NCBI GenBank assembly: GCA_035574235.1
Contig: DATLZA010000165.1
Span: forward strand, 1 to 50,644
DNA: 50,644 nt
DNA from: Planctomycetota bacterium
GTDB lineage: Bacteria; Planctomycetota; MHYJ01; JACPRB01
Direction: 5' to 3'
Part shown: piece after piece, positions 1 to 50,644 of the stretch
How positions within the stretch are numbered: position 1 is the stretch's first letter
Layout: the number at the start of each line of letters is the position of its first letter
The notes under the pieces: generated by a model
What the model saw: the letters and a program-made list of their open reading frames with translations, nothing else
Told to the model about the DNA's origin: nothing
Database searches by the model: none
Program-made: the position numbers and the translations under genes

Positions 1-380
1 CGCGCCCGCGAAGCCACGGGGAACATCGCCCCCGGAAGGCTCCTCATCGCTTCGAGGGCCGCCCCTTCCGCGCGGGTCCCCGCAGGAAAGGCCGTCCGGC
101 CGCGAACCTCGCGGGCCAGGAAATCCGAGTCGCGCAGATCCGCGCCGGCGACCCGCGCGACCCCGAGCGCCGCGGCGGCTTCGTCGGGCTTCTCCCGCGG
201 CTCGGTCACATGGACGCTCGGGATCGCCAGCTCCTGAAGGAGGCGCGCCTGGGTTCCCGACACGACGTCCCCCGGCGCGTGCAGTTCGATGCCCGAGACG
301 TCGAAGACGTAGGTTTGCAGAACGACCGATCCGAGGCGGGCGATTTCGCCGCCCCAGGACTCCGCGTCGATCTCTCTCAT
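1..380 (-). CDS. Hypothetical protein (N-terminal part, runs off window)
   Basis: An open frame starts at the ATG at 378-380 and runs off the left edge, giving about 126 residues without a stop. It has no signal peptide or membrane segment. A stretch around residues 35-58 (GDVVSGTQARLLQELAIP, then SVHV) loosely recalls the short beta-rich segment that precedes HD or HD-GYP domains, but I do not recognise the family. A TATAAT sequence lies in the 50-nt gap to tdh, so the gene may have its own promoter. Confidence 0.5.
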   Translation of the reverse strand, partial: MREIDAESWGGEIARLGSVVLQTYVFDVSGIELHAPGDVVSGTQARLLQELAIPSVHVTEPREKPDEAAAALGVARVAGADLRDSDFLAREVRGRTAFPAGTRAEGAALEAMRSLPGAMFPVASRA

Positions 381-430
381 CCCCGGTCTCGCTGCGCCCG
401 AACATTATAACCGCTGATCCCCGGAACCCC

Positions 431-1474
431 TTATGGATAGAGAAGCACCTTTCCTACCGGGCGGTCCGAGGCGGCGCGCGTCTCGAACGCGCGCTCGTAG
501 TCCTCGAGGGCAAACCGGTGTGTGATGAGCGGCGCCGGATCGAGCTTTCCGCGCTCCATCAGGCGCTGCATCAGTTCCCACGTGCGGAACATATGCCGGC
601 CCACGATTCCCAGGATGCGACGGCCCGTGAGAATGACGTCGTTGGCGAGGTTCAGCTCCAGCGGCCCCGGAGGGATGCCGAACGCGACGAACGTCCCGCC
701 TTTGCGCAGCGACCGGAGGGCCGTCACGATGGCCTGCGGGTTCCCGGACATGTCGATGGCGATGTCGAGTCCCGCCCCGTCTCCGTGGGACTCCAGGCGC
801 GCCATGAGATCGGGATTGGCTCCGTCGAGAAGCTCGTCCGCCCCCATCCGGCGCGCCAGCTCCAGGTGATGGGGGTTGACGTCGATCGCCAGGACCTTCA
901 CCGCTCCCAGAGCCTTGGCGGCGGCCACGGTGAAAAGCCCCGCCGGACCGCAGCCGAACACCGCGACCGTCTGCCCGGCCACCTGGGCCTCCGAGGCGGC
1001 GTAGACGGCGTTCCCGAGCGGTTCCAGGAGCGCCGCGACGTCGGCCGTCATGCCGGGCGGATTCTTCCAGGCGCACACGGCGGGAACGGCCAGGTACTCC
1101 GCGAAGCCGCCCGGGCGGTGCACTCCGACGATCTTCAGGTTGTCGCAGATGTGCCGCAGGTCGTGGCGGCACTGGTAGCACTTGCCGCAGGGGATGTGGC
1201 TCTCCACGGAGACGAGATCGCCGACCGCGATCCCTTCGACGCGGGGGCCGGTCTCGACGACTTCTCCGGCGATCTCGTGGCCGAAGACGAGCGGCGGGCG
1301 GATCACCGATTGAGCCCAGCGATCCCAGCGATAGATGTGCAGGTCCGTGCCGCAGATCGAAGCGGCCCGCACGCGCAGAAGAACCTCGTCGGACCCGCAC
1401 CGCGGCGGCTCCACCCGCTCCAGAGACGCCCCCGGCGCGGGCTCCTTCTTCACGACGGCGCGCATCAGGCTCAT
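431..1474 (-). CDS. tdh: L-threonine 3-dehydrogenase (zinc alcohol dehydrogenase family)
   Basis: The 347-residue medium-chain dehydrogenase oxidises L-threonine to 2-amino-3-ketobutyrate with NAD+. The catalytic-zinc region SICGTDLHIYRWD has Cys41 and the Tdh-typical HIYxWD signature. It is followed by GHEIAGEVVE, the structural-zinc cysteines of CGKCYQCRHDLRHIC and a Rossmann glycine motif (VFGCGPAG). The chosen ATG overlaps the TGA of the upstream endonuclease IV gene (ATGA), implying translational coupling; MRAVVKK three codons later is an alternative start. The partner enzyme, kbl, lies about 9 kb away at 10590-11789 on the other strand, so both steps of threonine to glycine conversion are present. 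A sorbitol or butanediol dehydrogenase is less likely given the HIYRWD motif. Confidence 0.9.
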   Translation of the reverse strand: MSLMRAVVKKEPAPGASLERVEPPRCGSDEVLLRVRAASICGTDLHIYRWDRWAQSVIRPPLVFGHEIAGEVVETGPRVEGIAVGDLVSVESHIPCGKCYQCRHDLRHICDNLKIVGVHRPGGFAEYLAVPAVCAWKNPPGMTADVAALLEPLGNAVYAASEAQVAGQTVAVFGCGPAGLFTVAAAKALGAVKVLAIDVNPHHLELARRMGADELLDGANPDLMARLESHGDGAGLDIAIDMSGNPQAIVTALRSLRKGGTFVAFGIPPGPLELNLANDVILTGRRILGIVGRHMFRTWELMQRLMERGKLDPAPLITHRFALEDYERAFETRAASDRPVGKVLLYP

Positions 1475-2313
1475 GAGGCGGCCAGCCCGCGAAGAAGCCC
1501 CAGGTTGACGGCGTCCATGTCTCCCTCCTTGGGCGTCTCGATGACCTTGGGAACGTCTCGAAAGCGGGGGTCGCGCATGAGGCGCCGGAACGGCTCCAGC
1601 CCGATCCGCCCGCGCCCGATATGCTCGTGCCGATCGACCCGGCATCCCAGGCCCTTCTTCGAATCGTTCAGATGAAAGGCCTCGAGGCGGCGAATCCCCA
1701 CCGCGCGGTCGAAAGCGCCCAGGGTGTCCTCGAAGCCCTGAGGCGTGGACAGATCGTAGCCGGCGGCGAAGACGTGGCAGGTGTCGAAGCAGAACCCCAC
1801 GCGCTCCGGCTCCGGCACGCGATCCAGAATCGCCCCGAGGTGCTCGAACCTCCAGCCCAGACATCGCCCCTGCCCCGCGTTGGTTTCGAGAAGCACCCGC
1901 ACCCCGAAGCCGCGCGTCCGGCGCAGCGCCGTTCCGAGCCCCCGGGCCATGCGGCGGATCCCTTCGGCCTCGGAAGCCTCTCCGGGAGAGCCGGGGTGGG
2001 TCACCAGAAACGCCAATCCCAGCGCTTCGCACCGCTCCAGCTCCTCCACGAAGGCGCGAACCGACTTCTCCCACAGCGCCTCGGCGGGAGAGGCCAGGTT
2101 GATGAGGTAGGTGTCGTGCGCGAACGCCGTGCGGATGCCGCAGGCCGCCCGGGCCCTCCGGAACGCCGCGATCTCCTCCTCGGGGAGCGGGCGGGCCCGC
2201 CACTGGCGCTCGTTTTTCACGAAGATCTGAATGACGTCGCAGCCCGCGTCGCGTCCCCGCTCGCAGGCGCGCGCCAGCCCCCCGGCGATCGACATGTGGG
2301 CGCCTAGATTCAT
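1471..2313 (-). CDS. nfo: Endonuclease IV (AP endonuclease)
   Basis: The 280-residue TIM-barrel nuclease cleaves 5' to abasic sites in base excision repair. Family signatures in order are GAHMSIAGG at the N-terminus, HPGSP, a metal-ligand Glu in LLETNAGQG, FCFDTCHVFAAGYD, HLNDSK and DRHEHIGRG near the C-terminus; these carry the metal-binding His, Glu and Asp residues. Length is normal for the family. A perfect TATAAT lies 12 nt upstream of the ATG with no Shine-Dalgarno sequence, so the transcript probably has a leader of only a few nucleotides. The stop codon overlaps the tdh start. Confidence 0.93.
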   Translation of the reverse strand: MNLGAHMSIAGGLARACERGRDAGCDVIQIFVKNERQWRARPLPEEEIAAFRRARAACGIRTAFAHDTYLINLASPAEALWEKSVRAFVEELERCEALGLAFLVTHPGSPGEASEAEGIRRMARGLGTALRRTRGFGVRVLLETNAGQGRCLGWRFEHLGAILDRVPEPERVGFCFDTCHVFAAGYDLSTPQGFEDTLGAFDRAVGIRRLEAFHLNDSKKGLGCRVDRHEHIGRGRIGLEPFRRLMRDPRFRDVPKVIETPKEGDMDAVNLGLLRGLAAS

Positions 2314-2325
2314 CGAGGCGCCGGA

Positions 2326-2331
2326 ATTATA
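2326..2331 (-). promoter_or_regulatory. -10 box of nfo, very close to the start codon
   Basis: The minus strand reads TATAAT exactly, ending 12 nt before the nfo ATG at 2313. Transcription would begin about 5-6 nt before the start codon, leaving no room for a ribosome binding site. Confidence 0.5.
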
Positions 2332-2362
2332 GGTCGGGGGGAGGCTCGAATCCAGAAGACCC

Positions 2363-3424
2363 TCAGGGGACCGCGGGGCGCGCGGCCGGGGCGCCCTGCC
2401 GGGCCCGCTCCATCTCGACGAACGCCCGCACGCAGTCGGGATCGAACTGCGTCCCGGCCGCCTTCTCGATTTCCCGGAGCGCCTCCTCGTGGCTGAGGGC
2501 TTTGCGATACACGCGATCGTAGACCATGGAATCCCAGGCGTCGGCCACGGCGATGATCCGGGCGCCCAGGGGAATCTGGTTTCCCCGAAGGCCGTCGGGA
2601 TATCCCTGTCCGTCCCACCGCTCATGTTCGTGCTTGACGATCTCCACGATGGGCCGCAGTTCGTCGATCGGCGAGAGGATCTGCTCCGCCACGAGAGGGT
2701 GGAGCTTGATGTGCTCGTATTCGCTTTCGGTGAGGCGGCCCTGTTTGTTGAGAACCTCGTCGCGGATTCCGATCTTGCCGATGTCATGGAAGAGCGCCCC
2801 GAGCTCGATCTGGCGGATCTGCTCGCGCGGAAGGCCCATGGCGCGGGCGATCTCGACGGACTTCTCGGCCACGCGGCGCGAGTGCCCCTCCGTGTAGGGA
2901 CTCTTGGCCTGGAGCGCCTTCTCGAGCGCGCGGATGGTGTTGACGAACTGCGTGCGCATCCGCTCGCGGTTCTGGAGCACCTCCTCCGTGCGGGTCGTGA
3001 TCCGCTCCTCGAGGGCCACCGTGTACGCCCGCTCCTCCAGGCGCCGGGAATGCTTTTCGAGCGCCACCCTCAGGCGGAAGCTGGCCTTGCGCAGGTCCAG
3101 CGGACGCGTGATGAAGTCGTACGCTCCCAGGCGGGCGGCCTCCACGGCCAGAAGCTCGTCCTCGTCGCCGATGATGAGGAGGAAGCCCAGCGCCGGGTTG
3201 ACCTTGAGGAGGCGGCGCACATGTTCCAGGGGGGGCTTGAGGAGCGAATCGACCACCAGGAGTTCCGCCGAGGCCGATCGGGCCGCGGTCCCGGCTTCCT
3301 CGGGGGTCGCCGCGCAGATCAGGCGCAGCCGGTCGAGAACCAGGCCGCGCGCGAAGCTCTCCCGCGTCGCCGCATCCGGCGAAAGGAGGATCAGATCGCC
3401 CCGATTGTCCTGCCCCGACCCCAT
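2363..3424 (-). CDS. Response regulator with HD-GYP c-di-GMP phosphodiesterase domain
   Basis: The 353-residue protein has an N-terminal receiver-like domain (about residues 10-125) with a candidate phospho-acceptor Asp59 in LLVVDSLLKP and a C-terminal ITRP in place of the usual KP. A coiled linker (about 125-165) leads to an HD-GYP domain. The domain shows GHSRRVA (His181), LFHDIGKIG (His213-Asp214), His242 in IKLHP, HEHERWDGQGYPDGL and VADAWDSM, so the metal-binding and GYP residues are intact and c-di-GMP hydrolysis is expected. No histidine kinase is adjacent. The receiver has Arg-Pro where Lys-Pro is expected, so phosphorylation may be weak. A TACAAT box lies 12 nt before the ATG. Confidence 0.9.
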   Translation of the reverse strand: MGSGQDNRGDLILLSPDAATRESFARGLVLDRLRLICAATPEEAGTAARSASAELLVVDSLLKPPLEHVRRLLKVNPALGFLLIIGDEDELLAVEAARLGAYDFITRPLDLRKASFRLRVALEKHSRRLEERAYTVALEERITTRTEEVLQNRERMRTQFVNTIRALEKALQAKSPYTEGHSRRVAEKSVEIARAMGLPREQIRQIELGALFHDIGKIGIRDEVLNKQGRLTESEYEHIKLHPLVAEQILSPIDELRPIVEIVKHEHERWDGQGYPDGLRGNQIPLGARIIAVADAWDSMVYDRVYRKALSHEEALREIEKAAGTQFDPDCVRAFVEMERARQGAPAARPAVP

Positions 3425-3489
3425 TCCCGACTTCTTATTGTATAGCCCACACCGGGAAGGTCGAAGGCGGAAAATGCGCGCGGAGGCGC

Positions 3490-4464
3490 CTATTCCGTCT
3501 GTATTTCGAAGCCGAGGTCGCGGATCATCCGCAGATCTTCGGAGTCGGAATTGCCGCCCGTCGTCAGGTAGCCGTTGGTGAAAATGGAATTGCAGGGGTA
3601 AAGCACGAGCGCCTGCAGCGCCCGCAGGTTCACCTCCCGTCCTCCGGCGCAGCGAATGTCGCGCGAAGGATTGACGAAGCGGACCATCGAGAGGACCTTC
3701 AGGCAATACTTGGGGTCCTGAAGCGGGCGGTCGCCCATCGGGGTGCCCGGCCGGGGATTCAGGAAATTGATCGGGATCGAGCTTACCCCCAGACGCCTCA
3801 GCTCGAACGCCAGATCCACGACATCCTCGTCCGACTCGCCCATTCCGACGATGCCGCCGCAGCAGGACTCCATCCCGGCCTCCTGGACATACTGGACGGT
3901 CCGGACGCGGTCCTCGTAGGTATGGGTGGTGCAGATCTTGGGGAAATGCCGCGCGCTCGTCTCGAGGTTGTGATTGAACCGGTCCACCCCCGCCTCTTTC
4001 AGGCGGCGCGCCTGGTCCGGCCGGAGGATCCCGAGCGAGGTGCAGATCCGGATGCCCACCGTGCTCTTGATTTCGCGGACCGCGTCGCAGATGACGTCGA
4101 GCTGGCGGTCGCTGGGACCGCGGGTCGACGTCACAATGCAGTACTTCCACGCCCCGGCGGCCTTCGCGCGGCGCGCGCCCTCGACCATCTCCTCGCGGGT
4201 CTCGAGGCGGTAACGCTCGATGTCGCCCGTCGCGATGCGGGACTGCGAGCAGAAACCGCAGTCCTCCGGGCACATCCCGCTCATCGCGTTTTCGAGAACG
4301 TGGATCTTGACGCGGTTGCCGTGGAAGTGCCGCCGAACGCGGTAGGCGGCGTGAAGGACGGGCAGGAGTTCCTCGTCCGGAGCGCGCACGACCGCGAGAG
4401 CCTCTTCGCGGGAAGGCGCCTTCCCCGCGATCGACCGTTCCGCCAGAGCGTTCCAATCAGTCAT
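3490..4464 (-). CDS. bioB: Biotin synthase (radical SAM)
   Basis: The 324-residue radical SAM enzyme inserts sulfur into dethiobiotin, the last step of biotin synthesis. The SAM cluster motif CPEDCGFC (Cys65, Cys69, Cys72) and the following SQS are typical of BioB, as are YCIVTSTRGP, NHNLETS, CCGGIVGMGE, NFLNPRPGTP and the C-terminal SIFTNGYLTTGG. The start overlaps the end of the preceding Nfu-like gene by 8 nt, so the two are probably co-translated. BioB loses its auxiliary Fe-S cluster on each turnover, so coupling to an Fe-S carrier makes sense; that link is inference. No other biotin gene is nearby. Confidence 0.95.
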   Translation of the reverse strand: MTDWNALAERSIAGKAPSREEALAVVRAPDEELLPVLHAAYRVRRHFHGNRVKIHVLENAMSGMCPEDCGFCSQSRIATGDIERYRLETREEMVEGARRAKAAGAWKYCIVTSTRGPSDRQLDVICDAVREIKSTVGIRICTSLGILRPDQARRLKEAGVDRFNHNLETSARHFPKICTTHTYEDRVRTVQYVQEAGMESCCGGIVGMGESDEDVVDLAFELRRLGVSSIPINFLNPRPGTPMGDRPLQDPKYCLKVLSMVRFVNPSRDIRCAGGREVNLRALQALVLYPCNSIFTNGYLTTGGNSDSEDLRMIRDLGFEIQTE

Positions 4465-4729
4465 GCAGATGCCTCGTCAGCGCGTCGGCGACCCGGGGTT
4501 CCAGGGCGGACCACTCGACGCCGGGATCCTTCGTGATCGAGATGAAATCGTTCAGGCAAAAAACGCTCCGCACGCCCGGAATTTCCAGAAGCGCGCGGGC
4601 GAGCGGCTGGCCTTCGGCCTGGGCGGCGGACGAAAAGCTCAGGGGGCTCGGAAACATCGCCCGTCCGAGTCCCACGCGGACGGCGTTCGGATTGGGCGTG
4701 GGGCCGATCCGAAACGGCACGCTACCCAT
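4457..4729 (-). CDS. Stand-alone Nfu/NifU N-terminal domain protein
   Basis: The 90-residue protein corresponds to the Nfu N-terminal domain (PF08712 type): TPNPNAVRV at the N-terminus, SFSSAAQAEGQPLARALLEIPGV in the middle (shown here only as landmarks SFSSAAQAEG and ALLEIPGV) and FISITK near the end. The C-terminal CxxC domain that binds the Fe-S cluster in full Nfu proteins is absent. It overlaps the upstream PaaA/BoxB-like gene by 8 nt and bioB by 8 nt. A role in delivering or stabilising Fe-S clusters for BioB is plausible from the context. The frame stays open past its TGA stop only because that frame shadows bioB. Confidence 0.75.
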   Translation of the reverse strand: MGSVPFRIGPTPNPNAVRVGLGRAMFPSPLSFSSAAQAEGQPLARALLEIPGVRSVFCLNDFISITKDPGVEWSALEPRVADALTRHLHD

Positions 4730-5993
4730 AGAACGGAAGCCCTTCCTCCCTGACGTCCCGGCCGGCCCGGGAGGCACGCAGGTTGTCCACATAGACCTTG
4801 AAATCCGGCCCGGTGATATAAGCATCCGGAAGGCTCCGGCGCAAGACGGAAAGGTAGGCGGAAAGGTCCGGGATCGGCTTTCCCTCCACGTCGCAGGTCT
4901 CGAACGCGTGGACGCCGCGGCGCCGGAAGAAGCGCGGACTCGGGCGGTAAAAGAGCTTCTCCCGGGAACACCCCTTCCAGGCTTCGCCGGTCGCCCGGAT
5001 CCGCGCCGCCAGCGCGGGCGCCTCGAGCCGGTCGATCGACGGATCGAACACCCGCAGCACCTCGTAATTGAGGGCGTCGATCACCTCCGTCTGAAGCTCC
5101 TCGTAATACTGCGCCTGGGCTTCCCCGTTGAGGCGGTCCTTGAAGCCCAGCTCGACGACGGTCTTCCCGCCCCGCTCGTCTCCGAACATCTCCAGGCCGC
5201 GGGGAATCCATTTGTTGAGGTGCTTCTGGATCATCTCGGTGGAAACGTTGCCCTCGTCTCTTGCGGCTTCCGCGGCCCAATGCCGGAGCGGATGAATGCC
5301 GGTCGAGATATGGAACGCCTCCTCGTAGAGCATGGGGCCCATCGAGCGCGCCATGGGGGCGTAGGAGAAGGCCCGCTGCATCTCGAGCTGGTACTTCCCC
5401 ACGCGGTCGATCACCGCCGCGAAGACGACGTTGTCCACGAACGAATCGAAGAACAGGTTGAAGGCGTCCAGGACGTGCTCGCCCGTCCGCATCGCCAGAA
5501 GCTGCTCCACCGTCTCGCCGGCGACGTCCTTGCCCACCTTGGTCCAGTCGTCGGAGGCCAGCACGTAGAGCATCTGATAAGCATGCCGGAATTCCTCCGC
5601 CATGACGCGCATGACGTTGAACTGGACCCGGGGATCCTGCGCCTTGGCGAGGGATTCGCGATGCTGCTGGATCGACCCGAGCTCCGTCGAGCACTGGGCC
5701 TTGATGATCCGCGCCGTCTGCAGGATCATCTCGTCGTCGAGCTCCGCCGCGCGTTCGAAGCGCGGGCGGCCCCGAAAGCGGCCGACCTCGACCACGGGAC
5801 TCGGAAGCGGTCCGAGCTTGGCCACGAGCCGGAAGGGGGGCTGGGAGGGATAGAACTCCGACCACCGGCGCAACAAGTACTCGTATTCGTCGGGGAACGT
5901 CCGGCGCTGCCAGTCGAGGATGCGGCGGTGCAGAGGTTCGGGAAGCGTGCGGATTTCGAACTCGTCTTCGGAGATCCAGCCCCGGGACGGCAT
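4722..5993 (-). CDS. PaaA/BoxB-like ferritin-fold di-iron protein
   Basis: The 423-residue soluble protein resembles the phenylacetyl-CoA and benzoyl-CoA epoxidase catalytic subunits (PaaA_PaaC, PF05138). Candidate iron ligands are Glu in CSTELGSIQQH, Glu and His in EEFRHAYQM, and Glu and His in YEEAFHISTG, the spacing expected for a four-helix ferritin-like di-iron centre. It sits 2 nt after the cobalamin-binding-protein-like gene and overlaps the Nfu domain gene; an enoyl-CoA hydratase lies just upstream. None of the companion Paa subunits (PaaB, C, E) or BoxA is in the window, so its electron donor and substrate are unknown. An oxygenase acting on an acyl-CoA is an inference. Confidence 0.65.
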   Translation of the reverse strand: MPSRGWISEDEFEIRTLPEPLHRRILDWQRRTFPDEYEYLLRRWSEFYPSQPPFRLVAKLGPLPSPVVEVGRFRGRPRFERAAELDDEMILQTARIIKAQCSTELGSIQQHRESLAKAQDPRVQFNVMRVMAEEFRHAYQMLYVLASDDWTKVGKDVAGETVEQLLAMRTGEHVLDAFNLFFDSFVDNVVFAAVIDRVGKYQLEMQRAFSYAPMARSMGPMLYEEAFHISTGIHPLRHWAAEAARDEGNVSTEMIQKHLNKWIPRGLEMFGDERGGKTVVELGFKDRLNGEAQAQYYEELQTEVIDALNYEVLRVFDPSIDRLEAPALAARIRATGEAWKGCSREKLFYRPSPRFFRRRGVHAFETCDVEGKPIPDLSAYLSVLRRSLPDAYITGPDFKVYVDNLRASRAGRDVREEGLPFYG

Positions 5994-5995
5994 CG

Positions 5996-6901
5996 CTAGG
6001 GCCTCACTCTCCGCCACCCCCGCCGCCTTCGGCGGGGAAAGGCTTCCGGGTGGAGGATTTCGGCCAGAATCTCCAGCCCGTCCACCAGCCGCGGTCCCGC
6101 CCCGTTGAAGTACGACGGTCCGTCCACGAGATACACCTCGCCGGCCCGGACCGCCGGGAGGCGGCCCCACTCCGGCCGCGCCCGCAGGACGGGCAGCTCC
6201 CTCTCCGCCCGTTTCATTGTAAACCCGCACGGCATGAGGATCAACGCCTCCGGGGCGAAGGCCTCGATCTCCGACCACTCCACCCGGCGCGAGTCCCTCT
6301 TTTCGAGCGCCAGACCGTCCCGGCCGCCCGCCATCTCCACCATCTCCGGAACCCAGTGGCCGCTCGTGAAGGGCGGATCGAACCACTCCATGCAGAAAAC
6401 CCGCCGACGCGGAAGGCCCCGCGCCCTCCGCCGGACGCGCGCGATCCGGTCGCGGAGCCGCCGCTCGAGCGGACGGGAATCGAGCCCGAGCGCGCGCCCC
6501 AGTTCGCGCAGGTCGCGGAACATGCCCTCGAAATCGTGCGCATGGAGGGCGAGCACCCGCGGGCGCGCGTTCAGCCGGTCGAGCACCTGCTCGACGTCCC
6601 GGGGGGCCGTCGCTCAGACGTCGCAGAGGTTCTGCGTGAGAAGGAGATCCGGCCGGAGCTTCCTCACCCGCTCCGCTTCGATCCGATAGAGGCTTTCCCC
6701 CGAGCGCGCGGCCTGCCGAACGAGACGGTCGATTTCGGCGCTGGAAAGCCGCTCCGGATCCACGATGCTCCGCGACACGACCGGCTTGCGCCGGGCGGCC
6801 GGCGGATAGGTGCATTCGTGAGAGACGCCCACGAGACACCGACCGGCCCCGAGGGCATAGACCATTTCCGTCGCCGTGGGCTGAAGCGAAACGATCCGCA
6901 C
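5996..6901 (-). CDS. Cobalamin-binding (BtuF-like) protein with in-frame UGA, probable selenoprotein
   Basis: Two frames, 6901-6617 and 6613-5996, are in phase and separated by one UGA at 6614-6616. Read through, they give a 301-residue BtuF/FecB-type periplasmic-binding fold protein: IVSLQPTATEMVYALG at the N-terminus, GVSHECTYPP, then DLLLTQNLCDV-U-ATAP. In relatives this motif reads TQ.LCxVCA, so Sec96 replaces a conserved Cys, next to Cys93. A 7-bp hairpin with loop AGGU lies 18 nt after the UGA. There is no signal peptide, so the protein may be cytoplasmic. The start is GTG, with TACAAT exactly 6 nt upstream (leaderless type). A simple nonsense mutation is the alternative but does not explain the hairpin or the coding quality after the UGA. 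Confidence 0.8.
6578..6616 (-). promoter_or_regulatory. Sec UGA and SECIS-like hairpin of the BtuF-like gene
   Basis: UGA lies at 6614-6616 on the minus strand. After an 18-nt spacer, GTCGAGC and GCTCGAC (6578-6595) pair perfectly around the loop AGGU; A-U closure would extend the stem to 8 bp. The loop begins 25 nt after the UGA and has G at position 2, as in the E. coli fdhF element. Confidence 0.7.
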
Positions 6902-6907
6902 GCCGCG

Positions 6908-6913
6908 ATTGTA
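6908..6913 (-). promoter_or_regulatory. -10 box placing transcription start at the GTG of the BtuF-like gene
   Basis: TACAAT on the minus strand is separated from the GTG start (6901-6899) by 6 nt (CGCGGC). This spacing puts the transcription start at or next to the start codon, and there is no Shine-Dalgarno sequence. Confidence 0.5.
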
Positions 6914-6942
6914 ATCGAGCGCGTCCGCGGCGTGAAGCCTCC

Positions 6943-7734
6943 CTATTGCCCCCGGAACGAGGGAGGCCGTTTCTCGACGTAGGCCCCCAGACCCTCGCGG
7001 GCGTCGTAACTTTCGAAGAGCTGCTGCTGAAGCTCCCGTTCGAGCGCCAGCCCGTCGGCGAAATCCACCTCCGCGCCGCTCTGGACCGCGCGCTTGATGA
7101 GGCCGACCGCCTTGGCCGCCTTGTGCGGCGGACAGAAGCCCCGGACGTACTCGTACACGCGCCCGAGGAAGGCCGCACGGTCCGGCGCCTCGTAAACGAA
7201 GTTCAGGATTCCCCGCTGGAGCGCCTCGTCGAATTCGAACAGGCGGCCGCTGGCCATCATTTCGATCGCGGCGGATTTTCCCACGACGCGCGCCAGGCGC
7301 TGGGTGCCGCCGGTGCCGGGCAGGACCCCCAGGTTCACTTCCGGAAGCCCGATCTTGCCGGCCCCCTTCCGCGCGATCCTCAGGTCCGCCGCCAGCGCGA
7401 TTTCCAGTCCCCCGCCCACGCAGGTGCCGTTGATCGCCGCGACGACGAGCTTCGGGGTCTGCTCCAGACGGTTGAGCGTCTCGTTCGCATGGAGGCAGAA
7501 GAAATACTTGAAGCGCGGCGTGACGGACTGGAGCATCCGGATGTCCGCCCCGGCGGAGAAAAACCGCTCTCCCGCCCCCGTCAGAACAATGGCGTGCACC
7601 GCGTCGTCGAACCGGGCCTTGAGAATCGCCTCGTCGAGCTCCCGCATGAGCTCGTGCGTGTAACAGTTGGCCGGGGGGTTGTTGAGGGTGAGGGTGGCGA
7701 TCGGGCCGTCGGACGAATACTCGACGAGCGGCAT
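6943..7734 (-). CDS. Enoyl-CoA hydratase/isomerase family protein
   Basis: The 263-residue crotonase-fold protein shows the oxyanion-hole segments FSAGADIRML and GTCVGGGLEIALAAD. Both catalytic-type glutamates are present, one in GGGLE and one in LPEVNLGVLPGTGGTQ, so hydration of a 2-enoyl-CoA is expected. It lies 41 nt upstream of the BtuF-like gene and may belong to the same transcript as the di-iron protein, which would fit acyl-CoA chemistry. The substrate cannot be told from sequence. A purine-rich AAAGGGA ribosome site precedes the ATG. Confidence 0.88.
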   Translation of the reverse strand: MPLVEYSSDGPIATLTLNNPPANCYTHELMRELDEAILKARFDDAVHAIVLTGAGERFFSAGADIRMLQSVTPRFKYFFCLHANETLNRLEQTPKLVVAAINGTCVGGGLEIALAADLRIARKGAGKIGLPEVNLGVLPGTGGTQRLARVVGKSAAIEMMASGRLFEFDEALQRGILNFVYEAPDRAAFLGRVYEYVRGFCPPHKAAKAVGLIKRAVQSGAEVDFADGLALERELQQQLFESYDAREGLGAYVEKRPPSFRGQ

Positions 7735-7771
7735 GGCGATCCCTTTCAGAAGACGGTTTGATTGTAGGAAC

Positions 7772-7797
7772 GCCCGCTCGGAACCGTCAAGGCGGGC
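7772..7797 (-). terminator. Possible terminator after the M28 peptidase gene
   Basis: GCCCGC (7772-7777) and GCGGGC (7792-7797) form a 6-bp stem in the 103-nt gap between the M28 peptidase and the hydratase. The T-rich stretch lies on the plus-strand side only, so the assignment is weak. Confidence 0.25.
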
Positions 7798-7837
7798 TCG
7801 TTTCCGGGCCCCCTCTCTTTTGCAGGCCGCTCCGCCG

Positions 7838-8986
7838 TTATTCCTCCGACCGCGGGCGGCGGGCGGACAGGGTCGCCTTCGCGCGCAGCCGGCGCCCCTC
7901 GCGCTCGAATTCGACCTCGATCTCCTGCCCCGGGCGGCGCGAGAAGAGAAGCTGCGAGTACGCCCGGACGTCCGGCACGTCCCGGCCGTCGAGCGCCACG
8001 ATGACGTCCCCTTCCCGCAATCCCGCCTTCTCCGCGGGGCTCCCCGCGGAGACGCCCGACAGGCGCACCCCCTTGCCCTCGAAGCCGTAGTCGGGAACCG
8101 ACCCGAAATAAGGCGTCGCCCCCGAGGGCGCCGGGCCGCCCGCCGCCGAGGGCGAAGCGACCTTCCGGAACGCCATCCGCTCCGGAGCGTCCGCGATCCT
8201 CCGGACCAGGCCTTCGACGAGATCCGCGACGCGCGCGAGGCCGTCGTAATTCACCCGATCGGCCGTGTCGGTGGGCTTGTGATAGTCCGCGTGCGCCCCG
8301 GTGAAGAGATGAACGGCCGGCACGCCCTTGAGATAGAACGAGGTGTGGTCGCTCGGCCCCACGGGGTCCTGGTTAAAAGCCACCGGCACCGGACTCGCCG
8401 CCAGGTATTCGCGGAAGCGGTCCCCGCTGTCGGCGCCGAACACGATCAGCCGGTCCCGCAGCCGCCCCACCATATCCAGGTTCACCATGGCTACGGTCTT
8501 CTCGATCGGGACGATCGGATGATGCACGTAGTGGCGCGATCCGTGAAGACCGGTTTCCTCTCCGCTGAAGCAGGCGAAAATCACCGTGCGCGCCGGAGGC
8601 CGCCGCGCCAGACGCGCCGCCGCCTCCAGAACCACGGCCGTGCCGCTCGCGTTGTCGTCCGCCCCGACGTAGATCCGCTCTCCGTCCTTCCCGAGATGGT
8701 CGTAATGGGCTCCCAGGACGACCGCCTCGTCCGAGCGTCCCCTCAGAACGCCGGTCACGTTCCGCCCGCGCCCACCGTGGCCGGGAAACTCCTGAACATG
8801 GACCTCAAGCCCCAGACGCCGCATTTCGCCCGCCAGATACTCCGCCGCGCGCCGCTCGCCCTCGGTCCCGGCGGCCCGGCCCTCGAATTCCGGCGACGCC
8901 AGAACCCGCACATGCCGCTCGAGAGCCGAAGGCGCCGCTGCGCAACCGGCGGCGACCAGAACGCCCAGGACGCGAAGGAGCTTCAT
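7838..8986 (-). CDS. M28 family aminopeptidase lipoprotein with C-terminal PDZ domain
   Basis: The 382-residue secreted lipoprotein (lipobox VAAGC, Cys15) contains an M28 zinc-peptidase domain followed by a PDZ domain (about residues 275-370, GLREGDVIVALDG). Metal and catalytic residues are visible: His-Asp in GAHYDHLG, Asp in VGADDNASG, Glu-Glu in SGEETGLHGS, Asp in VNLDMVGR and His in DYHKPTDT. It should remove N-terminal residues from peptides in the periplasm or at the outer membrane. It starts 7 nt after the NHL-thioredoxin gene and is probably co-transcribed with it. Confidence 0.9.
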   Translation of the reverse strand: MKLLRVLGVLVAAGCAAAPSALERHVRVLASPEFEGRAAGTEGERRAAEYLAGEMRRLGLEVHVQEFPGHGGRGRNVTGVLRGRSDEAVVLGAHYDHLGKDGERIYVGADDNASGTAVVLEAAARLARRPPARTVIFACFSGEETGLHGSRHYVHHPIVPIEKTVAMVNLDMVGRLRDRLIVFGADSGDRFREYLAASPVPVAFNQDPVGPSDHTSFYLKGVPAVHLFTGAHADYHKPTDTADRVNYDGLARVADLVEGLVRRIADAPERMAFRKVASPSAAGGPAPSGATPYFGSVPDYGFEGKGVRLSGVSAGSPAEKAGLREGDVIVALDGRDVPDVRAYSQLLFSRRPGQEIEVEFEREGRRLRAKATLSARRPRSEE

Positions 8987-8993
8987 CCGGACC

Positions 8994-10520
8994 TCAGCGT
9001 TTCTCGACCGGAACCGTCGTCACCTCCCCCGTCCGGGCGTCGTACCGACGGATGGCGTGGTTGTTCTGATCGGCGACGTAAAGCAGGTCGTTGACCGCCC
9101 AGAGCCCGCTCGGTTCGTAGAACCGCGGGTTCTTGCCGTCTTCCCGCCCCCGCTTCCCGTCCCCCAGGAACGTCCGCACCTCCCGCGTCTCGGGGTCGCA
9201 CACCTTGATCTTGTGGTTGTAGGCGTCCGCCACGTAGAGCTTGCCGTTCCAGGCGTGAACGGCCAGAACGTGCTGCATCCGGACTTCGGGGCCCTTCCCG
9301 TCGCGGTCGCCGAAGTCGAAAAGCCCGGTGCCCACGATCGTGCGCACCCCGCCGGCCGGATCGAGGTCCACTTCGCGGATTCCGCTCACCTCGGAATCGG
9401 CCACGTAGAGTTTTCCGTTCAGGATCGTCAGGCCGCTCGGCTGGTTGAAGGCCGCCGTCCGGTGATCGCCGTCGCGGAGCTGCTCCCGGCCGCTTCCGCT
9501 GAAGCGCCCGATCTTCCCCTCCGCCAGATCCATCGCCCAGATCTGATGATTTCCGGCCATCGCGATGAAAAGGCGGTCGCCGTCGAGCGCGAAATCCCAC
9601 GGCGAGTTGAGCGGCGTCTGGAGGGCCTCCCCGAAGCCGCGCGGGTTGTACCGCTGCTCGCCCGTCCCGGCGATCGTCCGGACGCGCCGCGACTCGAGAT
9701 CCACCTCCCGGATCCGATGATTCTCGGTATCGGCCACGAAGAGCGTGCGGCCCCTCAGAAGCAGGCCGTGGGGCTGATGGAAACGCGCGGTCCGGAAATC
9801 CCCGTCCTTCCATCCTTCGTCCGGACCTCCGATGACGTCGTGGACTTTGCCCGTCGGATCCGCGATGACGATCCGGTTATGGCGGGTGTCGCTGATGTAG
9901 AGCCGGTCGGGCGTCGCCACAAGCTTGGCGGGGAAGAACAGGGGCCCCGCGGCGAGTTTCGATTTCTCCAGCACGAACGTCCGCGGCGTCCGGTCGATCT
10001 TTCCCTCGAATTTCCGGATCAGCCCGTCGATCGCATGGGCCAGGACGTCGTAGTTCCCCTCCCCCGAGGCGTGTCCCACGATGTTCCCTTCCGGATCGAT
10101 GAGGACGAAATGGGGCCACCCCTGCGCCCCGTAGGCGCGGAAGATCTTGAAGTCCGCGTCGTTGACGACCGGATGCTCAAGATCGTGCCGCAGGATCGCC
10201 TGGCGGATGTTCTCCGTGTCCTTCTCGTTGGTGAACTTGGCCGAATGGACGCTGATGACCACCAGCTCCTTCGCGTATTTCCGTTCCAGCCGCTTGATCT
10301 CCGGAAATACGTGGTGGCAGTTGATTCAGCAGTACGTCCAGAACTCCAGAAGAACGATCTTTCCCCGAAGCTCCGCCAGCGTTAGGGGCCGGTCGGTGTT
10401 GAGCCAGCCCACGCCGCCTTCCAGCTCAGGGGCCCGGATCTTGCGCTCCTCCTGCACGGCTCCCTCCGCCAGCGGCCCGAAAAAGGCGGCAAGGACTCCC
10501 AGGATCAGGGCCTTCCCCAT
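8994..10520 (-). CDS. Exported thioredoxin-fold NHL-repeat selenoprotein
   Basis: The frame from the ATG at 10520 is interrupted only by a UGA at 10326-10328 and otherwise reads through 508 residues. After a signal peptide, the redoxin domain (about 30-170) contains [17 protein letters not shown]. Relatives read WTYCCINC, so Sec65 replaces the first Cys of the CxxC redox motif (UINC), directly after Cys64. Further on are the cis-Pro region [12 protein letters not shown] and at least five NHL beta-propeller blades ([50 protein letters not shown]). GGAGGT lies 7 nt before the ATG, and TATAAT lies 15 nt before it. A 10-bp perfect inverted repeat follows the UGA. A thiol/selenol oxidoreductase of the periplasm is expected. 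Confidence 0.87.
10274..10328 (-). promoter_or_regulatory. Sec UGA and SECIS-like hairpin of the NHL-thioredoxin gene
   Basis: UGA lies at 10326-10328. Fourteen nt later CGTATTTCCG and CGGAAATACG (10302-10311 and 10274-10283) form a perfect 10-bp stem around an 18-nt loop. The loop is larger than in the E. coli element, so the fine structure is uncertain, but the stem position is right. Confidence 0.6.
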
Positions 10521-10577
10521 GCGGTCCACCTCCGCATTATATACGCCCGCCCGTGGACGCGGGCCGGGGATTCTTCC

Positions 10578-10583
10578 TATACT
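10578..10583 (+). promoter_or_regulatory. -10 box 6 nt upstream of kbl start
   Basis: TATACT is followed by TGCGCC and then the kbl ATG at 10590. No Shine-Dalgarno sequence can fit, so a leaderless transcript is likely. Confidence 0.5.
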
Positions 10584-10589
10584 TGCGCC

Positions 10590-11789
10590 ATGGCCGACCT
10601 CCTCGGTCCGCTCCTGCGGGAGGAACTCGACCGCCTCCGGCGCGACGGGCTGTACAAGGAAGAGCGCGCGCTTCTCGGACCCCAGGGGCCCGTCGTGCGC
10701 ACGGAACGGGGCGAGGTCCTCAACTTCTGCGCCAATAACTACCTCGGGCTGTCTTCCCACCCCGAGATCCTGCGCGCCGCGCGCGAAGCGCTGGAACGCT
10801 GGGGATACGGGCTCTCCTCCGTCCGCTTCATCTGCGGCACCCAGGACCTCCACCGGACGCTCGAACGGAAAATCGCCTCCTTCTTCGGCGCCGACGACGC
10901 CATCCTTTACACGAGCTGCTTCGACGCCAACGGAGGGCTTTTCGAGACGCTCGTGGGCGAGGAGGACGCGGTCCTTTCCGACGCCCTCAACCACGCCTCC
11001 ATCATCGACGGCATCCGGCTCTGCAAGGCGGAACGGGTCCGCTACGCCCACCGGGATCTCAAGGATCTCGAAGAGGGACTGCGCCGGACCCAGAGCCGGC
11101 GCCTGCGTCTGATCGCCACCGACGGCGTCTTCTCCATGGACGGCGATTACGCACCCCTGGCCGAGATCTGCGAGCTGGCGGATCGCTACCGGGCGCTCGT
11201 CATGGTGGACGACTCCCATGCCACGGGCTTTGTGGGCCGCACCGGCCGGGGAACGCCCGAGCGGTTCGGCGTCCAGGGGCGCGTGGACATTCTCACCTCC
11301 ACGCTCGGAAAGGCTCTGGGAGGCGCGGCCGGCGGCTTCACCACCGGCCGGGGAGCGGTCGTGGAGATGCTCCGGCAGCGATCCCGCCCGTACCTCTTTT
11401 CGAACTCCCTCCCGCCGGTCATTTGCGGGGCGGCTCTCCGGGCGTTCGACCTGCTTTCGGAAACGACCGCTCTGCGCGACCGCCTGGAAGACAACACCCG
11501 CTATTTCCGCGCCGAAATGACCCGGCGCGGCTTCGAGATCCGGCCGGGGGACCACCCCATCTGCCCGATCATGCTCTACGACGAGAAGCTCGCCCATGAG
11601 TTCGCCCGGCGGATGCTGGCGGAGGGGATTTACGTCGTGGGGTTCAGCTATCCGGTCGTTCCGCGCGGCCAGGCCCGCATCCGGGTGCAGATCAGCGCCG
11701 CGCACGAGCGCGCTCATCTCGACCGCGCCCTCGAGGCGTTCGAAAAGGTCGGGCGCGCCCTCGGCGTCCTCAAGGCTCCAGCCGGATAA
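10590..11789 (+). CDS. kbl: Glycine C-acetyltransferase (2-amino-3-ketobutyrate CoA ligase)
   Basis: The 399-residue PLP enzyme of the alpha-oxoamine synthase family cleaves 2-amino-3-ketobutyrate with CoA to glycine and acetyl-CoA. Signatures are [42 protein letters not shown] and the PLP-lysine segment [14 protein letters not shown] (Lys near residue 240). KBL-type features, such as RFICGTQ and DDSHATGF, favour this over 8-amino-7-oxononanoate synthase, although a biotin gene lies in the window. With tdh at 431-1474 it completes threonine degradation. TATACT lies 6 nt before the ATG, a leaderless arrangement. Its end overlaps the convergent DUF309 gene by 20 nt. Confidence 0.92.
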
Positions 11790-12285
11790 GCGGCGGCGAG
11801 CCGCGATCCTCGTCGAGGTGATAGTCGTGCACGCCTCGAATGAAGGGACCGATCTCGAGCCCCATGAATCGCCGCCGCCCCACCGAGGCCAGTCGGGCCA
11901 CCGCTTCCCGCGCCAGCCGCCGGGCTCCCTCGAGGGCGCCGGCGTGGCGCTTCAGGTTGGCCGCCGCCGTCTGGATGAGTCCCTGGTAAAATTGCGCCTC
12001 CGGCCCCTTCCGGCCCGCCTGGTGCCAGAGCCCTTCGAGCGCCTCGTGACACTCCCACCAGTACGCGAAATTGTAGAGATCCACGCCGTAGAGATATGTC
12101 TCGTTCTCCCGCCAGCGCTCGGGCGGAACAAAGGGCGGCGGGACTTCCGGAGTCCCGTAGGCATGCCCGCGCGGGTCCCGCCGCGGATGCGGATGGAGCC
12201 CCGCCACGAACCGGTACGGCGGAAAGGGCCGCGTGCTGTAGCGCGGCCAGGACGGATCCGGCGGCGCAGGCTCGACAAGCGTCAC
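11770..12285 (-). CDS. DUF309 family protein
   Basis: A small helical protein of 171 residues from a GTG start at 12285, or 176 from a TTG at 12300. The DUF309 signature [14 protein letters not shown] is present, followed by [18 protein letters not shown]. The function of the family is unknown. I prefer the GTG because a TATCAT box ends exactly 6 nt before it, matching other genes here. The N-terminal 60 residues are rich in Pro and aromatic residues. It is convergent with kbl (20-nt overlap) and divergent from the methyltransferase gene. Confidence 0.8.
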
Positions 12286-12317
12286 GCGCGCATGATACAA
12301 TCCCCGCTCGGATCATG
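12283..12317. promoter_or_regulatory. Overlapping divergent -10 boxes between DUF309 and the methyltransferase gene
   Basis: On the minus strand TATCAT (12292-12297) lies 6 nt before the DUF309 GTG. On the plus strand TACAAT (12296-12301) lies 13 nt before the methyltransferase ATG. The two hexamers overlap by 2 nt, so polymerase probably cannot occupy both at once. Confidence 0.45.
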
Positions 12318-13010
12318 ACGGAAGTTCTCACCGTCGAGCAGCCCTGCCGCCTGGAACTGGAATGCCTCCCCGACGTCCACGTCCCCGGCCCCTCGTCTCT
12401 CGAGCTGGCGCGGTACCTTTTCTCCGTGAAGGGGAAGACCGTCCTCGACCTCGGCTGCGGCACGGGTCTTTTCGCGCTCGTGGCGGCCCGGCTGGGCGCC
12501 CGCGAGGTCTGGGCCACCGACCTCTCCTCCGCCGCCGTCGAGGCGACCCGGCGCAACGCCGCCCGCAACGGCCTGGAGATTCACGTCAAGCAGGGGGACC
12601 TTTTCGAGCCCGTCCGGGGCCGTCGCTTCGACGTCATCGTCACCAACCCGCCTCAGACGCCGGCGCCGCCGGAGGCCCAGGGACCCAAGTTCGGCGGCGA
12701 GGACGGCCTGCGCTACTTCCGCACGATCCTCCGCGAGGCGCCGCGGTACCTCGACGACGGCGGCCAGCTTCTCACCTTTCTCCTCTCTCTGGCCGACACC
12801 GCCACCTTCGAGCGTCTGCTCGCGGAAAACTTCCGCTACCGGCCGCTCCCCAAATCCCGGCGCGAATTCAGCCGCGAGGAATACGACGGGTATTGGCCCG
12901 GCCTCTTCGAGTTCCTTCTGGAGCGCCGCCGGCGGGGGCGGGCGGAATTCGAGGAAGAGAACGGGCGCTTCTTCTGCTGGGTCCGTTACTACATGGCGAT
13001 GAAAAAATGA
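12315..13010 (+). CDS. SAM-dependent methyltransferase (PrmC/HemK-like small-domain type)
   Basis: The 231-residue class I methyltransferase has motif I VLDLGCGTGLFALVAA (about residues 43-58), an acidic motif II (WATDLS) and the NPP motif IV VIVTNPPQTP. The NPPx tetrad points to an N-methyltransferase acting on a planar amide or base nitrogen, as in PrmC, RsmC or TrmN6 relatives. It lacks the N-terminal helical domain of PrmC, so the substrate is unknown. The stop overlaps the next start (ATGA), placing it first in a three-gene coupled operon. Confidence 0.8.
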   Translation: MTEVLTVEQPCRLELECLPDVHVPGPSSLELARYLFSVKGKTVLDLGCGTGLFALVAARLGAREVWATDLSSAAVEATRRNAARNGLEIHVKQGDLFEPVRGRRFDVIVTNPPQTPAPPEAQGPKFGGEDGLRYFRTILREAPRYLDDGGQLLTFLLSLADTATFERLLAENFRYRPLPKSRREFSREEYDGYWPGLFEFLLERRRRGRAEFEEENGRFFCWVRYYMAMKK

Positions 13011-13831
13011 GGCGCCTGGTCGTCAACGCGGACGACCTGGGCGCGGGCGAAGCGCGCGATCGCGGGATCCTCGAGTCCCACCGGCACGGCGTCGTCACCT
13101 CCGCCTCGGTCCTGGCCCAGGGCCCTTCGTGGCGCGGCGCCCTGCGGCTTCTGCGCGAACATCCGTCGCTCGATCCCGGCGTCCACATCAACCTCAGCGA
13201 AGGGCGCCCCCTGTCGCCGCGCGCCCGGACGCTCGTCGATCCCAGGACGGGTCTCTTCTGGGGCAAGCGCGAAGCCCGCCGCCGGGCGCTCGAGGGTCTC
13301 TTCGATCCCGAGGAAGTCGAACGCGAGGCCGCCGCGCAGATCGACCGGCTTCGGGACGAGGGAATCGCGCCCAGCCACGTGGACGGCCACCAGCACCTCC
13401 ATGTGTACGGCTGCGTCGCGGCTCCCGTGGCGCGGGCCGCGGCCGGCCGTGGCGTTCGCCGATATCGTCTCCCCTTGGACCTTCCCCCTCCGTCGATGCC
13501 CGTGAACGCCGGCCGAGGAGACGACCTCGAGGAGTATCGCCTCCAGGCGCTCCGCGCCCGCGAGATCTTCGCCCGGGAGGGCCTGCGTTCCACCGACGCC
13601 TTCGCCGGCGCCGCCCTGTCCGGCCACCTCTCGTTCGAAACCCTGGCGGCGGTCCTCCGGGGTCTGCCCGAAGGAACCACCGAACTCATGGTTCACCCGG
13701 GCTATGCCGAGGCGCCCCACGGCTTCTCGGGCCCTGCCCGCGACGCCGAACGCCGGCTCCTGACGGACCCCGCCGTGCGGGTGCTTCTGTCCCTCTTAGG
13801 CATCCGTCTTGTCCGGTGGGCCGACCTGTGA
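13007..13831 (+). CDS. ChbG/YdjC-like carbohydrate deacetylase
   Basis: The 274-residue protein carries the YdjC/ChbG signatures VVNADDLG at the N-terminus, GVHINLSEGRPLS, HVDGHQHLHVYG with metal-binding histidines, and ELMVHPGYAE near the C-terminus. The family removes acetyl groups from N-acetylated sugars such as chitooligosaccharides. It overlaps the upstream methyltransferase by 4 nt and the downstream glycosyltransferase by 4 nt (GTGA). The neighbour suggests a role in glycan or hopanoid/lipid-linked sugar biosynthesis rather than chitin use, but this is inference. Confidence 0.88.
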   Translation: MRRLVVNADDLGAGEARDRGILESHRHGVVTSASVLAQGPSWRGALRLLREHPSLDPGVHINLSEGRPLSPRARTLVDPRTGLFWGKREARRRALEGLFDPEEVEREAAAQIDRLRDEGIAPSHVDGHQHLHVYGCVAAPVARAAAGRGVRRYRLPLDLPPPSMPVNAGRGDDLEEYRLQALRAREIFAREGLRSTDAFAGAALSGHLSFETLAAVLRGLPEGTTELMVHPGYAEAPHGFSGPARDAERRLLTDPAVRVLLSLLGIRLVRWADL

Positions 13832-14859
13832 AGATCCTGGCCTTGTCGCCCTTCCCGCCCAACACCGTCAGCGGAAACGTCGCCACGCTCAAGCGTCTGC
13901 AGGAAGGGCTCCGCGATCGCGGACACGACATGGAGATTCTCGACGTCTCCGGTCCCGCGGCGGCGGAACGCGTCTCCGCGGCCTTGGGGTCCGTCCGCCC
14001 CGACGTCGTCCATCTCTACCATGCCTACAAGGCCGGCCGGTTCGCGGCGCTTCTCGAGAGACGACCGACCGTCCTGACCGTCTCCGGAACCGATCTCAAC
14101 GATTACGTCGCCGACCCCGAACGGGCGCGCGTGATCGGCGAGGCCCTCCGGCGGGTCCCGGTCCTCCTCACCTATAATTCGTCGCTGGCCGAACGCGTAA
14201 CCCGCTTCTTCCCGGACGCGGCCGGCCGGCTGCGCGTGATCCCCAAGGGCGTCCGGCTCGGAAACGATCCCTTCGACCTCCGCGGAGCCGCGGAAATCCC
14301 CCAGGGCTCCTTTCTTTTCGTCCAGGCCGGCGGCATCCGGCCGGTCAAGGACAACCTGGCGGCGCTGGACGGCCTGGCTCCGCTCAAGAGCCACGCCGCG
14401 CTCGTTTTCGCGGGTCCGATTCTCGACGCCGACTACGGCCGGACGTTCGCGGCCCGCCTGGCCGCCGAGCCCTGGGCGCGCCATGTGCCTTTCGTGCCTC
14501 CCTCCGCCATGGCCGCCGTCTACCGCCAGGCCGACGCCGTCCTCAACACCTCCCGGTCGGAAGGGCTCTCCAACGCGCTCATCGAAGCGATGGCCTGCGG
14601 TCGCCCCGTCCTGGCCGCGGACATTCCGGGGAACCGTGACCTCATCCGCCCGGAGGTCACCGGCCTGCTTTACTCGGGCCCGGAGGATCTCCGCCGCCAG
14701 GCACGCCGCCTCGTCGAGGACGCCGATCTCCGCCGCCGCCTCGGCGCCGCCGCGCAGGAATTCGCCCGGCGTGAATTCTCCACGGAGCGCGAAGTCGGCG
14801 CGCTTCTTTCGGCCTATGAGGCGGCGAGGAGCTTGAACTCGGAGGCGGAGGGCCCGTAA
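13828..14859 (+). CDS. Family 4 glycosyltransferase
   Basis: The 343-residue GT-B glycosyltransferase starts at a GTG inside the overlap GTGA with the deacetylase gene. The N-terminal domain begins VKILALSPFPPNTVSGN, giving the glycine-rich acceptor loop. The C-terminal domain has EGLSNALIEAMACGRPVL, the E-x7-E nucleotide-sugar motif of GT4. No transmembrane segment is seen. The sugar donor is unknown; an activated sugar deacetylated by the upstream enzyme is an obvious candidate product. Confidence 0.88.
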   Translation: MKILALSPFPPNTVSGNVATLKRLQEGLRDRGHDMEILDVSGPAAAERVSAALGSVRPDVVHLYHAYKAGRFAALLERRPTVLTVSGTDLNDYVADPERARVIGEALRRVPVLLTYNSSLAERVTRFFPDAAGRLRVIPKGVRLGNDPFDLRGAAEIPQGSFLFVQAGGIRPVKDNLAALDGLAPLKSHAALVFAGPILDADYGRTFAARLAAEPWARHVPFVPPSAMAAVYRQADAVLNTSRSEGLSNALIEAMACGRPVLAADIPGNRDLIRPEVTGLLYSGPEDLRRQARRLVEDADLRRRLGAAAQEFARREFSTEREVGALLSAYEAARSLNSEAEGP

Positions 14860-14862
14860 ACT
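14857..14862 (+). promoter_or_regulatory. -10 box of the Uma2 gene overlapping a stop codon
   Basis: TAAACT spans the TAA stop of the glycosyltransferase gene and is followed by 6 nt and the Uma2 ATG at 14869, the leaderless spacing seen at kbl. Confidence 0.4.
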
Positions 14863-14868
14863 GCTTAT

Positions 14869-15435
14869 ATGACCGCAATCGCCGCCCGGCGGCTGTTTTC
14901 CGTCGAAGAGTATCATCGCATGGCCGAGGCCGGGATCTTCACGCCGCACGACCGCGTCGAACTGCTCGAGGGGGAAATCGTCCAAATGTCGCCTATCGGC
15001 AAGAGCCACGCCGTCTGCGTCGACCGCCTCAATCGACTGCTTTCGGAAAGAATTGCGCGCCGCGGCATCGTCCGCATCCAGAATCCCGTGCTGCTTGGGG
15101 GGCGTTCGGAGCTTCTTCCGGACGTGGCCTTGGCGCGACCCCGGGAAGACGAATATGCCGGCGGTCATCCGCAGGGTGCGGATCTCCTCCTCGTCGTCGA
15201 AGTGGCCGATTCAACTCAGGAGTATGATCGCCTGCTGAAGGTCCCGGCGTACGCACGAGCGCAGGTTCCGGAGGTGTGGCTGATCGATCTCAAGGCCCGC
15301 GCTCTCGAAGTCTACCGGGACCCTTTCTCCGAAGGCTTCAAAACGGTTCTCGCCGTGCGCCCCCCTCAATCCGTCGCGCCCCAGGCCTTTCCGGATATCC
15401 TCATCGAAGTCGAACCTCTTCTTCGGGGCCTTTAA
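14869..15435 (+). CDS. Uma2 family (DUF820) putative endonuclease
   Basis: The 188-residue PD-(D/E)XK fold protein has the Uma2 layout: FSVEEYHRMAEAGIF, RVELLEGEIVQMSPIG, LLPDVALARP with the catalytic Asp, VVEVADST with the catalytic Glu, and VPEVWLIDLKARALEVYR. These genes are abundant in Cyanobacteria, Planctomycetes and Deinococci; their role is unknown. TAAACT lies exactly 6 nt before the ATG and its TAA is also the stop of the glycosyltransferase gene, so the promoter is embedded in the end of the previous gene. Confidence 0.85.
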   Translation: MTAIAARRLFSVEEYHRMAEAGIFTPHDRVELLEGEIVQMSPIGKSHAVCVDRLNRLLSERIARRGIVRIQNPVLLGGRSELLPDVALARPREDEYAGGHPQGADLLLVVEVADSTQEYDRLLKVPAYARAQVPEVWLIDLKARALEVYRDPFSEGFKTVLAVRPPQSVAPQAFPDILIEVEPLLRGL

Positions 15436-15503
15436 GCCTTGCGGCCCCCGCGGCGCTCCGCTAGAATCGCGGTCGCTTTCGCGGCTCAAGGAGATTCTCG
15501 ACC

Positions 15504-16808
15504 ATGAAACGCACGGCTCTCTGGGCGATCCTTGGCGCGCTGGCCGCCTGCGACGCGCCGAGCGCGCCCTACGCGGGTTCTTCCGCTCCGGCCGCCTCCC
15601 CTTCCGCCGCCCCGGCCGCGGATGCAACCCCCAAGGGGGAGGTTACGTACCACTTCGGGACTTCCGACGCCCGCACGACGATCACCTTCGAATCCAAAAC
15701 CGAAATCACCAACATCCTCGGCAAGACCACCAAGGTCGAGGGAAGCGCCACCATCGATTTCGAAAAGGGGACCGGCCGCTGCCGGCTGCGCGTGCCTGCG
15801 TTCTCGCTCAAGACCGGCATGGATGACCGCGACCGGGCCATGTACGGGAAAAGCTGGCTCGACGCCAAGCAGTTCCCCTGGATCGAGTTCACGGCGGACA
15901 AGGCCCAAATCGTGCGCCCCTCCATCTGGCGCGTGGACGGGCGGTTCACCCTGCACGGCGTGACGCGCGACCTGTCCGTCGAAGTCGAGGTGAAGCCCGT
16001 GCCCGACCTTCTCGGAAAGCATCTCGGCGAAGGCCGCTGGGTGCGCGTCCGCACCCCGGCGCCGTTCAAGATCCGGCTCGAGGATTTCAACATCAAAATC
16101 CCGGAGAGCGCCGTGGCCACCGTCGAGCCCGTCTGGAACGTGAGCCTTCAGCTCTTCGGAACGACCGCCCCGCCCGCCGGCCCGACGGCCGCCGCCACGC
16201 CTCCCTCGGAAGACGAAGACCTGCCGGTCCGCGTCGCCCGCGTGCCGAAGGTTTCGGAAGAGGGCATCACGGGGACGAAATACGTCTTCGGCCTGAAGCC
16301 TCAGCTCACGACCCTCAAGGCGGAATCGGTCACCGACCTCGAGAATGTCACGGCGGTGACGACGTCGCTCTCCGGAATCGTAGGTTTGGACAAGGAAAAG
16401 GGAACGGCTCAGGTCCGGATGCGGACGCTCGTCTCGAGCCTCAAGACCGGCATCGACAAGCGCGATGAGCACCTCCAGGGGCCGGACTGGCTCGACGCGG
16501 CGAAGAATCCCCACATCGAGTTCGAATCCACCCGCGCGACGCGCAAGGACGACAAGACCTGGACCGTGGAGGGCAACTTTACCTTCCACGGCCGGACGCG
16601 CCCCTTGAAACTCGATGTCGAAGCGGTCGAAATTCCCGCGGACCTCGTCAAAAAGGCCCACTGGGGCGACAAGCCCGGGCTTCGCTGCACCGGCCAGTTC
16701 AAGGTGAAGCTCTCCGACTACGGAGTGAAGATTCCTTCCGTCGCCCTGGCGAAAGTCAACGACGAATGGACCGTGTCCTTCTCCCTCGTGGGACTCCTGG
16801 CGGACTGA
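15504..16808 (+). CDS. Lipoprotein with two tandem YceI-like domains
   Basis: The 434-residue protein begins with a lipoprotein signal (lipobox ALAAC, Cys16) and an Ala/Pro/Ser linker. It then has two YceI-like lipocalin-fold domains, about residues 45-215 and 255-434. Each repeat shows the same landmarks: SLKTGMDDRDRAMYGKSWLDA then FTLHGVTRDLSVEVE in the first, and SLKTGIDKRDEHLQGPDWLDA then FTFHGRTRPLKLDVE in the second. YceI domains bind isoprenoid or fatty amide ligands. A duplicated form may bind two ligands. RBS AAGGAG lies upstream. It overlaps the next start by one base. Confidence 0.88.
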   Translation: MKRTALWAILGALAACDAPSAPYAGSSAPAASPSAAPAADATPKGEVTYHFGTSDARTTITFESKTEITNILGKTTKVEGSATIDFEKGTGRCRLRVPAFSLKTGMDDRDRAMYGKSWLDAKQFPWIEFTADKAQIVRPSIWRVDGRFTLHGVTRDLSVEVEVKPVPDLLGKHLGEGRWVRVRTPAPFKIRLEDFNIKIPESAVATVEPVWNVSLQLFGTTAPPAGPTAAATPPSEDEDLPVRVARVPKVSEEGITGTKYVFGLKPQLTTLKAESVTDLENVTAVTTSLSGIVGLDKEKGTAQVRMRTLVSSLKTGIDKRDEHLQGPDWLDAAKNPHIEFESTRATRKDDKTWTVEGNFTFHGRTRPLKLDVEAVEIPADLVKKAHWGDKPGLRCTGQFKVKLSDYGVKIPSVALAKVNDEWTVSFSLVGLLAD

Positions 16809-17263
16809 TGGCGAAGCTCCTGCGTCTCGGGTGGATCCTGGCGTTCGCCGCCGCCGTGCTGGCCTATCCCGTGGCCTGGCTGATCGGCCGCGGCGCGGTG
16901 GAAGTCTATTTCGTCACCCCGTACGACGCCAAGACCGTTGAAGTCAACCGCGGACTTTTCCAGCTCGACCAGCCGGACCCGAAGGCTCCGGACTACGACC
17001 GGAAAGTCATGGGCCTCTACGGACTGCCGAACGAGAATCCCGATGTCGTGGTCTTTCCGTCCAGGGAACGGCTTTTTTCCCCGCCCGAAAAGCCCTCGCT
17101 CAAACTCCTCTTCGTGGATAAAGACAAGGGGGAAAACCCCCTGCAGCTCAAAACCGTCTACTTCTTCGCCAAGTGGATCCTGAGGGCGGCGCTCGCCGGC
17201 GGCGTCCTGCTCCTGGCGCTTTGGCTCCTCGTCTCCCGGCGCCGTCCCGCCCCCGCGGCCTAA
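16808..17263 (+). CDS. Hypothetical two-helix membrane protein
   Basis: The 151-residue protein has an N-terminal membrane segment (about residues 7-27, WILAFAAAVLAYPVAWLIG), a polar domain of about 90 residues and a second membrane segment (about 119-143) followed by a basic tail (SRRRPAP). The polar part would face the periplasm. TGATG links it to the YceI gene, so the two are probably translated together. I do not recognise the family. Confidence 0.7.
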   Translation: MAKLLRLGWILAFAAAVLAYPVAWLIGRGAVEVYFVTPYDAKTVEVNRGLFQLDQPDPKAPDYDRKVMGLYGLPNENPDVVVFPSRERLFSPPEKPSLKLLFVDKDKGENPLQLKTVYFFAKWILRAALAGGVLLLALWLLVSRRRPAPAA

Positions 17264-17313
17264 CGGCAACGCCTCCGTCCGCGTTCTATAAGTAGTCCTT
17301 CTGGGGAGAACTC

Positions 17314-20300
17314 ATGCGCCTCCTGGGATGGGGATTCCTCCTCGCCGTGTGGGCCGTGCCCGGCGCCGCGCCCGTTTATGCCATCCGGAACGCCACGGTC
17401 GTTCTGGCCCCCTTCTTCACGCTCGAAAAAGGCACCGTCGTCATCCGCGACGGGCTCATCGCGGACGTGGGTCCCGACGTCGAGCCTCCCCCGGACGCGG
17501 AGGTCCTGGACGGAAAGGGCCTTTTCGTTTACGCCGGATTCATCGACGGCCGCACGACGCTGGGGCTTCCGGACACCAAGCGCCCGCCCGACGCCCGGCG
17601 GATCGCCGAGGGGGACAAACCCGACTTCGCCCGCGACGCTCCGGCCTCCATGGAGCAGGCCAACCGCAAGGGAATCCGGCCCGAACTCGACGCCGCCGAG
17701 CTCGTCCATATCTCCGATGCGGACGCCAAAAAAGCCCACGCGGGCGGTTTCGCCGCGGCGGTGGTGGCCGCCGCCGAGGAATATCTTTCCGGCCGCGGAG
17801 CCGCGATCACGCTTTCCGGCGCCCCCCGCCGGAACGCCCTCCTGCGCGCGGAGACGGGTCTCCACGCTTCCTTCCGCTCGTATGGGGACGGATACCCCAC
17901 CACCACGATCGGCGTTCTCGCGCACCTCCGGCAGACGCTCCTGGACGCCGCCCACTACCGGAAACTCTGGGACGCCTATCGTCCCGGTCGCCCGCGCCCG
18001 GCCGTCGATCCGTCCCTCGAAGCGCTCCAGCCTCTTCTCCGCGGCGAGGTCCGGCTCTTCTTCGAAGCCGACACCGAGACCGAGATTCATCGCGCGCTCG
18101 ATCTGGCGAAGGAATTCGGACTCCGGCTCGTCCTCGTCGGAGGCGCTTCCGCGGGCCGCGTGGCCGCGCTCCTTCGGGAAAAGGACGTGCCGGTCGTGCT
18201 CTCCCTGAAGCTCCCCCGCGAGGAGAAACCCTCGCCCGAGGATCCCGAGAAGCTGCGTCGGGAGCGGGAACGCCTTCGCCACGAGGAGATCGACGCCGCT
18301 CTGCGGCTTCATGAGGCCGGCGTGCCCTTCTGCTTCTCGACGGCGGGCCTTGCGTCCCCGGCCGAGGCGCTCTCCGCCATCCGCCGCCGGATCGAGCGGG
18401 GGCTTCCCGCGGAGGCGGCCCTGGCCGCCCTGACCACCTCCCCCGCCCGGCTCTACGGCCTGTCGGCCACCCATGGAACCCTCGCCCGGGGAAAATCGGC
18501 CAACGTGACCGTCCTCACCGCGCCGCTGGGAGATCCCAAGGCGGCCGTGCGCTACGTCTTCGCCGACGGACGCAAATTCGAGCTCGAAGGAAAGCCCCCC
18601 GCGGAGAAGGAGAAGAAAGACCCTCCCGCGGATTCCAAGATCAAGCCCCTGGCCGACGACGACGTCGAGATCGAGGCCGACCGGCGGCCCTCGACGCGCA
18701 CCGGCGGCAACGTCTTCATCCGAAACGCCACGATTCTCACCGTCGCCCGAGCGGGCGCCATCGAGCGCGGGTCGATCCTCGTCCGCGACGGCAAGATCGT
18801 CGAGGTGGGTCCCGATCGGCGCGCCCCCTCGGACGTTCCCATGATCGACGCGAGCGGGCTTTACGTCATGCCCGGCATCGTGGACTGCCATTCCCACATC
18901 GCCGTCCAGGGCGGACTCAACGAGTCTTCGCAATCGATCACCCCCGAAGTCCGGATCGCGGACGCCCTGGATCCGCGGGACGTGGCGATTTACCGGGCGC
19001 TGGCCGGAGGCGTCACCTGCGCCCAGATTCTTCACGGCAGCGCCAATTCCATCGGCGGCCAGAGCGCGCTCGTCAAGCTCAAGTACGGCATCTCGCCGCC
19101 GCGGGCCATGCTCATCCCGGACGCGCCGCGGCACGTCAAGTTCGCCCTCGGCGAGAACCCCAAGCAGTCCAACTGGGGGCAAAACCGCGGCAAACGTTTT
19201 CCGAACACGCGCATGGGCGTGGAGGCCGTCTTCCGTCGCGCCTTCGCCGAGGCCCGCGCGTACGAGGAGGCCCGCCGGCGCGATCCGCTCGTGCGACGGG
19301 ATCTCCGCCTGGAGGCCCTGGCCGACATCCTGCGCGGGGACCTCCGCGTTCAGTGCCACTCCTACCGCGCCGACGAGATCCTCATGTTCCTCGACGTCGC
19401 GCGCGACTTCGGGCTGCGGCCGCCCGTGTTCCAGCACGTCCTGGAAGGGTACCGCGTGGCGCCGGAGCTGGCCGCCGCGGGGGCGGCGGCTTCGACCTTC
19501 AGCGACTGGTGGTCTTACAAGATCGAGGCCTACGAGGCGATCCCCCACAACGCGGCGCTCCTGACCCGGGCGAGCGTCCTGACCTCCGTCAACTCCGACA
19601 GCCCCGAACAGATCCGGCACCTCAACATCGAGGCGGCCAAGGCCATCAAGTACGGGGGCCTCTCGGAGGCCGAAGCGTTGGCGCTCGTGACGCTCCATCC
19701 GGCCCGCCAGCTCGGCATCGACGACCGGGTCGGCTCGATCGAACCGGGAAAGGACGCCGATCTCGCCTTCTACAACGGCCATCCCCTCTCGTCCTACAGC
19801 CGGTGCGTGCTCACGCTGATCGAAGGGGAAGTCTACTTTGAGGACCGTTCCGGGCCCGTTCACGCCACGGCTTCGTTCCGTCCCGAAACCCGCCCTCGCC
19901 GGGATCCTCTTCCCCTGCCGCGCGGCCCGCGCGTGGCCATCGTCAACGCCCAGGTCCACCCCGTCCTCCTTCCCCCCTTCCGGGGCGCCGTCCTCATCGA
20001 CGGCGGCAAGATCGTCGGCCTGGGCCCCGACGTCCGGCCGCCCGACGGTTTCGAGATCCTGGACGCCGAAGGGCTTTCGGTCTATCCGGGCCTCATCGAT
20101 CCCCTGACCGCGATCGGCCTGCTCGAAATCGGCTCCGTCGCCGGCACCCGCGACGAGGCGGAAATCGGGGAGGTCCAGCCGGACCTGCGGGCGATCGCCG
20201 CGATCAATCCGCACAGCGAGCACGTGGCCGTCACGCGCGCCAACGGGATCACCGCGGCCCTCGTGGTTCCCCAGGGAGGCAAGATCGCCGGCCAAAGCGC

Positions 20301-21108
20301 GCTCGTGCGCCTGGACGGCTGGGTGCCCGGCGAGATGTCCGTGCGCCACGTCTTCGCCCTTCACGTCCACGTGCCGCCCCGGCGCGACGGCGAGTCGAAT
20401 TCCAAGGAGGAAGACGACCGCCGGCTCAAGGACATCCGGGACATTTTCCGCGAAGCGCAGGGCGCCGCGGCGGCCGGCGGCGCTCGGGATCCGCGTCTGG
20501 ACGCCCTGGCGCCCTATCTCCGGAGGGAGCGTCCGGTCGTTTTCCACGCCCAGTCGGCCCGGGAGATCCGGGAGGCTCTCGAACTGGCGGCCGAGTTCGG
20601 CCTCCGGCCCATCCTCGCGGGCGGCCGCGAAGCCTGGAAGGTCGCCGATCTCCTGGCCGAAAAGAACGTCCCCGTGATCCTGGCCGGCGTCCTGCAGCTG
20701 CCGCTCAACGATCATGATCCCTACGACGCCGTTTTCGCCAATCCGGCGCGGCTGGCCAAGGCGGGCGTCCGGTTCGCCGTCAGCGCCGCGGAGATCTTCA
20801 GCGGAAACAGCCGGAACACGCCCTACCACGCGGCATGGGCGGCCGCCTACGGGCTGGATCGTGACGAGGCCCTGCGGGCCGTGACGGTCTACCCCGCGAT
20901 GATCCTGGGGGTCTCCGAGAGAATGGGCAGCCTGACGCCCGGCAAGGACGCGGACCTGATCGTCACGACGGGCGATCCGCTCGAAGTCGTGACCGACGTC
21001 GTCGCCATGTTCATCCGCGGCCGGCCGGTGCCGCTGGAGTCCAAGCACACGCGGCTCTACGAAAAGTTCCGGCGCCGCCTGGAAGACCGGAGCGCGCAGC
21101 CCCGGTAA
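17314..21108 (+). CDS. Giant exported triple amidohydrolase-like protein
   Basis: The 1264-residue protein has a signal peptide and three amidohydrolase-like modules: about residues 23-430, 465-850 and 873-1264. Only the middle module has the HxH metal motif (GIVDCHSHI, near residue 525), later histidines in VQCHSYR and FQHVLEGYR, and Asp in SVNSDSPE. The first (YAGFIDGRTTLG) and third (YPGLIDPLTAIG) modules have lost HxH at the same position while keeping the flanking fold, such as SLTPGKDADLIV. The outer modules are probably structural or ligand-binding. The charged Lys/Glu/Pro linker near 425-460 separates modules 1 and 2. GGGGAG precedes the ATG. The substrate is unknown, with dipeptides or cyclic amides possible. 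Confidence 0.87.
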   Translation: MRLLGWGFLLAVWAVPGAAPVYAIRNATVVLAPFFTLEKGTVVIRDGLIADVGPDVEPPPDAEVLDGKGLFVYAGFIDGRTTLGLPDTKRPPDARRIAEGDKPDFARDAPASMEQANRKGIRPELDAAELVHISDADAKKAHAGGFAAAVVAAAEEYLSGRGAAITLSGAPRRNALLRAETGLHASFRSYGDGYPTTTIGVLAHLRQTLLDAAHYRKLWDAYRPGRPRPAVDPSLEALQPLLRGEVRLFFEADTETEIHRALDLAKEFGLRLVLVGGASAGRVAALLREKDVPVVLSLKLPREEKPSPEDPEKLRRERERLRHEEIDAALRLHEAGVPFCFSTAGLASPAEALSAIRRRIERGLPAEAALAALTTSPARLYGLSATHGTLARGKSANVTVLTAPLGDPKAAVRYVFADGRKFELEGKPPAEKEKKDPPADSKIKPLADDDVEIEADRRPSTRTGGNVFIRNATILTVARAGAIERGSILVRDGKIVEVGPDRRAPSDVPMIDASGLYVMPGIVDCHSHIAVQGGLNESSQSITPEVRIADALDPRDVAIYRALAGGVTCAQILHGSANSIGGQSALVKLKYGISPPRAMLIPDAPRHVKFALGENPKQSNWGQNRGKRFPNTRMGVEAVFRRAFAEARAYEEARRRDPLVRRDLRLEALADILRGDLRVQCHSYRADEILMFLDVARDFGLRPPVFQHVLEGYRVAPELAAAGAAASTFSDWWSYKIEAYEAIPHNAALLTRASVLTSVNSDSPEQIRHLNIEAAKAIKYGGLSEAEALALVTLHPARQLGIDDRVGSIEPGKDADLAFYNGHPLSSYSRCVLTLIEGEVYFEDRSGPVHATASFRPETRPRRDPLPLPRGPRVAIVNAQVHPVLLPPFRGAVLIDGGKIVGLGPDVRPPDGFEILDAEGLSVYPGLIDPLTAIGLLEIGSVAGTRDEAEIGEVQPDLRAIAAINPHSEHVAVTRANGITAALVVPQGGKIAGQSALVRLDGWVPGEMSVRHVFALHVHVPPRRDGESNSKEEDDRRLKDIRDIFREAQGAAAAGGARDPRLDALAPYLRRERPVVFHAQSAREIREALELAAEFGLRPILAGGREAWKVADLLAEKNVPVILAGVLQLPLNDHDPYDAVFANPARLAKAGVRFAVSAAEIFSGNSRNTPYHAAWAAAYGLDRDEALRAVTVYPAMILGVSERMGSLTPGKDADLIVTTGDPLEVVTDVVAMFIRGRPVPLESKHTRLYEKFRRRLEDRSAQPR

Positions 21109-21116
21109 CGGCGCCG

Positions 21117-22274
21117 CTACGGCCGCGCGATCAGCAGAAGATGCTCCCGCCGCGGGGGCCCGCCGGTCCAGTCGCGCCGCCGCTGCGAGGCCGCCGCGAC
21201 GAGGCGCAACCCCGCCTCCGCCGCCAGCCCGGCGAACAGGCGGTCCGCGCGCAGGTCGCGTCCGTCCCCCACCAGGAGGAGCAGCCGGCCGCCCGGGGCC
21301 AGTGCCGCCGACAGACGTCCGAGGACCTTCCCCATATCCTCCTCGTATCCCGCTCCGCCCGCCCGTCGGGCCCCGATCTCGTGCGCTTCCTCGAAGGAAG
21401 GATCGATCCCGAAGAGCGGGTACCGCCGCGCCTGGTGCGCCGCGTAGTCGTAGGTGCCCGGATACGGCGGCGAACTCAGCACCAGATCGAAGGCGGCGGC
21501 CGGGATTTCGACCGTCCGCGCGTCGCCCCACCGCAGATCCGGCTCGCGCCGCGGAACGCCCCGCTTGTGGAGATCCGAGGAAAGCCGCAGAAGCATCCCG
21601 GTCAGCTCGTGGGCACGCGACGCGAACGCCCGGAAGGTCGCGTGCCGGGGCCGGGGCCGGCGCCGCGGGTCGATCCGCACGTCGCTGTCTCCCGCCTGAC
21701 GGGACAGCTTCACCACGATCGAGGACAGGACGACCGCGAACATCCGCCGGAACTCGGCGTCCGGTTCCTCCTCCAGAAGCGCCTTGAGAAGGCAGATTTC
21801 CCGGAGAATATGCGGGTCGTACCAGGCCCGCTCCGCGACGGCCCAGGGGGGAAGACGGAAGGCGCGGTCGGACTCGGCGGCGGCACGGGCCGCGCGCCGG
21901 CGCGCGGCCGCTTCGAAGCGGCGGCAGCGCTCGGGAGGCCACACGCGGGTGCGCGCCCACGCGATCTCGAGCGCGACCCGCGAGACGTCGATTCCCGTGA
22001 AGGCCCGCCCGGACCGGAGGGCCTCGAGCGCCGTCGTCCCGGACCCCACGAAGGGATCGAGAACCCGCTCTCCGGAAAACGCCGCCAGCGCCCGCCGGGC
22101 GGTCTCCGGGTGCATGCGCGCCGGATAGGCGTGGAACCCGTGCGTCCAGGGAAGCTCCGCGGCGGGATCCACCTCCAGGCACGCCGCTAGAGCGCGAGCC
22201 GCCGCCGGCTCCCCGGACGTCTCGACGGGTCCGCCCGTCTGACTGAGGCTTCGTCTCTTGCGGTCTCGGGGCAT
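21117..22274 (-). CDS. DNA methyltransferase-like protein (N4/N6 amino type)
   Basis: The 385-residue protein has a SAM motif DPFVGSGTTALEALRSGR (about residues 65-82) ahead of a catalytic SPPY motif (LSSPPYPGTYDYAAH, about 280), the order of alpha/gamma-type amino-methyltransferases. HGFHAYPARMHP near the N-terminus is typical of the DNA methyltransferase/TRM11-like family. No restriction endonuclease or specificity gene is adjacent, so it is either an orphan DNA methylase or an RNA methylase. It is convergent with the amidohydrolase gene and divergent from apbE with only 18 nt between starts. Confidence 0.78.
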   Translation of the reverse strand: MPRDRKRRSLSQTGGPVETSGEPAAARALAACLEVDPAAELPWTHGFHAYPARMHPETARRALAAFSGERVLDPFVGSGTTALEALRSGRAFTGIDVSRVALEIAWARTRVWPPERCRRFEAAARRRAARAAAESDRAFRLPPWAVAERAWYDPHILREICLLKALLEEEPDAEFRRMFAVVLSSIVVKLSRQAGDSDVRIDPRRRPRPRHATFRAFASRAHELTGMLLRLSSDLHKRGVPRREPDLRWGDARTVEIPAAAFDLVLSSPPYPGTYDYAAHQARRYPLFGIDPSFEEAHEIGARRAGGAGYEEDMGKVLGRLSAALAPGGRLLLLVGDGRDLRADRLFAGLAAEAGLRLVAAASQRRRDWTGGPPRREHLLLIARP

Positions 22275-22280
22275 CGCGGC

Positions 22281-22287
22281 TAAGGTA
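22281..22287. promoter_or_regulatory. Shared 7-nt divergent -10 element between the methyltransferase and apbE genes
   Basis: Within TAAGGTA, the plus strand reads TAAGGT 6 nt before the apbE ATG and the minus strand reads TACCTT 7 nt before the methyltransferase ATG. With only 18 nt between starts, both genes can only be transcribed from here without a leader. Confidence 0.4.
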
Positions 22288-22292
22288 GGCGC

Positions 22293-23288
22293 ATGCGTCG
22301 GGCCTTGCGAACCGGACTGGCGGTTTCCCTTCTGGCGGGCTGCATTGTACCCGGCGAGGGTTCCCTCGCAAGGTTCGAGTTCACGGAGTCCCACATGGGG
22401 ACGCCCTGCCGGGTCGTCTTCTACGCCGCCGGTCCCGGGGAAGCGGAGCGCGCCCGGCGGGCGGCGTTCGCGGAGCTGGCGGCGGTCGACGAACGCATGA
22501 GCGATTACCGCGAGGACAGCGAGATTTCCCGTCTCAGCCGGCGGTCGGGGGTCGGCCCCGTGCCTGTTTCGGAGCCGCTCTTCGAAGTCCTTTCGGCCGC
22601 CCGTAAATTTTCCGAGCTTTCCGGGGGCGCCTTCGACGTGACGGTGGGCCCGCTGGTCGAGCTCTGGCGCAAAGCTCGGCGCGAGGGTCGCCTTCCGCCT
22701 CCGGAGGCGGTGCGGGAGGCCCTGGAACGGACCGGCTGGACGAAGCTCGTGCTGGATCCGGCGGCCCGGACCGTCTGCCTCGAGCGGGCGGGAATGAAGC
22801 TCGACGTGGGAGGCATCGCCAAGGGGTACGCGTGCGACCGGGCGCTCGCGGCGCTGGCCCGCCTCGGGATTCGCCGGGCCATGGTCGACACCGGCGGCGG
22901 CATGGCTCTCGGGGATCCTCCCCCGGACCGCACCGGCTGGCGGATCCAGGTGGCCGACCAGTCGTCGAAGGTGCTCGTTCTTGCCCGGCGCGGGGTGGCG
23001 ACCTCCGGGGACTGGGAGCGCTACGTCGAGATCGACGGCGTTCGCTATTCGCACATCGTGGATCCGGCCACGGGCGTCGGATTGACGAACCGCATCCTCG
23101 TGACGGTCGTGGCGCCGGACGGAATGAGCGCGGACGCCCTGTCCACGGCGCTCTCGGTTCTGGGGCCGGAGCGCGGGCTGCGGCTGGCCGAGGATCTCCC
23201 CGGCGTCGAGGCCTGGATGCGCTGGCGCGAGAACGGCGCGATCCGGACCGCCCAGACCTCCGGCTTCGCCGCCCTCCTGGAGCCTTAA
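22293..23288 (+). CDS. apbE: FAD:protein FMN transferase lipoprotein
   Basis: The 331-residue ApbE-family protein attaches FMN covalently to Thr of target proteins such as RnfG or NqrC, in the periplasm. It has a lipobox (SLLAGC, Cys17) and the family motifs HMGTPCRV, GAFDVTVGPLVELW, KLDVGGIAKGYACDRA, DTGGGMALG, ATSGDWERY and SHIVDPATG, with a C-terminal MSADALSTAL carrying the Mg-binding Asp. No Rnf or Nqr gene is in the window, so the target protein is unknown. Confidence 0.93.
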   Translation: MRRALRTGLAVSLLAGCIVPGEGSLARFEFTESHMGTPCRVVFYAAGPGEAERARRAAFAELAAVDERMSDYREDSEISRLSRRSGVGPVPVSEPLFEVLSAARKFSELSGGAFDVTVGPLVELWRKARREGRLPPPEAVREALERTGWTKLVLDPAARTVCLERAGMKLDVGGIAKGYACDRALAALARLGIRRAMVDTGGGMALGDPPPDRTGWRIQVADQSSKVLVLARRGVATSGDWERYVEIDGVRYSHIVDPATGVGLTNRILVTVVAPDGMSADALSTALSVLGPERGLRLAEDLPGVEAWMRWRENGAIRTAQTSGFAALLEP

Positions 23289-23289
23289 G

Positions 23290-24576
23290 CTACTTGATCC
23301 CCTCGCGCGGCTTGCCCGGAATGGGCATCGGCCGGACGGGGTTGGGGCCGAACTCGTACTTGGGCGGGCTCAGATCGAGCTCCGCGGTCGCGAGATCCGC
23401 CCAGGCGATCGCTTTGCCGGTGTATGCCGCTTCCCGCCCGAGGATCGCGGTGAGGGAGCTTTCGGCCACCTGGGTCGCCTCGTTGATGGGCTTGCCGGCG
23501 CGGATGCTCTCGATCCAGTCCGTATGCTCCTGGACGTACGCCTTGGCGATCGAGGGCTTTTCCTTGAACTCGTCCTCGAAGCTCCAGTTCTTCTCGCCGC
23601 GGATGACGCCGTTGTAGACGTCCACCTCCCCCTTCGTGCCCCGGAAGTAGGCGGCCACCTGTCCGGGGCAGCCCGGCCACTGGCGGCACATGCTCGTGAC
23701 GTGGACCCCCTTCGGATACTCGTAGTCCACGCAGAAGTGATCGTACACGTTGCCCCACTGTTCGCCCACGCGGGTCTGGCGACCGCCCACGGCGACGGCC
23801 CGGACGGGCCGGGCGTTCATCACCCAGTCGGTGACGTCGATCGTGTGAATGTGCTGCTCGACGATGTGGTCCCCCGAGAGCCAGTCGTAAAAGAGCCAGT
23901 TGCGGATCTGCCACTCCATGTCGCTCTCGTTGGGCCGGCGCGCCTTGGGCGCCCAGGGCAGGCCGGTGTTGTAATACGCGCGTCCGGCGACGATCTCGCC
24001 GATCCAGCCGTCGTGCACCCGCTTGATCGTTTCGATGAAACTCTTCTGATGGCGGTACTGGGTCCCGGCGAGAACGGCGAGCTCCTTCTCCCGCGCCTTC
24101 TTTCCGACCTCGATCACCTTGCGGACGCCCGCCGGGTCCACGGCGACGGGCTTCTCCATGAACACGTGCTTTCCCGCCTCGACCGCGGCGGCGAAGTGGA
24201 GCGGCCGGAAGCCCGGCGACGTGGCCAGGAGCACGACGTCCACGCCGCTTTCGAGAACCTTCTTGTAGGCATCGAGCCCCGTGAAACAGTTTTCCGGGGT
24301 CACCTTGAACCCCTCGGTCCCCTCCAGCTCGCGGCCCACGGACTTGACGCGGTCTTCGAAAACGTCCGCGAGGGCGGTGATCTGCACGTTGGGGGCCGCC
24401 GCCAGGAAGTTTCCGGCCGCCCCTTTGCCGCGCCCGCCGCAGCCGATCAGGCCGGCCTTGAGAGTGGGAGTGCTCTGTCCGGCGTGCACCAGGGGCACGC
24501 GGGCCATGAAGGCGGCCGTTCCGGCGGCCGCGCCGGAAGCCACGAAGTCCCGGCGGCTGATCTTCTTCTGCGGCAT
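23290..24576 (-). CDS. Tat-exported Gfo/Idh/MocA oxidoreductase (paralogue 1)
   Basis: The 428-residue protein has a twin-arginine signal (SRRDFVASGAAAGTAAF), a Rossmann domain with GLIGCGGRGKG and the EKPVAVDP motif carrying the conserved Lys, then a beta-sheet domain with GDHIVEQHIHTIDVTDWV. It should be a periplasmic NAD(P)-dependent sugar or inositol-type oxidoreductase with tightly bound cofactor. AGGAGG lies upstream. It is very similar in layout to the genes at 25342 and 27595, ending in the same FGPNPVRP and IPGKPR signature, so the three arose by duplication. It is convergent with apbE, whose end is 1 nt away. Confidence 0.9.
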   Translation of the reverse strand: MPQKKISRRDFVASGAAAGTAAFMARVPLVHAGQSTPTLKAGLIGCGGRGKGAAGNFLAAAPNVQITALADVFEDRVKSVGRELEGTEGFKVTPENCFTGLDAYKKVLESGVDVVLLATSPGFRPLHFAAAVEAGKHVFMEKPVAVDPAGVRKVIEVGKKAREKELAVLAGTQYRHQKSFIETIKRVHDGWIGEIVAGRAYYNTGLPWAPKARRPNESDMEWQIRNWLFYDWLSGDHIVEQHIHTIDVTDWVMNARPVRAVAVGGRQTRVGEQWGNVYDHFCVDYEYPKGVHVTSMCRQWPGCPGQVAAYFRGTKGEVDVYNGVIRGEKNWSFEDEFKEKPSIAKAYVQEHTDWIESIRAGKPINEATQVAESSLTAILGREAAYTGKAIAWADLATAELDLSPPKYEFGPNPVRPMPIPGKPREGIK

Positions 24577-24753
24577 CGCGCGATTCCTCCTTGGACGTTC
24601 CCCGCCGCTCCCTCCCCGGGAAGCGCTCGGGCGCGTCCTCGAAATATACGCCGCCCGGCCCGCCGTGGCCAGCCTTTTTCCCGTAACGCCGGGGCTTCGG
24701 GATTATCTTTTTTGAAGGGGACGCATGTCCCGTCCTGCCGAAGGAGGCCCTCC
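24577..24753. promoter_or_regulatory. Divergent promoter region with inverted repeat upstream of the Dps-like gene
   Basis: This 177-nt gap holds a TATATT on the minus strand (24643-24648) for paralogue 1 and an AT-rich stretch GATTATC plus TTTTTTG on the plus strand. The inverted repeat GGGAC-GCAT-GTCCC (24718-24731) lies between this and the RBS AAGGAGG (24741-24747) of the Dps-like gene, a plausible operator for a stress regulator. Confidence 0.35.
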
Positions 24754-25341
24754 ATGAAACAGATCCACGCCGACCCCGAGACCCGCCGGATCCGCGGAAC
24801 CAACCGGTCCCAGAGGGTCCGCTCTTCCGCTCCTTTCGCGGCGGAGAAGCGCCCCGCCGTGGCGGAGCTCCTCAACTCCCTCCTGGCCGACGAATTCGTC
24901 CTCTACGCCAAGACGCGGAACTACCATTGGAACGTCCGTGGAATCCACTTCCGCGAGCTCCACAAGCTCTTCGAGGAACAGTACGAAAAGCTCGACGAGA
25001 TCCTCGACGAGGTCGCCGAGCGCGTCCGCACCTGCGGCGGGCTGGCGCTCGGGACCCTCTCGGAGTTTCTCGACGGCAGCCGGCTCCGCGAGCAGCCGGG
25101 CCGGTACCCCGACTCCCGCGCCATGATCGGAGATCTTCTCCGGGATCATGAGGAGGTCATCGATTTCATCCGGGAGGCCGTCGTGCGCTGCGACGACGAG
25201 TTCGGGGACGTGGGGACGTCCAACTTCCTGGCCGACCTGCTCCAGGATCACGAAAAGATGGCCTGGATGCTCGAGGCCACGATCGAGAACGACGTCCGCG
25301 AGCGCCGCGAGGAGGAGGCTCCCGCCCGCGCCCGCCGGTGA
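24754..25341 (+). CDS. dps: Dps/ferritin-like DNA-binding stress protein
   Basis: The 195-residue ferritin-like protein has the Dps arrangement: NYHWNVRGIHFRELHKLFEEQYEKLDE (given here as landmarks HWNVRG and LFEEQYEKLDE), with the inter-subunit iron site His and Glu residues, and a C-terminal helix LLQDHEKMAWML. Both ends are basic and flexible (RRIRGTNRSQR and the final REEEAPARARR), consistent with DNA binding. It should oxidise Fe2+ with peroxide and store iron. It sits inside the sugar-oxidoreductase cluster on the opposite strand. RBS AAGGAGG is 6 nt before the ATG. Confidence 0.9.
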   Translation: MKQIHADPETRRIRGTNRSQRVRSSAPFAAEKRPAVAELLNSLLADEFVLYAKTRNYHWNVRGIHFRELHKLFEEQYEKLDEILDEVAERVRTCGGLALGTLSEFLDGSRLREQPGRYPDSRAMIGDLLRDHEEVIDFIREAVVRCDDEFGDVGTSNFLADLLQDHEKMAWMLEATIENDVRERREEEAPARARR

Positions 25342-26616
25342 TCAGGCGTTGCGTCCCGGGACCCGCACGGGCCGGACGGGATTCGGACCGAACTCGTACT
25401 TCGGCGGACTCAGGTCCAGGTCGGAAGCGAAGACCTCGTCCCACGTGAGAGCCTTGCCCGTATAGGCCGCCTCGCGGCCGAGAATCGACGTCAGCGTCGT
25501 CTCGGCGATCCGGCGCGCCTCGTTGATGGGAGTTCCGGCGCGGATGCTCTCGATGAGATCGCGATGCTCCTGAACCTGGGCCGGGACCTCCGCGCCCTCG
25601 AACCGCCACGGATTCCGTCCCTCGATGACCCCCGATTTCTGCGGGTGGTGCAGGTACGCCGTGCCCTGGGTCCCCACGTACCAGGCCGCCACGAGGCCCG
25701 GAACGCGCGGCCATTGCCGGCACATGCTCAAGACATGGACGCCGTTCGGATATTCGAAGTCCACGGCGAAGTGATCGTAGATGTTGCCGTACAGCTCCTC
25801 CACGCGGACCTGCCGCCCCCCCACCGCCGTGGCCCGCACCGGATGAGCCCGCAAAACCCAGTCCGTCAGGTCGATCTGATGGATGTGCTGTTCGACGATG
25901 TGATCCCCCGAGAGCCAGTCGAAGTAGTACCAGTTGCGGACCTGCCACTCCATGTCGCTCCAACCGGGGCGCCGCTCGTAGCTCCAGAGGTACCCCGTGT
26001 TGAAGAAGATGTACCCGGCGACGACGTCGCCGATCTGACCGTCGTGTATGCGCCGGACCGTCTCGCGGATTTTGCGCGAATGCCGGTTCTGCGTGCCTGG
26101 CACCACCCCCAGCTTCTTCTGGCGGGCTTTTTCCCCATATTCGATCACCTTCCGGACGCCGACCGGATCGACCGCGACGGGCTTTTCCATGAAGACGTGC
26201 TTTCCCGCCTCGACCGCGGCGGCGAAGTGAAGCGGCCGGAACCCGGGAGGCTCGCAGAGCATGACGTAATCCACGCTGGTGTCGAGAAGGCGCTTGTAGG
26301 CGTCGAAGCCGGTGAAGCAATGGTCGTCCTGAACCTTGAAGCCCGCGAGCTCGCGCTCCGCAGCCAGCCGCCGCGCGGTTTGGATGCGGTCCGGGAACAT
26401 GTCCGCCAGCGCGATCACCTGGACGTTCGGAGCCGCCTCCAGGACGTTCTCGATCGCGCCCCGCCCCCGGCCGCCGCAGCCGATCAGCCCCACCCGCAGC
26501 GTCGGGTGATCCTGGGCGCCGCCGTGGACGAAGGGAATACGCTCGACCCACCCCGCGCCGAGCGCCGCCGAACCGGCGTTCAGAAAGTCCCGGCGCGAGA
26601 AGACGGGTTCGTTCAT
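25342..26616 (-). CDS. Tat-exported Gfo/Idh/MocA oxidoreductase (paralogue 2)
   Basis: The 424-residue paralogue of the proteins at 23290 and 27595 has a Tat signal FSRRDFLNAGSAALG, GLIGCGGRGRG, EKPVAVDPVGVRKVIEYGEK and GDHIVEQHIHQIDLTDWV. The middle differs in a VAAWYVGTQGTAYLHH segment, suggesting a different substrate. It lies 14 nt after the PIG-L gene in the same operon and abuts the Dps-like gene convergently with no spacing. Confidence 0.9.
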   Translation of the reverse strand: MNEPVFSRRDFLNAGSAALGAGWVERIPFVHGGAQDHPTLRVGLIGCGGRGRGAIENVLEAAPNVQVIALADMFPDRIQTARRLAAERELAGFKVQDDHCFTGFDAYKRLLDTSVDYVMLCEPPGFRPLHFAAAVEAGKHVFMEKPVAVDPVGVRKVIEYGEKARQKKLGVVPGTQNRHSRKIRETVRRIHDGQIGDVVAGYIFFNTGYLWSYERRPGWSDMEWQVRNWYYFDWLSGDHIVEQHIHQIDLTDWVLRAHPVRATAVGGRQVRVEELYGNIYDHFAVDFEYPNGVHVLSMCRQWPRVPGLVAAWYVGTQGTAYLHHPQKSGVIEGRNPWRFEGAEVPAQVQEHRDLIESIRAGTPINEARRIAETTLTSILGREAAYTGKALTWDEVFASDLDLSPPKYEFGPNPVRPVRVPGRNA

Positions 26617-26630
26617 GGTCTCCCTCCGGG

Positions 26631-27578
26631 CTAACGGTGCGGGAAGAACGGGAAAAGTTTCCGGATCTCCTCCTCGTCCGGCCGGCGGCCGTATTCGCAG
26701 ATCTCGAAAGCCTCGGCGTAGCGGACCTCGGCGGCCCGCTCCCGGCCGTATCGGGCCTCGAGCTGGGGCCGGAACCGGTCGGCCGTGGCGGCGAACCGGC
26801 GGGCGAACTGTTCGCGCACGTCCCGCCTGCGGGCGGCCACGGCGGCCGCGTCCTTCGGATCGGGCACCAGATGCGGCCCGCCGTTGCAGCCGCCCTCGTA
26901 GAACTGGGACTCCAGCGCCTCCACGCAGGCGAGCTTCTTTTCGATCACGTCGTCGATTGCCACGACGATGTCCGCCGTGAACGGATTGGGCCGGCGGAAG
27001 CCGTCCTCGGAGAAGAGAAACACCGGGTTGCGCGTGAGATGCGGCGTATCCGGACAGAAGTACGGCACCGTCACCATGTACGCCGCGTCCATGACGAGGA
27101 TCCCGACGTACCGGTGATCCGGGTGATAGTCGTTGGGCCGGTGGCTGATGACGACGTCCGCCTTCCACTCCCGAATGAGGCGGCAGATCGTGCGCCGGTT
27201 CTCCAGGGTCACCATCAGCTCCCCGTCATGGATGTCGAGCACCTCCGTCCGGATCCCCAGGATTTCCGCGCACCGGCGGACTTCGGCCAGGCGCCGGCGC
27301 GCCAGCGGCCCGCCGGCCGTGCCCCAGTGTCCGATGTCTCCGTTGGTCACGGAGACGAACTTGACGTGGTGTCCGAGCGCCGCCCACTTGGCGGCCACGC
27401 CGCCTTCCCGCAATTCGCAGTCGTCCGGATGCGCCCCGAAGGCGATGATGCGGAGCTTCCCATCCTCCGGCGCCTCCGCAGGAACCGGGCCGGAAGAAGC
27501 CATGGGGCTCGTGCCTGCCGCCGAGGCGCATCCCCCGGCGAGCGCGGCGACCGCCCAGAGTCCGAGAATCGATCGCAT
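26631..27578 (-). CDS. PIG-L/LmbE deacetylase family lipoprotein
   Basis: The 315-residue zinc hydrolase has a lipobox (LAGGC, Cys17), the AHPDD motif at residues 49-53 (GAHPDDCELREGG) and a second His in NDYHPDHRYVG. The family removes acetyl groups from N-acetylglucosaminyl compounds or handles small N-acylated substrates. Located between two Gfo/Idh/MocA genes and upstream of the second, it likely processes amino-sugar derivatives in the periplasm. Confidence 0.88.
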   Translation of the reverse strand: MRSILGLWAVAALAGGCASAAGTSPMASSGPVPAEAPEDGKLRIIAFGAHPDDCELREGGVAAKWAALGHHVKFVSVTNGDIGHWGTAGGPLARRRLAEVRRCAEILGIRTEVLDIHDGELMVTLENRRTICRLIREWKADVVISHRPNDYHPDHRYVGILVMDAAYMVTVPYFCPDTPHLTRNPVFLFSEDGFRRPNPFTADIVVAIDDVIEKKLACVEALESQFYEGGCNGGPHLVPDPKDAAAVAARRRDVREQFARRFAATADRFRPQLEARYGRERAAEVRYAEAFEICEYGRRPDEEEIRKLFPFFPHR

Positions 27579-27594
27579 CGCCCCCTCCTTGGCC

Positions 27595-28848
27595 CTACCG
27601 CGGCTTGCCGGGGACCGGAATCGGCCGGACCGGGAGCGGTCCCGGCTCCAGCTTCTCGGGCATCAGGTTCATGTCGGAGGCATACATCTCGTCCCACGTG
27701 ATGACCTTGCCCGTGTACGCGGCTTCGCGGCCGAGGATGGCGGTCAGGGTGCTTTCGGCGATCTGGCGCGCCTCGTTGAGCGGACGTCCGTTGCGGATGC
27801 TCTCCAGAAGATCCATGTGTTCCTGGACGTACGGGTTGCGTCCTCCGCCTTTGAAGCGCCAGGTTTCGGGCCCTTTGATGTAGGAATGGCAGTCGCTTTC
27901 CCCTTTCGTGCCCACGACCGCCTCGCTCACGTTGCCCGGCGTGTTGTTCCAATGCCGGCACATGCTCAGGACGTGAACCCCCTTGGGGTACTCGAAGTCC
28001 ACCGCGAAATGGTCCCAGATGTGGCCGTACTCCGGTCCCGTGCGGACCTGGCGCCCCCCCACGGCCACCGCCTTCACGGGATGCGCCTGAAGCGCCCAAT
28101 TGATGACGTCGAGGTTGTGAACGTGCTGCTCGACGATGTGGTCCCCGCAGAGCCAGTCGAAGTAGTACCAGTTGCGCAGCTGGTACGTGAGGTCGTCCCA
28201 ATCCGGCTCGCGCTTGCGGACCCAGACGCCGCCCGAATTCCAATAGCACCGGCCGGCGACGATTTCGCCGATGGCTCCCTCGTGGATGCGCCGGATGCAT
28301 TCCACATATCCGGCCTGATGGCGCCGCTGGGTGCCCGTCACCACGGCAAGCTTCTTCTCCTTGGCTTTCTCGCCGTATTCGATCACCTTCCGGACACCCA
28401 CCGGGTCCACGGCCACCGGCTTCTCGAAGAAGACGTGCTTGCCCGCCTCGATCGCCGCCGCGAAGTGAAGCGGACGAAACCCCGGAGGCGTCGCCAGGAT
28501 GACGAGGTTCACCCCCGAATCCAGAACCTTCTTGTAATTGTCCAGACCCGCGAAGCAGTTCTCGTCGGTCACCTTGAACCCGGGGTGCTTGCCGAGCTGA
28601 CGGCGCGAACCGTCGATCCGATCTTTGAAGACGTCTCCGAGGGCGACGATCCGGAGATGGACCGGCGGATTCATGGCCGCGGCGGCGTCCAGGATGTTTT
28701 CCGCCGCGCCGGTTCCCCGGCCGCCGCAGCCGATCACGCCCACGGAGATCGTGGGCTCCTGGCCGCCGGCGTGAACGAGCGGCACCTGCGCCATGAACGC
28801 GGCCGTGCCGGCCTCCATGAATTCCCGTCGAGTCAGCGCGTCGGTCAT
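27595..28848 (-). CDS. Tat-exported Gfo/Idh/MocA oxidoreductase (paralogue 3)
   Basis: The 417-residue paralogue has a Tat-type signal LTRREFMEAGTAAFM, GVIGCGGRGTG and EKPVAVDPVGVRKVIEYGEK shared word for word with paralogue 2, and GDHIVEQHVHNLDVINWA. It has a 5-residue insertion before LRIVALGDVF and a VGTKGESDCHSY segment. It follows the DUF1080 gene by 11 nt, so both are probably transcribed together; this pairing is common in Planctomycetes and Verrucomicrobia sugar-degradation loci. Confidence 0.9.
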   Translation of the reverse strand: MTDALTRREFMEAGTAAFMAQVPLVHAGGQEPTISVGVIGCGGRGTGAAENILDAAAAMNPPVHLRIVALGDVFKDRIDGSRRQLGKHPGFKVTDENCFAGLDNYKKVLDSGVNLVILATPPGFRPLHFAAAIEAGKHVFFEKPVAVDPVGVRKVIEYGEKAKEKKLAVVTGTQRRHQAGYVECIRRIHEGAIGEIVAGRCYWNSGGVWVRKREPDWDDLTYQLRNWYYFDWLCGDHIVEQHVHNLDVINWALQAHPVKAVAVGGRQVRTGPEYGHIWDHFAVDFEYPKGVHVLSMCRHWNNTPGNVSEAVVGTKGESDCHSYIKGPETWRFKGGGRNPYVQEHMDLLESIRNGRPLNEARQIAESTLTAILGREAAYTGKVITWDEMYASDMNLMPEKLEPGPLPVRPIPVPGKPR

Positions 28849-28859
28849 GAGGGGTCTCC

Positions 28860-29492
28860 TTACAGAGGCTTCAGGCGCACGCGGCGCCAATGGATCTCGG
28901 CGCCCTCCGACTGGAAGGCGATGGGACTCTCGAAAGGCTCGAACTCCGCGAATTCGCTGATCTTCGCCCCGTTCAGGCGGCACGTCATCCGGCCGTCCTG
29001 GGAGACGATCTCGACCTCGTTCCATTCGCCCAGCGGCCGGCGGACCCGGACGCGGGCGTCCCGGTCCTCCGACACGCGCTTCACCTTGAACCCGCCGATG
29101 GCGATCAGGCCCAGAACGTCCCGGTTCATTCCCTGGACCTCGAGGCTTCGCGGCCAGACCTTGTGCTCGGCGAAGTAAAAGAGGTATCCGCTGTTTCCCG
29201 CCCAGCGGGACTCGTCCACCTCCCCGGAGGGCCGCTTGAAGCGGTATTCGAAGCGAAGCACGAAGTCCTTGTATTTCTTCTCGGTGTACCAGTACCCGGC
29301 GGGACGCCCGGAGCACACGAGAACGCCGTCCTCCACGCGAAACGTCGCCGCGGGATCGGCCGTACCGTCCTTCCCGAGATAGAACTTCATCCCGGAAAAA
29401 TCCTTGCCGTTGAAGAGAGGCTCGAAACCCGCCTCGTCGTCCTGCGCCGCCCACCCCGCGGCCAGCGCCAACCCCAGAAGCGTCCGAATCAC
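28860..29492 (-). CDS. DUF1080 (3-keto-disaccharide hydrolase type) secreted protein
   Basis: The 210-residue protein has a signal peptide (IRTLLGLALAAGWA) and a concanavalin-like DUF1080 domain: FEPLFNGKDFSGMKFYLG at the start, FVLRFEYRFKR, NSGYLFYF, and the terminal EIHWRRVRLKPL. Some members hydrolyse 3-keto glycosides made by Gfo/Idh/MocA partners, consistent with its neighbours. I use the GTG at 29492 with GGGAGGGACC just upstream rather than a TTG five codons earlier. Confidence 0.87.
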   Translation of the reverse strand: MIRTLLGLALAAGWAAQDDEAGFEPLFNGKDFSGMKFYLGKDGTADPAATFRVEDGVLVCSGRPAGYWYTEKKYKDFVLRFEYRFKRPSGEVDESRWAGNSGYLFYFAEHKVWPRSLEVQGMNRDVLGLIAIGGFKVKRVSEDRDARVRVRRPLGEWNEVEIVSQDGRMTCRLNGAKISEFAEFEPFESPIAFQSEGAEIHWRRVRLKPL

Positions 29493-29568
29493 GGTCCCTC
29501 CCGCCAAGCCGACCCACTATATAACGACGCCCGGGGGCCGGGCGAGAAGAATTCCCCGCGGTCCGCCT

Positions 29569-29997
29569 TCAGCCGCGTCCGGCGCGGACGGCGGACGGCG
29601 GGTACTCCGGCACGATCACGTGCCGCTTCTCCCGCACGTGGTACCGGAGGGCCAGGTACATGGCGCTGCCGCAGGCCGTGCAGACCGCGGTGCCCCCGTA
29701 CATCCAGGAATGCGCGGTGATCCGGTGGCCGCACCGGCAGCGGAAGTCGATCGCGGGCGGAGGCATCGGATTCTTGAGGTTGCGCGCCGCGGCCGATCCC
29801 GTCTCGCGCGGCTTGATCGCCTGCACGCCGGGGTCCAGATAGATCGGCACGAACCCGTCCGGCGGCTGGTGGGTCAGGACGAACCGGCGCCCGCAATCCG
29901 TGCACTTCCAGTGCGCCACCCCCAGCCCGTCCAGCGCCCGCTCGCGCGGAAGCGCGTGCACGGAACCGCACATGCAGCGGAATTTCGCGGCCGACAT
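29569..29997 (-). CDS. Hypothetical protein with two zinc-ribbon segments
   Basis: The 142-residue protein has cysteine pairs in RCMCGS with KCTDCGRRF, and RCRCGHRI with CTACGSAM, suggesting two zinc ribbons of about 30 residues each, separated by an Ala/Pro-rich linker. There is no signal peptide. A TATACT box is 12 nt before the ATG. Family not recognised; a nucleic-acid or protein-binding scaffold is one option. Confidence 0.7.
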   Translation of the reverse strand: MSAAKFRCMCGSVHALPRERALDGLGVAHWKCTDCGRRFVLTHQPPDGFVPIYLDPGVQAIKPRETGSAAARNLKNPMPPPAIDFRCRCGHRITAHSWMYGGTAVCTACGSAMYLALRYHVREKRHVIVPEYPPSAVRAGRG

Positions 29998-30031
29998 GGA
30001 TCAATCGGAAGTATACCATCCCGAAGCCCGC

Positions 30032-30074
30032 TTGCGCCTCCGCCCCGCTTCCGCTATCATCGAGCGACCGGAGG
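30032..30074 (+). promoter_or_regulatory. Sigma-70-type promoter and RBS of selD
   Basis: TTGCGC (30032-30037), 17 nt, then TATCAT (30055-30060), followed by GGAGG (30070-30074) and the selD ATG at 30084. The -10 matches consensus at five of six positions and the spacing is ideal. Confidence 0.55.
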
Positions 30075-30083
30075 AAACGAACC

Positions 30084-31124
30084 ATGGCTTGCGACATCCG
30101 AGGATTCGCCCGCAGCGGCGGCTGAGCGGGAAAACTGAGTCCGTTGGACTTACAGGGTCTTTTCACCAAGCTCGAGCTGCGCCGCAACGACAACCTGCTC
30201 GTCGGAATCGAAACCAACGACGACGCCGCGATCTACAAGCTCACCGACGACCTGGCGCTCGTCATCACGGCGGACTACATCACGCCGTTCATCGACGATC
30301 CGTACCTGTACGGACAGGTGGCCGCGGCCAACTCCCTGAGCGACGTCTACGCGATGGGGGGCCGTCCCATCACGGCGCTCAACCTCTGCATGTTCCCCGT
30401 GGCCGCCGGGGCCGACGTCCTCTCGCGCGTCCTGCAGGGGGGCCTCGACAAGATCCACGAGGCGGGCGCCCTCCTCGTCGGCGGCCATACGGTCAAGGAC
30501 GAGGAAATGAAGTACGGCCTGTCCGTCAACGGGATCGTCAACCCGCGGCACTACACCCCGAACTCGGGAGCGCGCCCGGACGACCGCTTCATCCTCACCA
30601 AGCCGGTGGGCAGCGGCGTCTACATCACCGGCGCCCGGCGCGGCGTCATCGCCACCGAAGACCTCCTCCCGGTGGCCCGCACGATGGCCGAGCTCAACCG
30701 CGTCGCCTGCGAAACAATGATGGAATTCGACGCTCGGGGCGCCACGGACATCACGGGCTTCGGCCTGGGCGGACATACCCTGTCCATGGCCCGGGCCTCC
30801 AGGATCGGCATCCGCTTCTTCTACGACGCGATCCCGCGGTTCCCGAAAACCCTGGACCTCATCGGCATGGGCGTGATGACGGGTCTGACGGGCCCCAACT
30901 TCAAGCTCATCGAAAGCGGCATCGTCTTCCGGGACGGCTTCAGCGACGTCGAGAAGGCCCTCTTCTGGGACCCCCAGACGTCGGGCGGACTCTTCTTCGG
31001 CGTGCGCGCCAGGGACGTCGAGGCGTGCCTCCGCAAGCTTCATGAACGCGGCGTCACGGACGCGCGCATCGTGGCGGAGGCGTTCCCCGCGGACAAACCC
31101 CGTCTGGAAGTCGTCCGCGGGTAA
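30084..31124 (+). CDS. selD: Selenophosphate synthetase, itself a selenoprotein
   Basis: SelD makes selenophosphate, the selenium donor for Sec-tRNA, from selenide and ATP. The true start is ATG 30084 with a GGAGG ribosome site; 13 codons later a UGA (30123-30125) is read as Sec14 in ARSGG-U-AGKLSPLDL. It takes the place of the active-site Cys of E. coli SelD (GAGCGCK), and the essential Lys follows as Lys17. The ATP-grasp-like AIRS domains follow: VITADYITPFIDDPYLYGQVAAANSLSDVYAMGG (landmarks ADYITPFIDDP and SLSDVYAMGG), VGGHTVKDEEMKYGL, TDITGFGLGGH and DPQTSGGLF. Total length is 346 residues. A hairpin begins 9 nt after the UGA. A TTG start after the UGA would delete the catalytic residues. 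Confidence 0.92.
30123..30155 (+). promoter_or_regulatory. Sec UGA and SECIS-like hairpin of selD
   Basis: UGA at 30123-30125. CTG-AGTCC (30135-30142) pairs with GGACT-(TA)-CAG (30146-30155) around loop GUU, with a two-base bulge on the 3' side. The loop starts 17 nt after the UGA and with G. Confidence 0.7.
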
Positions 31125-31131
31125 TCCGACG

Positions 31132-33111
31132 ATGCCCGCCGGCCGCAGCGCGCTCGGGCTTTTCGCGTGCGCGGTCCTCCTTCTGCCGGCGGCCTGCGCG
31201 GGAGGCGGCGGCGGACCGAGCCGCGATTTCGCGCCCTCGGAGGCTCCCGCCTTTCGCGCCCCGGCCTTTCCCCTTTTCGTCCAGACGCCCTACCTCAACA
31301 TCTGGCTCTGCGGGGACCGGCTGGCCGACGACTCCCCCAAGCTCTGGAACGGGGCGGTCAAGGGGATGGCCGGCATGCTGAAGATCGACGGTCGCGCGTA
31401 CCGGTTCCTCGGACTCCCCGGCTCCCCCCTGCCGTCCCTGCGGCAGGACTCCGCGCGCGTCCTGCCCACCCGCACGGAATTCCTCTTTTCTCAGGACGAC
31501 GTCGCCCTGCGCCTGGAGTTCCTTTCCCCGGCCGACCCGCGGGATCTCGAGCTCCTGGCGCTCCCGGTGGGATACCTCCGCGCCGAGATCGCCTGCGCCC
31601 GTCCTCGCCGAATCGAGCTCTACCTCGACCTCACCGCCGAGTGGGCCGTGGGATCCAGCGACCGCCGCGTCACCTGGGACGGGCGCTTCCGGCTGCGGCC
31701 CTCCCAGCCCCGCCTCTTCCGCGAGACGCACAACTGGCCCGACTGGGGCGAGGTCCATTGGGCCGCCCTCGACGAACCGGCCGCCTCGTACGTCGGCCCC
31801 GCCCAGGATCTGCGCCGCGCGTTCGCCGAGGGAAAGCCCCCGGACCGGGACGCCCGCTTTCCCCGCGCCGCCAGCGACGGGTGGCCCGCCTTCGCGCACG
31901 TCTGGGAGCTGGGAAGCGTGAAGGAGCCCGTCACCCGCCGGGCGCTTGTGGCGCTGACCCGCCGCGAGGCCGCGCTCTTCTACGGAGACGTCTGTCCCGC
32001 GGCCTGGACGCGCCGGTTCCCCGACGGAGAGGCCCTCGTCCGCTTCGCTTCCTCCGCCGCCGAGGAGATCCGCGCCCGCGCGGCCCGCGTAGACGCCGAA
32101 GTGCTGGCCCGCGCCCGGGCCGCCGGAGGAGAACCCCTGGCCGCCCTGGCGGCGCTCGCCTTCCGCCAGGCCCTCGCCGCCGGCGAGCCCGTCCGGCACG
32201 GCGATCGAACCTATGTCCTCTCCAAGTCCCTCGAAATCGGCGGGCCCAGCCCCGTTCAAAGTCTGGAGACGCTCTACGTCGCCTCGCCCCTCGCGCTGGC
32301 CTTCAACCCCGATCTTCTGCGGATGCACATCGAGCCCATCCTCGAGGCCGTCCGGCGCGGGTTCTGGCGGGAGCGCTTCGCCCCGCGCGACCTGGGCACC
32401 TACCCCCTGGCCACCGGCCCGAGCGCTCCGTCCGAGCCAGGCCTGGACGCCACCGCCGCCCTCCTCCTTCTGGCGACCGCGGCGGGCCGCCACGATCCCG
32501 AGTTCGCCCGCGAATACGCCGCCGTCCTCCGAAAGATGGCGGACTTCCTCCACGACGCGCTTTCTTCCCCGCAGGCGGCTCCCTCCGCCGTGGTGCCCGA
32601 AGGCGACGCCGGCCCCGTCCTCCGGGCCATCCTGGCTCTGGCCTGTTTCCCCGAGTTGCGATCCCGGGCGGAGGCGCTTCTGCGCGACTGGACGACCCGG
32701 GCGCGAGCGGAGGTCCACACGGCCCGGGCCCTGAACGATCCCTCGGGATGGAGCCTCAAGCCCGACCTGTTCGCGGATCGGATGCTCGGCCTGCACTTCT
32801 TCCCGTCCGACTGGGGTCCCCGTGAGGCGGCCTTCGCGCGCGCCCGCTCCGGCCGGTTCGGCGCTCCGGCCGATCACCTGAAAAACCAGGCCCGGGCGGA
32901 CGCTCTCCTCTGGATCGCCGGACTCGCCCCTCGGGACGGACGCGAAGCGCTGGCGGCCGATCTCCTGCGCCTGTACTCGGAAACGCCCACGCGGGTGCCG
33001 CCCGCCGAGCGTTACGAGACGGATTCGGGACGCCAGACGGGCACGCCCGCGCGGCCTGCCCTGGGCGCCGTCTTCGCCCCCGTCCTGGCCGCCGAGCGCG
33101 AGGGACGCTGA
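31132..33111 (+). CDS. Glutaminase A-like (DUF4965/DUF1793) lipoprotein
   Basis: The 659-residue lipoprotein (lipobox LPAAC near residue 19) shows similarity to fungal glutaminase A and bacterial DUF4965/DUF5127/DUF1793 proteins. It has PYLNIWLCGDRLADDSPKLWNG (landmarks TPYLNIW and LWNG) at the N-terminus, QSLETLYVASPLALAFNPDLL in the middle and GWSLKPDLFADRMLGLHFFP near the C-terminus. A secreted hydrolase, possibly releasing ammonia from glutamine or acting on glycans, is possible; catalytic residues were not identified. It begins 7 nt after selD, so may be co-transcribed with it, without an obvious functional link. Confidence 0.7.
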   Translation: MPAGRSALGLFACAVLLLPAACAGGGGGPSRDFAPSEAPAFRAPAFPLFVQTPYLNIWLCGDRLADDSPKLWNGAVKGMAGMLKIDGRAYRFLGLPGSPLPSLRQDSARVLPTRTEFLFSQDDVALRLEFLSPADPRDLELLALPVGYLRAEIACARPRRIELYLDLTAEWAVGSSDRRVTWDGRFRLRPSQPRLFRETHNWPDWGEVHWAALDEPAASYVGPAQDLRRAFAEGKPPDRDARFPRAASDGWPAFAHVWELGSVKEPVTRRALVALTRREAALFYGDVCPAAWTRRFPDGEALVRFASSAAEEIRARAARVDAEVLARARAAGGEPLAALAALAFRQALAAGEPVRHGDRTYVLSKSLEIGGPSPVQSLETLYVASPLALAFNPDLLRMHIEPILEAVRRGFWRERFAPRDLGTYPLATGPSAPSEPGLDATAALLLLATAAGRHDPEFAREYAAVLRKMADFLHDALSSPQAAPSAVVPEGDAGPVLRAILALACFPELRSRAEALLRDWTTRARAEVHTARALNDPSGWSLKPDLFADRMLGLHFFPSDWGPREAAFARARSGRFGAPADHLKNQARADALLWIAGLAPRDGREALAADLLRLYSETPTRVPPAERYETDSGRQTGTPARPALGAVFAPVLAAEREGR

Positions 33112-33134
33112 ATCCCCGACGCCGTCACTTCGAA

Positions 33135-33163
33135 GCGGCCACGTGCCGGGCGTGGCTTCTCCG
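33135..33163. terminator. Possible bidirectional terminator between convergent genes
   Basis: In the 59-nt gap between the glutaminase-like gene and the convergent lipoprotein gene, GAAG-(CG)-GCCACG and CGTGGC-TTC can pair around TGCCGGG. There is no U-run, so evidence is limited. Confidence 0.3.
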
Positions 33164-33170
33164 ACACCCC

Positions 33171-35024
33171 CTACCGAAGCACATGGAGCGCGCCGACGTT
33201 CCGGAACAGCGCCGTCAACCCCTCGGCCGGCACCGCGACGACCAGCCGGAGCCTGAACACGTCCCCACCCCGCGGCGTGGACGGGAAAAGCACCGCCGCA
33301 TAGTCCGGAACCAGGCGCTCGTGGACCACCTCAACGTCCTTGCCCTGCACCGTCCCTTGCGGGTCGCGGCGCGGCTTCTGAATCGGACGGCGGTCGACCT
33401 TCTTGACGTACGCCGCCTTCATCCGGATTTCCGCCACGAAGTCCAGCGCCCGCATCCCTCGCACGAGGTCGGGCAGCCTGTGGTAGCTTTCGTCCCGCGA
33501 CGTGGCGGTGTAGAGCTTCACCCGCCGGCCCTGGTGCAGGAGGCACATCGCGATCGAGGCGCCGTCCTTCACCTCGGCTGCAGCCTGGACGGATCCCTCG
33601 AGGATGACCTGTTCGAGCGGGATGCTGAGAAGAACCTCTCCGTAGAGTTCCGTACCCGGGGAGGTCTTGGCGCGGTCCACGTCGTACCACACCTCCCGGG
33701 CCGGACCGATTTCGGACCGGAGCATGTCCCTTTGGGTCGTCACGACCAGGGGAATCGTATAGAACCGGCGCTTGATCTGAAGATCGGTGGCGTACCGAAC
33801 CTGGCCCGTTTGCGGATCCGGGGAAGAGCGCCAGAGGATGTCCGCGTCGTGCGTGATCCCGGCGCCATGCTCCGCGCTGATCGAGACGGCCTTCTCCGAA
33901 GCCTCCTCGTACGCGAAGAGGTTCGGAACGGCGATGAGACGATCCCTGCGCGTGTACCAGGCGCCGTCGAAGAGCACGTAGCCGTCCTTGAGCAGCTTGT
34001 CCCGCAGCTCCCGGGGCGTCCACGTGCGGTTCTCGTAGGAGATGAAGCCTCCCTGGTCGATCGCCTCCAGGGCGCGCTGAACGGGATCGGGGGGAAGCTC
34101 TGCCTCCTCGCGGGCCTTCGGATGCTCCGGCTGGGCCGACAGGAGCGTGAACGCGACCAGCCTGGCCTGAAGAGTAAGCTTCTTGACCTTGCACCATTCC
34201 ATCAGGGCCAGGAGATCCTGCGCCGATCCCGACCGCGCCTTTTCCCAGCGGTCGCGGAACTCCGCGCCGGGGCCTTGGCCGCGGCCGATCGCCAGGATTT
34301 CGCCGCGCGGAACGTTCACCGTGCCGGCGACGCCTCCGGCCGGGCGGCGTTCGACCCGGACGAGCTCCGCGGACTCCTCGACGATCCGTCCCACGATCGT
34401 GCGCCCGTCGCGCAGCTTCACCTCGTCCGCCGGCAAAGCCTCGAGCGCCTCCTTCTCCAGGCGTTCCCGGTTCTCGGCGATCCACGCCCACTCCTCGCGC
34501 GCAAAGCGCACCTTCGGGGACGCCGCGAGCGACTGGAGGAACGCCACGTCCTCAGGGCGCCCTTTTCCGACCCCGACCAGCCCTTCCGCGCGAAGCCGCT
34601 CGTCCGGGGTGAGACAGAGGTTCCGGTAAAACTCGGGAAGGCCGAGCACCTGCTCCCGGACGGCGCGCAGGAGGTCGGCGGGAAGATCGTTCGCCGAACG
34701 CGCCGCGGCGACACGGTCATCCCTCGGGTCGGCCGGAACGACCGCAGGCGGCGGTTCCGGAAACGACGCCGCAGGCGCCGGAGGAAGAACGGAAGGCTGC
34801 ACGGTCGGGGACGGAGCCGGCGCTCCTTCTTCGGCCGGCGGAGGGGCGGGAGTCGGGGACGGGAGATCGATCCGGATCGGAGGCGGAGGAGCGGCCTTTT
34901 CGGCCTCGCAGGCGCCGAGGACCACCGGCCAGGCCGCCGCCAGCGCAACCCGGAGCGCCCGACCGCAACGGCCCCGATCCACGGAAGCTCCTTGCCGAAC
35001 CGAGAAGACCTCAGGAAGACGCAT
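33171..35024 (-). CDS. Hypothetical lipoprotein, proline-rich linker and large periplasmic domain
   Basis: The 617-residue protein has a lipobox (VVLGAC, near residue 37) and about 70 residues of Pro/Ala-rich linker that should span the envelope. The remaining domain contains a KLRDGRTIVGRIVEESAELV motif near residue 195, the small Sm-like beta unit often found in planctomycete envelope proteins. It ends in a beta-rich part with TTQRDMLRSEIGPAREVWYDVD. I chose ATG 35024; a GTG closer to the lipobox is possible. No enzyme motif was recognised. Confidence 0.65.
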   Translation of the reverse strand: MRLPEVFSVRQGASVDRGRCGRALRVALAAAWPVVLGACEAEKAAPPPPIRIDLPSPTPAPPPAEEGAPAPSPTVQPSVLPPAPAASFPEPPPAVVPADPRDDRVAAARSANDLPADLLRAVREQVLGLPEFYRNLCLTPDERLRAEGLVGVGKGRPEDVAFLQSLAASPKVRFAREEWAWIAENRERLEKEALEALPADEVKLRDGRTIVGRIVEESAELVRVERRPAGGVAGTVNVPRGEILAIGRGQGPGAEFRDRWEKARSGSAQDLLALMEWCKVKKLTLQARLVAFTLLSAQPEHPKAREEAELPPDPVQRALEAIDQGGFISYENRTWTPRELRDKLLKDGYVLFDGAWYTRRDRLIAVPNLFAYEEASEKAVSISAEHGAGITHDADILWRSSPDPQTGQVRYATDLQIKRRFYTIPLVVTTQRDMLRSEIGPAREVWYDVDRAKTSPGTELYGEVLLSIPLEQVILEGSVQAAAEVKDGASIAMCLLHQGRRVKLYTATSRDESYHRLPDLVRGMRALDFVAEIRMKAAYVKKVDRRPIQKPRRDPQGTVQGKDVEVVHERLVPDYAAVLFPSTPRGGDVFRLRLVVAVPAEGLTALFRNVGALHVLR

Positions 35025-35092
35025 CGGTCGCCCGGTTGTCCGGCCTCGTGAAAGTACACCAGGCTCGCACCCACTTCGAGAGGTTCGAGAGT

Positions 35093-35557
35093 TCATCTTT
35101 TCACCGCCCGCCGCGCTCCCGCCCAGGCGAGAACGGCCAGCGTGACCGCCCCGACGGCTCCCCACGGCCCCGGCGGGCGCGCCGACGAAGAGACGTGGCA
35201 CTCCCAGAACTCGAAGTCGTCGTCCAGGTCCTCGAGCGCGATCACTTCCAGATAGGCCGCGGTGAGGCTGAGCTCCCCCTGGGAGTTGCTCGTGAACACC
35301 CAGTACCGGTAGGACCGGTCCGGGCGGGTGGACGCATCCGTAAAGGAGGTAACCGGAGCGGAGATATCGAAAATCACCAGATCGTCCGGCCCGTCCAGCC
35401 GCTCGCGTTCAATCCATATCCCCGCGACCGACGGGTCCGAGGGCAAGGTCCAGAAGACCGTGATCGACCCGTCCGGGTTCCGGTCGCCGCCGATCGAGGT
35501 CACCGGGCTCGGCGGGGCCAGGAGAAACACCGTAGCCGCTGCCCACCTCATCCTCAT
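35093..35557 (-). CDS. Small fibronectin-III-like protein with C-terminal anchor
   Basis: The 154-residue protein (152 from the second Met) has a short hydrophobic N-terminus, a fibronectin-type-III-like domain (SITVFWTLPSDPSVAGIWIERE, landmarks VFWTLP and GIWIER; YRYWVFTSNSQGE), an acidic patch, and a C-terminal hydrophobic helix with basic tail (VTLAVLAWAGARRAVKR). This layout resembles PEP-CTERM/MYXO-CTERM-like sorting signals. A TAGAAT box lies 9 nt before the second Met, so that start is preferred. The -10 overlaps that of the divergent RF-like gene. Confidence 0.55.
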   Translation of the reverse strand: MRMRWAAATVFLLAPPSPVTSIGGDRNPDGSITVFWTLPSDPSVAGIWIERERLDGPDDLVIFDISAPVTSFTDASTRPDRSYRYWVFTSNSQGELSLTAAYLEVIALEDLDDDFEFWECHVSSSARPPGPWGAVGAVTLAVLAWAGARRAVKR

Positions 35558-35566
35558 ACAATTCTA
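35557..35566. promoter_or_regulatory. Overlapping divergent -10 boxes before the RF-like gene
   Basis: TACAATTCTA reads TACAAT on the plus strand (8 nt before the RF-like ATG) and TAGAAT on the minus strand (9 nt before the second Met of the FN3-like gene). Only 13 nt separate the annotated starts. Confidence 0.4.
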
Positions 35567-35570
35567 CCGG

Positions 35571-35969
35571 ATGAAGCTGAACGAGCGTTTCGATGTGTCG
35601 CCCTCCAAGGTCCGGGAGCTCATCGATCGGATGAGGCGCCTGGGCATCGACCCGGACGCCATCGAGGAGCATTTCACGCGCGGAAGCGGACCGGGAGGAC
35701 GCAAGGTCAGCACCACGTCGAACGCGGTTCTCCTGCGCTATCCGCCCCTCGACCTCGTGGTGCGCTGCCACCGCGACCGGCGGCGGAACGTGAACCGATT
35801 CCTGGCCCTGCGGGAGCTCGTGGACCGAGTCGAGGAGCGGCTTTCGCCCGGCACTTCGAAGCGTCTCCAGGAAGTCGAGCGTCGCCGGCAGGCCAAGGCC
35901 CGCGCGGCCCGGCGCGCCCGGGCCCGTCACCGCGCGCCGCAGGCTCCCCCCGAGACCCAGGGCCTCTGA
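35571..35969 (+). CDS. Release-factor-like protein with GGR instead of GGQ
   Basis: The 132-residue protein has the peptidyl-tRNA hydrolase domain of class I release factors (ArfB/C12orf65-like): RGSGPGGRKVSTTSNAV in place of the usual GSGPGGQ signature, RCHRDRRRNVNRFLALREL, and a basic Arg/Lys-rich tail. The GGQ Gln, which activates ester hydrolysis, is Arg here (read directly, GGA GGA CGC at 35694-35702). The basic tail would enter the ribosomal mRNA channel as in ArfB. Either the protein works without Gln, or it binds ribosomes without hydrolysis. Confidence 0.8.
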   Translation: MKLNERFDVSPSKVRELIDRMRRLGIDPDAIEEHFTRGSGPGGRKVSTTSNAVLLRYPPLDLVVRCHRDRRRNVNRFLALRELVDRVEERLSPGTSKRLQEVERRRQAKARAARRARARHRAPQAPPETQGL

Positions 35970-35995
35970 CCTCTTCCCCGCGTCTCCGGGCGCCC

Positions 35996-36403
35996 TCAGG
36001 CCGCCGGCAAGGTCGAGGCGCACGCCCGGCACCGCCGCGCCGCCACCGGCACGCTTTCCAGACACTCCGGACACGTCCTGACGGGCGGCGGAGGAGGAGG
36101 CGCCTGCGCCCGCAGGAGGGCCTTCGTCACCACGAACACCGCCGCGGCGATGATGACGAAGTCCACTACCGTCCCGAGAAAGCTTCCGATGTTCAGCGCG
36201 GCCCCGCGCGCGAGCGGAATCTGAAGGAGGCGCCATTCGCCCTGCGGCGCGACCATGCCGATTACGGGCATGAAGAGATCCTTCACGACCGAATCCACGA
36301 CCTTCGAAACGGCGTTTCCGATGACCACCGCCGTCGCCAGCGCGAACACGTTGGACTTGAAGAGGAAGTCGCGAAACTCACGCGCCATCGCCTTCGCGTT
36401 CAT
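35996..36403 (-). CDS. mscL: Large-conductance mechanosensitive channel with C-terminal zinc ribbon
   Basis: The 135-residue MscL protein forms a pore that opens under membrane tension to relieve osmotic shock. N-terminal EFRDFLFKSNVFALATAVVIGNAVSKVVDSVVKDL (landmarks FLFKSNVF and AVVIGNAVSKVV) is TM1 and VVDFVIIAAAVFVVTKAL is TM2. Unusually, after a Pro-rich hinge, the C-terminus carries a four-Cys ribbon (CPEC and CRAC) in place of the usual helical bundle. Stop and start codons are clear; it stands alone on the minus strand. Confidence 0.9.
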   Translation of the reverse strand: MNAKAMAREFRDFLFKSNVFALATAVVIGNAVSKVVDSVVKDLFMPVIGMVAPQGEWRLLQIPLARGAALNIGSFLGTVVDFVIIAAAVFVVTKALLRAQAPPPPPPVRTCPECLESVPVAARRCRACASTLPAA

Positions 36404-36434
36404 GCCCCGGTCTCCTCTCAGGAAGCCCGCCCGA

Positions 36435-37430
36435 TCAGAACGTGAATCCCAGGCCGACGAAGTAGGTGTTGTCGTATTCCTCGAGCCCCTCGGGAGGCTC
36501 GTTGTCGAATTCGGTGATGACTCCGCCCAGGAGATTCCAGCCTCCCCCGAGGGCCGTCCCCAGCGTCGCCTCGTTGCGGATCTGCCAGTCCGCCGAGTCC
36601 TCGAAATTCGGATAGTACGTGAAGAGATCCTTCAGCTCGAAGCCCAGGGGAAGGGCCAGCCTCAGGCGGGCCGCAAAACGGCCGCCCATGTGGGACTCGT
36701 CCTCGCCCTCCCGGAAATTGTTGTCGAAGTACGCCAGGCCCGCCTCCACGGCCAGATCCCCCCACGGCTCCTTGAAGACCTCGTAGCCCGCGCCCACGCT
36801 CACCACCGTGCCGAGCCTCAGGTCCTTGAAGCGGTCCGACAAGAGCTCCACGCTCGCGTACACGTACAATCCGTCATAGATCCGGTAGAGATACTTCGCC
36901 AGGCCGTACGAATTGCGCTCCTGAAGATCCCCGCTGCGCTCGCCGTACCGGAAGATGGCCCGAAGGAGAATCAGGTCCGCTTCGGTTTCGCGGGTGGCCT
37001 CCCCGGCCGCCAGAAACGACGTCGTATGGGTGTTTCCGTCCGTGGCCCGAACCGCCAACGTGACGCTTCCGTGCCACTGCGTGGGAGGTTCGTTAAAGTG
37101 GGTCACCTTGGCGAACTCCACGTCCACCGGGGGCACGGGGCCTTCCGTTTCCACACGGAGCTTGCCCTCCTGAGGGGTCGAGAGCTTTCCCTCGAGGACT
37201 TCGCCCGTGGCCAGCCGGACCCGCACTTTCCCGTCGGTGCGGACGGACGTGACCTGCCCCCAGTCGATCGCCAGCTTCCCCGAGTGCGGCGTCTCGAAGT
37301 GGAGCTTGCCCTTGGCGAGCTGGAGAAGCTTTCCGGAAACCCGGTCGCCGTTTTTGAGCTTGACTTCGTCGTCCGCCCGGAGGGCGGGCCCGAGCAGGAG
37401 TAAGAGCGGCAGGATCGCGAAGCGTTTCAT
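36435..37430 (-). CDS. DUF481 outer-membrane beta-barrel protein
   Basis: The 331-residue protein has a signal peptide (FAILPLLLLLGPALRA), two short Sm-like beta repeats (KLKNGDRVSGKLLQL and RLATGEVLEGKLST) and a C-terminal DUF481 barrel of about 200 residues. Alternating aromatic and polar strands and a final Phe (VGLGFTF) are as expected for an outer-membrane protein. Related to E. coli YdiY. Function unknown. It is divergent from the thioredoxin selenoprotein gene across a 156-nt gap. Confidence 0.85.
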   Translation of the reverse strand: MKRFAILPLLLLLGPALRADDEVKLKNGDRVSGKLLQLAKGKLHFETPHSGKLAIDWGQVTSVRTDGKVRVRLATGEVLEGKLSTPQEGKLRVETEGPVPPVDVEFAKVTHFNEPPTQWHGSVTLAVRATDGNTHTTSFLAAGEATRETEADLILLRAIFRYGERSGDLQERNSYGLAKYLYRIYDGLYVYASVELLSDRFKDLRLGTVVSVGAGYEVFKEPWGDLAVEAGLAYFDNNFREGEDESHMGGRFAARLRLALPLGFELKDLFTYYPNFEDSADWQIRNEATLGTALGGGWNLLGGVITEFDNEPPEGLEEYDNTYFVGLGFTF

Positions 37431-37586
37431 CACACCCTCCCCGAGTACCGCCGGGACCCTAGCATCTTTCGCAGGGCGCGGCAAGAAAGACCGTTCCCCG
37501 CCCCGGCCCGGGGGAATATAATGGCGAGGGCGGCGGCTGCGGGGACAGAGGGGCTTCGGCCGGGCCGAGAAGGGAAAGGAGAACGT
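37431..37586. promoter_or_regulatory. Divergent intergenic region, promoter of the Trx selenoprotein gene
   Basis: On the plus strand a TATAAT (37517-37522) lies 64 nt before the thioredoxin ATG, and AAAGGAG sits just before that ATG (37575-37582). Unlike most genes in this window, this one has a proper leader and ribosome site. Confidence 0.4.
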
Positions 37587-38117
37587 ATGACCGGACGTGG
37601 AATAGCCCTCTGGGCGGCGCTTGCGATGCTCGGAGCGGCCCAGGAAGACCCGCTCTTTTCGAATTCGTACAAGGGAAAGGCGCCTCCCGAAATCGTTTCC
37701 GAACCCGGCGCGTGGATCAACGCCTCCGAACCTCTGCGGCTGGAGAAGCTTCGCGGCAAGGTGGTCTGGCTCGAATTCGGGTTCCTCAACTGAGGGGCCT
37801 GCCGGCGCATGAAGCCCCACCTGGTCAGGTGGCATAAGGAGTACGCGGAGAAGGGACTCGTCATCCTCGACATCGACGACGGCTCTCAGGACTCGCTCGC
37901 CGACCTCAAGGCATCGGTGGAAAAGGAAGGGATCCGCTACCCCGTCCTCTGGGACAAGGACGCCCGCAACATCGGCGCTTACGGCGTTCAGGCCATGCCG
38001 GCGGCGTACCTCATCGGAGCCGATGGAAAGGTGGTCTGGGAAGGAGTCCCCGACGCGGGCAAGCCGGAGGAGTACGAGAAGCGGATTCGGGCGGAGCTGG
38101 ACAAACTGAAGAAATGA
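37587..38117 (+). CDS. Exported thioredoxin-like selenoprotein (UxxC)
   Basis: The frame begins at ATG 37587 and is interrupted only by UGA 37791-37793, followed by 107 further sense codons. The 176-residue product has a signal peptide (IALWAALAMLGAAQ), a thioredoxin fold with KVVWLEFGFLN-U-GACRRMKPHL and a cis-Pro loop GVQAMPAAYLIGADGKVV. Sec69 and Cys72 form UxxC where relatives have CxxC. A TlpA/ResA-like periplasmic redox protein is expected. A 6-bp stem with GGUC loop follows at 37817-37832. The true stop is TGA at 38115-38117 before the convergent serine hydrolase gene. Confidence 0.87.
37791..37832 (+). promoter_or_regulatory. Sec UGA and SECIS-like hairpin of the thioredoxin gene
   Basis: UGA at 37791-37793. 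After 23 nt, CCACCT and AGGTGG (37817-37822, 37827-37832) pair around GGUC (a 7th pair would leave a GU loop). The loop starts 29 nt after the UGA and begins with G. Confidence 0.72.
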
Positions 38118-38129
38118 GCGGGGCCCGCC

Positions 38130-39125
38130 CTACCCTCTCAGGGCGGCGACGACCTCGCGGCGCAGGCGCCGCACGTCCGTGGCCTCTCCCGAACGCACCC
38201 GGTTGGTCAGGAGGACGACGAAGCGGCGGCGCGCCGGATCCATCCAGACGAGCGTGCCGGTGAACCCGGTATGCCCCACGCCGGGGGCGAAGGGGGGCTC
38301 GTCGAAGATGTCCCAGCCCAGCCCGCGGCGATCGCCTCCGGGTCGATCCTGGGGCGAGAACATCGCCTGCAGAGTTTCCGGACGGAGCAGCCGGCCCGCC
38401 AGGAGCGCCCGGCAGAACCGGGCCAGGTCGTCCCCCGTGGAAAAGAGCCCCGCATTGCCGGGCTGCCGATCCGCCGTCTCGTACGCCCGCGCGAGCGGGT
38501 CGTGCACGCGACCCGCCGGCTCGTCCGACGTGGGGGCGCACCGGGCCGGGTCGGGGTCGAACCCGGTATCCTTCATCCCGAGGGGCTTGAAGATCCTCTC
38601 CTCGGCGAACCGGCCGAGGGGAATTCCCGCCGCCTCCTCGACCAACCGGCCGAGGACGATCATGTTGAGTCAGCTGTAGACGGGCTTTTCGCGCCGCACG
38701 GGAAGCACCGCGATCTCCTCGAGGATGCTCTCCGGACTCCGCCGGCGTGGGGTGAGGTACGCGGGCAGGCCCGAACGGTGCGCCAGGAGATCGCGGACCG
38801 TCACCGGCCGGCCCGCGAGGGCCGCCAGGAATTCGCCCACCGGCCGGTCGAGCGCCAGCCGCCCTTCCTCGACCAGCATCATCGCCGCCGTCGTCGTGGC
38901 CACGACCTTCGTCACGGAGGCGAGGTCGAAGACCGTGTCCGGACGCGCCTCGCCGAACGCCTTCCGGTACAGGATGCGGTCCCCCTCCCCCGCCACGACG
39001 ACCGCCGCCGGAATGCGGTCCTCCTGAAGAATCCGCGCCACGAGCGCGTCGAGCGGAGCGTCCGCCGGCGCGCCGCGGCACGCCGCCAGCGCCGCCCCCA
39101 GAAGAAATCCCGCGGCTATCCGCAT
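38130..39125 (-). CDS. Beta-lactamase-fold serine hydrolase with Sec in the YxN motif
   Basis: The 331-residue exported protein (signal peptide/lipobox AALAAC) belongs to the class C beta-lactamase/CubicO family. The catalytic SxxK is Ser70-Val-Thr-Lys73. A UGA (38670-38672) places Sec152 in KPVYS-U-LNMIVLGRLVEEAAG, the second motif (YxN/YSD/YSC in relatives). HTGFTG replaces KTG near residue 280. The protein continues for 179 residues beyond the UGA with full family character. A 9-bp stem with GGUU loop lies 13 nt after the UGA. It overlaps the class IV aminotransferase gene by 10 nt. A peptidase or esterase role is likely; beta-lactam resistance is unlikely. Confidence 0.8.
38635..38672 (-). 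promoter_or_regulatory. Sec UGA and SECIS-like hairpin of the serine hydrolase gene
   Basis: UGA at 38670-38672 (minus). After 13 nt, TCCTCGGCC pairs with GGTCGAGGA (one G-U pair, 9 bp) around loop GGUU at 38644-38647. The loop starts 22 nt after the UGA. It is the best SECIS match in the window. Confidence 0.75.
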
Positions 39126-39943
39126 TCGCTTCCGACCAGCTCCCGGAACGCGGCGCGCAGCCGGGCCGTCACCGGCCCCGGAGCCAGAGGCTTCCCGTCC
39201 AGGGCCGTCACCGGCATGATCTCGGCCGTCGTCCCGGTCATGAAAATCTCGTCGGCCTGCCGCGCTTCGGGAAGCTTCACGGGGCGTTCTTCGACGGAAA
39301 TGTCCAGCCGGCGGGCCAGGAAGAGCGCGATCTCGCGGGTGATCCCGTTGAGGATCCGGGAATCGGCCGGATGCGTCCGCAGGACGTTCTTGAAGACGAA
39401 GAAGGCGTTCGACGCCGTGCCTTCGGTGACGGATCCGTCGTCGCGCACGAAGAGCCCTTCGTCGCATCCGGACTCCACGGCTTTCTGGCGCGCCAGAATG
39501 TTGGGCAGCAGGCAGATCGTCTTGAGGTGGCAGCGTCCCCAGCGGTCGTCGGGAACGGAGCGGAGCGTGTAGGTTTTGCTCTCGGGAGCGGGCTGGAGGG
39601 GACGCGCGTACGCCAGCACAGTGGGCCGGATCCCGGACGGAAACGCGTGGGCCCGGGGAGCCGCCCCGCGCGTGATCTGAAGATAGATCGTGGCCTCCTT
39701 GAGGGACCCGAGGACCTGCCGGCAGATCTCGGCCAGCCGCGGAAGCGGTTCCGGCGGCGGGATCCGCACGCCTTCCAGGCTCCGCTCCAGCCGGGCCAGG
39801 TGCGCGTCCAATCGAAAAGGCCGGCCGTTGTAGACCCGGATGACTTCGTAAACGCCGTCGCCGAACTGGAACCCGCGGTCCTCCACGGACACGCGCCCTT
39901 CCTCCAGCGGAAGCAACGAGCCGTTCAGATAGAGCGTCGTCAT
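39116..39943 (-). CDS. Class IV aminotransferase (D-amino-acid or branched-chain type)
   Basis: The 275-residue fold-type IV PLP enzyme has GDGVYEVIRVYNGRPFRLDAHLARLE at the N-terminus (landmarks GDGVYEVIRV and HLARLE), the PLP lysine in HLKTICLLPNILARQ and the Glu of DGSVTEGTASN. This set of signatures matches D-alanine aminotransferases (RVYNGRPF). It could supply D-amino acids for the wall or act on branched-chain amino acids. Its end overlaps the serine hydrolase start by 10 nt; a link to D-amino-acid-containing peptides is tempting but unproven. TATACT lies 8 nt before the ATG. Confidence 0.85.
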   Translation of the reverse strand: MTTLYLNGSLLPLEEGRVSVEDRGFQFGDGVYEVIRVYNGRPFRLDAHLARLERSLEGVRIPPPEPLPRLAEICRQVLGSLKEATIYLQITRGAAPRAHAFPSGIRPTVLAYARPLQPAPESKTYTLRSVPDDRWGRCHLKTICLLPNILARQKAVESGCDEGLFVRDDGSVTEGTASNAFFVFKNVLRTHPADSRILNGITREIALFLARRLDISVEERPVKLPEARQADEIFMTGTTAEIMPVTALDGKPLAPGPVTARLRAAFRELVGSECG

Positions 39944-39991
39944 GGCCCCCGAGTATACTTCGGCGACGGGGCGACTGCACCGATCCGACGT

Positions 39992-41125
39992 TCAGGGGAT
40001 CGGCCGTTCGTAGATGCGCGCCTCCCGCAACCCCGCGCGCGCGTCCAGCTCGTTTTGGATGCGAATGCGGGCGGGGACATCGAACGTCTTGTGGTAGTGC
40101 GGCCGGAGCTCCTCCCATCGCTTCCAGAGAATCTCCCCGTCCGCCGAGTCTCCGAGCTGCCCGGTGCGGTGCAGGGTGCGCGCCACCAGAATCTCCTCGC
40201 ACCAGAAGCAGAAACGGTCGAGGTCCCGCAGCATGGCGCCGCGGCGGCTCCGATCAAGGGTCCAATTGTCGTGCGTTCCGTTCATGAGGCACCGGGCCTC
40301 GCTGTGCCAGGCCCCTTCTTCGGCGACGCCTCCCACCCAGAGCACCCCGATGACGCTTTCGGGATCCGGGTTGATCTCGCTCCCCGGCGAAAGATGGGCC
40401 CAGGGAAGCAGGCGCCGCTCTTTCGTGTGGGCGATGTTGGAGACGGTGAAGAGCGAAGGCCGGTCCGGCGTGCGCCGCTCGGCCCTCAGCCCCGCCGCGC
40501 GGATGTATTCGTCCCGCAGCCCCCCATAAGCATGCCCGAATTCGTGATGGGCGTTGGCGGCGAATCCGACCGCCACGGAGAGGGCCCCGTCCGGAGAGGC
40601 GATCTCCCGGGCCAGTCCGCTCGGTTGCATTCCGCGCTCGTTGAGGACGAGCATGACGACGGTCGTGTGCGTGAGCCGCCCCCCGGTCCGCACGCGCGCG
40701 GCGTCCAGACGCTCGAGCGCCCGGAAGATGCCGGCGCGGGTCTGCGGTCCGGCGACATCCCCGACGTCGAACGGGGTGGACGCGATCGCGTAGCGGGAAC
40801 GCCGTTCCCGGGAGGCCCGGGCGGCGCCCGGGGTCCAAAGCCCCCGAACCCGGAAGGCTCCGCGGAACTCCCTCCAGGGAACGTAGGTCAGGAAGCGATC
40901 GTACCAGCCCAGGACGTCGCGCTCGAAGCGCTCCCGCTCGTCCTCGAGATATCCGTCGCCCAGGATGACGACCTCGAGCCGGCGCTCCGGGGGGATCTCG
41001 ACCCGCCGCCCGGGATTTCGCAGGTCGGGCACCCAGGGGCGCTCTTCGGGACTGGCCGCGATGACGTCTTCCTGGGCGGCGCCGGTGCACGCCAGGACGA
41101 AGAGGCCGGCGACGATCAGGGGCAT
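39992..41125 (-). CDS. Secreted M64 (IgA peptidase-type) metallopeptidase
   Basis: The 377-residue protein has a signal peptide (IVAGLFVLACTG), then LEVVILGDGYLEDERERFERD, and the zinc motif HHEFGHAYGGLRDEY typical of family M64, with the third ligand Asp or Tyr in the following turn. It would act outside the cytoplasm on protein substrates. The 16-bp hairpin at 41149-41184 sits in its leader region, so it may be separately expressed from the upstream HMA gene. Confidence 0.87.
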   Translation of the reverse strand: MPLIVAGLFVLACTGAAQEDVIAASPEERPWVPDLRNPGRRVEIPPERRLEVVILGDGYLEDERERFERDVLGWYDRFLTYVPWREFRGAFRVRGLWTPGAARASRERRSRYAIASTPFDVGDVAGPQTRAGIFRALERLDAARVRTGGRLTHTTVVMLVLNERGMQPSGLAREIASPDGALSVAVGFAANAHHEFGHAYGGLRDEYIRAAGLRAERRTPDRPSLFTVSNIAHTKERRLLPWAHLSPGSEINPDPESVIGVLWVGGVAEEGAWHSEARCLMNGTHDNWTLDRSRRGAMLRDLDRFCFWCEEILVARTLHRTGQLGDSADGEILWKRWEELRPHYHKTFDVPARIRIQNELDARAGLREARIYERPIP

Positions 41126-41148
41126 GGAATCGGTCCTTCCGGGGACGG

Positions 41149-41184
41149 CCGGAGCCTCCGGGGCGGCGGCCCCGGAGGCTCCGG
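41149..41184 (-). terminator. Perfect 16-bp GC hairpin between the HMA and M64 genes
   Basis: CCGGAGCCTCCGGGGC and GCCCCGGAGGCTCCGG pair perfectly around loop GGCG, beginning 13 nt after the HMA stop codon. No U-run follows on the minus strand, so it may act as a factor-dependent terminator, an attenuator or an RNA-stabilising end. Confidence 0.55.
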
Positions 41185-41197
41185 TTGGATTCGCGAA

Positions 41198-41701
41198 CTA
41201 CCCTTTGGCCTCCGACACCTGAAGGAGGGTCAGCGTCTGATTGCCCTTGGCGTCCTCCGAGAGAACCCCGTACAGGACGAAGGGGCCCTCTTTCCCTTTC
41301 AGGCCGCTCAGGAAATCCTGGGCGCCCTCTTCTTTGGAGTTGGCCAGAAGGAGCGATCCCGCGTACAGCTTTCCGCCTTTCTCGGTCACCTTGGACGTCA
41401 CCTTGAGTTTCACCTGGCCGACCTTGTACCGGCCGACGGCCTTGGTGATGTCGGCCATCTTCAGCTTTGGAAACTCCCCGAAGCGCACGATATACGTCCC
41501 GGTTCCCGACTGAAAATCATCCTGCTCCACCGCTTTAGAGCCTGCCAGGCTCTTCAGGCCGTTCATGACGGCCTTGCCTCAGCTCGTCGGTCAGCTCAGG
41601 CCGCTGACCGTGACCCGAAGCTCGTGCACGTCCTCCAGGGCCGCCCCCGCGTTCGCCGCCGCGAGCGCAAGGACGCCCGCCACCACTGCCGCTGTCTTCA
41701 T
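41198..41701 (-). CDS. HMA-like exported protein with two selenocysteines
   Basis: The frame from ATG 41701 crosses two UGAs (41591-41593, 41579-41581) and ends at 41198, giving 167 residues. After a signal peptide (AVVAGVLALAAANAGA), a heavy-metal-associated-like domain reads VTVSGLS-U37-PTS-U41-GKAVMNGLKSL. The usual domain has GMxCxxC at this place, so the two Sec residues stand where metal-binding Cys normally are, with three instead of two residues between. A second domain of about 70 residues follows. Upstream ORF continuity, signal peptide and two hairpins support read-through. A TGA-start overlap (ATGA) links it to the upstream membrane gene. Metal or selenide binding is inferred. Confidence 0.75.
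41537..41593 (-). promoter_or_regulatory. Two Sec UGAs followed by two tandem SECIS-like hairpins
   Basis: UGA1 at 41591-41593 and UGA2 at 41579-41581. Hairpin A, AGGCCGT/ACGGCCT with loop CAUGA (41556-41574), is 23 nt after UGA1. Hairpin B, AGAGCCT/AGGCTCT with loop GGC (41537-41553), places its loop 32 nt after UGA2. Both stems are 7 bp and perfect. Confidence 0.65.
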
Positions 41702-41988
41702 CGCTTACCCTCCTGAAAAGAACCGTTTTTTTGACCGCCGTCGGCCTTGCTTTCTTCCTGCATTCGCGCGATCTCGCGCCGGAGCGCTTCTTCCGCCGCG
41801 CCGTGAGACTCCCGAAACCCGCGCGCCGCAACCCGAACGGCGAGCGCCAGGATTCCTGCGCCGGCGCCCAGGGCCGTGAGGCCCGCGGCGACCCAGGCGG
41901 TCCGGTCCAGAACTCCGCCCGCACCCGCCGCCAGCAAACCGCCGGCGACCAGGCCCGAGCCCAGCCACGAGCGCGCGCGGAGCGTCAC
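41698..41988 (-). CDS. Hypothetical small membrane protein
   Basis: The 96-residue protein from a GTG start has two hydrophobic segments (about residues 9-26 and 30-52) followed by a charged C-terminal helix (EEALRREIARMQEESKADG), so the tail likely faces the cytoplasm. Its stop overlaps the HMA gene start (ATGA), so they form a coupled pair. Family not recognised. Confidence 0.6.
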   Translation of the reverse strand: MTLRARSWLGSGLVAGGLLAAGAGGVLDRTAWVAAGLTALGAGAGILALAVRVAARGFRESHGAAEEALRREIARMQEESKADGGQKNGSFQEGKR

Positions 41989-42002
41989 CTCAGGTATCCG
42001 AA

Positions 42003-42029
42003 AAGGTTATACGGATGGGGTTCTTCCCC
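42003..42029 (-). terminator. Weak terminator-like element after pntB
   Basis: GGGG-AAGAA-CCCC on the minus strand (42017-42029) lies 21 nt beyond the pntB stop and is followed by a CCTTTT tract (42003-42008). The 4-bp stem is short. Confidence 0.3.
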
Positions 42030-42050
42030 GTTCGACCCGGACCGAAGGAT

Positions 42051-43499
42051 TTATACCGCCCCGTCTTTGAGCGCCTGGGCGAGTTTGGCGAGGGTCTGCT
42101 TGGCGTCGCCGAAGACCATCATCGTGTTCGGCTGAACGAAAAGCTCGTTCTCGATCCCCGCGAATCCGGGATTCATGCTTCGCTTCAGGACGATGACGGC
42201 CTTGGCCTGGTCCACGTTCAGCACGGGCATCCCGTAGATCGGGCTGCCGGGCGTATTCTTGGCCGCCGGGTTCACGACGTCGTTGGCGCCGACGACCAGC
42301 GCCACGTCCGTGCGCTGGAATTCGTCGTTGATCGTCTCGAGTTCGAAGAGACGGTCGTAAGGAACGTTCGCTTCCGCCAAAAGAACGTTCATGTGGCCGG
42401 GCATGCGCCCCGCCACCGGGTGAATGGCGTACTTCACCTGAATGCCGCGCCGCTCGAGCAGGTCGGCCAGCTCGCGCACCGCGTGCTGCGCCTGGGCCAC
42501 GGCCATGCCGTAGCCCGGGACGATGATGACGGACTGGGCATTCCCCAGGATGGTGGCGGCCTCTTCCGCCGAAGCTTCCTTGACCGTTCCCTTGGCCGCG
42601 GCGGCCGAGACGCCCGCGGCCGACGGCGCCGCTCCGAACCCGCCGAACATGACGTTGGCGAGCGACCGGTTCATGGCCTTGCACATGATCTGCGTCAGGA
42701 TGATGCCCGAGGCCCCGACGAGCGATCCGACGATGATGAGTACATTGTTGCGCAGCACAAATCCCGTGGTCGTCACCGCCATTCCCGAGTACGAATTCAT
42801 GAGCGAGATCACCACCGGCATGTCCGCGCCGCCGATCGGGATGACGACGAGCCATCCGAGAACCAGCGAGAGCACGACCAGCCCTCCGAAGAGCGCCAGG
42901 CTCGCGTCGGCGGCCGGACGCGCGGTCAGAAACGCTCCGATCGCCAGGGCCCCCAGGAGAAGCGCGAGATTCAGAAAATGCTGGCCCGGGAAGAGAATCG
43001 GACGGCCCGAAATCAGTTCCTGAAGCTTGGCGAACGCGGCCATCGACCCCGTGAAGCAGACGCCGCCGATCAGGACCGAAAGATGCACGGGAATGGACCC
43101 CGCCACGTCCAGCGCCTCGGCGCCGGCGATGCCCTGGCGCATGAGGCCGTGCTTGTGCACGAACTCGACCACGGCCACGAGAAGCGACGCCGCCCCGCCG
43201 AAGCCGTTGTAGAGCCCGACCATCTGCGGCATGGCCGTCATCTTCACCTTGTAGGCGGACACCAGGCCGATCGCCGAGCCCAGCGCGACGCCTCCGAGAA
43301 TGATGACCAGATTGTTGATGAGCGCGCCGCCCCGCGTCCCTCCGACTCTCCAGAAGAACGTGGGCACCACCGTCAGCGCCATCGCCGCCATCGAGATGAA
43401 GTTGGCGCGCCGGGCCGTCCGGGGAGACGCCAGGCCCTTCAGGCTCAGCATGAAGAGGAGGGAGGCGAGAAAATAACAGATTTCGACGGGAATGTTCAT
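42051..43499 (-). CDS. pntB: NAD(P) transhydrogenase subunit beta
   Basis: The 482-residue subunit has a membrane domain with about nine hydrophobic helices (PVEICYFLASLLFML at the start) and a C-terminal NADP(H)-binding domain: VIIVPGYGMAVAQAQHAVRELADLL, HPVAGRMPGHMNVLLAEA, GANDVVNPAA and the IYGMPVL segment. It couples proton translocation to hydride transfer from NADH to NADP+. It starts 4 nt inside the end of the preceding subunit gene (ATGA). Confidence 0.95.
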   Translation of the reverse strand: MNIPVEICYFLASLLFMLSLKGLASPRTARRANFISMAAMALTVVPTFFWRVGGTRGGALINNLVIILGGVALGSAIGLVSAYKVKMTAMPQMVGLYNGFGGAASLLVAVVEFVHKHGLMRQGIAGAEALDVAGSIPVHLSVLIGGVCFTGSMAAFAKLQELISGRPILFPGQHFLNLALLLGALAIGAFLTARPAADASLALFGGLVVLSLVLGWLVVIPIGGADMPVVISLMNSYSGMAVTTTGFVLRNNVLIIVGSLVGASGIILTQIMCKAMNRSLANVMFGGFGAAPSAAGVSAAAAKGTVKEASAEEAATILGNAQSVIIVPGYGMAVAQAQHAVRELADLLERRGIQVKYAIHPVAGRMPGHMNVLLAEANVPYDRLFELETINDEFQRTDVALVVGANDVVNPAAKNTPGSPIYGMPVLNVDQAKAVIVLKRSMNPGFAGIENELFVQPNTMMVFGDAKQTLAKLAQALKDGAV

Positions 43500-43786
43500 T
43501 TCTTCTTCTTGAACATTTGAAGCATGCGGTCCGTCACGGCGTAGCCGCCCACCACGTTGATCGTCGCCAGCGTCACCCCGAGGAAGGCCAGCACGCCCTT
43601 GAAGTCCCACGAGGCGTAGACCGCCGCCAGGATCGCGCCCACCAGGGTGATGCCCGAGATCGCGTTCGATCCGGACATGAGCGGCGTATGAAGAAGCGGC
43701 GGCACCTTGGAAATGAGTTCCACCCCGGCCGCCACCGCCAGCGCGAAGATGTAAAAGACCAGGACCCAGTAATGCGCTTCCGTCAT
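43496..43786 (-). CDS. pntAB: NAD(P) transhydrogenase subunit alpha, membrane part
   Basis: The 96-residue protein corresponds to the C-terminal membrane part of PntA, found as a separate subunit (PntA2) in Rhodospirillum and many others. It has helices at about 7-24, 45-66 and 67-85, including a conserved TPLMSGSNAISG motif. It overlaps both neighbours by 4 nt (ATGA), so all three subunits are translationally coupled. Confidence 0.9.
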   Translation of the reverse strand: MTEAHYWVLVFYIFALAVAAGVELISKVPPLLHTPLMSGSNAISGITLVGAILAAVYASWDFKGVLAFLGVTLATINVVGGYAVTDRMLQMFKKKK

Positions 43787-44910
43787 TTCATCGCTTCCTT
43801 CACCTTCGGGTGCACGACCTCCCCTTCCCGCGCGATGACGCACCCGCGGGTGATTTCCTCGTCCAGGTTGATCTTCCAGGCTCCGTCGGCGGTCAGATGG
43901 AGAAGGAGCTTTTCGATGTTCCTCGAGAAGACCAGGCTCGCGTTCTGGGCCACCTGGCTCGGGGCGCTCATCGGTCCGAGGATCGTCACCCCGTGCCGGA
44001 CGACTTCCCTGCCGGGCTCGGTCCCCACGACGTTGCCTCCCTGTTCGGCCGCCAGGTCCACCACGACCGATCCCGGCCGCATCGACCGGAGATGCTCGTC
44101 CGTCACGAGCGTCGGAGCCTTCCGTCCCGGGATGAGGGCGGTCGTGATCACCACGTCCGCCTTCGCAATGGCCTGCGCGATCAGCTCGGCCTGCTTGCGC
44201 TTGTACTCCTCCGACTGCTCGGCGGCGTACCCGCCCTGACCGGTTTTCACTTCCACGCCCTTGACCTCGAGGAACTTGCCCCCGAGGGACTCCACCTGTT
44301 CCTTCGTCTCGGGACGCACGTCGGTGGCCTCCACCACCGCGCCCAGACGGCGCGCCGTGCCGATCGCCTGAAGCCCGGCCACCCCCGCGCCCATGACCAG
44401 CACGCGCGCCGGCGTGAGCGTCCCCGCCGCGGTCATCAGCATCGGGAAAATCTTCGGCAGCTTCGCGGCCGCCGCGACCACGGCCCAGTAGCCGGCCAGA
44501 TTCGCCTGCGACGAGAGAACGTCCATCGCCTGGGCGAGCGTCGTCCGAGGGATCATGTCGAGCGCCACGACGAGCATCCGCCGCGCCGCCAGCGCGCGCA
44601 CAAGGTCCGCGTTGGACAGCGGGTAAAGGAGACTCACCAGCGCCGTCCCTTCCCGGAACCGGGCGATCTCCTCGGGCGCGGGCTTATTCACCTTCACGAT
44701 CGCGTCCGCCCGGGACACGAGCTCCTCCACCGAGGCCACGACCGTGGCCCCCGCGTCCCGGTATTCCGCATCCGACACGAACGCCCCTTCGCCCGCCCCG
44801 GCCTGGACGAGGACCTCGATTTTCCGGGGAGCCAGCTTGCGGACCGTCTCGGGAACGATCGCCACGCGGCGCTCGAACGGAGCGATCTCCCGCGGAATCC
44901 CGATTTTCAT
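43783..44910 (-). CDS. pntAA: NAD(P) transhydrogenase subunit alpha, NAD(H)-binding part
   Basis: The 375-residue soluble subunit is homologous to the PntA N-terminal domain and to alanine dehydrogenase: MKIGIPREIAPFERRVA, LSSQANLAGYWAVV, the Rossmann motif GAGVAGLQAIGTARRLGA and SLVFSRN near the C-terminus. It binds NAD(H) and passes hydride to the NADP-binding subunit. First gene of the pnt operon, with the upstream ALDH gene ending 68 nt away. Split alpha subunit indicates the three-gene type. Confidence 0.94.
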   Translation of the reverse strand: MKIGIPREIAPFERRVAIVPETVRKLAPRKIEVLVQAGAGEGAFVSDAEYRDAGATVVASVEELVSRADAIVKVNKPAPEEIARFREGTALVSLLYPLSNADLVRALAARRMLVVALDMIPRTTLAQAMDVLSSQANLAGYWAVVAAAAKLPKIFPMLMTAAGTLTPARVLVMGAGVAGLQAIGTARRLGAVVEATDVRPETKEQVESLGGKFLEVKGVEVKTGQGGYAAEQSEEYKRKQAELIAQAIAKADVVITTALIPGRKAPTLVTDEHLRSMRPGSVVVDLAAEQGGNVVGTEPGREVVRHGVTILGPMSAPSQVAQNASLVFSRNIEKLLLHLTADGAWKINLDEEITRGCVIAREGEVVHPKVKEAMK

Positions 44911-44978
44911 GGCGAGCCTTCTTACCTTTTCGGGGCGGAGAAATCAAACATTTGATCCGCCGCCCGCGCCGCACGGGC

Positions 44979-46460
44979 TCATTCCGCCGTGTCGATCTGG
45001 GCCTTCTGGAGCCGCCCGCTGTAGTCCACGTAGACCGTCTTCCACTCCGTGAAGACCTCGTAGATCGGATGGGCCCCTTCCCGGTGCCCGTTGCCGGTGC
45101 TCTTCGTGCCCCCGAAGGGAAAGTGACACTCCGCTCCGATCGTCGGCGCGTTCACGTACACGATTCCCGCGTCGATCTCCCGGACGGCGGCGAAGGCCCG
45201 GTTGACGTCGCGCGTGTAGATCGAACTCGACAGCCCGTACTCGACGTCGTTGAGCACCCGAAGCGCCTCGTCCAGGTCGCCGACCGTGAGGACGGCCACG
45301 ACGGGACCGAAGATCTCCTCCCGCGCGATCCGGGCCTCCGGCCGGACGCCGTCGAAGATCGTGGGCTTGTAGAAGCATCCTTTCCGCAGGGCCCCTTCCG
45401 TCGCCGGCTCTCCTCCCAGAACGAGCGATCCTTCCTTGCGGCCCACTTCCACGTAGGCCTGGACCGCTTCGACGCGGGCGGGGTTGATGAGAGGGCCCAC
45501 GTCGGTTTTCTCGTCCAGGCCGTTTCCCAGCCGAAGCGTCCGCGCCCGCGCGAGGAACCGCTGGAGGAAGTCGTCGTGGATCTTCCGATGGAGGATGAGC
45601 CGGGACGTCGCCGTGCAGCGCTGGCCCGTCGTGCCGAACGCCCCCCACAGCGCGCCCTCCAGGGCGAGATCGAGGTCCGCGTCGTCCATCACGATCTGAG
45701 CGTTCTTGCCGCCGAGTTCCAGGGACAGCCGTTTGAGGGCCGGCCCGGCGGCGCCGGCGATCTCGCGCCCCGCGGCCGACGACCCCGTGAAGCTGAGGAC
45801 CCGCACGTCGGGATGGCGCACGAGCGCCGCGCCGACCTCGGAGCCGCGGCCGTGAACGAGGTTGAAGACGCCGGGGGGCACGCCCGCCTCGGCGAGCACC
45901 CGGGCCAGAAGCTCCGCGCAATAAGGCGTATCGCTGGCGGGCTTGAGAACCACGGTGTTCCCGGCCACGAGCGCGGGAAAGGTCTTCCAGGCGGGGATCG
46001 CCATCGGAAAGTTCCAGGGCGTCACCAGGCCGGCCACGCCGATCGGCGCGCGCATCGTCCATCCCGCCTTGTCGGGAAGCTCGCAGGGGGCGGTGAAGCC
46101 GTGCAGGCGGCGACCTTCTCCGGCGTGCAGAAAGGCCGTGTCGATCGCCTCCTGGACGTCGCCCCGGGCTTCCTGGATCACCTTGCCCATCTCGCGCGTC
46201 ATCGCCCGGGCCAGTTCCTCCTTGCGCGCGCGGAGCAGCTCGCCGGCGCGGAAGAGGATCTCTCCGCGCCGGGGCGCCGGGGTGCGGCGCCACGCGGGAA
46301 ACGCCCGGCGGGCCGCCGCGACCGCGTCCTCCACGTCCTCGGGACCGCTGGCCGGGAACTCCCCGATCACGTCTTCGAGATCCGCCGGGTTGCGGTCCTG
46401 GAAGGTCCGGCCGCTCCGCGCCGGGACCCACCGCCCGTCGATGTAGTTGAAGCATTTCAT
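44979..46460 (-). CDS. Aldehyde dehydrogenase family protein (semialdehyde-type)
   Basis: The 493-residue NAD(P)-dependent dehydrogenase shows [24 protein letters not shown], the catalytic Glu in LELGGKNAQ and the catalytic Cys in [12 protein letters not shown], with [10 protein letters not shown] and [25 protein letters not shown] at the C-terminus. The last block is typical of ketoglutarate-semialdehyde/alpha-aminoadipate-semialdehyde-type ALDHs. The substrate is uncertain. It starts at ATG 46460, 37 nt after the ETF-QO gene. Confidence 0.88.
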
Positions 46461-46497
46461 GGCGATCCGCCTTTCCTCCCTTCCCGTTCCCCGCGGG

Positions 46498-48153
46498 TCA
46501 CAGGTTCTGGTACGACGGGCCCCCGCCTCCCTCCGGGGGCACCCATCGGATGATGCCGTAGGGATCCATGATGTCGCACGTCTTGCAATGGACGCAGTTG
46601 GAGGCATTGATCTGAAGGCGGCCCACGTCCTTCTCGTCCTTCCGGACCCACTCGTAGACCGCCGCGGGACAGAAATGCTGGCAGGGGTTCCCGTATTCGC
46701 GCACGCAGCGGGACACGCAGAGATCCGGCTCGAGAACGAGCAGGTGGCACGGCTGATCCTCCTCGTGCATCGTGCCCGACACGTAAAGGTCCGAGAGCTT
46801 CGAAAACGTCAGCCGGTCGTCGAACGCAATCCGCGCCGGCCGCGCCTGGGGGGTGCCGTGGTAGCGCTCGATCGTCTGCATCCGCGTGTGACCCGGCGCC
46901 AGACGAACGCCCGCGAAGGGGCTCCAGCCGCCGGATACCTCGGCGAAGGCGGCTCCCAGAAGACCGGCGGCGAATCCGTATTTGAATCCCTTCTTAAAGT
47001 GCCGGGACTTCCAGAGCTCCCGGCGGATGAAGCTCCCTTCGATGCGCGCGCCGTACGACGCCAGCGTCCGGTCGGAGAAGTCCCCCTTCTCCAGCGCCTC
47101 GAACGCCGTCTCCGCCGCCAGCATGCCGCTTTTCAGGGCCAGATGGACGCCCTTGAGCCGCTGGGGATCCAGGAGCCCCGCGCCATCCCCGGCCAGGAGC
47201 GCCCCCGGCATGTGCAGGCGGGGCACCGAATACCAGCCCCCCTCGGGGATGGTCTTGGCGCCGTATTCGACGAGGCGCCCGCCTTCGAGCATCGACCGGA
47301 TCTTCGGGTGCGTCTTGAAGCGCTGGAACTCGTGGTGCGAATCGGTGAACGGATCCTTGTAATCGAGCCCGACCACGAACCCGATGTCGAGCCGGTCCCG
47401 GGACATGGAGTAGATGAATCCGCCGCCGAACTGGTCGTTCCGCAGCGGCCATCCCATCGTGTGGATCACGCGGCCGCGCGGAACGGTCCCGGCAGGAAGC
47501 TCCCAGATCTCCTTGACCCCCGCGGCGTAAACCTGAGGCTGGCGTCCTTCGTCGAGCCGGAAGCGCTCGACGAGCAGCCGCGTGAGCGATCCGCGCGGGC
47601 CTTCGCTCACGACGGTGACCTTCGCCCGAAGATCCACCCCGGGCTCGAAGTTGGGTTTCCGCTGTCCGCGGCGATCCACCCCCTTGTCGCCCGTGCGCAC
47701 GCCGACCACGCGCCCCTCTTCGATGAGGGGCTCCACCGCCGCGAAGCCCGGGAAAAGATTCACCCCCAGCGCCTCCGCCTGCCGGCCGAGCCACCGCACC
47801 AGCTGCGCGAGCGACACGATGAGATGTCCGTGGTTGCGGAGGGAAGGCGGCGTGAAAGGCAGCGCCGCGCACTCGTCCCGAGTGAGAAACCAGACGTAGT
47901 CCTCTTCCACGGGCGATTCGATCGGCGCCCCCTGAGATTCGAAGTCCGGGAAAAGCTCCCGAAGCGACTTCGGGTCCATGACCGCGCCGGAGAGGGTATG
48001 AGCTCCGATTTCCCGTGCCTTGTCGAGGACCGCGATGTTGACCGCCCGGCCGGACGCCTTGGCAAGCTGGGCCAGGCGGATGGCTCCTCCCAATCCGGCC
48101 GGACCGGCGCCGACGAAAAGAACGTCCACCTCGAGGACTTCGCGCTCGGCCAT
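46498..48153 (-). CDS. etfD: Electron-transfer flavoprotein:quinone oxidoreductase
   Basis: The 551-residue enzyme passes electrons from ETF to the quinone pool. It has the FAD motif VGAGPAGLGGAIRLAQLA, the quinone-binding IPEGGWYSVPRLHMPGALLAGDGAG (landmarks GGWYSVPRL and LLAGDGAGLLDP), and a C-terminal 4Fe-4S ferredoxin part with CVSRC, CQHFCPAAVYE and NCVHCKTCDI. The presence of ETF-QO fits oxidation of acyl-CoA by acyl-CoA dehydrogenases. TACAAT lies 10 nt before the ATG, without a Shine-Dalgarno sequence. Confidence 0.94.
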   Translation of the reverse strand: MAEREVLEVDVLFVGAGPAGLGGAIRLAQLAKASGRAVNIAVLDKAREIGAHTLSGAVMDPKSLRELFPDFESQGAPIESPVEEDYVWFLTRDECAALPFTPPSLRNHGHLIVSLAQLVRWLGRQAEALGVNLFPGFAAVEPLIEEGRVVGVRTGDKGVDRRGQRKPNFEPGVDLRAKVTVVSEGPRGSLTRLLVERFRLDEGRQPQVYAAGVKEIWELPAGTVPRGRVIHTMGWPLRNDQFGGGFIYSMSRDRLDIGFVVGLDYKDPFTDSHHEFQRFKTHPKIRSMLEGGRLVEYGAKTIPEGGWYSVPRLHMPGALLAGDGAGLLDPQRLKGVHLALKSGMLAAETAFEALEKGDFSDRTLASYGARIEGSFIRRELWKSRHFKKGFKYGFAAGLLGAAFAEVSGGWSPFAGVRLAPGHTRMQTIERYHGTPQARPARIAFDDRLTFSKLSDLYVSGTMHEEDQPCHLLVLEPDLCVSRCVREYGNPCQHFCPAAVYEWVRKDEKDVGRLQINASNCVHCKTCDIMDPYGIIRWVPPEGGGGPSYQNL

Positions 48154-48217
48154 GGCGCCGCGTATTGTAGGAACTCCGACGGGTCGGCGTCCACCCCGCG
48201 GGACGCTCGACGGAATC

Positions 48218-48649
48218 CTACGGGTCGGGCGCCCCGCTCAGAGGGGAATCCTCGGGGTTGAACCGGAAGGGCACTTCAGGGAGAGGCTCCACCGGACGCG
48301 TTGGAAGATCCGCGGGCGGAGATCCGCGCATCTGCCTCAGAAAGGCCCCATGAAGGGTGTGGAACTTCTCGCGCTCCTTCTGGACTTCGATCGCGTCCAC
48401 GAGGGCGGCGACGAGCATCCCCGCCCCGGCGGCGGCCGCGGCCGCGCCAGCCGCCCGCGTGCGGGCCGAGCGGCGCCGATCCTGCGCCAGATCCGTCCCG
48501 ATCGCGGTCGCCATGACGCCCCCGGCGGCCATGAGGGTGGAGCCCGGAGAGTGAAGGGCCTCGGGAGGGACGTACGGGTTCGGCGATGCGGCCCGCCCGG
48601 CGCAGCCCGCCAGCACCGCTCCCAGCAGCCCCACGACGGCCTTCTTCAT
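48218..48649 (-). CDS. Hypothetical lipoprotein
   Basis: The 143-residue protein has a lipobox (VLAGC, Cys16), a second hydrophobic segment (about residues 68-88, AAGAAAAAAGAGMLVAALVDA) and a Pro-rich C-terminus. It is probably exported and membrane-attached. No family was recognised. A basic TDLAQDRRRSARTRA stretch lies between the segments. Confidence 0.6.
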   Translation of the reverse strand: MKKAVVGLLGAVLAGCAGRAASPNPYVPPEALHSPGSTLMAAGGVMATAIGTDLAQDRRRSARTRAAGAAAAAAGAGMLVAALVDAIEVQKEREKFHTLHGAFLRQMRGSPPADLPTRPVEPLPEVPFRFNPEDSPLSGAPDP

Positions 48650-48827
48650 GGCTTTATCCGCCGGGCCAGGATGGCCCGACGCTCCCTCTCTGGATGGCTT
48701 CCCGTCGCCGGTTCTCCTCCGAGCGCTTTCCGCCGCCCCATCCACCTCCGTCCGGGCCGGCATGAATTTCACAGTACCACCCTTCCGTCCCTCCTTCAAG
48801 CCGAGCCCCACCGAGGCCCCTCCGGGG

Positions 48828-48833
48828 TATAAT
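48828..48833 (+). promoter_or_regulatory. -10 box of the STAS gene
   Basis: TATAAT ends 12 nt before the STAS ATG at 48846, giving at most a 5-6 nt leader. The rest of the 196-nt gap from 48650 is GC-rich and I saw no other feature in it. Confidence 0.5.
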
Positions 48834-48845
48834 CTCTCTCGAACC

Positions 48846-49223
48846 ATGACGCACGGCCCGGGACCGATCCTGAAGATCCGCTCCGAGGACCTCGAGCCCG
48901 GCGTCGGGCTCATCGAGCTGCAGGGGTCCCTGGACGCTTCCAATGTGTCCCTGTTCCGCTCGCTCGCCGAAGGCTTCTTCCTCCGGGGAATCTACCGCCT
49001 GGTGGTCGATCTCGGAAAGGCGAATTACGTGGCCTCCGCCGGGTTCAGCGCGTTTCTGGCCTGCCTGGACACGGCGCGCAGGCGGGGAGGCGGCCTTGCC
49101 TTCGCCCGGCCGACGCTTCAGGTCCGGGAGGTCTTTTCGCTGATGGGGCTTCTGGACTCCGTGACGGTGGCCGAGGATGTTCCTTCCGCGGCGGCCGCGC
49201 TGCGGGGAACGCGGACGCGCTAG
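48846..49223 (+). CDS. STAS domain (anti-sigma factor antagonist-like) protein
   Basis: The 125-residue protein is a single STAS domain: GLIELQGSLDASNVSLF, then VVDLGKANYVASAGFSAFLACLDTAR, where the Ser before GFSAF is at the usual phosphorylation site. It resembles SpoIIAA/RsbV-type antagonists that bind anti-sigma kinases. The partner kinase and sigma factor are not in the window. It overlaps the end of nuoD by 4 nt, convergently. Confidence 0.82.
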   Translation: MTHGPGPILKIRSEDLEPGVGLIELQGSLDASNVSLFRSLAEGFFLRGIYRLVVDLGKANYVASAGFSAFLACLDTARRRGGGLAFARPTLQVREVFSLMGLLDSVTVAEDVPSAAAALRGTRTR

Positions 49224-50347
49224 CGGTCGATCTCGCCGAGGACGATGTCGATCGATCCGAGGATGGCGATGAGATCGGCGATGAGCACGCCCTTGCCCGC
49301 CTCCGACATGATCGCCAGATTGACGAAGCTCGGCGCGCGGACCTTGACCCGGGTGGGCGTCTCGGAACCGTCCGAGATGATGTAGAACCCCAGCTCCCCG
49401 CGGGGGTTCTCGATGCACGTGTAGGCTTCACCCTTGGCCGGCTTGATCTTGCGCAGATCGGCGGCCACCTTCCCCGCCGGCAGCCCTTCCATGGCCTGGC
49501 GCACGATCTTGCAGGATTCGATCATCTCCTCGATCCGCACCCAGTAGCGGTTCCAGCAGTCGCCCAGAACCCCCACCTTGTCGCTGCCGAGACACGTCTT
49601 GAACTGGAACTTGTCGTACCCCGAATAGGGCATGGCCTTGCGGACGTCGTAATCGACCCCGGACGCCCGAAGGTTGGGACCCGTCAGCCCGTAATCCACG
49701 GCCATCGCCGCCGGAATCACGCCGAGTCCCCGCGTCCGCGTGATGAAGATCTGGTTGTAGCTGAGCAGCTCGTTATAGTCCTTCAGGCGGTCGTCGAAGA
49801 TGTCCAGGAAGTTGAACACCATCTCGGCGAACTTCTTGTCCACGTCGCGCATGACGCCGCCGACCTTCACGTAGTTGTACGTGAGCCGCGCCCCGCAGAC
49901 GTACTCGAACATGTTCAGGATCATCTCGCGCTCGCGGAACGCGTAGAGGAACGGCGTGAACGCGCCGATGTCCAGACCGTACGTCCCGAAGGCCAGCAGG
50001 TGCGAGGCGATCCGGTTGAGTTCCGCCATGATGACGCGGATGTACTGCGCGCGCGGCGGGACTTCCACCTGAAGCAACCGCTCCACCGCCAGGCAGAAGC
50101 CCAGGTTGTCGCTCATCGACGAGAGGTAATCCATCCGGTCCGTGTACGGCACGAATTGCTCGTACCGGAGGTTCTCGCCGATCTTCTCCGCGCACCGGTG
50201 GAGGTACCCCACGACGGGGGTCACCTCGCTGACCAGCTCGCCGTCCGTGCGGATCATGAGGCGCAGGACCCCGTGGGTGGAGGGGTGCTGCGGCCCCATG
50301 TTGAGCAGCATGTCCTGGGTTTCGAGCGCCTTACCCGCGTGGGTCAT
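49220..50347 (-). CDS. nuoD: NADH-quinone oxidoreductase subunit D
   Basis: The 375-residue 49-kDa subunit of complex I carries quinone-pocket residues. MGPQHPSTHGVLRL is intact, as are VGYLHRCAEKIGE and the C-terminal SDGSETPTRVKVRAPSFVNL and GEIDR ending. It is 24 nt after nuoB, with no nuoC between them, contrary to the usual B-C-D order. Its neighbours further upstream lie outside the window. Confidence 0.96.
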   Translation of the reverse strand: MTHAGKALETQDMLLNMGPQHPSTHGVLRLMIRTDGELVSEVTPVVGYLHRCAEKIGENLRYEQFVPYTDRMDYLSSMSDNLGFCLAVERLLQVEVPPRAQYIRVIMAELNRIASHLLAFGTYGLDIGAFTPFLYAFREREMILNMFEYVCGARLTYNYVKVGGVMRDVDKKFAEMVFNFLDIFDDRLKDYNELLSYNQIFITRTRGLGVIPAAMAVDYGLTGPNLRASGVDYDVRKAMPYSGYDKFQFKTCLGSDKVGVLGDCWNRYWVRIEEMIESCKIVRQAMEGLPAGKVAADLRKIKPAKGEAYTCIENPRGELGFYIISDGSETPTRVKVRAPSFVNLAIMSEAGKGVLIADLIAILGSIDIVLGEIDR

Positions 50348-50371
50348 GGAGCGGATCCTCGGATCCCCGGA

Positions 50372-50644
50372 TCAGTTGAGGGGCTTGACTTCCGCGTAGG
50401 AGCCCTTGCGGCCCGGAAGCGCGGGGGTCACGAGATACGCGTCCCGGTCCACCTCGGGGTCCTTGGCCAGCGTCTGCCGCTGAATCTTCTTCTGCAGCTT
50501 GATGATTCCGTCCAGAAGCGCCTCCGGCCGCGGGGGACAGCCCGGCACGTACACGTCCACCGGCACCACCTTGTCCACCCCCTTGACCACGGAGTAGCCC
50601 CACTTGTAATAGGGCCCGCCCCCCACGACGCAGACGCCCATGGC
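50372..50644 (-). CDS. nuoB: NADH-quinone oxidoreductase subunit B (C-terminal part)
   Basis: The last 90 residues are present, and the gene continues beyond the right edge. [38 protein letters not shown] (landmarks GGGPYY and [16 protein letters not shown]) includes the last cluster N2 cysteine. The PSST-type motif is unmistakable. The C-terminus is extended by about 40 residues relative to short NuoB forms ([18 protein letters not shown]). Confidence 0.93.

Follow-up and report, generated by a model that had tools for sequence, protein, structure and literature searches.

The window, by which we mean the whole stretch of 50,644 nucleotides that was analysed, carries on its reverse strand a gene in which two TGA triplets lie in frame, at codons 37 and 41, and give the loop S-U-P-T-S-U-G (U37-PTS-U41) when both are read as selenocysteine (Sec, U) (Table 1). 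The window contains the TGA..TGA pattern a single time, 100 shuffles never produced it, and a conventional listing of open reading frames returns just a 122-aa fragment of the locus, starting at Met46. A Shine-Dalgarno site precedes the start codon, as it does the aligned ATG of the five closest homologues (GGAG or AGGAGG in 5/5), and the overlap of this ATG with the stop codon of a membrane-like ORF suggests that the two genes are translationally coupled. The N-termini of relatives are similar to that of the window protein, which resembles a signal peptide, or else lipoprotein-like, and the protein is probably exported. Neighbouring genes, named from their translations, are of housekeeping or redox type (ETF-QO, aldehyde dehydrogenase, PntAB and an aminotransferase), and no metal-resistance gene was recognised among them. 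This neighbourhood (39116-48153 of the window, reverse strand) is partly conserved across the family's genera, as seen at L013, L014 and L011.

Table 1. Features of the selenoprotein gene, its surroundings and selD in the window.
Feature	Position	Strand	Remark
Selenoprotein CDS, 167 aa, ATG to TAG	41198..41701	-	two in-frame TGA
UGA1, Sec37	41591..41593	-	U or C across relatives
UGA2, Sec41	41579..41581	-	U or C across relatives
Shine-Dalgarno AGGAGG, 5' of ATG	41709..41714	-	read from sequence
Signal-peptide-like N-terminus (MKTAAVVAGVLALAAANAGA)	41639..41701	-	judged from sequence by eye
HMA-like domain, aa 23-96, beta-alpha-beta-beta-alpha-beta	41414..41635	-	AF2, Foldseek, profile match to CopA/CopZ
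C-terminal OB-like beta domain, aa 97-167	41201..41413	-	AF2
Hairpin 1, AGGCCGT-CATGA-ACGGCCT, 7 bp	41556..41574	-	loop 23 nt after UGA1; without loop G
Hairpin 2, AGAGCCT-GGC-AGGCTCT, 7 bp	41537..41553	-	loop 32 nt after UGA2, 44 nt after UGA1
Upstream membrane-like ORF, 96 aa	41698..41988	-	stop overlaps selenogene start (ATGA)
selD with in-frame TGA at 30123-30125 (SGGUAGK)	30105..31013	+	positive control for Sec decoding

The genome carries selA, selB, selD and a tRNA-Sec with anticodon tca, and so has the host equipment that a selenoprotein requires. In the selD gene of the window a hairpin loop, GTT, starts 17 nt after the UGA, with loop G and spacing as in a published bacterial model of the selenocysteine insertion element (SECIS) (PMC13188914); judged from its sequence, SelD here is a selenoprotein in its own right. 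One short contig (G000:C10; L003, L128) carries another selD together with another selB-like C-terminus; these may be of foreign origin, the genome being rated 4.66% contaminated.

Relatives and the two Sec positions

A tblastn search of 149 relatives returned four full-length homologues (32-51% identity), all with both TGAs, in the motifs UKINU, UANNU, UPSAU and UPGTU. A further two-Sec paralogue, with UGESU (GGIUGESU; L011, 6608-7159, reverse strand), lies near the UPSAU gene of the same genome. In sequence comparison both TGAs fall in the same columns in five relatives, and the identity of relatives that keep both UGAs ranges from 19 to 51%. A profile search of 392 genomes of the phylum found UxxxU also in a different family within the class, as well as UxxU, UxxxC, CxxU, UxxC and CxxxC variants; the genome of the window itself has a CxxC paralogue.

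The earlier note, made from the letters of the window alone, had placed the two UGAs where heavy-metal-associated (HMA) domains hold their metal-binding Cys pair, had remarked that the three-residue spacing differs from CxxC, and had looked to relatives in which both UGAs vary with Cys. All of this is borne out: among 67 members, U and C interchange at exactly these two columns (UxxxU, UxxxC, CxxxC, UxxU and CxxU), and the longer spacing is a trait of the family. A UGA that homologues retain in frame or replace by Cys is the mark of a selenoprotein, and pN is below pS both before and after the UGAs in 15 of 15 pairs. In an approximate tree of the 67 members, built from few columns, the U/C states switch several times. 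Judged by this comparison, both sites encode Sec. Three proteins of the family (L053, L028, L060) contain tandem Sec-bearing HMA domains, with UGVSU or UxxxC repeated.

A genome search with TGA allowed, as had been proposed, also yielded members: a TGA-specific DNA pattern for the UxxxU site, run on ~85,000 species genomes, gave 54 matches; judging the translations by eye, we read 35 as running on into HMA proteins and 19 as probable chance matches. Planctomycetota account for 26 of the 35; the others come from Nitrospinota, Armatimonadota, Poribacteria, Elusimicrobia, Methylomirabilota and Actinomycetota, where single MAG matches may be binning errors. A protein scan for close relatives in the ~85,000-genome contig set found none, the likely reason being that back-translation from Cys yields patterns that do not cover TGA.

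UGA is reassigned in some bacteria, and the two TGAs might be read as codons for an ordinary amino acid (Trp or Gly) or set down to sequencing error. We regard this as next to impossible. Both positions align with Cys, never with Trp or Gly; the Sec system, tRNA-Sec included, is complete, and independent assemblies agree. Hardly more credible is that the UGAs are stops, with a short leader ORF or a pseudogene ahead of a 122-aa protein from Met46, although an ATG-started ORF does begin there (41566). Met46 is not conserved, being replaced in relatives by Y or (twice) K, so that the internal-start alternative fails. The part upstream of it is conserved and under purifying selection, the Shine-Dalgarno site at the ATG at 41701 is strong, and both UGAs recur in several phyla. 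The internal start was rejected on the lack of conservation of Met46 and the coding constraint upstream, and Met1 is taken as the true start, which the earlier note had weighed against a start at Met46 only.

Hairpins downstream of the Sec codons

The predicted fold of the window gene contains hairpins 1 and 2, and their perfect 7-bp stems and loop positions are exactly as first described. In the bacterial SECIS model the loop has 3-9 nt with G in the first two positions, the stem has 4-16 bp, the distance from the UGA is 16-37 nt and the MFE is <= -7.5 (PMC13188914, Fig 2). Measured from UGA2, hairpin 2 agrees with the model (loop GGC, 7 bp, 32 nt, -9.0 kcal/mol); hairpin 1 breaks the loop-G rule, and hairpin 2 is out of range of UGA1 (44 nt vs 16-37). 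The arrangement given in the earlier note stands as to positions, but the two hairpins are not equivalent. Rfam returned no SECIS family match. Taken alone, the window gene has an overall fold that is only mildly unusual (z -1.45), and a hairpin appears in both zones in 11% of its synonymous recodings; the case is made by the test across the family.

For that test each gene was compared with its own synonymous recodings, with one representative per cluster. Among representatives that, as related genes, are not fully independent, a loop-G hairpin 31-50 nt after UGA1 was present in 23 of 30 UxxxU genes (expected 5.0, z 9.2); in the first zone, 16 of the 30 had a hairpin (expected 6.3, z 4.6). 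The UxxxC representatives had a loop-G hairpin at 16-30 nt in 10 of 11 cases (expected 1.2, z 8.9) and none (0/11) in the second zone, and the six CxxxC representatives had hairpins at expectation, with no excess. Members taken into these counts from the ~85,000-genome scan were picked by a pattern with a small number of fixed bases downstream, and the shuffles, because they keep the amino acids, largely keep these bases as well; 11 members of the class were found without the pattern. One-Sec genes have a single loop-G hairpin 20-25 nt after the UGA, and in two-Sec genes it lies 20-34 nt past UGA2, frequently preceded by a hairpin without loop G. From the counts by gene class, the loop-G hairpin is thus positioned relative to the last Sec codon.

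Covariation lay above every shuffle in three groups, with compensatory changes in hairpin 2 (at one pair, CG 7, UA 4, GC 1 and GU 1); between the window gene and L005, a stem A-U is exchanged for C-G through two amino-acid changes and pairing is kept. A strong contiguous hairpin is missing from some UxxxU genes (L020-L022, L123 and L126 among them), and the folding energy of the whole 60 nt against synonymous recoding was weakly informative (mean z -0.8), local hairpins being the better measure. On this comparative evidence the hairpins are under selection. In three one-Sec relatives (L039, L043, L055) the SECIS loop is GGTCT, which we take to be the loop of the E. coli fdhF SECIS.

Each hairpin might serve its own codon independently, hairpin 1 for UGA1 and hairpin 2 for UGA2, and the distances of 23 and 32 nt, both within 16-37 nt, together with the enrichment of hairpins in both zones of two-Sec genes, speak for such a division. 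We nevertheless find it doubtful. The SelB-type loop G is missing in 14 of the 16 hairpin 1 representatives (just 2 have it), compared with 0 of 10 one-Sec hairpins and 0 of 23 hairpin 2 representatives, and pairing is less consistent in hairpin 1 (60-76% of cells) than in hairpin 2 (90-97%). Moreover, the loop-G hairpin occupies one of two registers after UGA1, about 35 or 43-46 nt, and the first hairpin (loop at 20-28 nt) accompanies about two-thirds of the genes in the 43-46 register but is absent from those in the 35 register, a correlation that is partly geometric because two hairpins would overlap in the latter. The two-Sec genes of the 35 register, which have no loop in that range, show a second loop-G hairpin to be dispensable.

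Hairpin 2, with its SelB-type loop G, would act as SECIS for UGA2 and possibly for UGA1 as well. We tentatively propose that hairpin 1 is a foldable spacer that lets a single SECIS act on both Sec codons, which are four codons apart, a proposal to which we attach less than even odds. When UGA1 is decoded, the folded hairpin 1 (19 nt) would bring the SECIS loop closer, to about 25 nt instead of 44; when UGA2 is decoded, hairpin 1, which starts no more than 5 nt from the codon, would be covered and melted by the ribosome, leaving 32 nt. Genes in the register near 35 nt, whose loop G lies 23 nt from UGA2, would need no spacer.

Fold, putative function and known systems

The AlphaFold2 model (pLDDT 89) has a beta-alpha-beta-beta-alpha-beta domain, the topology of the HMA fold, followed by a beta-rich OB-like domain of which the earlier note had made no mention. 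Comparison with HMA folds, which that note had suggested, favoured them: in Foldseek the first domain matched the HMA domains of CopA, MerP and ATP7B at TM 0.6-0.7, none with E<=0.001. The OB-like domain gave weak Foldseek matches to PriB/RPA OB folds, and the whole protein no significant match. Against the PDB, a profile of five close homologues found CopA at 1.7e-6 and a wider family profile, which includes recognisable HMA members, found an HMA protein at 1.8e-43; the matches were CopA, CopZ and MerP, and the profile of the OB domain had none. In Pfam the window protein alone had no match, HMA (PF00403) included, and several relatives score above the PF00403 cut-off. The GMxCxxC metal-binding motif of HMA is absent from the window protein, which has SxUxxxU, one residue longer and with Sec for Cys. 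By these profile comparisons the first domain is homologous to HMA domains.

Our reading, to which we give a probability of about three in four, is that the gene encodes an exported HMA-type and OB-like selenoprotein in which both UGAs are Sec, with hairpin 2 as SECIS and a soft-metal function. The SelA/SelB/SelD/tRNA-Sec system would read both UGAs, and in the metal-binding loop of this MerP/CopZ-like domain, S-U-PTS-U-G, both chalcogen ligands would be selenocysteine. The fold and the relatives suggest a carrier whose two selenolates would bind or pass on a soft metal (Cu(I), Hg(II), Ag(I) or similar), and the oxidised form would be a reversible diselenide; either a diselenide or a metal site with Se ligands would be plausible.

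We think it unlikely that the protein is instead a periplasmic thiol/diselenide redox protein, its UxxxU pair cycling between diselenol and diselenide. Redox activity is typical of most known selenoproteins, redox genes adjoin the selenogene, and one relative (L111, 2-877, reverse strand) runs on from HMA(UxxxU) into sequence that by eye resembles the DsbD N-terminus (GWHIY), which Pfam did not confirm. Against this, the fold and all profile matches are those of HMA metal-binding domains, and another relative (L125, 1609-2592, reverse strand) joins MerTP, HMA(UxxxU) and CopZ N-terminal zinc/[2Fe-2S] domains in one protein.

Among known proteins, CopZ and the N-terminal HMA domains of CopA, which are similar to the window protein in fold and profile, are cytoplasmic and have CxxC and no Sec. 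Selenoprotein L and the Prx-like 2 UxxU proteins have two close Sec and could form a diselenide; they differ from the HMA-type window protein in their thioredoxin and peroxiredoxin folds and two-residue spacing. Sec-containing mercuric transport (MerP-like) proteins have been listed before (PMC2398784, PMC13188914). MerP (TIGR02052) is likewise an exported HMA domain, if the window protein is exported as its N-terminus suggests; MerP and the MerP-like selenoproteins have CxxC or C/SxxU motifs, and no mer genes were recognised near the window gene. At the TIGR02052 cut-off of 92.55 bits the window protein had no match, and the best relative listed scored 59 bits.

The NCBIfam model NF041115 (UxxU_metal_bind) describes a metal-binding (seleno)protein with two Sec in UxxU (PMC13188914), also an HMA-type domain with Sec at both ligand positions, and 27 of 28 members of the broad family match it weakly to well. 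The family has UxxxU in place of UxxU, and most of its matches appear to be one residue longer than the model. In scans of individual members the highest score was 85.2 (L096), short of the 95-bit cut-off; the window protein, which differs also in its OB-like C-terminal domain, had no match at E<=1. The terms 'UxxxU' and 'UxxxC' were not found in the literature searched, nor was any characterisation of the predicted double-Sec metal-site proteins. The earlier note's view that such a site would be new for an exported HMA-type domain is therefore upheld in part: double-Sec HMA-type proteins had already been predicted, but the UxxxU spacing and its spread count as new, as do the breadth of the family and the hairpin rule.

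To standard annotation two-Sec genes resemble truncated ORFs, and they are therefore probably often missed. The family is large, lies mostly in one phylum and offers natural U/U, U/C, C/U and C/C versions of the site, which suits it to asking what selenium contributes to a metal-binding loop. It also provides a comparative system for how bacteria insert two Sec a few codons apart, in which the number and position of loop-G hairpins track the Sec codons and give direct predictions for reporters.
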